From: Candidatus Altimarinota bacterium
GTDB lineage: Bacteria > Patescibacteriota > JACMRA01
Direction of reading: 5' to 3'
DNA: 34,340 nucleotides
NCBI GenBank assembly: GCA_012031925.1
Contig: JAAUSE010000008.1
Location: 1 to 34,340, forward strand
Under the pieces are notes generated by a model that worked only from the letters and a program-made list of their open reading frames with translations, was not told the origin of the DNA and did no database searches. This document shows, one piece after another, positions 1 to 34,340 of the stretch. The position numbers and the translations under genes are program-made. Position 1 is the first letter of the stretch. Each line of letters opens with the position of its first letter.

Positions 1-223
1 TTGACAGAGTATTTTACTAAGGAGCCAAAGTAGATTAGTACAGTGAACATTTCTAGTCCTGTGCCACACTTACCGTAACCATATGTAGTTAAGTATTTGA
101 AGGCTTCAAGATGAAAGGAAAAGAAACTTCTCCAAGCCATCTTTTGGACATGTTAAGGGCTACTACATTAGCAGGATCGTCTACTCCAAGCGATTGGTAT
201 CTCTTTATTAGATCAAGGGTCAT
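1..223 (-). pseudogene. Truncated, frameshifted copy of the unknown gene at 14264-15391
   Basis: Read on the minus strand from the ATG at 223, this matches the coding strand of 14372-14595 base for base apart from one missing T. The gap lies at 108-109, where this copy has two T and the full copy has three (14486-14488). The loss shifts the frame and brings a TAA at 91-89, so only 44 codons are open. Identity begins one base before the ATG, and the 107 bases upstream of the ATG in the full copy are absent. Eight bases upstream of the ATG lies the stop codon of the der-like gene. The copy runs off the window start, so its remaining length is unknown. It may be a decayed duplicate, a live gene with a sequencing error, or an assembly edge at a repeat. 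Confidence 0.75.
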
Positions 224-231
224 AAGCTATG

Positions 232-2202
232 TTAGGATTTTTTGCGATCGACCTGAACCAGTTTGACTTTGAGACCGCTGGCTGTGAAACGGAATTGTTT
301 GCGAATGGTGTTCTCTAAGAACCTGACCCAAGACCAATGAATGGCTGTTTTGTCTTTGACAAGGAGTTCGAATGTTGGCGGATTACCTCCAGTATATATC
401 AGGTCATAGACTACTGGTCTTTTTTTGTTGCGAAGTTTGTTGGGCTGTTTTTTCTTCATCAGATAATTAAAAAGTTTGCGCACATCTTCACGTGGAATTA
501 CCTTACCTCTATCAACTAAAGCTTGATCAACTTTTTGCCAGAACTGTTTGAGGCCAATTTTCTTTGTTGCGCTTACCCAGACAACATTATCTATCTTGAG
601 AAAGGCAAATTTGTGTGAAAAACTCTTGAGAAAAGCTGCTTTTTCATCTTCATCGATTAGATCAACTTTGTTGAGTACCAGAACAATACCTTTGCCAGCC
701 TCCTGACAAATTCCGGCTACAACCTGATCTTGATGGGTAATAGGAGTGGACACATCCATCACAAAACATATCACATCACTGCGGTGAGCAGACTCAATGG
801 AGCGATAAGTGGCAAAACTTTCTACACCCATTGTTCGTTGCCCAGGTTTGCGAATTCCAGTGGTGTCTAGAACCAAATATTTTTTGAAACGATCCACTTC
901 AAAACAAATTCCTTCTTGCTCACTCTCATATTTGTACTGACTTTTTCTTTCCAAAAGATAATCATTCACACTCAAAGTCGTTCCTGCAATCTCAGTTACA
1001 ATCTGAATATCTTTTTCAACCAAAGCATTAAAGAGACTGCTTTTTCCAACATTTGGCTTGCCTAGCATGATGATTTTGGGTGGCTCAGGATTTTGCACTA
1101 ATTTATCAAAAATAATATTTTCCAAAAAAGACGAGGGATTAGTCTTGTCATACAAGTATTGCTTTGCCCAAAAGCCCAAATCTCTTGCAGCTAAAACATT
1201 GAGATGGTTGTCATCAAAAAAGATTGATTCTTTGGGATTGATACTGTAATGCTCAATTAGTTCCTTAAAAAATTCTGGATTGGGTTTGGCAATCTGCTCA
1301 TCAATACTAGCCATTCCACCATCAAACAAATCTGGTAAAGACTGAATCCTTTTTTGCAAAACATCACCACTGAGATTGGTAAGGAAATAGATCTTGAGAC
1401 CGGCTTTTTTTTGGTTGCCCAAAAATTCTAGGAGCTTTTTATTGACTATGTCATAATTATTAGGTGGGAAAAGTGTACCGCCAAGGTCAATGATAATATT
1501 CTTGATTGGATTAATCACCTCTTCAACTTTGCTGGAATAAAACATACCAGGACCATCCTCAGTATTCTCACGAAGTACAACAAAATTGCCTTCTTTGTCT
1601 GTGCTGAGCTCTTTGGACTTGGATCTTTTGACTGATTTGTTGGAGTCGTCAAAGGGAATATCTTTATGGGTAATTTTTTGGAAACCAAGCTCTAGTGATT
1701 TTTGAGAAAGAATATCTAATAACTCTCCCGTTCCAAGGCTGTTAGTAGCACTAATATTCACAAAATCAAATCCTCCGAGATGAGCATAATCTTGGATACC
1801 CATAGCAATATTTGGGTCATCGACTTTGTTAATACATATCAGAACAGGCTTGTTGGTTTTGAAAACTTTTTGGATGATGCTGTCGTGAATAGTTGCTGGG
1901 TTTTGTTTGCGATCAATTACCCACACAAGAATATCCGCGTCTTGAAGTGCTAGCCAGGATTTGATTTGGATTTGTTTTTGGATCTTGTCTTGGGGATCTG
2001 GTACAAGTCCGCCAGTATCCACGAATCTTAGATACATTCCGTCCCACTCAGTCTCCCCATAATTGAGATCACGAGTAGTGTGAGCCTCACGAGCAACTAT
2101 GGCGGTTTTGGAGGAGGTTAAGCGATTGAGCAAAGTGGATTTGCCAGAATTAGGCAGACCAAAAAAGGCGATCAAAGGTGAAATGCTTTGTTGGGCAGAC
2201 AT
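232..2202 (-). CDS. der: Ribosome-assembly GTPase Der (EngA) with an inserted HAD-family domain
   Basis: Der is an essential GTPase with two G domains and a C-terminal KH-like domain that helps mature the 50S subunit. All of these parts are visible. G domain 1: P-loop GLPNSGKS at 15-22, DTGG at 62-65, NKVD at 125-128. G domain 2: GKPNVGKS at 381-388, AGTT at 406-409, DTTG at 446-449, NKVD at 511-514. The KH-like part is about 570-656. The protein is 656 residues against roughly 440-490 in most bacteria. The excess sits between the G domains. Residues about 235-360 read as a HAD hydrolase: motif I DLGGT (239-243), motif II TNLS (275-278), the motif III lysine in KPNP (306-309) and the motif IV acidic pair D330-D331. 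A Gly replaces the usual second Asp of motif I, as in YihX/HAD-IA-like proteins. A charged linker (about 180-225) precedes it. There is no clear ribosome-binding site at the ATG. Confidence 0.93.
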   Translation of the reverse strand: MSAQQSISPLIAFFGLPNSGKSTLLNRLTSSKTAIVAREAHTTRDLNYGETEWDGMYLRFVDTGGLVPDPQDKIQKQIQIKSWLALQDADILVWVIDRKQNPATIHDSIIQKVFKTNKPVLICINKVDDPNIAMGIQDYAHLGGFDFVNISATNSLGTGELLDILSQKSLELGFQKITHKDIPFDDSNKSVKRSKSKELSTDKEGNFVVLRENTEDGPGMFYSSKVEEVINPIKNIIIDLGGTLFPPNNYDIVNKKLLEFLGNQKKAGLKIYFLTNLSGDVLQKRIQSLPDLFDGGMASIDEQIAKPNPEFFKELIEHYSINPKESIFFDDNHLNVLAARDLGFWAKQYLYDKTNPSSFLENIIFDKLVQNPEPPKIIMLGKPNVGKSSLFNALVEKDIQIVTEIAGTTLSVNDYLLERKSQYKYESEQEGICFEVDRFKKYLVLDTTGIRKPGQRTMGVESFATYRSIESAHRSDVICFVMDVSTPITHQDQVVAGICQEAGKGIVLVLNKVDLIDEDEKAAFLKSFSHKFAFLKIDNVVWVSATKKIGLKQFWQKVDQALVDRGKVIPREDVRKLFNYLMKKKQPNKLRNKKRPVVYDLIYTGGNPPTFELLVKDKTAIHWSWVRFLENTIRKQFRFTASGLKVKLVQVDRKKS

Positions 2203-2331
2203 ATTAGGTAATGATTAGCTTCAGGGTGGTTGAATATTACTTTTTTGTCAACTACGAAGGGAGCTTGCACTACAATTTGACAAAAGCCAATTTTTGAGGT
2301 AGTTAGCTCAGGTTCTTATGGAGGAAAAATC

Positions 2332-2610
2332 ATGGAAAATCAGCCAAAGAAGTCTTTTGATCAAAAAGCTCTGGATAATTTTGGGGATGCAGTAGTATCG
2401 CCAGTTAAGGCAGTATCAGAAGTCTTTACCCAAAAAGGGGTTAACAGAGTTGCCAAACCGATAACAACTTTACTTGGTGGAGCGGCTTCTCTGTTCAAAA
2501 CCCAAAACATAGTGAGAGTTTTGTACTTTGTGCTACATCTGTCGCTTCATCTAGTGAAGTTGGTTTTATGGGAGTATCTTGGTATAGATCTGGATAGACA
2601 TATGCTTTAA
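2332..2610 (+). CDS. Small protein of unknown function, 3' end overlapping the convergent gene
   Basis: I do not recognise this 92-residue product. The start is well supported: GGAGG lies 10 bases before the ATG, and a TTGACA stands at 2277-2282 without a convincing -10. Residues 1 to about 57 read like real protein (charged N-terminus, then a Val/Ala/Gly-rich amphipathic stretch). From about residue 55 onward the codons are antisense to the opposite gene ending at 2495 and become a Leu/His-rich string, so the last third is doubtful. Removing one A from the AAAA at 2497-2500 would end the protein at a TAG at 2509-2511, at the natural convergent boundary, so the true product may be about 60 residues. 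The N-terminal half is the confident part. Confidence 0.5.
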   Translation: MENQPKKSFDQKALDNFGDAVVSPVKAVSEVFTQKGVNRVAKPITTLLGGAASLFKTQNIVRVLYFVLHLSLHLVKLVLWEYLGIDLDRHML

Positions 2611-3394
2611 AATCTGCATACAACTCTTCCCAGTCTACATCTGCATCGCAACCTGCATCGTCATCTACTATATCTTCTTGAACCTCTACTTGTTCTAGTT
2701 GAACTTCTTGCTGCTGAAGACTTTGATCAACTCTGGCAAGGCGAAGGGTGTTAATTACTTCATCAAGCTTTTGTTGATTCTCTTTTTGTTCAGCCATGAA
2801 CTTGGTGTAATCAAAAGGAACCGACTGTTTTTTGACCTCTGCTGTTGGTGGTTGAAGATTTGGTAACTGGGATGGTCTTAGATTGGAATCCAAAGTGCCT
2901 TTTTTATTATTCCTTAGGCTCTCTTTAAACCCGTCTATATAGCTTTTAAAAACATCAGGATCAAAGATATCTTCGTCAATCTTGGAATCAAAGCTTACAA
3001 ACTCTTCATTATCATCCTTAACTTCTTCTTTAGATGGTAAATTTGCCATCACTCTAGCGACCATTTCTATGAGACTTTTCTCAATACTTTCATCCAATAG
3101 ACTGTATTTATGTAGCCTATCTTTACTGAATCGATCTTGGTTATCTCGAACATAAATTATAATTTCTTGATGTATTTGACGCAGCACGAACATTTCATCG
3201 TAGTTGTTACAAGCTGATATATTAGAATGAAGTTGTACATAATCGTGCATGATATATGTGTGGATGTTTTCGGTAGCTTGTTTTTGCTTCTTGAGCACTT
3301 CCTCAATAGGATTAGCAGGTTTTTCGACAAAAAGACTGGCTATTGCTCCAATGAGAGGTAAGTCAGTAACATGTCTTCTTCTAGGGAATTTCAT
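2495..3394 (-). CDS. Hypothetical acidic soluble protein
   Basis: A 299-residue protein that I do not recognise. It begins with a basic patch followed by a short hydrophobic stretch (about 11-24), too weak to call a signal peptide. After that come helix-rich, charged residues, a Pro/Gln-containing linker near 175-195, a Gln/Glu-rich probable coiled coil near 200-240 (with QQQEVQLEQVEVQE), and an Asp-rich tail. It starts at an ATG with GAGGA eight bases upstream, and a TTGACA-N17-TAAATA promoter lies at 3461-3433. It converges on and overlaps the small plus-strand gene by 116 bases. No domain, catalytic motif or neighbour suggests a function. Confidence 0.7.
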   Translation of the reverse strand: MKFPRRRHVTDLPLIGAIASLFVEKPANPIEEVLKKQKQATENIHTYIMHDYVQLHSNISACNNYDEMFVLRQIHQEIIIYVRDNQDRFSKDRLHKYSLLDESIEKSLIEMVARVMANLPSKEEVKDDNEEFVSFDSKIDEDIFDPDVFKSYIDGFKESLRNNKKGTLDSNLRPSQLPNLQPPTAEVKKQSVPFDYTKFMAEQKENQQKLDEVINTLRLARVDQSLQQQEVQLEQVEVQEDIVDDDAGCDADVDWEELYADFKAYVYPDLYQDTPIKPTSLDEATDVAQSTKLSLCFGF

Positions 3395-3432
3395 TGTTTT
3401 TCCTCAAATAGGTTTTTTACAAAACTAGCTTT

Positions 3433-3461
3433 TATTTAGGCTATTTTTGGGGTTTTGTCAA
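3433..3461 (-). promoter_or_regulatory. Promoter of the acidic hypothetical gene
   Basis: On the minus strand TTGACA (3461-3456), a 17-base spacer and TAAATA (3438-3433). The start would lie near 3426, giving a leader of about 32 bases that contains the GAGGA ribosome-binding site at 3405-3401. Confidence 0.65.
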
Positions 3462-3488
3462 GGGCAAGAACTTGGTTGCAAAAATTAG

Positions 3489-3517
3489 TTGACAAATCCA
3501 TCAAATTGTGATAAAAA
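3489..3517 (+). promoter_or_regulatory. Promoter of the small secreted protein gene
   Basis: TTGACA (3489-3494), 17 bases, TAAAAA (3512-3517). Predicted start near 3524, leaving a leader of about 31 bases with TTGAGGA at 3539-3545. It is divergent from the promoter at 3461-3433, the two -35 boxes being 27 bases apart. Confidence 0.55.
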
Positions 3518-3554
3518 ATCTATTAGATCACTCTCATCTTGAGGAATGTTAATT

Positions 3555-3863
3555 ATGAAGAACCTATGTGGTTTGGTGGCTGGTTTGTCAGTTTTAACTG
3601 GATTAGTTTATCCTGCAATGGCTCAAGAAGTCACTGCTGAGCAAATTCTTCAGCGGCTGGAGAATGCAAATTGTAGACTTCATAAAAATGCAAGTGTCAT
3701 CACTATGAATAAGACTAATTACAAAAGTCTTATTCTGTGTCACGGTCGGTGGCAAGGTCGACCAGAGTTTAATAAAAAAATTAACCCAAATCTTATAGTT
3801 CTTGCAATAAAAATTGCGGGCCCTAAAGATGTACTAAAAGCACTATCTGAGCTTGGTGTTTGA
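3555..3863 (+). CDS. Small secreted protein of unknown function
   Basis: A 102-residue exported protein. The ATG at 3555 is preferred over the in-frame ATG at 3546 because GAGGA (3541-3545) directly abuts the earlier one but is nine bases from the later one. The N-terminus is a classical signal peptide: Lys, a hydrophobic core and an AMA cleavage site just before QEV, near residue 24. The mature part is about 78 residues with two Cys (in ANCRLH and LCHGRW), which could form one disulfide, and a hydrophobic C-terminal helix. A hairpin terminator follows 28 bases after the stop. I recognise no family. Confidence 0.75.
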   Translation: MKNLCGLVAGLSVLTGLVYPAMAQEVTAEQILQRLENANCRLHKNASVITMNKTNYKSLILCHGRWQGRPEFNKKINPNLIVLAIKIAGPKDVLKALSELGV

Positions 3864-3891
3864 TTTTTTGATGTAAGACTCATAATGTTGG

Positions 3892-3921
3892 GCTTTTTCA
3901 ATGATAGAAAAAGCTTTTTTT
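3892..3921 (+). terminator. Rho-independent terminator
   Basis: Perfect 8-base stem GCTTTTTC / GAAAAAGC with a seven-base loop, followed by seven T. It ends the transcript of the small secreted gene before the convergent gene at 4019. Confidence 0.8.
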
Positions 3922-4018
3922 GTTGCTGTGAAAGTACTAATTGTTGCCAAAATAGTTAGCAGAACCAGCAATTCCTTCGTGGACGTTCACTTGGTGCATG
4001 GTTATAATAGCCGCTGGG

Positions 4019-5638
4019 CTAGAAATATCCTCTCCATTTTATTAGGGAGGCTTTAGTTACATCACCAAAGTATCCCGTATCCCATTGCCAAGTGAAGGCT
4101 CCTGCAGTTCTCATACAGGCTTGAAGCTGCCTAACTCTTTCACTAGTTTCACCAAATTTCCAGGCTTGACCTTGGAGGTTGGCGCAAGAAAATGTTGGAG
4201 CGTCTTGACCTTTCCATTTGTTGAAGGCTTCTTGAGTAACTGGACCAAAATAGCCTGTATCCCATTCCCAAGTAAAGGTTCCATCCTTTCTCATACATTT
4301 TTGTAATTCAATTACTTCAATACTAGTTACACCAAATGTCCAAGTCTTGTTTTTGAGGCTTTCACATGGGTCTGTGCTAGCGGGAGTTGATGTTACAGAT
4401 TTGGTTGAATAAAGATAGTCTAATTGAGCTTTTTCAGTTATTGGCCCATAGTATCCAGTGATATGGGGGTAAATAAAATGACCCGAACTTTGAAGACATT
4501 CTTGGAGTTTTTTAACTGTGTCACCTACTTGACCAAATTGATATTCTTGGTTGGCTAATTGATCACAAGTTGAATTATTTGGTTGATTTGACTCTGGCTG
4601 TGGTGTTGGAGCAGGTGCTGGTGAGGATGATGGTTTGGATGAATTAAGGTAGTTGGTATGAGCAGTTTTGGTGATGTTACCATAATACCCTGTAATGTAT
4701 TCATAAGTGAAGTGACCTTGTTGTCTCAAGAATCTTTGAAGAAGAATTACATCTCCTCCACTATGGCCAATTTCAAATTTTTTGCTGAGAATATGACTAA
4801 TTTCGGACTCTTTGAGAGTTGGGTTTTGCACACCATCAGGTGTTTCTATTTTGTGCAAATTGATTGTATCAATATAACTTGAACTATAAGTATTTGTATC
4901 AACCCCCCACCCGTTGGCTGTAAGAATTTTCCAAAGATTGTAATTACCCCAATAAGCATGTGGTGTGTATCTATAATTAGCTGCTGTAGCTTCGTTGCTT
5001 AGAAATACTTTATATCCATCAAGTGTGGTGATAGTGCGATCTTTTCTGTATGGTTCAGCTGAGTTACTACTTGAGGCTAATTTGTAGTTAAATTCAAGTT
5101 GATACGCACTCCAGTTGAGTTGGTTAGCAAAACCAAAGTATTGTGAATCACAATTGGAGTTGTCTGGACACCCATAACCCATAGCAGTTTTGATACGTTG
5201 ATCTGGATCAGTATTCACATCATAATTGTTTAAAGAAACTAACGATTGCTCTTTTTCAAGATAAGCTATTAAAAGACCTGGATTCAGATTTGGAGTGACG
5301 CCAAACTTGGCACTTGTACTACCATTTGCAGCATTATAAATCCAATAAGCTGCTGATTGACCTTTGTCTTGATAGTTTTTGAGTGGAGAATTAACATTAT
5401 TTAGATAATTTTGAACTGAATCTACTGTGGAAAAAACTCTTTTGGAGCGAAAAGTCTCATTACTCATTATATAATTTGGACTAAAAATTGGATCACTAGA
5501 ACTAACTCCAAGCACAGAGGATGATTGAGATTTGTTTATTGGTTTGGAGACAAAATTCAAAGCCAAGCTTCCCAATAAAGCTAAATTAATTAGTAATAAT
5601 GAAAGGCTTAGAAACCAAAGTTTTATTTTTTTAGTCAT
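4019..5638 (-). CDS. Exported wall protein with lysozyme-like domain and four peptidoglycan-binding repeats
   Basis: A 539-residue protein with an N-terminal membrane segment or uncleaved signal (about 7-30). The N-terminal domain (about 50-250) has the signature YLEKEQSL near 126-133, then AMGYGCPD (152-159) and a conserved aromatic stretch with FGFANQ. This layout resembles a domain on actinobacterial and CPR secreted proteins that looks lysozyme/transglycosylase-like, with E130 the candidate acid; that function is inference. Four PG_binding_1-like repeats follow, at about 288-332, 366-409, 433-476 and 493-536. Each contains TGYYG or TGYFG and a preceding W/Y-x-FG. A Pro/Ser linker (333-355) separates repeats 1 and 2. 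Repeats 3 and 4 are the most alike, with a conserved DTGYFG core. The role is probably wall binding and remodelling. A strong promoter lies about 100 bases upstream. Confidence 0.85.
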   Translation of the reverse strand: MTKKIKLWFLSLSLLLINLALLGSLALNFVSKPINKSQSSSVLGVSSSDPIFSPNYIMSNETFRSKRVFSTVDSVQNYLNNVNSPLKNYQDKGQSAAYWIYNAANGSTSAKFGVTPNLNPGLLIAYLEKEQSLVSLNNYDVNTDPDQRIKTAMGYGCPDNSNCDSQYFGFANQLNWSAYQLEFNYKLASSSNSAEPYRKDRTITTLDGYKVFLSNEATAANYRYTPHAYWGNYNLWKILTANGWGVDTNTYSSSYIDTINLHKIETPDGVQNPTLKESEISHILSKKFEIGHSGGDVILLQRFLRQQGHFTYEYITGYYGNITKTAHTNYLNSSKPSSSPAPAPTPQPESNQPNNSTCDQLANQEYQFGQVGDTVKKLQECLQSSGHFIYPHITGYYGPITEKAQLDYLYSTKSVTSTPASTDPCESLKNKTWTFGVTSIEVIELQKCMRKDGTFTWEWDTGYFGPVTQEAFNKWKGQDAPTFSCANLQGQAWKFGETSERVRQLQACMRTAGAFTWQWDTGYFGDVTKASLIKWRGYF

Positions 5639-5680
5639 TTTGTGTTTGTTAGTTTTTGTTTTTGTATAAAAAAATTTTCC

Positions 5681-5774
5681 GAAATTTACTTTACGAAATT
5701 TCAGTAATATAGAATTTTTGACCTCGAGTTTTATACTTGATATTAATTATACTTTACTTTTTTAACTTATGCAA
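5681..5774 (-). promoter_or_regulatory. Promoter and structured leader of the peptidoglycan-binding gene
   Basis: On the minus strand TTGCAT (5774-5769), a 17-base spacer and TATAAT (5751-5746), with a start near 5739. The leader is about 100 bases. It contains a GAAATTT / AAATTTC hairpin (5702-5696 with 5687-5681, eight-base loop), which may be regulatory or simply stabilising. Confidence 0.65.
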
Positions 5775-5783
5775 GGCAAAAAC

Positions 5784-5812
5784 CAAAAAATAATCGCTAT
5801 AAAAAAGCGATT
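5784..5812 (-). terminator. Rho-independent terminator
   Basis: On the minus strand a 7-base stem AATCGCT / AGCGATT (5812-5806 with 5798-5792), seven-base loop, then ATTTTTT. It lies just after the stop of the small secreted gene at 5831-6142. Confidence 0.75.
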
Positions 5813-5830
5813 GAAGATTATTAGAGGATT

Positions 5831-6142
5831 TTAAAGATCATGAAATACTCTAAAATATTCATATAATTGCTTGTTTTGATCTTCGATATTTTCTAGAACC
5901 TCTTGAAAAATCTGATTGGGTAAATTGGTAATGGTTTTTTCTAAGGATTCTAATAATTGTTTATCATTATTATCAAAAACAATTTCAAAACTAACAATCA
6001 CTTTATTAGACCTTGAATGGGTGACATGCGGTGAGACTATTGTGAAACCACTAAAAACATCTTGGGCTTGTACACTTGGTGATATTATTAGGATAATAAT
6101 GAGAAATATTATGCAGAGAATAAGTCTAAGTAGCTTAATCAT
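5831..6142 (-). CDS. Small secreted protein of unknown function
   Basis: A 103-residue protein if started at the ATG at 6142; an in-frame TTG at 6154 would add four residues. A short GGA at 6153-6151 precedes the ATG. A strong signal peptide covers about 1-26: basic start, long Leu/Ile core, then a VQAQD cleavage region. The mature 75-80 residues are beta-like at first (GFTIVSPHVTH) and then a charged amphipathic helix (about 60-95). No Cys, no recognisable domain. It is transcribed divergently from gyrA. Confidence 0.7.
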   Translation of the reverse strand: MIKLLRLILCIIFLIIILIISPSVQAQDVFSGFTIVSPHVTHSRSNKVIVSFEIVFDNNDKQLLESLEKTITNLPNQIFQEVLENIEDQNKQLYEYFRVFHDL

Positions 6143-6169
6143 AATTAATTCCAAAATAATTTCTACATT

Positions 6170-6200
6170 ATTATAGAATAAATAATCTCTTTTTTGTCAA
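6170..6200 (-). promoter_or_regulatory. Promoter of the small secreted gene, divergent from gyrA
   Basis: TTGACA (6200-6195) and TATAAT (6175-6170) on the minus strand. The spacer is 19 bases, longer than usual. Its -35 faces the gyrA -35 across 20 bases, so the two form one divergent promoter unit. Confidence 0.55.
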
Positions 6201-6220
6201 CAAAAAGCTTATTGATGGTA

Positions 6221-6249
6221 TTGACAAAATTATCTTAGCATGTGATTAT
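6221..6249 (+). promoter_or_regulatory. gyrA promoter, leaderless placement
   Basis: TTGACA (6221-6226), 17 bases, GATTAT (6244-6249) preceded by TG. Only six bases separate the -10 box from the gyrA ATG, so transcription should begin at or next to the start codon. Confidence 0.75.
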
Positions 6250-6255
6250 GTATTA

Positions 6256-8826
6256 ATGAGCGAAATCAAAGATACCGAAACTATGCCAGAAGATGACTCA
6301 GTATTGAGTAATGTCAGTGGACTGATGGTTAATCTGGAAGATAGAGTGGAAACAAGAATTTTGGAAGAGACGATGAAAACTTCATACTTATCATATGCAA
6401 TGAGTGTTATTGTATCTCGTGCCCTTCCTGATGTCCGTGATGGTCTCAAACCCGTGCATAGGAGAATTATATATGCTATGCACAAGCTAAACCTAACCCC
6501 TGGTTCCAAGTATATGAAGTGTGCTAGGGTTGTTGGGGATGTGCTGGGAAAATTTCACCCGCACGGAGATGCGTCTGTGTATAATGCTCTGGCTAGATTA
6601 GCTCAAGAATTCTCAGTAAGGTACACGCTGGTTGATGGTCAAGGTAATTTTGGTTCGATAGATGGCGACTCCCCTGCTTCAATGAGGTATACAGAGTGTA
6701 GAATGGATAAACCTGCTACCTATATTATTCAAGATATTGAAAAAGATACTGTGGATTTGGTTGATAATTATGACGGGAGTCAAAGAGAACCACAGGTTCT
6801 TCCAGCTCTTTTTCCTAATCTTATTGTTAATGGTCAGACTGGTATAGCTGTTGGAATGGCTACTGAAATTCCTCCTCACAATCTTAGTGAGGTTGTTGAA
6901 GCTGCATTAGCACTTTTGGAAAATTCTGAGCTCACCATTGATCAAATTGCTGAGTTTATCAAAGGGCCAGATTTACCTACTGGTGGAATAATTTATGGTA
7001 AAAACGATATTCTTAATGCCTACAAAACTGGTAGAGGTAGATGCGCACTTCGATCCAAAGCTGAATTAACTGAGAATAGGATTATTATTACTGAAATTCC
7101 GTATCAGGTTAACAAAGCAGATTTGTTGATAAGGATTGCTGGGCTTGTAAGTGATAAGAAGATTACTGGTGTTAGAGACATAAGAGATGAGAGTAATAAA
7201 GATGGAATCAGAGTGGTTATTGAATGCAAAAGAGATGCTAGTCCAGAGGTAATTCTAAACCAATTATACAAACTCAGTGATTTACAGACTAACATTCACT
7301 TCAATATGTTGGCTTTGGTCAACCGAGGCAGGCAACCAAAACTTTTGAATCTAAAACAGATTTTGGAAGAATACTTGGCTCATCGAGATGAAGTTGTAGT
7401 TAGACGTACCCAATTTGATCTAAAAAAAGCTGAAGATGAACTACATATTCTTGATGGTCTTAAGATTGCTTTGGATTTTATTGACGAAGTTATCAAACTT
7501 ATTCGTGGTTCCTACGACAAAGAAGAGGCTAGTAAAAAGCTCCAAGAAAGATTTGAATTAAGCGAAAGACAAGCTGAGGCTATTCTTTTGATGCGACTTC
7601 AGACTCTCACAAATTTGGATAAATCAAAGATTGAAGATGAGAGGCTAGCCAAATTAAAACTAATAGCGGAGCTTAAGGAAATACTGGAAAACCCTACTGT
7701 CAAAAAAGCTTTGATTAGTAAGGAAATTCGTGAAATGGCTGAAAAACTTACTTCTAAAAGAAGAACTGAGATTGTTGATCATAATATTGGTGAATACAAC
7801 AAAGAAGATTATGTTGAAGAAGAAGATGTTTTAATCCAACTTACCAAATCCCAATATATAAAGGTCTTACCTATTACAAACTTCCGCCAACAAGGTCGTG
7901 GTGGTGTTGGTGTTACTAGCTTCAACCCCAAAGATGAAGATTGGGTCAAAGCTAGCATGATAGCTAATTCACACGACTATATTTATGCTTTTACTAATCT
8001 AGGTCGTGTCTTTAGAACTCGGGTTTTTGAACTTCCTAGTGGTTCTAGGATTGGTCGAGGACAAGCATTGATCAACTACCTAGATCTTCGTGAAGATGAA
8101 AAAGTAAGTACTATTTTGACGGTTTCTAAAGAGGATGAAGAAGATCAAGCAGGATCAATAATTTTTGCTACTCAAAATGGATTGGTGAAACGAACCAAAT
8201 TGATCGATTTTAAGAATGTTCGCAAAACTGGAATTATCGCAATTGGTCTCAAAGAAGGTGACAAAGTCATTGAGGTAAGATTAAGTACTTCTGATGAGGA
8301 TAAGATTATACTTTCTGGATCAAACGGAAAAACAGTTATTTTTGACAGAACTCAACTTAGCCCATTGGGCAGGACTGCTCAAGGTGTAAAAGGTATGAAA
8401 CTCAAAGGAAACGATAAAGTCATCAGTCTTCAAATTGCAGATTTTGACTTTTCGGAAGAAGATTCTGAAGCTGCAGACACCAGTAGTAATGCTTTAATTG
8501 AAGACAAAGTGAATTCAAAAGAATACCCAAGTTTGTTAGTGGTTACCGAAAATGGTTTTGGCAAACAAACTCACTTAGGTGGATATAGAAAGACAAAAAG
8601 AGCTGCTGGAGGAGTCAAAACCCTTAATATGACTGTAAAAACTGGAAAACCAGTGTTAGTTGAGATTTTAGCTGGGGATGAGGAGAGTCTAATTGTGACC
8701 ACCAAAAAAGGCACGACAATTCGAATTTCACCAGCTGAGATTAGTCAATTAGGTAGAAACACTCAAGGTATCAAAGTCATTAGACTTCATAGTAATGATC
8801 AAGTTGTATCTGGTAGTGTTGTATAA
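6256..8826 (+). CDS. gyrA: DNA gyrase subunit A
   Basis: GyrA is the DNA breakage-reunion subunit of gyrase, which introduces negative supercoils with GyrB. At 856 residues it is of normal length. The winged-helix/tower region is recognisable from [18 protein letters not shown] (about 46-63). The catalytic Tyr145 lies in SMRYTE. The C-terminal beta-pinwheel is present, with the GyrA box as QGRGGVG (usual form QRRGGKG), which favours gyrase over topoisomerase IV. The quinolone-determining segment reads [10 protein letters not shown] (101-110): the position equal to E. coli Ser83 is Ala and that equal to Asp87 is Asn, both associated with quinolone tolerance elsewhere. The N-terminal 35 residues are a poorly conserved acidic extension. 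No gyrB is in the window. The promoter predicts a leaderless message. Confidence 0.97.
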
Positions 8827-8919
8827 CCCAACTACATCCAAAAAGATACATTAAAAAACCAATGAACTACTAAAAGACTTCAATCTATTATAAACTTTAT
8901 TAATCATCTACAATTAGTA

Positions 8920-9093
8920 TTATTTTATGAGCCATTTGTGATTGCCTAGATCTACTAGTATCCAATGACGATATTTGGAGAAAACTATATAGAAAAACAA
9001 GCTAAGAGGAATACTTACTAAGAACACGATATACAAACCCCTACTCTGTTCAAGTAGTAGTTGAGGATTAGATAGAACTTCTCGCAAATTCAT
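8920..9093 (-). CDS. 57-residue single-pass membrane protein
   Basis: This small gene is easily missed by length cut-offs. From the ATG at 9093 it gives 57 residues: a polar N-terminus (MNLREVLSNPQLLLEQ), one membrane segment of about 20 residues (about 20-39, rich in Ile, Val, Phe and Leu), then a basic SKYRHW and a short tail ending in LIK. The Lys/Arg/His cluster after the helix suggests a cytoplasmic C-terminus. The best support is the promoter: TTGCCA-N17-TATAAT ends seven bases before the ATG, the same spacing as at gyrA and murD, so a leaderless message is predicted. Its 3' end leaves 93 bases to gyrA. No family is recognised. Confidence 0.65.
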   Translation of the reverse strand: MNLREVLSNPQLLLEQSRGLYIVFLVSIPLSLFFYIVFSKYRHWILVDLGNHKWLIK

Positions 9094-9099
9094 ACATTA

Positions 9100-9128
9100 A
9101 TTATAAACAAATTGCCTGTATTTGGCAA
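9100..9128 (-). promoter_or_regulatory. Promoter of the 57-aa membrane protein gene
   Basis: TTGCCA (9128-9123), 17 bases, perfect TATAAT (9105-9100) on the minus strand. Six bases separate the -10 from the ATG at 9093. Confidence 0.75.
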
Positions 9129-9133
9129 ATTAC

Positions 9134-9162
9134 TTGACTGTGATTGAATTGTATGCTATAAT
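9134..9162 (+). promoter_or_regulatory. Promoter of the disordered-protein gene
   Basis: TTGACT (9134-9139), 17 bases, perfect TATAAT (9157-9162). The predicted start near 9169 lies downstream of the possible TTG start at 9165, which argues for the GTG at 9183. It is divergent from the promoter at 9128-9100. Confidence 0.75.
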
Positions 9163-9182
9163 TATTGGTAATAAATAATTTT

Positions 9183-9698
9183 GTGAACTCAAATAATAAT
9201 AGTAATCTTTGGGAGAATAGCAATTTGTCTTTTGATATTCCTTCCAATGCGGAACAACTAACTAATCCAGAAGCTGAGAAACCTGCTCAAAAGTCTGTTG
9301 TTGGCGATCATCACAAAGTTCGCTTGGATACTTTAAAAAGTCTTCAAAATACTAACCAAATCAAAGAAGATATTACCCCACCTATCCAAGCTAGTGTTGA
9401 AAATTTTAGCTTTGATGATGTCAACGTTGAAATCTCGCCAACCCAAACAAACAAAAATTATCAGTCAGAAGCTCAAGTAACTCAAACAACTAAACCCATT
9501 AGTGAACCTTCATTGATTGATTCAACTAAAAATGTTGAGGAATTTGAGCAACCTCAAAAACTAGGTTTTGCAAAAGTTGTTAATAATATTACTGAGTATT
9601 TTAGAGTTGATGATGCTAGTAATGTTATTGGTAATGTAGGTAAAAAAGGAGGAGTTTTTGGAGCAGACAAAGTTGAAAACTTTTTGAATGCAAAATAA
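9183..9698 (+). CDS. Hypothetical Asn/Gln-rich, probably disordered protein
   Basis: I take the GTG at 9183, giving 171 residues; the frame is open from a TTG at 9165, but that codon would precede the predicted transcription start. There is no Shine-Dalgarno sequence. The product is polar and low in hydrophobic residues (Asn, Ser, Gln, Thr, Glu), with no signal peptide or membrane segment, so it is likely intrinsically disordered. The only ordered-looking part is the C-terminal 45 residues (FAKVVNNITEYF, then a Gly/Lys turn and a final helix). A shared hairpin terminator follows. Function unknown. Confidence 0.65.
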   Translation: MNSNNNSNLWENSNLSFDIPSNAEQLTNPEAEKPAQKSVVGDHHKVRLDTLKSLQNTNQIKEDITPPIQASVENFSFDDVNVEISPTQTNKNYQSEAQVTQTTKPISEPSLIDSTKNVEEFEQPQKLGFAKVVNNITEYFRVDDASNVIGNVGKKGGVFGADKVENFLNAK

Positions 9699-10778
9699 CT
9701 AATTATGTTTAACCCTTTTGAGGGTTCTTTTTTTGAAAATTATTGAGACAAGAAACGCTACAAGAATCAGAATTAATTGGACAATTAATACAAAAACTTT
9801 TTGAGCTGTTGGTAATATCAAACCTAGTTGAGCTGTAATAAGGATTATTGCTGTTGTCAAAGTGAGGGCTTGATGTTTGCTAAGACCTATATCAATAAGA
9901 CGAAAATGCCAATGTAGTCTATCCCCTTTGAGGGGGTTCTTTTTTTTGCTGAGACGGAGGAAAATGACAAAAATAATATCAATAATGAACCAACCAATGA
10001 CCATACTGACAGTGGCTACTTTGGCTCCAGAAAGGATTGAAAGCACCCCAACCATAAACCCTATGACTTCTGAACCACCCTCACCCAAGTAACTTCGAGC
10101 ATCAGGAAAATTGAATGGGAGATAACCTATTAGAGAAAAAGCCCATATCAAACTAATAATAATAGTAAAGGGTTGAAAAACTAATAGGGAAAAGCTAATT
10201 GAAGCAATAGTTAAAAAAGCAATAACCCCAACGGTTGATACAAGTCCATCTAGCCCATCAAGAAATTTGGTACTAGCAGTGCAAAGACCCAACCACAAAA
10301 AGCTAAATAAGTATGCTAAAAAAGAATTCTGAGGAAGAATTTTATCAAATGGGAAAGAAAGAGCTTCAATCTGCAAACCGCCAAAAAAAACTGCAACCAA
10401 AAGAGCAATGGTTATATGTATTGCTAGAAATTTGGGCTGAAGGTTGAATTTGTCATCAATATACCCACCAATTGTGAGAATCAAAATTGAGACAATTATC
10501 CAACCAAAATTAGCATCTTCAAGATTTGTTTGTAGTACTTTTGATAAGTCTAGCCAATCAAAAACTGCAGCTAACCATACTAATAAGGATAGGATGGTAG
10601 CGGTAAATATTAGACCAGTTGCTCCAAGAAGTGGAACAGATTTTTGTTGTTGTTTTCTTTCTGGTGCCGAAGAAGAGTGATCCAAAATGTTGGCTTTTTG
10701 TGCAAAAATAAAAAACACCCTACTTAGCCAATAAGAAAATAATAGGCTTAGTAATATTATTATTACAGCAAATGTCAT
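9699..10778 (-). CDS. Polyprenyl-phosphate glycosyl-1-phosphate transferase, WecA/TagO/MraY superfamily
   Basis: Members transfer a sugar-1-phosphate from a UDP-sugar to undecaprenyl phosphate at the inner membrane and so start surface glycan or wall polymer synthesis. The 359-residue protein is almost entirely membrane helices. Visible signatures are GGYIDDKFNL (Mg-binding D108-D109), KFLDGLDGL (171-179), a GEGGS segment (232-236) matching the usual GDxGS with Asp changed to Glu, and GDRLHWHFRL (285-294), the His-rich cytoplasmic motif typical of WecA/TagO rather than MraY. The start ATG lies eight bases after a -10 box. The 3' end runs through a terminator hairpin shared with the convergent gene. 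Exact sugar specificity cannot be read; UDP-GlcNAc is the family default. Confidence 0.9.
   Translation of the reverse strand: MTFAVIIILLSLLFSYWLSRVFFIFAQKANILDHSSSAPERKQQQKSVPLLGATGLIFTATILSLLVWLAAVFDWLDLSKVLQTNLEDANFGWIIVSILILTIGGYIDDKFNLQPKFLAIHITIALLVAVFFGGLQIEALSFPFDKILPQNSFLAYLFSFLWLGLCTASTKFLDGLDGLVSTVGVIAFLTIASISFSLLVFQPFTIIISLIWAFSLIGYLPFNFPDARSYLGEGGSEVIGFMVGVLSILSGAKVATVSMVIGWFIIDIIFVIFLRLSKKKNPLKGDRLHWHFRLIDIGLSKHQALTLTTAIILITAQLGLILPTAQKVFVLIVQLILILVAFLVSIIFKKRTLKRVKHN
9711..9734. terminator. Bidirectional hairpin between convergent genes
   Basis: AACCCT / AGGGTT stem with a TTTG loop (9711-9726), then seven T at 9728-9734. It terminates the plus-strand disordered-protein gene. 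On the other strand it forms part of the last codons of the WecA-like gene. Confidence 0.75.
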
Positions 10779-10786
10779 TTGAAGTG

Positions 10787-10815
10787 AATTTATCTTAGGT
10801 CTAAGTAAATGTCAA
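10787..10815 (-). promoter_or_regulatory. Promoter of the WecA/TagO-like gene, leaderless placement
   Basis: TTGACA (10815-10810), 17 bases, TAAATT (10792-10787) on the minus strand. Eight bases separate the -10 from the ATG at 10778. Confidence 0.65.
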
Positions 10816-10820
10816 CTATC

Positions 10821-10849
10821 TTGACGGTTTTTGGAAATTTGATTTTATT
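10821..10849 (+). promoter_or_regulatory. Promoter of the pilin-like operon, leaderless placement
   Basis: TTGACG (10821-10826), 17 bases, TTTATT (10844-10849). It lies after the upstream in-frame ATG at 10809, so the ATG at 10860 (10 bases after the -10) is the likely start. It is divergent from the WecA-like promoter. Confidence 0.55.
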
Positions 10850-10859
10850 TGATTATTAT

Positions 10860-11375
10860 ATGTCTGAGATTCGATCATTGATTCGTGGCTATTGGAGTAA
10901 GTATTTGGTCATTGTTTTTTTGATTATTTTTTCGATCACGTCCTTGCCTGCAAATGCACAATTTGCGGATCCAGCCAGCTGTGTGACTAAATCTATTAAA
11001 ATTGAGGATATTTTTGTTACTACAAAATTTACTCCGCTGATTGATAGTGGCTGCGGAACAACAAGTGATAAAAAAGCTCAACCTTTATCATTAGCAGTTT
11101 TGCCTAGTGTTTTGATTAGAGGCTATGGGATGTTAGCTTCACTTGTTTTTTACGCATTTACCGTTAGCCTGTTATTCAATGGATTGAAATATATCTATGG
11201 TGGAGTTAGTGCTGATACATATAGATATACTGTTGAGGCCCGCAAAGGAATTGTTACATCTGTTTTTGCACTGGGTATGGTTTTGGGGGCTTATATTTTT
11301 TTGTTTACTTTTATGCAAGTACTTGGAATTGATCAAATTGCTAATACCGACGTTTCTAGTTTCTTTACTTTTTAA
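10860..11375 (+). CDS. VirB2/TrbC-like (T4SS pilin-type) membrane protein
   Basis: 171 residues from the ATG at 10860; the earlier in-frame ATG at 10809 is rejected because the promoter lies inside that extension. A signal-like segment (about 13-33, ending in ANAQF) is followed by a short extracellular stretch with two Cys. Two membrane helices then flank a polar loop (GLKYIYGGVSADTYRYTVEARKG). This layout of signal, helix, short basic loop and helix is that of the small T4SS-pilin-like proteins common in Patescibacteria. The next gene starts 11 bases after the stop and carries three more such modules, so the two form an operon. The partner ATPase and channel genes are not in the window. Confidence 0.7.
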   Translation: MSEIRSLIRGYWSKYLVIVFLIIFSITSLPANAQFADPASCVTKSIKIEDIFVTTKFTPLIDSGCGTTSDKKAQPLSLAVLPSVLIRGYGMLASLVFYAFTVSLLFNGLKYIYGGVSADTYRYTVEARKGIVTSVFALGMVLGAYIFLFTFMQVLGIDQIANTDVSSFFTF

Positions 11376-11386
11376 TGAAATAGCAT

Positions 11387-12307
11387 ATGAATTATTTAAA
11401 AAATATTTGGATAAAGTTTGGAATTGCCCTAGCTACTTTGGTACTAGCATTTACTTTGATCAGCCCTATTAGCACACAGGCTCAGGGCGCTGGCGATATC
11501 AACTTATTACCTTTTGGGTGTTTGGTAAAGACGTCATCTTGTGACAATGATTTGGCTTCGGCAGTAATTCGGTTTTTGTTTTCTTTAGCTCCAGTTATGG
11601 CAACACTTGTATTGATATGGGGTGGATATTTGTATTTTTTTGGCGGGTTTGATCAAAAAATTAATGGAATGAGGGCGATCCAAAGTGCTGTTATTGGTTA
11701 TGTTTTGATTTTGCTTGCTTGGGGTGTTGGTGGCGGTGGAGATGGAGTGATAATTACTTTTGTCCAAGACACTTTGACAGGTACTACAGGATCTGAAATA
11801 AATGCTGACCCTACTAGGCAACTAATACTATCTATAACTAATTTCTTAACGGGTTTGGCGGCAATTGTTGCTGTTTTGGTGATTATCTGGGGTGGTTACA
11901 AGTTTTTTTTCTCAACACTTCCAGGATCCAAAGAAGATGGAAAGCAAACTATTCTTAATGGAGTGACAGGTTTGATTGTTATACTTTTGGCTGGGCCATT
12001 GATTGGAATTGTTTCTGATACTTTTAGTCAACAAACTGATCAACTAGAGCTAAACACAGGTAGTATTATTAAAACCTTTGTGGAGATTATAAATAACTTC
12101 TTGATACCAATTTCGGCAGTGGTAACTGTTTTCTTCTTAGTTTGGGCTGGTTATGATTATATTTTTTCTAGGGGAGATTCTAGCAAAGTACAAAGTGCGC
12201 GTACTAAGCTCAATAACGCTTTGATTGGATTAATAATTGTCCTACTTGCAGTCACAATATCACAGCTTATTGTCTTCTTTGTTGGCAATCTTAATCTTAC
12301 AGCCTAA
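11387..12307 (+). CDS. Triple VirB2/TrbC-like pilin-domain membrane protein
   Basis: 306 residues with a signal peptide (about 10-33, STQAQG) and then three homologous two-helix modules. Module 1 is about 58-118 with IWGGYLYFFGG; module 2 about 145-205 with IWGGYKFFFS; module 3 about 228-300 with VWAGYDYIFS. Each has a helix ending in W-(G/A)-GY, a polar loop with basic residues, and a second helix containing (I/V)LLA. VirB2/TrbC-like pilins normally have one such unit per protein. It follows the related single-module gene by 11 bases and has no ribosome-binding site, so it is probably translationally coupled. The domain family is inferred from topology and motif. Confidence 0.72.
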   Translation: MNYLKNIWIKFGIALATLVLAFTLISPISTQAQGAGDINLLPFGCLVKTSSCDNDLASAVIRFLFSLAPVMATLVLIWGGYLYFFGGFDQKINGMRAIQSAVIGYVLILLAWGVGGGGDGVIITFVQDTLTGTTGSEINADPTRQLILSITNFLTGLAAIVAVLVIIWGGYKFFFSTLPGSKEDGKQTILNGVTGLIVILLAGPLIGIVSDTFSQQTDQLELNTGSIIKTFVEIINNFLIPISAVVTVFFLVWAGYDYIFSRGDSSKVQSARTKLNNALIGLIIVLLAVTISQLIVFFVGNLNLTA

Positions 12308-12322
12308 GAACCTATCCATTAT

Positions 12323-12351
12323 TTGACGAAATCAGACTAAGAAACTAGATT
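12323..12351 (+). promoter_or_regulatory. murD promoter, leaderless placement
   Basis: TTGACG (12323-12328), 17 bases, TAGATT (12346-12351), then six bases to the murD ATG. Confidence 0.65.
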
Positions 12352-12357
12352 AGATTC

Positions 12358-13875
12358 ATGAGAGTTGATCAGCTTATTGATATCAGAAATAATGGTGGAA
12401 AAATTGCTGTAATAGGAATCGGCCAAGAAAACAGCCAATTCTTGGAGTGGTTGGAGGTTGTTGTTCAATTTCCCAAATCTCAAATAATTTTGGCTGATAG
12501 ATACTCGACTAATAATCTTAAAAAGGCTGAATATGCTCAAGTTTTTGAGGGTGAAAACTACCTAGACTGTTTGCAAAATAACCATGTTGAGCTGGTTTTT
12601 AAAGCTCCTGGAATTTGGTCTTTATTACCTGAATTGGAAGATTTTAGAAAAAGAAAAGGTTTGAACCGAGTCATGTCCTCTTTGGTGTTTTTTGTTGAAA
12701 GATTTCGTGAACAAATAATTGGGGTAACTGGCACCAAAGGCAAAAGCACTGTGAGCTCACTGACCAACCATCTTCTAAATGAACTTGGAAAAGATAGAAT
12801 AAAATCTTATTACTGCGGAAACACAACTAATATATCACCTTACCAACATTGGACTAAGTTGGATCAGAGCGTTGAATCAAAAACTTTTTTTGTAATTGAA
12901 TTGTCGTCTTTTCAACTACAGGATCTTGGGTATGCAAAAATTTCACCAAAGTATTCTATAATTACCAACTATTATACCGATCATCAAGATCAACATGCAT
13001 CGATAGAGGAATATTGGGCAGCTAAGAATAATATTTTTTTGTATCAAAATGTTGGCGATGTTTTTGTTACTACTCAAGAATTGATTAACAAAATTAATGC
13101 TCAAAGTTTTGATCAAAAACTTATCCAACTCTCTGATGAAGATATTCAACAAAAGATAGCTGATTTTGATTTTGTATTACCAGGTGAGCACAACCAAACT
13201 AATTTGGCTTTGTCCCTGTCGATGATAAATGAAATTTTGGAAACTCCTCTTAACAATGTTCAAAATTCCTTGAATAGTTACTCTCCTTTACCCTATAGAA
13301 ATCAATTGATTAGGACTGAAATTGTTGTTATCAGAGTAAATAAGCTAGAGAAAAATTTGAAGATTAATTGGGTTAATGATGGAGCTGCTTCTGAGCCTGA
13401 TGCTGTTGCTGCAGCTGTCAGAACTTTTGGTGAGGATGATTATCTCTGGGTGCAGTTTACTGGAAAAAATAAAGGAGGAGAATATGAAAAAGTTATTGAG
13501 GCGATATTAGCAATTCAAACCAGAGGAAATCTTTTTAGAGTAGATTATTGCGGAGATGTGGGCGGCTTGTTATTAAAAAAACTGTATGATAATTTGGGGA
13601 TAGAGCAAAACATTGCAACTAGTGATTTTGTGGAGATCGTCAAAGAAGAGCTTGGAGACGCTGATGCTGTAAAAAAGCAATTTGAGAAATGGATTAACTC
13701 CAAAATTGATGATCTTGAAAGTATTGGAGATACTAACGCCCTCGAACAGATTATGGATACGGATGAATCAGTACTCAATATTGTACTCTCGCCTTGTGGA
13801 ACTTCATTTGATATTTTTTCAAATTATATCGAAAGAGCAGAGTTTTGGAATGAGAATATTAAAAAAGCGAAATAA
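12358..13875 (+). CDS. murD: UDP-N-acetylmuramoylalanine--D-glutamate ligase (MurD)
   Basis: MurD adds D-Glu to UDP-MurNAc-L-Ala in the cytoplasm, using ATP, in peptidoglycan precursor synthesis. The Mur-ligase P-loop GTKGKST lies at 125-131. It is followed by ELSSFQL, the Asn/Asp/His segment NYYTDHQDQH, the AAKNNIF lysine region, GEHNQTNLA, and a NDGAASEPDA segment at the place of the usual MurD NDSKATN. The C-terminal LSPCGTSFD matches the MurD LSPACASLD end. At 505 residues it is about 50 longer than most MurD, mainly in the C-terminal domain. The altered NDSKAT motif leaves some room for a divergent Mur ligase. The arsC-like gene follows by eight bases. Confidence 0.9.
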   Translation: MRVDQLIDIRNNGGKIAVIGIGQENSQFLEWLEVVVQFPKSQIILADRYSTNNLKKAEYAQVFEGENYLDCLQNNHVELVFKAPGIWSLLPELEDFRKRKGLNRVMSSLVFFVERFREQIIGVTGTKGKSTVSSLTNHLLNELGKDRIKSYYCGNTTNISPYQHWTKLDQSVESKTFFVIELSSFQLQDLGYAKISPKYSIITNYYTDHQDQHASIEEYWAAKNNIFLYQNVGDVFVTTQELINKINAQSFDQKLIQLSDEDIQQKIADFDFVLPGEHNQTNLALSLSMINEILETPLNNVQNSLNSYSPLPYRNQLIRTEIVVIRVNKLEKNLKINWVNDGAASEPDAVAAAVRTFGEDDYLWVQFTGKNKGGEYEKVIEAILAIQTRGNLFRVDYCGDVGGLLLKKLYDNLGIEQNIATSDFVEIVKEELGDADAVKKQFEKWINSKIDDLESIGDTNALEQIMDTDESVLNIVLSPCGTSFDIFSNYIERAEFWNENIKKAK

Positions 13876-13883
13876 ATATATTT

Positions 13884-14231
13884 ATGATAAAAATGTACGG
13901 AATAGTTAATTGCCACACAGTCAAAAAAGCACGGGAGTGGCTCAAAGAGAATGGGATTGAATATGAATTTCACGATTACAAAAAACTTGGAATTGATAAA
14001 CAATCACTTGCCAAATGGTGTGAGGAGTTCGGTTGGGAATCGGTTCTTAATCGTCGAGGGATGATGTGGCGCAAAGCAATTGAGGCTGACAAAGAAAAAG
14101 TAGTGGATAAAGACTCAGCAATTGAATTTATGTTAAAAACTCCTACTTCAATTAAAAGACCAATAATAGAAGTGGATGAGAAATTCTTGATTGGTTTTGA
14201 TGATCAAGTATATGAAAAGTTACTAAAATAA
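13884..14231 (+). CDS. YffB/ArsC/Spx-family thioredoxin-fold protein
   Basis: 115 residues, matching the whole of the ArsC-like fold. The N-terminus MIKMYGIVNCHTVKKAREWL has the single Cys10 and the NC-x-T-VKKAR pattern of YffB-type proteins. The rest (EYEFHDYKK, a Trp-rich segment, LNRRG, then TSIKRPI before the last strand) follows the family closely. ArsC reduces arsenate with glutathione or glutaredoxin; YffB and Spx relatives do not, and Spx regulates RNA polymerase. The CxxC of Spx is absent and no arsenic genes are nearby, so YffB-like is the best name and the substrate is unknown. It lies in an operon with murD. Confidence 0.88.
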   Translation: MIKMYGIVNCHTVKKAREWLKENGIEYEFHDYKKLGIDKQSLAKWCEEFGWESVLNRRGMMWRKAIEADKEKVVDKDSAIEFMLKTPTSIKRPIIEVDEKFLIGFDDQVYEKLLK

Positions 14232-14254
14232 ATGCACATTTTGTATAGTGTTAA

Positions 14255-14276
14255 TAGAGTACAATGATGTACTCTA
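14255..14276 (+). repeat. Perfect palindrome across the start of the unknown gene
   Basis: TAGAGTAC and GTACTCTA flank a six-base centre, so the inverted repeat overlaps the two candidate ATG codons at 14264 and 14267. It could be an operator or an mRNA hairpin masking the start. It could also be chance. Confidence 0.5.
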
Positions 14277-15391
14277 AATCTATTATACTTTTGTATTTTG
14301 ATACACCACCTACCCATAAATTACCCTTACCTTCTCTTTACAATAATCAAAATCTTATCTTTTTAAGTGATATGACCCTTGATCTAATAAAGAGATACCA
14401 ATCGCTTGGAGTAGACGATCCTGCTAATGTAGTAGCCCTTAACATGTCCAAAAGATGGCTTGGAGAAGTTTCTTTTCCTTTCATCTTTGAAGCCTTCAAA
14501 TACTTAACTACATATGGTTACGGTAAGTGTGGCACAGGACTAGAAATGTTCACTGTACTAATCTACTTTGGCTCCTTAGTAAAATACTCTGTCAAAGATA
14601 TTATGCTAAGTAGTACCATTGATCATATTGATAGTAGTAATAGAGCTATCGTTAGGACAGTACCTAATTGGCCTAGTACTCAAAAAAACTACCAAAAGTT
14701 TGCTAACAATTCTGATCTTCTTAGATTGGGGCTTGAATTACAAGTAGGTTTAGGTTATTCTAGATTTACACAATCTCTAGTTGAAGAATTCAAATATGGA
14801 GGAAATAGGTGGGATGAAGAGACTATTAATGAGATCAAAGAAGAAGGTTTCAAACCAACCAAATTTCTCAACCATGGTCAAGAAATAGCTCAACTATTCC
14901 TAGATATTCTCAAAGAAATGGACAAACAAGAGTTTGAAGACTATGCCAAAACTATCAAGCTTGGTCTACCTGATATGAGATACTTTATCTCAGACGGGTA
15001 TGATCAAAATGATGAATCTAATGATTTTGCTTTACCTGACAATATTGAAGGAAAAGCTTTTGGATTGTTAAAAGGTGATAATCGATTAATATATGATAGG
15101 CAATTAGCTGAACACCAAGAACTCTACCAAATCTTCCAAGAGATCTACAACTGTATTGGTTTTCGTTTTCGATTAACAAGCACAGATGACATTGGAGTCT
15201 ACAAGTACTCTGGTATCTATCAAGGAAGATTAATCACTGGTCTAATCAACCAAAGTGATCACTTCTGTCAACTCAATACCATAAGTGACTTCACAGGAAT
15301 ACTCAGACCAAGATCTGATAAAGAAGATGGCTCAATCCAATTTGATTTGATTCATGTTCTCAGACTTGGAACAGATTACCATGGGGGTTAG
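14264..15391 (+). CDS. Unknown protein, 5' part duplicated in inverted orientation
   Basis: A 375-residue soluble protein that I do not recognise. It has no signal peptide and only short hydrophobic patches. Its helix-rich central part contains many charged segments (such as EFKYGGNRWDEETINEIKEE). Tandem ATG codons at 14264 and 14267 are possible starts, and TATAGT at 14244-14249 could serve as a -10. The duplicated copy at the window start begins at the equivalent of the ATG at 14372, which may therefore be an alternative start. The 225 bases 14371-14595 are repeated there with a single-base gap. The gene sits in a mobile-looking stretch between murD and a structured inverted repeat, so it may be an accessory or horizontally acquired gene. 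Confidence 0.6.
   Translation: MMYSKSIILLYFDTPPTHKLPLPSLYNNQNLIFLSDMTLDLIKRYQSLGVDDPANVVALNMSKRWLGEVSFPFIFEAFKYLTTYGYGKCGTGLEMFTVLIYFGSLVKYSVKDIMLSSTIDHIDSSNRAIVRTVPNWPSTQKNYQKFANNSDLLRLGLELQVGLGYSRFTQSLVEEFKYGGNRWDEETINEIKEEGFKPTKFLNHGQEIAQLFLDILKEMDKQEFEDYAKTIKLGLPDMRYFISDGYDQNDESNDFALPDNIEGKAFGLLKGDNRLIYDRQLAEHQELYQIFQEIYNCIGFRFRLTSTDDIGVYKYSGIYQGRLITGLINQSDHFCQLNTISDFTGILRPRSDKEDGSIQFDLIHVLRLGTDYHGG
14371..14595. repeat. Near-perfect inverted repeat of window positions 1-224
   Basis: These 225 bases equal the reverse complement of 1-224 except for one extra T at 14486-14488. The copies are 14 kb apart and head toward each other. The repeat starts one base before the ATG at 14372, and its far end is cut by the window edge. 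The near identity means a recent duplication, gene conversion or an assembly artefact. Confidence 0.9.
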
Positions 15392-15415
15392 TCTGTTTTG
15401 GAAAAAAAATGTGTG

Positions 15416-15644
15416 AGATTGGTTAAAACAGTTGCACTAAGAACCAATCTAAATTCTTTTATCAAATTTATCCACATCCCTAAATCATTATAGGTTTGAA
15501 GTATATTGATTTTTGTATATAACTATCTAATATTGCACTAAAAATTTAACAATGTGGCTACGGCCACATCTTATAAATTGTTTAGTGAATCTAGATAGAT
15601 TTATGAATATGCCTAAATACTGAAAAAGAATTTAGATTGGTTCT
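15416..15644. repeat. Nested inverted-repeat element, non-coding
   Basis: The 333-base gap 15392-15724 has no gene but is highly structured. A perfect 21-base inverted repeat (15440-15460 with 15624-15644) encloses 163 bases. At the centre lies a perfect hairpin ATGTGGC-TACG-GCCACAT (15552-15569), flanked by an imperfect extended stem of about 30 bases on each side. The outer arm is itself preceded by AGATTGGTT (15416-15424), which pairs with AACCAATCT inside it (15442-15450). It resembles a MITE-like element or a long structured RNA. No transposase is nearby and no target duplication is visible. Confidence 0.65.
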
Positions 15645-15684
15645 AATGGTTTGAAAAAATACCAAGCAAGTTCTTAAAACCTAC

Positions 15685-15705
15685 AAAAAAAGCACATTTC
15701 TGTGC
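15685..15705 (-). terminator. Rho-independent terminator
   Basis: On the minus strand GCACA-GAAA-TGTGC (15705-15692) with a GAAA tetraloop, followed by seven T. It ends the transcript of the gene at 15725-16096. Confidence 0.75.
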
Positions 15706-15724
15706 CATCTGTTTAGTCAATTTG

Positions 15725-16096
15725 TTACATCCCCATTGCCTCAAAATTTGATTGAACGGGTTTGGTAATATCGTTTTCCTTACGAAAATAATACTCCCTA
15801 TAAAATTCAACAGAATTATCAAAACCAGCTTGAATAATCTGACTAACTAACTCAGCTTTTATCCCACACACAAAAACTTTTGAGTACTTTCCCGAATTAA
15901 TTAGGTTAATTGCCTTTCTGGTATAGTCATTAGAGTTTTCTTCCTCACATAACTCGTCCAAACGAACAATTTGATATTTCGCACCTATTACTGCTCTTCT
16001 AGCCAAAGTTATTCTGCCTAGAATTAATCCTTTTGGAGATGAATTTTTGCCAATCTTCCAAAACATCTTCCCATTTAGGTAATCTTTCTTATCCAT
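15725..16096 (-). CDS. Hypothetical soluble protein
   Basis: A 123-residue protein that I do not recognise. AGAGGTG lies a few bases upstream of the ATG, a good ribosome-binding site. The sequence alternates strands and helices (KGLILGRITLARRAVIGAKYQIVRLDEL; KYSKVFVCGIKAELVSQIIQ), which suggests a small alpha/beta fold, possibly Rossmann-like, with no nucleotide-binding loop to name. There is no signal peptide or membrane segment. It has its own terminator and stands alone between the structured repeat and purC. Confidence 0.6.
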   Translation of the reverse strand: MDKKDYLNGKMFWKIGKNSSPKGLILGRITLARRAVIGAKYQIVRLDELCEEENSNDYTRKAINLINSGKYSKVFVCGIKAELVSQIIQAGFDNSVEFYREYYFRKENDITKPVQSNFEAMGM

Positions 16097-16321
16097 TACA
16101 CACCTCTAACTCAATTACAAAGTAATTCTCTTACTTATTTTATTCAAATTGTCAAATAAACTTTTTTCTAATAAAAACTTATCATCCAGTTGAGGATAGT
16201 GTTTAGGAATCTAATAGAATATTAGGTACTTAAGTGTTTAGTTAATTGGTTAGAAAATATGTCGAATGTTGACAAAACAACCAATCTATGATTTTAGCAT
16301 AAATAGTTTTGAGGAAAAGAA

Positions 16322-17287
16322 ATGAACCCTATAGAAATATTTAGAACCAATTTTGAGTTTCCTAATCAAACAAGGTTTTATAGAGGAAAGGTAAGGGATG
16401 TCTACGTAATAAAAGATAAATATTTGGTTTTGGTGAATACTGATAGAATATCAGCCTTTGATCAAGTTTTTTGGCAAACAATAAAATACAAAGGTTGTAT
16501 CCTCAATCAAATATCTAATTTTTTCTTTGAATATACGTCTAATCTTCATCAGAATTGGGCGATCACTTCCCCACATCCTTGTGTCACAATTGGACATTAT
16601 TATGCTAGATTACCTTATGAATTTATTGTTCGTCAGCATTTGGATGGATGGGTTTGGAAAGAATATCACCGTGGAATTAGAAGGTTCTGGAATGTTATAC
16701 TTCCTAATAATCTTGAGCGATTCTCAGCTCTACCTAAATTAATTTTTTCAATTACCACGAAGTCTCAATCAGGAAAAGACATACCAGTTTCCTACAATAA
16801 AGTTTTTTCTGAAGCTTATCTAAACCGAAATGAGTTGTATCAAATTAGGGAAATATGCTTTGATCTTTTCCAAAAAGCCTCTAACTTTTATTCTCAAAAA
16901 AATCTTATTTTGGCAGACACCAAATTGGAGTTATCTAAGGACAAAGTAATTCTTGATGAGATTTTTACTCCAGACTGCTCTAGATTGTATAATGCTACCA
17001 ATTATAATCAGAGGTTACAAAAAAGACAAGAAGTGGAAAACTTTTCTAAAGAGGTTTTTAGAAAAATACTGCTGGATTCTGGTTTTGACCCTGTGGAGCT
17101 TGTTAATAAAGAAAACCCTTTACCCTCTATTAGTATTTCGCAACGTCAACTAATCAGCCAAAAATACTCTCATGTTTACAAATCAGTATTTGACAAAGAT
17201 ATTTCTCAAAACAATCCACAAATGTTTAGTTCAAGTATTCTACAAGATATCTATCAATCAACTTGTGAGGCACTAAAAAATCTCTAA
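16322..17287 (+). CDS. purC: SAICAR synthetase homologue (PurC)
   Basis: PurC ligates aspartate to CAIR with ATP in step eight of de novo purine synthesis. The signatures are visible: YRGKVRDVY (20-28), DRISAFDQVF (41-50), a PYEFIVRQHLDG stretch, LADTKLELS and DEIFTPDCSRLY. In textbook form the last two are ADTKFEFG and DE..TPDSSR, so several positions are relaxed. The length, 321 residues, is in the eukaryotic/long bacterial range. TTGAGGA precedes the ATG by seven bases; a TTGACA lies at 16269-16274 without a good -10. A strong terminator follows. No other purine gene is nearby, which is unusual because most Patescibacteria lack the pathway. Confidence 0.88.
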   Translation: MNPIEIFRTNFEFPNQTRFYRGKVRDVYVIKDKYLVLVNTDRISAFDQVFWQTIKYKGCILNQISNFFFEYTSNLHQNWAITSPHPCVTIGHYYARLPYEFIVRQHLDGWVWKEYHRGIRRFWNVILPNNLERFSALPKLIFSITTKSQSGKDIPVSYNKVFSEAYLNRNELYQIREICFDLFQKASNFYSQKNLILADTKLELSKDKVILDEIFTPDCSRLYNATNYNQRLQKRQEVENFSKEVFRKILLDSGFDPVELVNKENPLPSISISQRQLISQKYSHVYKSVFDKDISQNNPQMFSSSILQDIYQSTCEALKNL

Positions 17288-17305
17288 GCCATAAACAATA
17301 ACATA

Positions 17306-17331
17306 CCCACTTAACAATAAGTGGGTTTTTT
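17306..17331 (+). terminator. Rho-independent terminator of purC
   Basis: Perfect 8-base stem CCCACTTA / TAAGTGGG with loop ACAA (17306-17325), followed by six T. Confidence 0.9.
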
Positions 17332-17455
17332 ATTTGCAAATACTATGAGAGCCTATCTTAAAAAGATCAAGCAGTTCTAATTTTAGAATTTTGACCATCT
17401 AGAGTTAAAAAGTTCAAAAATAGCCCCACCTAAAAAAGTAGAGCTAAAGCTTATA

Positions 17456-18196
17456 TCATCTGTGAACTATAATCTTTATTTTTTGACCATTTTGTTGATA
17501 TCTTGTTATAAGATCGTATATCTTGTTCAGTTCTTTCCTGCCAACTCTAATACAGCTTTGGGTTACTCTCGCTGGGATAATAGATTCTACAGGTGGAGCA
17601 CAAACTAAGCCATTTGGACTTTTGGATATGCTTTGTTTGTCCCAGTTAAAATAATTAACTGGATTTTTTGCTTGCATATACCAATCTTGGGCTGCTCTAC
17701 TACAATTAGTAATTTCAGAGTGAAATGCTGCCAAACCTTGACCTGGTTGAAGTGTACGAAAATTACCATCTTTATCAACCTTATCTATCATAATTGGAGA
17801 GTATACTACTTTGTCAGGAGACCCCCATGGTGCAAGGTTTATGAACTGAGTAAAGATTTTTTCTCCTTGAGTCAGTTGGTATTTAGCCGGATAGTACCAT
17901 CCATCGTTATTAATATCACAATCTCCGTTTGGATTTTTTTGCTGACAAGGTGGTATGTATCTAACCCAGTATTCTCCTGGAGGTAGCTCAATTGAACGGC
18001 TAGGGATTGAAGTTTTAGCTTGGATAAAATGTTTTTTACCATTATGATTAATTACAACTTTTCCTTTTGATTGAAAAAGTTCAATGTAAGGATCTTTTGC
18101 TATTACTAGTTCTTTAGAATTAGCATCACAAACAGATCCAAATACCACAGCTACAGAAACTATTAAAACCTTACAAATAGTTTTGGTCTTGTTCAA
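17456..18196 (-). CDS. Secreted L,D-transpeptidase-like (YkuD) protein with altered active-site motif
   Basis: L,D-transpeptidases cross-link peptidoglycan 3-3 or anchor proteins. I start it at the TTG at 18196, because TTTTGAGGA lies ten bases upstream and the next residues form a signal peptide (MNKTKTICKVLIVSVAVVFG). That gives 246 residues; the frame is open from a GTG at 18235. Conserved features are PPGEY (72-76), LAPWGSP (121-127), FHSEI (158-162) and a C-terminal SCIRVGRKEL with Cys215 as the expected nucleophile. The YkuD motif is normally (S/T)HGC(I/V)R; here QSC replaces HGC. Its neighbour at 18308-19003 is a paralogue with the canonical form. Activity may be reduced or changed. 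Confidence 0.82.
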   Translation of the reverse strand: MNKTKTICKVLIVSVAVVFGSVCDANSKELVIAKDPYIELFQSKGKVVINHNGKKHFIQAKTSIPSRSIELPPGEYWVRYIPPCQQKNPNGDCDINNDGWYYPAKYQLTQGEKIFTQFINLAPWGSPDKVVYSPIMIDKVDKDGNFRTLQPGQGLAAFHSEITNCSRAAQDWYMQAKNPVNYFNWDKQSISKSPNGLVCAPPVESIIPARVTQSCIRVGRKELNKIYDLITRYQQNGQKIKIIVHR

Positions 18197-18255
18197 AATA
18201 AATTTTTCCTCAAAACAATAGTTGAGCACTAGCACAACAAGTCTTTTTTGGCAAG

Positions 18256-18285
18256 AAAAAAACTCTACCTTGAATTAGTAGAGTT
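18256..18285 (-). terminator. Rho-independent terminator
   Basis: On the minus strand AACTCTAC / GTAGAGTT (18285-18278 with 18268-18261), nine-base loop, then a run of T. It lies just after the second L,D-transpeptidase gene. Confidence 0.85.
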
Positions 18286-18307
18286 GTGAAATATTTAGAA
18301 CCAATAT

Positions 18308-19003
18308 CTATGGTAAGACTATAATCTTTGGATTGTAACCAGTTGATAGACTATCTGTGATCTCTGTGTAGAGATCCCACAAATCATACCATCCTAGTCT
18401 AACACAACCGTGTGTTTCATACCTTGGTACGATGGTTTTTGGCGGAGGGTTACACCCTTTGGATATTCCTGCAGGATCCTTTCCAAAATAATCTACTGAA
18501 TTAGAAGACTGGAAATAATTATCAACGCCCAGAGAGTTGCAAGTAACTATTTCACTATGAAACGCATTCACGAAACCCTTTGAGTCGATTTTGCCAGAAT
18601 TTTTTACGAAAAACATTGGTAACCAATTGGCTTTGTGAGGTGAGCCCCACGCTGTCAACTGATTGACTTGTTTGGGTATTTTTTTGCCATTTACTTCACC
18701 ATATTTTTTTGGCATAGCAAAGCCATATTTGTTTTTTTGGCATAGCAAAGATTGAGTTTGCCTATTACACCAAGGCAAAAACTCAATTCCTAGTGTATAC
18801 TCACCAACTGGAATCAAATGAGATTGGTTCCTTTTTGGAGTAACTGCTTTGTAGGTTCTTTTAGAACCGTCAAGTTTTTGCAAAGTCACTTTTTGGGCAA
18901 GCTGATCAATAGTTATTGTAAGAGCCTGCGAGGCCTCAGCCAAAACAAAACTACTCACAAAGACACCAATAGCAGTCGACAAAAACAGTATTGACTTTTT
19001 CAT
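18308..19003 (-). CDS. Secreted L,D-transpeptidase (YkuD family)
   Basis: The ATG at 19003 is chosen because AGAGGA lies eight bases upstream and the product then starts with a signal peptide (MKKSILFLSTAIGVFVSSFVLAEA, cut near 26). That gives 231 residues; an extension to 19096 would cross the promoter. Domain features are PVGEYTLGI (65-73), TAWGSPH (118-124), FHSEI (148-152) and the catalytic THGCVRLG (197-204) with Cys200. It is transcribed with the same polarity as its paralogue but is separated from it by a terminator, and each has its own ribosome-binding site. It probably acts on the wall outside the membrane. A 28-base partial tandem duplication (18704-18750) lies in the middle of the gene. 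Confidence 0.9.
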   Translation of the reverse strand: MKKSILFLSTAIGVFVSSFVLAEASQALTITIDQLAQKVTLQKLDGSKRTYKAVTPKRNQSHLIPVGEYTLGIEFLPWCNRQTQSLLCQKNKYGFAMPKKYGEVNGKKIPKQVNQLTAWGSPHKANWLPMFFVKNSGKIDSKGFVNAFHSEIVTCNSLGVDNYFQSSNSVDYFGKDPAGISKGCNPPPKTIVPRYETHGCVRLGWYDLWDLYTEITDSLSTGYNPKIIVLP

Positions 19004-19030
19004 AACTTCCTCTAATGTTTGAATATTATA

Positions 19031-19059
19031 TATATAGCATACAAACAGGTCTTTGTCAA
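19031..19059 (-). promoter_or_regulatory. Promoter of the second L,D-transpeptidase gene
   Basis: TTGACA (19059-19054), 17 bases, TATATA (19036-19031) on the minus strand. Start near 19024, leader about 21 bases holding the AGAGGA site. Confidence 0.8.
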
Positions 19060-19069
19060 GAAAATAAAT

Positions 19070-19103
19070 AAAAAAAAAGTAGTCTATGAAAAACATAGAC
19101 TAC
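19070..19103 (-). terminator. Strong rho-independent terminator
   Basis: Perfect 10-base stem GTAGTCTATG / CATAGACTAC (19103-19094 with 19088-19079), five-base loop, then nine T on the minus strand. It separates the repetitive secreted protein from the L,D-transpeptidase gene. Confidence 0.92.
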
Positions 19104-19127
19104 AGATTACTTCAAATCAAACAAAAC

Positions 19128-20345
19128 TTAAAAAAGAGTTGCGGGGTTCAATTTGATTGAAGGAGTTGCTTTGGTTGGAGTGGTAGGAACATACTCAGGT
19201 AATGGGGTTTCCACAACCGTTGTTGTTTTCACTTCCGCACCGCACAGCAGAGCTTGTTGAGTTGCAACTCGTGTTTGAGTCGCTTCCCACTTGGCTTGTG
19301 TGCTATACATTGCATCAAGAGATGCAATCACCTCTGCAACCGCTAATTTGATTTCACTATCCTTCATGTCAGTCGTGCGACGGAACATGGAGGCGTAAGA
19401 GTTCTTAGCAATGGGTCGCATAGCAGCCCAACTAGAACCAAGAGCAATTTGCTGTTGAACATTAGTAGTGATCTGCATGTTCATCTGCTCTAATAGACCT
19501 TTTTGTTGATCGTTAAATGATTGCCAGGAAACCCCGAAGGATCCTCCCAAGCCACCAAATTGAGACAAACCAAATCCTACACCGTTACTTTTAGCAGCCA
19601 CATTGGTGCTAGAAAGTGGGATACCACAAGCATTGTAAATTGTTAAGCTTGTGATCCCAGGTGTCGCATTATCAATATTAACTGAGGTGTCGCGAGCATC
19701 TTCACGTGCATCAATCTCTGTCTTGATGACATTAACTGACTTATCGGAAGCGTCAACAAGAGTTGTCGTTTTTTGATCACCTGTTTGGTTTTTGTTACCA
19801 TTCAAGTTAGCGTTTTTGGAGCTAGCATCAGTTGCCTGAATACCAACTTGCTTCTGATCTCCACCTTTAACAATACCAACTTGTTTGTTGTCAACATCAT
19901 TGACATCTGTAGTCTTGATATCGTTACCATTCTTGACACCAACTTCAGTTTTTTGATTTTGGGAATTCAAGTTAAGCGAATTACCAGAATCTTTGACCTG
20001 AGAGCTAGAATTAGCGTCAGCATCAGAGTGAGATTTGGAATGGGCGTCACCGCCTGTACCAACACCAATACCGACACCTGTAGAACTTGAGTGAGAATCT
20101 GCATCTCCACCATAAGCTTTGTTGCTGTTAGAGTTTTTGTTGACTCCAATTGCTGTTGCATCAGCATCTCCACCGTAAGCCTTTTGATCTTGATTTTGGA
20201 GTTGATCCTGCTTCTGATCCTGTTTCTGATCTCCACCATTTTCAAAAGGAGGAGGTGTTACAGGAGGACTTGGTTTCTCCGTAGCAAAAACAGGCGTAGT
20301 AGCCAAAGCTAATAAAACAGTAAGCAAAAATGAATTAACTTTCAT
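19128..20345 (-). CDS. Repetitive secreted protein of unknown function
   Basis: 405 residues from the ATG at 20345 (GGAG eight bases upstream); the frame is open from a TTG at 20378. A signal peptide ends at VFATEK near residue 22. A Pro-rich stretch follows, then about 180 residues of low-complexity Gly/Asp/Gln/Asn/Ser repeats (KAYGGDADATAIG, KAYGGDADSHSSS, GGDAHSKSHSDADAN, and repeated DQKQ). The C-terminal half (about 235-380) is more ordered, with a Gly-rich strand stretch, a helix with a QMNMQITTNVQQQ core and a Cys pair (NACGIPL and LLCGAE). It ends in a Pro/Thr tail. It resembles a surface or matrix protein. Gly/Asp runs suggest calcium or water binding, but that is guesswork. Confidence 0.7.
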   Translation of the reverse strand: MKVNSFLLTVLLALATTPVFATEKPSPPVTPPPFENGGDQKQDQKQDQLQNQDQKAYGGDADATAIGVNKNSNSNKAYGGDADSHSSSTGVGIGVGTGGDAHSKSHSDADANSSSQVKDSGNSLNLNSQNQKTEVGVKNGNDIKTTDVNDVDNKQVGIVKGGDQKQVGIQATDASSKNANLNGNKNQTGDQKTTTLVDASDKSVNVIKTEIDAREDARDTSVNIDNATPGITSLTIYNACGIPLSSTNVAAKSNGVGFGLSQFGGLGGSFGVSWQSFNDQQKGLLEQMNMQITTNVQQQIALGSSWAAMRPIAKNSYASMFRRTTDMKDSEIKLAVAEVIASLDAMYSTQAKWEATQTRVATQQALLCGAEVKTTTVVETPLPEYVPTTPTKATPSIKLNPATLF

Positions 20346-20634
20346 TAAATTTCTCCAGATTGTTTCCACGATATTCAAATCATCAAAATCCCAACAACCA
20401 AATAGTTAGGTTAGCTGGTGATTCCTCTGATTTCTAAAAGTCAACTTATCACAAAAAAAAGGTACTGTCAAGAGCTATCAACCAAAAAATTCCAATAAGT
20501 CTCTATTTAATCACAAAAACATTAGTAATTTTTAATTTATTTTACATAAATAATCTTCAAACTCTATTAACATACATCGATTTAACCACATATAACTTGT
20601 TATTTTTGCTCTAACATATAGGGTAAAAACATTA
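20346..20634. other. AT-rich intergenic stretch
   Basis: Between the secreted protein and the sigma gene leader. Apart from the weak minus-strand promoter at 20471-20443 and the GGAG site, I see no open frame, hairpin or repeat of note. Confidence 0.5.
20443..20471 (-). promoter_or_regulatory. Possible promoter of the repetitive secreted protein
   Basis: TTGACA (20471-20466), 17 bases, TAAGTT (20448-20443) on the minus strand. The -10 is weak (3 of 6). The leader would be about 95 bases. Confidence 0.4.
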
Positions 20635-20662
20635 TTGACAAATCTTTCAAAAAACATAATAC
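20635..20662 (+). promoter_or_regulatory. Possible promoter upstream of the sigma gene
   Basis: TTGACA (20635-20640), 16 bases, TAATAC (20657-20662). It would give a leader of about 200 bases before the sigma start codon at 20867. A nearer -10 (TACAAT, 20845-20850) lacks a clear -35. Confidence 0.4.
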
Positions 20663-20680
20663 TTCACCATTAGTAATTAG

Positions 20681-20857
20681 ATGCATTCTTCACGCCAGCC
20701 AAAGTCTTGGTTAAATAGCTTTAGTGGGACATATAGCTCCCGTAATCAGCCTACACAGTTGCTTGCCATTTTGGGCAAGACATTCCGTTTGTCTAGCAAT
20801 TTTTATTTACATTTTTTCACATCTTATCAAAAACTTCTTTTTACTACAATCCAATAA
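20681..20857 (+). CDS. Possible 58-codon upstream frame or structured leader of the sigma gene
   Basis: An ATG at 20681 opens 58 codons ending in TAA ten bases before the sigma ATG, in the same reading frame as that ATG. The product would be Ser/Arg-rich without a clear fold. Base composition here (about 20690-20800) is visibly richer in G and C than the surroundings. Short hairpins occur: CTTGCC/GGCAAG at 20762-20779 and GGGA/TCCC at about 20727-20742. It could therefore be a leader peptide, an untranslated regulatory leader or a small RNA. No ribosome-binding site is seen, but a weak promoter places the start 12 bases upstream. Confidence 0.3.
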   Translation: MHSSRQPKSWLNSFSGTYSSRNQPTQLLAILGKTFRLSSNFYLHFFTSYQKLLFTTIQ

Positions 20858-20866
20858 ACTCTAACT

Positions 20867-23007
20867 ATGTCAAAAAAACCATCGCCGAGACTCTTAAAAA
20901 CAACAAAAAAGAAGAATCTACAGCCAAAAAGTCTTCTGCAAATCGCAAAAGGTTAACTATTGGTTCGGCTAACAAAAACCGAGCAAACATTCCCAAAATA
21001 ACTAAAATCTTCAAAAAAAAGCCCACAATTCCAGATCTGAATCGATCGAAAGAAGCACTGGAAACAGTCAAGACTAGAAGAGCCATCAAAAAAGCTAACC
21101 CCAATGAGCTAGTGACTCGTAAAGGTATTTTGGGTTTGAATCTAACTTCAACAGCTGATGAGAATCGAAAAGCTGCTTTATCTGACAGTTCAATTGAGCA
21201 AAGGGGTTCCAGAAGGTACCGTGTCACCAAAGATGGTGTGAAGGTCAAAATGAAAAAAATTACCAAAAAACGTAATGAAAAGAGTAAAAAAAGAACACTC
21301 AAAAAATTCATTGATAATGATGCTAATCTATATCCAGAATTCCAAAGCCAAGATGAAAAATTCAAACAAGAGGCTATTGAAGTCATAAAACAAGGAGTTT
21401 CTCGTGGGTTTGTCACAGAGGATGAGCTTCTTTATCTAATCCCAGAACCTGAAAATAATATCGAACTAGTAGAAGATATCATGGATCTTTGTGAAGACTC
21501 AGGAGCTCCTGTAAAATTTGATAGTACTTTGGATACCCTTTGGGATGCTTTAGAAAACGAAGAAGAAGTAAAAAAACGAGAGCTTGAACTAGCCACCAAA
21601 CTCAAGGGAACTCTTGCAGGTGATGTTTCTGGTAATGACCTCAAAGATGATGCAGTCCAGAATTATATTCGTGATATTTCTCGCTATCCGCTACTCACTA
21701 AAGAAGAAGAGGTAGAGTTAGCCAAAAGAATAGAGCAAGGTGATCAAGCTGCCAAACTGACTTTGTGCAATTCTAATTTGAGATTAATTGTGCACTCAGC
21801 CAAAAAATACATGGGTCGCAACTTAGCTTTTTTGGATCTAATTCAAGAAGGAAATATTGGTCTTCTTAGAGCTGTAGAAAAATTTGACTGGAGGAGAGGT
21901 TACAAATTCTCAACTTATGCAAGTTACTGGATTGACCAAAGTATACGTCGTGCTTTGGCTGACCAATCTAGACCAATTCGACTTCCAGTACACGTTGAAG
22001 AAAAACTTAATAGATTTAAAAAAGAAAAAAGAGCTTTGGTAGATGAATTAGGCCGCGAACCGAGTGATGAAGAGATAGCAGAGAAGTTGGAAGTAGATAT
22101 TGACACTGTCTATTATTTCAAAAGAATTAGCCAAGACACAGTTTCAATTGATACAATGGTTGGTCACAGCGAAGATAGTGATACTCAAGTAGTTGAGACC
22201 ATTGAAGATAATCGTACTACTGCCCCAATTGATGTTGCTTCTAACAAAATCCTTCGTGATTACATGATGGAAATTGTGGATGATTGTCTTGAACCTAGAG
22301 AAAAAAAGGTGATTTTACTTCGTTTTGGTTTGGATGGTACTGGTGTTGCCCATACTCTTGAAGAAATTGGAGAAGTCTTTCAAGTAACTCGTGAACGTGT
22401 CAGACAGATTGAAGAGGTTGCACTCAATAAGGTTCGCCAGCATCAAGGTAGCTACAAATTAGTGGATTTTTTGGAGGGTATTCACCCACAAACTTTTGCT
22501 CCTTCGAGTTACAAGAAAGATAGTGATGTGGAGCTTGATATTCAGTTCAACAAAAAGATAAATCTTGAAAAAACTATTGCTACTATTGTAGAACAAATCA
22601 ACTCTAATGCCTGTTCTTTATATTTTCTTAGGGGGGAGATGGGAGCTGGTAAAACTAGAGTGGTCATAGATGTTTGCAAAAAAATTAGCACCATTGAAGA
22701 AGCTTCTTCCCCAACATTTTCTTTGATGCAAAAATATCAACTAAGTAGTGGTAGTAGTGCCAAAAATTCTGCTAGCTTTGAGAACGCAACCCATATAGAT
22801 CTTCATAGGCTAAAAAATCTCACACAAGAAGACCTTGGCTGGATTGAAGAGGAGCTAATCAACACTCATAACATTATTTTTGTGGAATGGCCAGAAAAAC
22901 TCCTCAAGAAACAACATCTTATTCAATTTTTAGGTCGCAAATATCTAGTTATAGAGTGTAAGATAGGTAAAAAAGGTGACCATTATTTTAGAATCAAAGA
23001 AAATTAA
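20867..23007 (+). CDS. rpoD: Primary sigma factor (RpoD) fused to TsaE, with a one-base frameshift near the start
   Basis: The uninterrupted frame starts only at GTG 21112 (631 residues). Upstream the same frame keeps lysine-rich coding sequence back to about 20870, where it meets ATG 20867 if the A7 run at 20872-20878 had eight A; this would add 82 residues beginning MSKKTIAETLKN. In 21112 numbering: region 1.1 about 75-155, region 2 about 215-290 (DLIQEGNIGLLRAVEKFD; YASYWIDQSIRRAL), region 3 about 295-375, region 4 about 392-445 with the helix-turn-helix TLEEIGEVF and RERVRQIE. After the normal sigma end (KLVDFLE) a 25-residue linker leads to a full TsaE domain: Walker A GEMGAGKT (508-515), SPTF (533-536), HIDLHRL and FVEWPEKL. 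TsaE is the ATPase of t6A37 tRNA modification. Confidence 0.92.
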
Positions 23008-23035
23008 AAAATTTACTCAAAATTTCTAAAAATTC

Positions 23036-23069
23036 GTAAAAAAAGATGCCCAAAAAATCTGAGCATCTT
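23036..23069 (-). terminator. Terminator between the sigma gene and the coiled-coil gene
   Basis: AAGATGC / GCATCTT stem (23043-23049 with 23063-23069). On the minus strand it is followed by a run of T, so it terminates the gene ending at 23095. On the plus strand it lacks a T run. Confidence 0.75.
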
Positions 23070-23094
23070 AAGTGTTTTGAAATCCTAACTATGG

Positions 23095-23699
23095 TTAAAA
23101 GAAACCTTTCCTTCTATTTGAAGAAGATTGATCAAGCTTAATCTCTTGAACTTCTTTGAGAATTGCTTTAATTTCAGCATTTTGTTCAGCATCACGCTTG
23201 GCTTGTTCAGCATCACGCTTGGCTTGTTCAGCATCACGCTTGGCTTCTGCAAGTTCTCTATTGCGGTCAAGCCTTTGGCTTGTTAAACTAATTCTCCTAT
23301 CTAGTTCAGCAAGTAAATCCATATCACCTTTCTCCTGTATTGTTAGATATAATTTATTTCCAAATCCTGTCACCAAGCCAATCACGGAAACTAATAAAGG
23401 TATAATCCAATTAGCTCCATTTGTCAAAACATCAAGCTTCCAATAGCTCAATTCAGTCCCCCAATTGCTCAATACCAATTGCAAAACAATAGTGATTGAT
23501 GTTGGGTAAAAACTAGAGAAAGTGGGTTGGTCAAAAACCACTCACCATATGTAATTCTTTTTAGTCTACCTTCTTTTAGAAGGTTCTCAATACTAGCTAT
23601 CCTAGATTCTAGCATCAAAGTGTATTCTACACTAGACTCAGGGTTGGTAGAGTTGATAGCAACATCAACAGGATCACAAGTTTGATCTTCATTTGGCAC
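23095..23699 (-). CDS. Membrane/coiled-coil protein of unknown function, frameshifted
   Basis: Two overlapping frames on this strand make one protein. The first (from GTG 23699) gives MPNEDQTCDPVD and a helical region ending at YGEWF. The second resumes with DQPTFSSFYPTS and runs to 23095. Adding one T to the five at 23537-23533 joins them into about 200 residues, so a one-base loss is the simple reading. Two hydrophobic segments follow (near SITIVLQLVL and NWIIPLLVSVIGLVTGF). A charged coiled coil with three copies of AKRDAEQ comes next, then a basic end. I recognise no family. TTGACA-N17-TATATT lies 22-29 bases before the GTG start. A second ATG at 23713 is out of frame. Confidence 0.65.
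23182..23248 (-). repeat. Three 21-base tandem repeats inside the coiled-coil gene
   Basis: Three near-identical 21-base units encode AKRDAEQ in tandem. The seven-residue period matches the heptad of a coiled coil, so copy-number change would lengthen the rod without breaking the frame. Confidence 0.85.
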
Positions 23700-23727
23700 G
23701 ATATATACTCCATGAAATAATATAAGC

Positions 23728-23756
23728 AATATAACACAAATATCCAGACTTGTCAA
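23728..23756 (-). promoter_or_regulatory. Promoter of the coiled-coil gene
   Basis: TTGACA (23756-23751), 17 bases, TATATT (23733-23728) on the minus strand. Start near 23721, which rules out the longer frame beginning at 23813 and supports the GTG at 23699. Confidence 0.75.
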
Positions 23757-23878
23757 AACTTGACAGGTTCGACACGTAAAACAGAATGACAAATACCTTT
23801 TACTTACATCCACATCTTACAAATTGATTTACAGATACTGCAGGTTTCGTGTATCGACATGCAATATCAAACAAGTTC

Positions 23879-25267
23879 TTAGAACTTTAACCAATCTTTA
23901 AATGTTTGTCTTTTAGGGTAACTAAGAATCTCAAAATCTTCAGTAATGATGTGGGAATTGGGCACCCCTTTTTCTTTTAGTCCTCTAATCAAGGCATCCG
24001 TCATGGGTTTTGGCCCGCACAAAAAATACAAACTCCCTTTGATAGTCTTGAGATTTTTGCTAATATAATCAGCATTGATATACCCAAGTTTGTTTTTTTC
24101 ATATACCTCATAGTGGTGTGAGTGTTTTTGGAAGCTCTTTTGACCATTAAACTGATTCTTAATTGCAATTTTTTTTATATCATTATCAAAACTAGCTTCG
24201 TTAATATCGTTGACCACATAGTAAAACCTTACTTTTGGTTTGGTCATTGGCATTGAAAGTTTATAATCCCACATACCCAAAAAAGGCGTAATTCCAATCC
24301 CACCCCCAACAAAGACACAATCTTGATGGGTAGTCAAAAACCTTTCACTAAACTGTCCATACGGCCCCCATAATATTACTCTATCTCCATTTTGTAACTT
24401 AGTTAAAGTTCTTGTGTGATCTCCAAGCTGTTTAATGCCTAACTTGATAGTTCCATCGTCCTCTTGGGCATAAGCAATTGAATATGGGTGAACTTCTGAA
24501 TAAATATCTTTGTTAACAAATTTGATATAAACAAATTGACCAGGCTTGAAAAGCATCGACTTGTCTCGAGGAATTAAGGTGATTTCGATATTCTTGTCAA
24601 CAAACTCCAAGCAATCTACTTCGTATGTATATCGCGGTCCAAACCACGGATAAAAGTACTGAATATAAAGCACCGACCACATTGCAAGTATCAAAAATCC
24701 ATAAACCCAGATCCCAAGCAATGGGTATGCAGCCACATCTTTGTCAACCAATAAAATATGAATTACCGTAAGTAATATAACTAGGCCAAAATATTCGTGA
24801 GTTTTTTTCCAAATATTGTAAGGGATTTTGATATAAACACTCAAAATAATCAATATTATCATAAATATAATCGTCAATAAACCTACGTTATGACCAATCA
24901 TGTAAGTATTATCATTAGGCATCAACCAAAGATTACCAAAAAAATTATTTAGATTTGGCAAGTATCTAGCCGCTAAAAATAGTGGATGTAAAAGAATTAA
25001 CAAAAAACTCAACTTGCCAATTTTTCTGTGAGCTTTGTAAACCTTATCCAGACCCCCAAAAAGTTTTTCAATTACTCTAATTCTAGTTGAAAGAATTACC
25101 GTCCAACAGATCAAAATGATTGCTGAAAGTGAGCTGGCTTTAGCTGGGTATTTTTGCCACTCAAGAAAATAATCACCGTAGTAGAATTTTGATCCAAGCC
25201 AAATAATCAAGGTTATAACCACGGTTAAGTAAATCAAATTCAAACCACGCCGAGATTTTTCAAACAT
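23879..25267 (-). CDS. Ferric-reductase-like flavocytochrome
   Basis: 462 residues with an N-terminal ferric-reductase-like membrane domain (six or so helices) and a C-terminal ferredoxin-reductase-type FAD/NAD domain. Heme-ligand candidates come in two pairs with the spacing expected for two b-hemes: H80 with H94 and H157 with H170. The FAD-binding HPYSIA starts at 260, the nucleotide GGGIGITP at 321-328 and the CGP near 417-419. Such proteins pass electrons from NAD(P)H across the membrane to ferric iron or other acceptors. The acceptor cannot be read from the sequence. It faces a YibE/F gene divergently, with only 62 bases between the start codons. Confidence 0.88.
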   Translation of the reverse strand: MFEKSRRGLNLIYLTVVITLIIWLGSKFYYGDYFLEWQKYPAKASSLSAIILICWTVILSTRIRVIEKLFGGLDKVYKAHRKIGKLSFLLILLHPLFLAARYLPNLNNFFGNLWLMPNDNTYMIGHNVGLLTIIFMIILIILSVYIKIPYNIWKKTHEYFGLVILLTVIHILLVDKDVAAYPLLGIWVYGFLILAMWSVLYIQYFYPWFGPRYTYEVDCLEFVDKNIEITLIPRDKSMLFKPGQFVYIKFVNKDIYSEVHPYSIAYAQEDDGTIKLGIKQLGDHTRTLTKLQNGDRVILWGPYGQFSERFLTTHQDCVFVGGGIGITPFLGMWDYKLSMPMTKPKVRFYYVVNDINEASFDNDIKKIAIKNQFNGQKSFQKHSHHYEVYEKNKLGYINADYISKNLKTIKGSLYFLCGPKPMTDALIRGLKEKGVPNSHIITEDFEILSYPKRQTFKDWLKF

Positions 25268-25329
25268 GTAAGTACCCTAAATAATTTGACCAAAAAAAGC
25301 AACACAGTAAAGATTTGCCTAACATTTAT

Positions 25330-26472
25330 ATGCTCAAAAAAATCTTTATTATATTTATTTTACTATTAAGCTTGGTTTTAGCAAATACTCAAGCAGTAGC
25401 TCAAGAAAATGTTCAGGCTGACTATTATCAAGCAAGAGTTGTAGAAATTAAAGATATTGAAAAAGAAGAGGTTGCCACAGGTTTGTTCTTTGCTGGGGAA
25501 AGCCAAGAAGCCAAAGTAAAAATCCTTGAAGGTCCCAAAAAAAATGAAGAAACTGTCATTGAAGTCAACGCACTTGTTAGAAATGGTAATGAAAACAAGA
25601 TTGAATCAGGAGAAAAAATTATCGTGGGGTTTTTTGAAGAACAAAATTCTTTTTTTTATGTGGACAGGTATAGAATTGGTCCAATAATCTGGATCTTTGT
25701 GGTGTTTTTGGTCCTAGTTATTGTGCTCACCAAACGCAAAGGATTCTTATCAATCCTTGGTCTCATGCTATCTGTGGCAGTGGTTCTTCTTTATCTTGTG
25801 CCATCAATATATAATGGGGCAAACCCTTTGATTGTAACAGCAATTACAATTCTAACTGCAGGAATATTTTCATTCTATCTAGCTCATGGCTTCAATCGTA
25901 GAACTCACGTGGCACTACTAAGTGCATATTTGACTTTGATTTTGGCTGGAATAATCGCTGTTATTTTTACTAACTGGGCCAAGATATCTGGAGGCGGCAC
26001 AGAAGAAACTCAAGCTCTCCAATTCGGTGCTGAGCAAGCAATTAACCTCAAATCTCTCTATCTCGCTGGAATAATGATCAGTGCCTTAGGTGTACTTGAT
26101 GACATCACCACAGCCCAATCAGCAGTCGTAGAACAACTTAAAAAAGCTAACTCCAAGCTAAACCTAAAAGAACTCTATACAAGATCATTAGAGGTGGGTA
26201 GAGAACACATTGCCTCGCTTGTCAACACACTAGCTTTTGCTTATGTCGGCTCATCTCTGCCGCTTCTTCTAGCTTTTTCTTATAACAACTTCCAACCATG
26301 GTGGCTAACTCTCAACACAGAGATCCTCACCCAAGAAATCGTCATGATTCTAGTTGGTTCTATGGCCCTAGTTCTATCTGTCCCAATCTCATCATTCTTG
26401 GCTGCCAAGGCTTTTGCTAGTAAAGAATTCACCGAACAAGAGCTCAGCCAAAACCACCACCATAGCCATTAA
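25330..26472 (+). CDS. YibE/F family membrane protein
   Basis: 381 residues from the ATG at 25330; the frame opens at a TTG 15 bases earlier. A signal-like helix (about 3-20, ANTQAVAQE) precedes a soluble beta-rich extracytoplasmic domain (about 25-115), then about eight membrane helices. The signature LGVLDDITTAQ lies in the YibE/F core. The C-terminus is His-rich (NHHHSH), perhaps metal binding. The family's biochemistry is not settled. TTGACC (25286-25291) with TAAAGA (25308-25313) is a weak promoter about ten bases before the start. Divergent from the ferric-reductase-like gene. Confidence 0.88.
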   Translation: MLKKIFIIFILLLSLVLANTQAVAQENVQADYYQARVVEIKDIEKEEVATGLFFAGESQEAKVKILEGPKKNEETVIEVNALVRNGNENKIESGEKIIVGFFEEQNSFFYVDRYRIGPIIWIFVVFLVLVIVLTKRKGFLSILGLMLSVAVVLLYLVPSIYNGANPLIVTAITILTAGIFSFYLAHGFNRRTHVALLSAYLTLILAGIIAVIFTNWAKISGGGTEETQALQFGAEQAINLKSLYLAGIMISALGVLDDITTAQSAVVEQLKKANSKLNLKELYTRSLEVGREHIASLVNTLAFAYVGSSLPLLLAFSYNNFQPWWLTLNTEILTQEIVMILVGSMALVLSVPISSFLAAKAFASKEFTEQELSQNHHHSH

Positions 26473-26493
26473 TTTGAACGGGATCAAGGTTTG

Positions 26494-26522
26494 TTTACAA
26501 AACACAGAATTTTTGCTATTTA
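26494..26522 (+). promoter_or_regulatory. dus promoter, leaderless placement
   Basis: TTTACA (26494-26499), 17 bases, TATTTA (26517-26522), then seven bases to the ATG at 26530. It argues against a start at the upstream in-frame TTG at 26491. Confidence 0.65.
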
Positions 26523-26529
26523 TTATCAA

Positions 26530-27477
26530 ATGAACATTTGGCAACAACTCAAAAAGCCTTTTTTTATATTGGCTCCAATGGAAGATGTAACCGATTCTGT
26601 TTTTCGGCAAGTGATAATACGGGCAGGTAGGCCTGATCTTATGTTCACAGAATTCACCAATTGTGATGGTCTCAATAGTGAGGGTCATGATAGTGTTGTG
26701 CATAGACTCAAGTATTTGCCTATCGAAAAACCTTTGATCGCTCAGATATGGGGCAAGACTCCTAAGAATTATTATGATTCAGCTAGAATTATTCTGAATC
26801 TTGGGTTCGATGGGGTTGATATCAATATGGGTTGTCCTGAGAAAAATGTCATCAAGAATGGTTGCTGTTCTGCTCTACTTAAGAATCAATCCTTAGCTCA
26901 AGAAATAATTCAGGCAACTCGCGAAGGAGCTCAAGGTAAGATTCCAGTCAGCGTCAAAACCCGCATAGGCTTCAACACAATTGATACTGAGAGTTGGTTC
27001 GATTTTTTGTTGGATCAGAATCTGGCAGCTATCGGAGTGCACGGCCGGACTGTCAAAGAAAAGTCCAAAGTTCCTTGTCATTGGGATGAAATAGCCAAAG
27101 TAAGTATTATACGAAACCAAAAGAAGTCTCCCACCATAATCTACGGTAATGGAGATGTATCGACTCTAGAAGAGGCTCAAGAAAAAAGCCTGCTATATGG
27201 TTTGGACGGAATTATGATAGGTAGGGGAGTTTTTCATAATCCTTGGCTATTCTCAGGAAAATCAATTGAGTCAGCCTCAATCAATGATAGACTGGAGCTT
27301 CTTCTATACCATCTACAATTATGGGACACAACTTGGGACAATCAAAAACACTACCCCAAACTAAAAAAATATTTCAAAATCTATCTCCAAAATTTCAAAG
27401 GTGCCAAAGAACTTAGAATCAAGCTGATGGAAACAAATTCAATTAACGAAGCAATAAAATTACTAGCCAATTACTAA
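26530..27477 (+). CDS. dus: tRNA-dihydrouridine synthase
   Basis: Dus enzymes reduce uridine in tRNA D-loops with FMN and NADPH. I start at ATG 26530 (315 residues) because the promoter box ends seven bases upstream. The TIM-barrel signatures are present: LAPMEDVTD (14-22), TEFTNCDG (40-47), NMGCPEKN (99-106) with the catalytic Cys102, SVKTRIGF, GVHGRTVKEKS, GNGDV and GIMIGRG. A CC pair replaces the usual small residues in the K-NGCCSALL segment. The exact Dus class (A, B or C) cannot be assigned. The upstream neighbour is YibE/F, the downstream one an unknown paralogous pair. Confidence 0.95.
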   Translation: MNIWQQLKKPFFILAPMEDVTDSVFRQVIIRAGRPDLMFTEFTNCDGLNSEGHDSVVHRLKYLPIEKPLIAQIWGKTPKNYYDSARIILNLGFDGVDINMGCPEKNVIKNGCCSALLKNQSLAQEIIQATREGAQGKIPVSVKTRIGFNTIDTESWFDFLLDQNLAAIGVHGRTVKEKSKVPCHWDEIAKVSIIRNQKKSPTIIYGNGDVSTLEEAQEKSLLYGLDGIMIGRGVFHNPWLFSGKSIESASINDRLELLLYHLQLWDTTWDNQKHYPKLKKYFKIYLQNFKGAKELRIKLMETNSINEAIKLLANY

Positions 27478-27552
27478 GCAAATTAAGTTAAGCCTTGACA
27501 TATATTAAATTATAAGTTCAAATTTCACTGGTTTAGTGATGGATAAAATTTG

Positions 27553-28080
27553 ATGAAACTATTTAGAATATTAGGGTATTTGTTTAACTACCCAGAACAT
27601 AAGCTAAATCTAAAAAACAATGGCACATACTTCAATTATACTAATGCAATCAAATCTGAATTAATGGTTAATGGGGTAATACAAATTAGTAATAAAAATA
27701 ATTTTCTCAGCTTGAGTGATTTTGATCTAGATAGAATTTTTGGTATTTACAGCCAATTGATTTCAACTGAATTTATGTACACACTAATTCAACATCTTCC
27801 AAAAGATAAAATTGGAGCATTTTGGATATTTGATTATTATGTGTTACCACTTAAAAAACTTGGTATAAAAAAAATTCCAATTTCATATTATTTTTTTTGC
27901 TTTTGGGATATTCTAAGTACCTTTTCAATTGAATCTGGAGAAGAATTATCTAACAAAATTGAAATAATCATAGTCAATGAGTTTTTGAATAATTGTTATT
28001 TTTTTGAAGGGCAAAGGCTCAAAAATAGTACTTCAACCAAAAGTACAACTACTACTTTTAACATTAATCAAAAAAACTAA
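27553..28080 (+). CDS. Unknown protein, paralogue of the next gene
   Basis: 175 residues from ATG 27553 (the frame also opens at TTG 27550). I do not recognise it, but it is clearly related to the gene at 28345-29118. Shared elements are the start MKLxRIxxYL, an L(D)xxFGI segment, a central FIFD(Y/E)YY-type stretch and the hallmark IPI(S/T)YxFxCFWDIL with FxI after it. The C-terminus here is Ser/Thr/Asn-rich and unlike that of the longer paralogue. No signal peptide is visible. It is more AT-rich than the neighbouring housekeeping genes. TTGACA at 27495-27500 lacks a convincing -10. Confidence 0.65.
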   Translation: MKLFRILGYLFNYPEHKLNLKNNGTYFNYTNAIKSELMVNGVIQISNKNNFLSLSDFDLDRIFGIYSQLISTEFMYTLIQHLPKDKIGAFWIFDYYVLPLKKLGIKKIPISYYFFCFWDILSTFSIESGEELSNKIEIIIVNEFLNNCYFFEGQRLKNSTSTKSTTTTFNINQKN

Positions 28081-28258
28081 CCCTTCATTATGTATACCAC
28101 TTGGCTCACAACAGTCAGAAGAATCATAGTGATTTAGAATACTGTCTATATGGTTTTGAGCTTATGATAAAACAAAGATCATACCGCATCGCATCACAAA
28201 GAAATACCTTCATTAATATTCAAATCCAAAAAATTTTGAATAAATATTAACAATCCCT

Positions 28259-28286
28259 CCATCACATAGTGGTGGATTCTTTTCTT
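28259..28286 (+). terminator. Probable terminator between the paralogues
   Basis: CCATCAC / GTGGTGG stem with one T-G pair and an ATA loop (28259-28275), then ATTCTTTTCTT. The T tract is interrupted, so support is moderate. Confidence 0.45.
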
Positions 28287-28313
28287 GACAAAATTGCAAT
28301 TTTGGTCATTAAT
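28285..28313 (+). promoter_or_regulatory. Promoter of the second paralogue
   Basis: TTGACA (28285-28290), 17 bases, ATTAAT (28308-28313). The start near 28320 gives a leader of about 25 bases with GGAG before the ATG at 28345. Confidence 0.55.
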
Positions 28314-28344
28314 TTTGGATTAACTTATCTGGGAGTTTTTCAAA

Positions 28345-29118
28345 ATGAAGCTATTAAGGATAATTAATTATTTACAGTACAAAAAAACCTTTAAACCAAG
28401 TTCAATACACCAATCTAATTATCAACAATGTAACGAATATATCAGAAGTCAGCTAGTCTCAGCTAAGATTATTAAGCCAATCTTAGGTATTGACTTTCCT
28501 TTTCTTTGTGATCATCCTCTTGATGAATTATTTGGAATCAATTCTAAAAATGTACATAGAGAGTTTTTAAAAGTAATACTACCAGCAATTCCAAATAATC
28601 AAATCTATAGCCTTTTTATCTTTGATGAGTATTACCAAAAATTAGTTGATAATAATATATTCCAAATTCCAATTACTTACTTTTTTTACTGCTTTTGGGA
28701 TATTTTAGCAAGTTTTGGTATTAACAATACTTATGAGCTTAACTCATTAATCTATGGTGTATACCTTTTAGAGTTATCAGGAGAAAGTTACTATACTAAA
28801 GATCAATTATTTATTCCAATTAACTTTGATTTTGAAGATTTGTCTAAAGAGTTGATATATCCTTATGTGTATCATTTAGCTAGGGTCTTAAACAATCCTG
28901 ATATAAGTGTTTCAAGTTTTAAGATTGGAAAATACGGGCAAAAAAAGTCTAAAGTTTTTCAATACATAAAAATCAAAAGTCAAAGAAGATGCTTCATTAA
29001 TTTGCTAATTAGCAAATATATCAACAAACAGAATTTTCTAAAAGAAGTATATCGTGATAATAACAAAGTATTTTTTTGGAATAAGAAGAGAGCACTACTA
29101 TGGTGCTCTTTATTTTAG
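28345..29118 (+). CDS. Unknown protein, paralogue of the previous gene
   Basis: 257 residues starting at ATG 28345, with GGAG ten bases upstream. The first 140 residues align with the preceding gene (MKLLRIINYLQ, DELFGI, FIFDEYYQ, IPITYFFYCFWDILASFGI). After that comes an additional C-terminal part of about 110 residues, helix-rich and basic (KIGKYGQKKSK, KSQRRCFINLL). No signal peptide or clear membrane segment is seen. The stop codon falls inside the terminator stem-loop, which may be real or may point to a frame error at the end. Function unknown; the two genes could be accessory proteins of a lineage-specific family. Confidence 0.68.
   Translation: MKLLRIINYLQYKKTFKPSSIHQSNYQQCNEYIRSQLVSAKIIKPILGIDFPFLCDHPLDELFGINSKNVHREFLKVILPAIPNNQIYSLFIFDEYYQKLVDNNIFQIPITYFFYCFWDILASFGINNTYELNSLIYGVYLLELSGESYYTKDQLFIPINFDFEDLSKELIYPYVYHLARVLNNPDISVSSFKIGKYGQKKSKVFQYIKIKSQRRCFINLLISKYINKQNFLKEVYRDNNKVFFWNKKRALLWCSLF
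29089..29117 (+). terminator. Rho-independent terminator overlapping the 3' end of the gene
   Basis: AGAGCAC / GTGCTCT stem (29089-29095 with 29103-29109), seven-base loop, then TTATTTT. The last codons of the upstream gene encode the hairpin. Confidence 0.75.
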
Positions 29119-29153
29119 CATAATAAAATCTTTAGGCAGCTTTGTAAACAACT

Positions 29154-29201
29154 AAAAACCGTTCAGTATATTTCAAAATATACTTACCAAAAAGGTTTTT
29201 T
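29154..29201 (+). repeat. Nested palindrome / second hairpin before trhO
   Basis: A perfect 9-base palindrome AGTATATTT-CA-AAATATACT (29165-29184) lies inside an outer AAAAACC / GGTTTTT pair (29154-29160 with 29194-29200). It ends in a T run just before the trhO promoter. It may be an additional terminator or a protein-binding site. Confidence 0.6.
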
Positions 29202-29204
29202 ATC

Positions 29205-29233
29205 TTGACAAACTCATTTTTCCTGCTTATATC
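29205..29233 (+). promoter_or_regulatory. trhO promoter
   Basis: TTGACA (29205-29210), 17 bases, TATATC (29228-29233). Start near 29240, about 17 bases before the ATG, with no ribosome-binding site. Confidence 0.65.
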
Positions 29234-29256
29234 TGAAGATATTAATCAAGTAATCT

Positions 29257-30219
29257 ATGCTAGAATTTCAGGTACTTCTTTTTTACAAGTTTGTTCCAAT
29301 TATTGATCCAGAATTGTTTCGCAAACAGCAACTGACACTTTGCCATCAGCTAGGCATTATTGGTGGGAGAATTATTATTTCAGCAGAAGGAATCAATGGA
29401 ACTTTGGAAGGTAAAAAACAATCTATTCAAAAATACATCAAAATTATGAAAAAAGATGAACGTTTTTGTGATGTTGCTTTCAAAGTTAGTCATAGTGATG
29501 GATCAGCTTTTCCTTATATAATTGATCCAATAACTAAAAAAACCAGACCAAAACTTTCAATCAAAGTCCGAAGTGAACTTGTCACAACTGATATTGAAGG
29601 ACATCAAAAAATTGGTCCAATAACTGGTAAAACAGGCAAATACATAACAGCTAAAGAGCTTCATAACTGGATTCACAATTCTAATAAAGAGTTTTATATT
29701 GTGGACATGCGCAATGATTATGAGTACGAGGTTGGGCATTTTAAGAATTCTGTTTTGCTTAAGAATTTCAAAAATTTTCGTGATCTTCCTAAACTTTTAC
29801 CCCAACTAGAAACTCTCAAAAATAAAACCTTAGTTACTGTTTGCACAGGTGGTATAAGGTGTGAAAAAGCCAGTGGCATTCTGCTTGATAATGGTTTTAA
29901 CCATGTATATCAACTCAAAGATGGTATTATAAAATACATGGAGCGGTACCCCAACGAAGACTTTTTGGGCAAGCTCTACGTCTTTGATCAAAGAATCACA
30001 ATCGGTTTTAACCTAGGTGACGACAAGCACCAAGTAGTAGGTAAGTGTAGATTGTGTCAAAACAACACAGAGAACCTTGTTGATTATTATCTCAGAGATG
30101 AGCAAAATAAAATACTCCCAGGAAGAAGTTACGGGCTAGTTTGTCCAACATGTATCCAACAAAAAAAAGTCGCCCTAGACACAGAAGTAATCAACGAATC
30201 TACCCTGAACCCTGCTTAA
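29257..30219 (+). CDS. trhO: tRNA uridine(34) hydroxylase TrhO (rhodanese family)
   Basis: TrhO makes 5-hydroxyuridine at position 34 of tRNA using O2. The protein has 320 residues, the normal length. The N-terminal acylphosphatase-like domain has ISAEGINGTLEG (41-52). The rhodanese domain has DMRNDYEYEVGHF (150-162) and the active-site loop CTGGIRCEKA with Cys196. The C-terminal part carries Cys pairs (CRLC and CPTC) that may bind zinc. Translation probably starts without a Shine-Dalgarno site. The predicted promoter is adjacent and a structured palindrome separates it from the unknown paralogues. Confidence 0.95.
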   Translation: MLEFQVLLFYKFVPIIDPELFRKQQLTLCHQLGIIGGRIIISAEGINGTLEGKKQSIQKYIKIMKKDERFCDVAFKVSHSDGSAFPYIIDPITKKTRPKLSIKVRSELVTTDIEGHQKIGPITGKTGKYITAKELHNWIHNSNKEFYIVDMRNDYEYEVGHFKNSVLLKNFKNFRDLPKLLPQLETLKNKTLVTVCTGGIRCEKASGILLDNGFNHVYQLKDGIIKYMERYPNEDFLGKLYVFDQRITIGFNLGDDKHQVVGKCRLCQNNTENLVDYYLRDEQNKILPGRSYGLVCPTCIQQKKVALDTEVINESTLNPA

Positions 30220-30258
30220 CCAAATATTTTAGTCCGCAACACAAGTGGGCTCATATTT

Positions 30259-30287
30259 TTGACAAATTAGTTTTTTTGTGGTATTAA
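30259..30287 (+). promoter_or_regulatory. Promoter of the 123-aa gene
   Basis: TTGACA (30259-30264), 17 bases, TATTAA (30282-30287) with an extended TG. The leader holds AGAGGA at 30301-30306 before the ATG at 30318. Confidence 0.65.
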
Positions 30288-30317
30288 AAAACTAACAACT
30301 AGAGGAATTACCCAATT

Positions 30318-30689
30318 ATGGAAAGTGTCACTACTCTTCAAATCAACTTCGAATGTCAAGCCAAGAGTATTTATCCTGCTGACCCACAAGAAATCATCAA
30401 CCAGCTCCAAATTCTCACCAAGCATCTTCATTATGCAATCAATCGAAAACAAAACTTGAATTTGGATTTGGGCTTGCACAACAAACAAATCCAAACCAAT
30501 TCTTTAGGGGATCTAATCAAATCCTTAACAAATGGTTTTGATTTTATTGATTATGTAGCAATAGATAAAAAAGACTATCCAGCCAAAAAAATTAATCGGC
30601 AGTCAGTCTATTTTCAGTTAATTGAGAATAGATTTGTTGGGTACATCAACAAAAATCACCTTTGCCTTAGGTGGATAGATGATGAATAA
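30318..30689 (+). CDS. Hypothetical small soluble protein
   Basis: 123 residues that I do not recognise. AGAGGA lies about 11 bases before the ATG, a good start. The sequence reads as a compact alpha/beta domain without signal peptide or membrane segment. A Gln/Asn-rich helix near 25-60 precedes strands around FDFIDYVAID and QSVYFQLIENRFVGYI. It ends in LCLRWIDDE. A clear terminator follows eight bases after the stop. Neighbours give no functional hint. Confidence 0.7.
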   Translation: MESVTTLQINFECQAKSIYPADPQEIINQLQILTKHLHYAINRKQNLNLDLGLHNKQIQTNSLGDLIKSLTNGFDFIDYVAIDKKDYPAKKINRQSVYFQLIENRFVGYINKNHLCLRWIDDE

Positions 30690-30696
30690 ACAACAG

Positions 30697-30722
30697 CTCA
30701 CCATTTTTTGGTGAGTTTTTTT
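30697..30722 (+). terminator. Rho-independent terminator
   Basis: CTCACC / GGTGAG stem (30697-30702 with 30710-30715), seven-base loop, then seven T. Confidence 0.88.
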
Positions 30723-30727
30723 GGTGA

Positions 30728-32020
30728 TCAAAGTAACGACCAGACAATTATTATTCCATAAAACACAGCACAACCTATCACCAAAAGCTTATTCCATAAT
30801 TTGGGGCGAGTTTTTTCTGGTAACTTGTTATTGAGAACCAATAAAAATGGAGCGTACATAACCATCACACCGGCTGAAAGGGAGGCTGACAATCGTAGTA
30901 AAAAGGCGGGTTGATTGAAGTCTGGGTTGATGTAAGTCATCAACAAAATTATCAAGCCAATTACCCCTACGAACTGGGAAATTTTTTCATTGGAAATCTT
31001 TGATTGGAGGCTAGTTTTGAGGAGTCTTCCTTGGGCATCCAGAATGGTCATTTGAGCCATAGTAAAAAGTAAAGTAATTCCTAGCCCAAATGCAATACCA
31101 AGAATAGGAGTTTGTTCTCGAAGTTGGTCAAACTGAGCTGTAAGGATTGCAAAATTCTTTACATCCAACCCACGAATTGTTACAAAAGCCAGTATGCTTA
31201 ACAAAATAATCCCTACAAAATTACCTATATAATACACCACAAAATGTTCCTTGAGCATTAGTGACCACCAATTTTTCCAAGAGCTTTGAGTCTCTTCTAG
31301 CTCCCAATTAACCAAGCTTGGATCTTCTCTTCCAGCAGCAGCGTAACCTTTAGCTTTCGTCCAATCACTTTGAGCAAGATTAAGCACACCCACAACACCA
31401 CCATAGGCTAGGGCAGAGAGTAGCACAAATTTGTCAGTCTCAGGTGGGAAGTATCCAATCGATGTAAACCCATTAGCAGCTTCACTCATTATCTGTGGGT
31501 CCCAGTTTGTCCCGATAACCCAAAGAATTATACCAAGCACCACAAGTAATCCATAGCGAGCCACGGTTTCTAAAATTTTGTAGCTATTTTTGCTATTCCA
31601 TATTAGAATCAGCATCAACATAATCCCCATACCAAACAAGGCTCCTTGCCCTGGAACCCCAAAAGTATGAGCCAGCATATTTCCAGCAGGTGACGCCCAA
31701 GCAGGCCAGACCAAACTCACCACAATACTAATTGGGAAAAGTAGACGAAACCATTTACTGAGTCCAACCAAACCCCCAAGAGTTGTCTCCCCTGTCACAG
31801 CAGTATATCGTTCAATCTCCATATTGACTGCGAATTGCAATATAAGAATCAAAGGCACTGTCCACAAAAATGCAAACCCATATCTACTTACAAGATCGGG
31901 CCACAGAAGTAGTTCACCCCCACTAATTGCCAAAGCTACGAGCAGTAAAGATGGTCCTAACATTTGCCAGACGTTTTTTGTTGGTTTTTGCAGTGCCCAC
32001 CTGTTTGTCCCTTTTTGCAT
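30728..32020 (-). CDS. Nramp-family-like membrane transporter
   Basis: 430 residues from the ATG at 32020, about eleven membrane helices. The opening GPSLLLVALAISGGELLLWP (27-46 in the longer frame) resembles the first helix of divergent Nramp/SLC11 members, in which the classical DPGN motif is replaced by a (G/S)GE motif, and the pattern continues with ERYTAVTGE. I therefore call it Nramp-like; the ion it carries cannot be read, and the canonical Asp/Asn pair is missing. A start at 32038 would add six residues, but TTTACA-N17-AATTAT ends seven bases before 32020. Divergent from the 2TM gene. Confidence 0.75.
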   Translation of the reverse strand: MQKGTNRWALQKPTKNVWQMLGPSLLLVALAISGGELLLWPDLVSRYGFAFLWTVPLILILQFAVNMEIERYTAVTGETTLGGLVGLSKWFRLLFPISIVVSLVWPAWASPAGNMLAHTFGVPGQGALFGMGIMLMLILIWNSKNSYKILETVARYGLLVVLGIILWVIGTNWDPQIMSEAANGFTSIGYFPPETDKFVLLSALAYGGVVGVLNLAQSDWTKAKGYAAAGREDPSLVNWELEETQSSWKNWWSLMLKEHFVVYYIGNFVGIILLSILAFVTIRGLDVKNFAILTAQFDQLREQTPILGIAFGLGITLLFTMAQMTILDAQGRLLKTSLQSKISNEKISQFVGVIGLIILLMTYINPDFNQPAFLLRLSASLSAGVMVMYAPFLLVLNNKLPEKTRPKLWNKLLVIGCAVFYGIIIVWSLL

Positions 32021-32027
32021 ATTCAAG

Positions 32028-32056
32028 ATAATTATCAAAAAGAATATTTTTGTAAA
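32028..32056 (-). promoter_or_regulatory. Promoter of the Nramp-like gene, leaderless placement
   Basis: TTTACA (32056-32051), 17 bases, AATTAT (32033-32028) on the minus strand. It is followed by seven bases to the ATG at 32020. Confidence 0.55.
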
Positions 32057-32057
32057 G

Positions 32058-32086
32058 TTGACATTTCTCTCTAATTATTTGATACA
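32058..32086 (+). promoter_or_regulatory. Promoter of the 2TM gene, leaderless placement
   Basis: TTGACA (32058-32063), 17 bases, GATACA (32081-32086), or ATACAT one base on. The ATG at 32095 is about eight bases downstream. Together with the divergent promoter it fills the gap between the two genes. Confidence 0.6.
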
Positions 32087-32094
32087 TATGAATT

Positions 32095-32390
32095 ATGCCA
32101 AATTCAAAAATCGATCACAATAGTCCAGAGTACAAAAAAGCAGCCAAAAGAGTCAAGGATATCAAAGATTTTTATGAGCATCTTCAGGCTTACATTTTTG
32201 TTAACCTGATCCTTCTCATAATTAATCTAGTTACTTACTCAGAATTTTTGTGGGTGGCTTACACGGCAGTTTTTTGGGGAATTGGTATCCTTTTCACGCC
32301 GCTGGTGTCTATATATTTGATGGAAGATTTTTTGGAGCTGACTGGGAAGAAAAAAAGATCCAAGAAATTCTCGATAAACAATCCAAATAA
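32095..32390 (+). CDS. 2TM-domain protein, frameshifted near its end
   Basis: The family is a small protein with two membrane helices and a conserved amphipathic C-terminus. The helices are about 32-50 and 52-78. As sequenced, the frame ends at 32430 with an unrelated basic tail. If the T6 run at 32328-32333 had seven T, the protein would end FFGADWEEKKIQEILDKQSK at the TAA at 32390, which is exactly the typical 2TM ending and lies six bases before the next ATG (32397). I therefore read a one-base loss. The gene pairs with the GIN-domain gene downstream in one operon. Function unknown. Confidence 0.8.
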
Positions 32391-32396
32391 CCACAT

Positions 32397-33170
32397 ATGT
32401 TTGAAAAACTTTTTGTACCAATTGCTATAATTATAATTCTGATACTCACAGTTAGTGGGATTGCTTCGTTCATGGGTGTAAATCCACTAGATCTTCCAAT
32501 ACCAAACCATTACAAAAACTCTAACTGGAAATCTATTGATGAGCTGGATAACGTAGAGATTAAAGAAGTCAAAAATCTTGAAGTTAGCGGTGGAATTCAA
32601 ACTAATCTGGAAAAAACGGAAGTTGCATATTTAAGCCCCCAAAAAATAGAAAATGAGATTCATTACCAAGTTCAAGAAGACACTCTTTTGGTTGGTTTTC
32701 GTCCCAAAAGTAGAATTAAATTAGCTTTCAATAATCTTAATGAAAATATAATCAATATTGGACTCCACGACATCGAAAAAATCTCAGTTGTAGGTAGTGG
32801 AACTATAAATTCTGCTGAGCTCAGTGTGGATAATTTAGCAACTAGTATTAGTGGCTCAGGTAATATTAATCTTACTCAAATCAATTTGAGAACCCTTAAT
32901 TCTAATATTGATGGCTCTGGAAAATTAAACATTGATGGTCAAGCTGAACTTGTAGAAATAAATATTTCAGGTTCTGGAGAGTTTAATGGTCAAAACCTTG
33001 AAAGCACCAAAAACACTATAAACATCTCAGGCTCTGGTCAAGTTAGAACCAACTCCAAAGAACTTGATGTAGAAATAAGTGGGAGCGGATCTGTTGAATA
33101 TAGAGGTCTACCCGAAATCAAACAAGAAGTATCAGGTAGTGGTAGAGTTTATAAATATCAAGGGAATTAG
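32397..33170 (+). CDS. GIN-domain (DUF2807) membrane-anchored protein
   Basis: 257 residues with an N-terminal membrane segment (about 7-24) and a long beta-solenoid-like extracytoplasmic domain. The hallmark is a series of turns with S/D-GSG: ISGSGNI, IDGSGKL, ISGSGEF, ISGSGQV, ISGSGSV and VSGSGRV, spaced about 20 residues apart. This is the GIN (head, DUF2807) pattern, thought to be a stacked beta-helix on surface or adhesin-like proteins. Its start lies six bases after the corrected stop of the 2TM gene. The function of the family is not known. Confidence 0.82.
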   Translation: MFEKLFVPIAIIIILILTVSGIASFMGVNPLDLPIPNHYKNSNWKSIDELDNVEIKEVKNLEVSGGIQTNLEKTEVAYLSPQKIENEIHYQVQEDTLLVGFRPKSRIKLAFNNLNENIINIGLHDIEKISVVGSGTINSAELSVDNLATSISGSGNINLTQINLRTLNSNIDGSGKLNIDGQAELVEINISGSGEFNGQNLESTKNTINISGSGQVRTNSKELDVEISGSGSVEYRGLPEIKQEVSGSGRVYKYQGN

Positions 33171-33177
33171 AGCTTAT

Positions 33178-33206
33178 TTGACAATTCATTTTTTTAAGTC
33201 TAGTTT
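33178..33206 (+). promoter_or_regulatory. clpP promoter, leaderless placement
   Basis: TTGACA (33178-33183), 17 bases, TAGTTT (33201-33206, weak), then nine bases to the ATG at 33216. Confidence 0.5.
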
Positions 33207-33215
33207 TGTCTCATC

Positions 33216-33794
33216 ATGCCTTTAGTACCAATGGTGATCAAAAAATCTTTTGAAGGGGAGAGATCAATGGATCTCTATTCACGCCTTTTGGACGAGCGAA
33301 TAATTCTATTAACAGAGCCTTTTGATGATAGTATGGCTGGAATTATTGTTGCTCAACTTCTATATCTTCAGAGTGAAGATAACTCCAAAGATATCACTAT
33401 GTATGTTAATTCTCCAGGTGGTTCAATAGTCTCTATGTGGTCAATTATTGACACTATGAATCTAATCAAACCAGATATTAGCACAGTCTGTGTTGGAATG
33501 GCTGCTAGTGCAGCTTCTTTGGTAATGGCCAACGGAGCCAAGGGTAAAAGATTTATTTTGCCACACGCTCAAATTATGATTCATCAACCTCTTGGTGGAG
33601 CTCAAGGGCAGGCAAGTGATATTGAAATTAGTGCTAAGCAAATCCTCAAGGCCAAAGAGTTAATTCACCAATTTATGTCGAATAAAACAGGTCAGAAGCT
33701 AGAAAAAATTTCAAAAGATATGGACAGAGATTATTTTTTAGATGCCAAAGAATCACTCAGCTATGGAATAGTTGATCAAATTTTGAAGGATTAA
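33216..33794 (+). CDS. clpP: ATP-dependent Clp protease proteolytic subunit
   Basis: ClpP forms a tetradecameric serine protease chamber fed by Clp ATPases. The 192 residues are typical. The triad is visible: Ser98 in GMAASAAS, His123 in MIHQPLGG, and an Asp in the KDMDRDYFLDAKES region (D172). The oxyanion and N-terminal elements NSPGGS (65-70) and the IKPDISTVCVGMAAS strand fit well. No clpX or clpA is in the window. It is followed after six bases by a small membrane-protein gene. Confidence 0.97.
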   Translation: MPLVPMVIKKSFEGERSMDLYSRLLDERIILLTEPFDDSMAGIIVAQLLYLQSEDNSKDITMYVNSPGGSIVSMWSIIDTMNLIKPDISTVCVGMAASAASLVMANGAKGKRFILPHAQIMIHQPLGGAQGQASDIEISAKQILKAKELIHQFMSNKTGQKLEKISKDMDRDYFLDAKESLSYGIVDQILKD

Positions 33795-33800
33795 TCAATT

Positions 33801-34178
33801 ATGTCAAACATTGAAAAATCAAATAACTCTCAAGGTGAAGAAAAAACTCAGCACTCAATCTTTGTAGAAATTTTTCTATTACCCTGGATACTCAATTGGG
33901 GTTGGTACTTAATCCTAGGAATTTTCATACTCATTTACCAAAGTAGAGAAAATAAATTCAGTATAGATTTGGATTATTTAGTATATCAATCAGCTCCAGA
34001 AGCAATTCAAGAAATATTTTTTTTTAATCTAGGATTTTCTTTCTTAACTTTCATAGTGGCTCATTTACTAAGTAATAAATATGACAAAATTAATTTTCTT
34101 TTCTTTTTGATAAACATTTTTTTACTTGCTTTTATGACATTCCTGATTTCACCAATGATATTAAGCCTAATATTCTAG
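33801..34178 (+). CDS. Small membrane protein of unknown function
   Basis: 125 residues. A short polar N-terminus (about 1-20) leads into three membrane segments (about 25-45, 73-90 and 98-122), with a charged loop between helices 1 and 2. It lies six bases after clpP and is probably co-transcribed with it. A purine-rich GAAGGA about 12 bases before the ATG sits inside the clpP end and could serve as a ribosome-binding site. I recognise no family. Confidence 0.65.
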   Translation: MSNIEKSNNSQGEEKTQHSIFVEIFLLPWILNWGWYLILGIFILIYQSRENKFSIDLDYLVYQSAPEAIQEIFFFNLGFSFLTFIVAHLLSNKYDKINFLFFLINIFLLAFMTFLISPMILSLIF

Positions 34179-34340
34179 GGGAGTAACTCAAAAAGAGTGA
34201 ACCAAAATCAATTAATTACTACTAAACTTATTTGTTCAAACATGCACTCGCTCAAACACATTCTGGAAAAGATGATCTAAATATGCTATGAACTCATAGC
34301 TAAAACAACTAAGAGAAATATCACCCCAGAATTATGTATG

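Follow-up and report, generated by a model that had tools for sequence, protein, structure and literature searches.

Bacterial genomes harbor several kinds of dispersed, hairpin-forming repeats that are moved in trans, like RUP, Correia/NEMIS, ERIC and the Nezha-type MITEs. These are similar in size to the element described here, mostly use a TA target, and some are tied to IS630-type transposases. Some IS5 subgroups produce 3-bp duplications. A published table includes ISs of 893-991 bp from the ISL2 and IS1031 groups (PMC3196728). Among the matches listed from the open-licence literature, no paper deals with MITEs in the bacterial radiation studied here.

The window, the whole stretch of 34,340 nucleotides analyzed, corresponds to contig C24 in a genome of 1.07 Mb and 51 contigs (assembly 80.6% complete). 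Based on our analysis, a long hairpin in this window is most likely a MITE that was moved by an IS5-type transposase, belonging to a family with 12 further diverged members placed in the same genome.

Results

The initial annotation described 21-base perfect inverted repeats around 163 bases, with a perfect stem-loop at their center, in a non-coding region. All of this was borne out, with the arms at 15440-15460 and 15624-15644 and the stem-loop as given in Table 1. No perfect inverted repeat within 300 bases elsewhere in the window is longer than these arms; when the window was shuffled 30 times in two-base blocks, the longest was 11-14 bases. The pairing continues, at 75%, to a length of 57 bases per arm. 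The predicted RNA fold of 15410-15650 has an energy of -69.2 kcal/mol (z -7.3), with none of 200 shuffles equally low. Reading frames overlapping the element are at most 31 aa long, save for one of 59 aa that reaches just into its last base. The element sits between the convergent ORFs 14264-15391 (plus strand) and 15725-16096 (minus strand), neither of which has a match in Pfam or NCBIfam.

Table 1. Features of the putative MITE and its edges in the window
Feature	Position	Strand	Remarks
Putative MITE, 203 bp, GAACC...GGTTC	15441..15643	none; family orientation is minus strand	identical copy at a second locus, diverged copies elsewhere
Terminal inverted repeat GAACCAATCTAAATTCTTTT	15441..15460	+	20-bp perfect; variant of family end GAACCTGTCTAAATTC
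Terminal inverted repeat, opposite end	15624..15643	-	20-bp perfect
Putative target-site duplication TAA, left copy	15438..15440	.	flank comparison
Putative target-site duplication TAA, right copy	15644..15646	.	flank comparison
Apical perfect stem ATGTGGC-TACG-GCCACAT	15552..15569	.	site of IS481-like insertion in second copy, CTACG duplicated
Subterminal block TAAATTCTTTTTCA-N3-TTTAGG-N-ATAT	15607..15634	-	common to other copies, at one end only; genome search and alignment
Internal block ACTAAACAATTT...TTTTTAGT	15537..15586	-	common to C40, C7 and C21; 78% over the stretch; search and alignment

The motif AGATTGGTT had been noted three more times near the element. Two of those occurrences, at 15416 and 16279, are indeed additional, but the one at 15442 is the arm itself. 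Counting both orientations, the motif occurs six times in the window (15416, 15442, 15634, 16279, 18821 and 23889) versus about 0.43 expected from base composition; the places at 15442 and 15634 are the arms, and those at 18821 and 23889 lie inside ORFs. A terminator-like hairpin with a T-run adjoins the element at 15691-15706, between the convergent genes. Further on, a TTGACA just upstream of a SAICAR synthetase gene (16322-17287) is enclosed by another AT-rich inverted repeat (ATTGGTT...AACCAAT, 16246-16286), which could be an operator or chance. The domain scan also found a match to T4SS_pilin (PF18895), a domain typical of patescibacteria; together with the small size of the genome, this makes the lineage probably a patescibacterium.

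A search of the genome with 205 bases containing the element returned C12:128-250 and C51:206-292, both at 100%, plus weaker places. The two halves match the window over 122 and 86 bases with no difference, and each runs from an outer end of the element to the central loop and then into the end of an IS481-like element. Their lengths add up to 203 + 5, the surplus 5 bases being CTACG, duplicated by the IS481-like insertion. The IS481-like element is present in multiple copies at contig ends. Because 5-bp duplications likewise pair three further sets of contig ends (TGAGC, AACTA and GGGTT), C12 and C51 very probably join across it, making a second locus with an identical 203-bp copy cut in its loop. 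Outside the TAA, the flanks of the two loci are unrelated (37% and 30% alike over 60 bp). Judged from sequence, the identity of the two copies implies recent movement. When the outer flanks of C12 and C51 are joined with one TAA, an 85-codon open frame results with the junction at about codon 51, which is suggestive only as a trace of the empty site. Family matches of the restored frame all fall below threshold (RuvA_C, E 0.17; ruvA TIGR00084, E 0.023), so this frame is perhaps no real gene.

The last bases of the window (34243-34340) form one end of this IS481-like element, and the contig therefore breaks off at a repeat. In four of seven B-end junctions of this element (contig ends C36, C50, C17, C33, C37, C19 and C51), TTGACA or TTGACG directly follows the duplication, and two of the four have TATAGT or TACAAT 17 bases further. 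The IS481-like element may target promoter -35 boxes.

Beyond the identical second copy, searches with patterns for the subterminal block and the ends, with an internal-block query and with a covariance model located 12 diverged family members of 43-250 bp elsewhere in the genome (C15a, C15b, C15c, C40, C7, C21, C41, C28, C45a, C45b, C31 and C50). The upper length includes the 80-bp C15b nested inside C15c, and partial or weak copies include C16, C44 and C29. The initial annotation had named a single copy with no conservation and no transcript as the outcome that would speak against its element; several copies were found, and on copy number and conservation the element was not refuted. Against a mixed core query of 106 bases, C40 and C7 both reach 95-96% identity. 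The covariance model, built from four copies, identified 10 places at E <=1.3e-4, four of which are its own training copies. The copies lie in varied contexts, including between divergent ORFs, between convergent ORFs and beside tRNA genes.

Most family members end in GAACCTGT at one or both ends. The window copy ends in GAACCAAT, of which five letters match the ends of the resident IS5-family ISs exactly with variant letters after; GAACCAATCT is found at both of its ends and GAACCTGTCT or GAACCTATCT in many other copies. Allowing at most one mismatch, the end AGAACCTGTCTA occurs at 24 places and a reversed control pattern at 12, and about half of the 24 may be chance. Solitary ends from this list (e.g. 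C17, C42, C51 and C9:2622) were left out of the element count.

The window copy is flanked on both sides by a 3-bp direct repeat. Across 16 elements, the MITEs plus two ISs, identical 3-bp flanks directly at the edges (register 0,0) are present in eight and a perfect duplication is absent in the other eight; for the MITE rows alone, the count is 7 of 14. One listed row, the inner element of C50, is left out. The duplications are TAA four times, ATA, AAA, TCT and GTA. Each of 35 shifted registers gave 0 or 1 element with a 3-bp duplication. With a chance per site of about 0.02 the binomial tail is 3e-10, a figure that is approximate as the edges were placed manually, guided by alignment to GAACCTGTC (GAACC/GGTTC homology), with the flanks already seen. 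The contrast between registers is the stronger point.

The genome encodes two full-length IS5-family ISs, on C9 and C39, with GAACCTGT at both ends of each. The C9 element (C9:40317-41203) is 887 bp long with a 12-bp perfect terminal inverted repeat (GAACCTGTTTAA) and a duplication, GTA/GTA, of the same length as those of the MITEs. Its gene pieces match DDE_Tnp_1, DUF4096 and NCBIfam transpos_IS5_3, and the gene has one in-frame stop. The C39 element is 911 bp long with an 18-bp perfect terminal inverted repeat (GAACCTGTCGAAAATCTC) and imperfect flanks (ACG/ATG). Its 277-aa protein exceeds the curated IS5_3 cut-off (157.1 versus 110 bits), is 33% identical to that of C9, and has a Tyr in place of the presumed first catalytic Asp of the C9 protein. 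Both transposases look defective. By blastn against loci covering part of the genome, the C9 IS and the MITEs have no interior in common. An IS with exactly the GAACCAATCT ends of the window subfamily, as opposed to GAACCTGTCT, was not seen in the 80.6% complete assembly. The transposase for this subfamily may be encoded in the missing fifth of the genome or in another strain, or may have been lost.

Plasmids and phages gave no match to the 205-bp element, and viral contigs had none to the strict subterminal pattern. In genome contigs that pattern had six scattered matches in unrelated groups, which we take as chance. Five other genomes of the order and class had no convincing family match. 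One of five genomes of the order did give a match (37 bp, 84%, E 8.4e-5), which upon viewing the locus was read as AT-rich chance and rejected. The covariance model matched two of 286 genomes of the phylum, its own and G125 (E 8.7e-4 per genome); the latter is marginal, as chance alone would give about 0.25 hits of this kind across 286 genomes.

Discussion

The MITE-like element was the option in the initial annotation that held up: the element is multi-copy, has terminal inverted repeats and 3-bp duplications, and two relatives that encode a transposase have similar ends. The window hairpin is a self-contained unit of 203 bp, bounded by 20-bp perfect ends, with an identical copy at an unrelated site. 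Half of the family has 3-bp duplications, and the resident IS5-family ISs end in GAACCTGT as most family members do. Taken together, we regard a MITE moved by an IS5-type transposase as very likely. Under this scenario, an IS5-type transposase acting in trans would bind the GAACC(TGT/AAT)CTAAATTC ends, cut the MITE out or copy it, and insert it at a staggered 3-bp target, often TAA or TTA. The long hairpin would then be a by-product of the inverted ends and an imperfect internal symmetry rather than a selected RNA.

It is improbable, if the best of the alternatives, that the MITE belongs to another transposase family like the IS630/Tc1-mariner type with its TA target. In that case the same ends would be recognized, and TAA or TTA would consist of a duplicated TA and one letter from the end of the element. 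TA does flank several copies, and an IS630 transposase (DDE_3) is encoded at C40:194-616 with further fragments at other contig ends. However, the resident IS630 elements end in TACCCAAMCCACA (junctions in C42, C13 and C1) and not in GAACC, there is no TA in the duplications TCT and AAA, and at register 0,0 a match of 2 bp is found in 3 of 16 elements versus 8 of 16 for 3 bp. The presence of GAACCTGT on two IS5-family ISs also argues against an IS630-type origin. IS630 had looked promising as a partner from TGTCTAAATTC just before the DDE_3 start codon at C40, and was dropped because its own ends, taken from other copies of it, are not those of the MITE. Pieces of the IS630-family element with TACCCAAMCCACA ends are present at C40:1-1084, C3:869-1050, C42, C13 and C1, and in the C40 copy the reading frame is broken into two parts.

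A selected structured RNA or a bidirectional terminator between convergent genes, with the repeats forming a host regulatory family, is more doubtful still. The strong fold in the window, the position between convergent ORFs and a terminator-like hairpin with a T-rich tail on the minus strand (15570-15551) speak in its favor. However, the window has no Rfam 15 match above gathering score, and the fold is uneven across the family: z is -6.9, -9.9 and -7.0 in C24, C15a and C28 but -1.8, -1.4 and -1.1 in C40, C7 and C41, and for the inner part alone +0.3 (C40) and -1.3 (C7). With several diverged copies folding no more stably than their shuffles, selection for an RNA is unlikely, and the structured-RNA option of the initial annotation is not supported. 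The consensus fold of four copies (RNAalifold) has a covariation term of +0.62 and double changes in only three pairs, which lends no support to a conserved RNA fold. The variety of gene contexts also speaks against this reading, the separate hairpin at 15691-15706 already resembles a terminator, and mobility is needed in any case for the same sequence to sit at unrelated sites between target duplications. It is possible that some copies are used as terminators. A site for replication, recombination or attachment (an attC-like, dif-like or origin-like palindrome), also raised at the outset, is hardly credible. Beyond the mobility of the element, only the long imperfect palindrome with its asymmetric interior recalls one. 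Fixed ends with 3-bp duplications, dispersed copies of unequal length (43-250 bp) and one copy nested in another do not fit site-specific recombination, and no integrase match was found among ten scanned ORFs around the window copy.

With the IS5-type MITE as the preferred explanation, the family is new but of a known kind, an ordinary element type in a little-studied lineage. The lineage would thus carry an IS5-type MITE population, the assembly is broken by IS481- and IS630-like repeats, and the hairpin can be explained without a new RNA. A more elaborate picture, which we consider speculative and rather unlikely, is of a small reduced genome with a varied and recently moved MITE population, comprising subfamilies of different lengths and one nested copy, in which the IS5 transposases found look broken. 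A transposase supplied from outside the cell line, by a host, a plasmid or a strain variant, would perhaps mobilize the population, with some hairpins now acting as terminators or promoter-side spacers.

RUP, Correia/NEMIS, ERIC and the Nezha-type MITEs resemble the window MITE in size, hairpin formation and dispersal, and differ from it in their mostly TA targets. With respect to the IS5 family, both partner ISs match the NCBIfam model transpos_IS5_3, whereas the window element is without a transposase. Bacterial IS5-related MITEs are the closest comparison. Unlike in those, the interior of the window element is no visible deletion product of the C9 IS, and the search for a functional transposase whose IS has exactly the window ends yielded none. 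Like those, the window family is short and non-coding, has terminal inverted repeats similar to those of resident IS5-family ISs, and is present in several copies with 3-bp duplications and a nested insertion.
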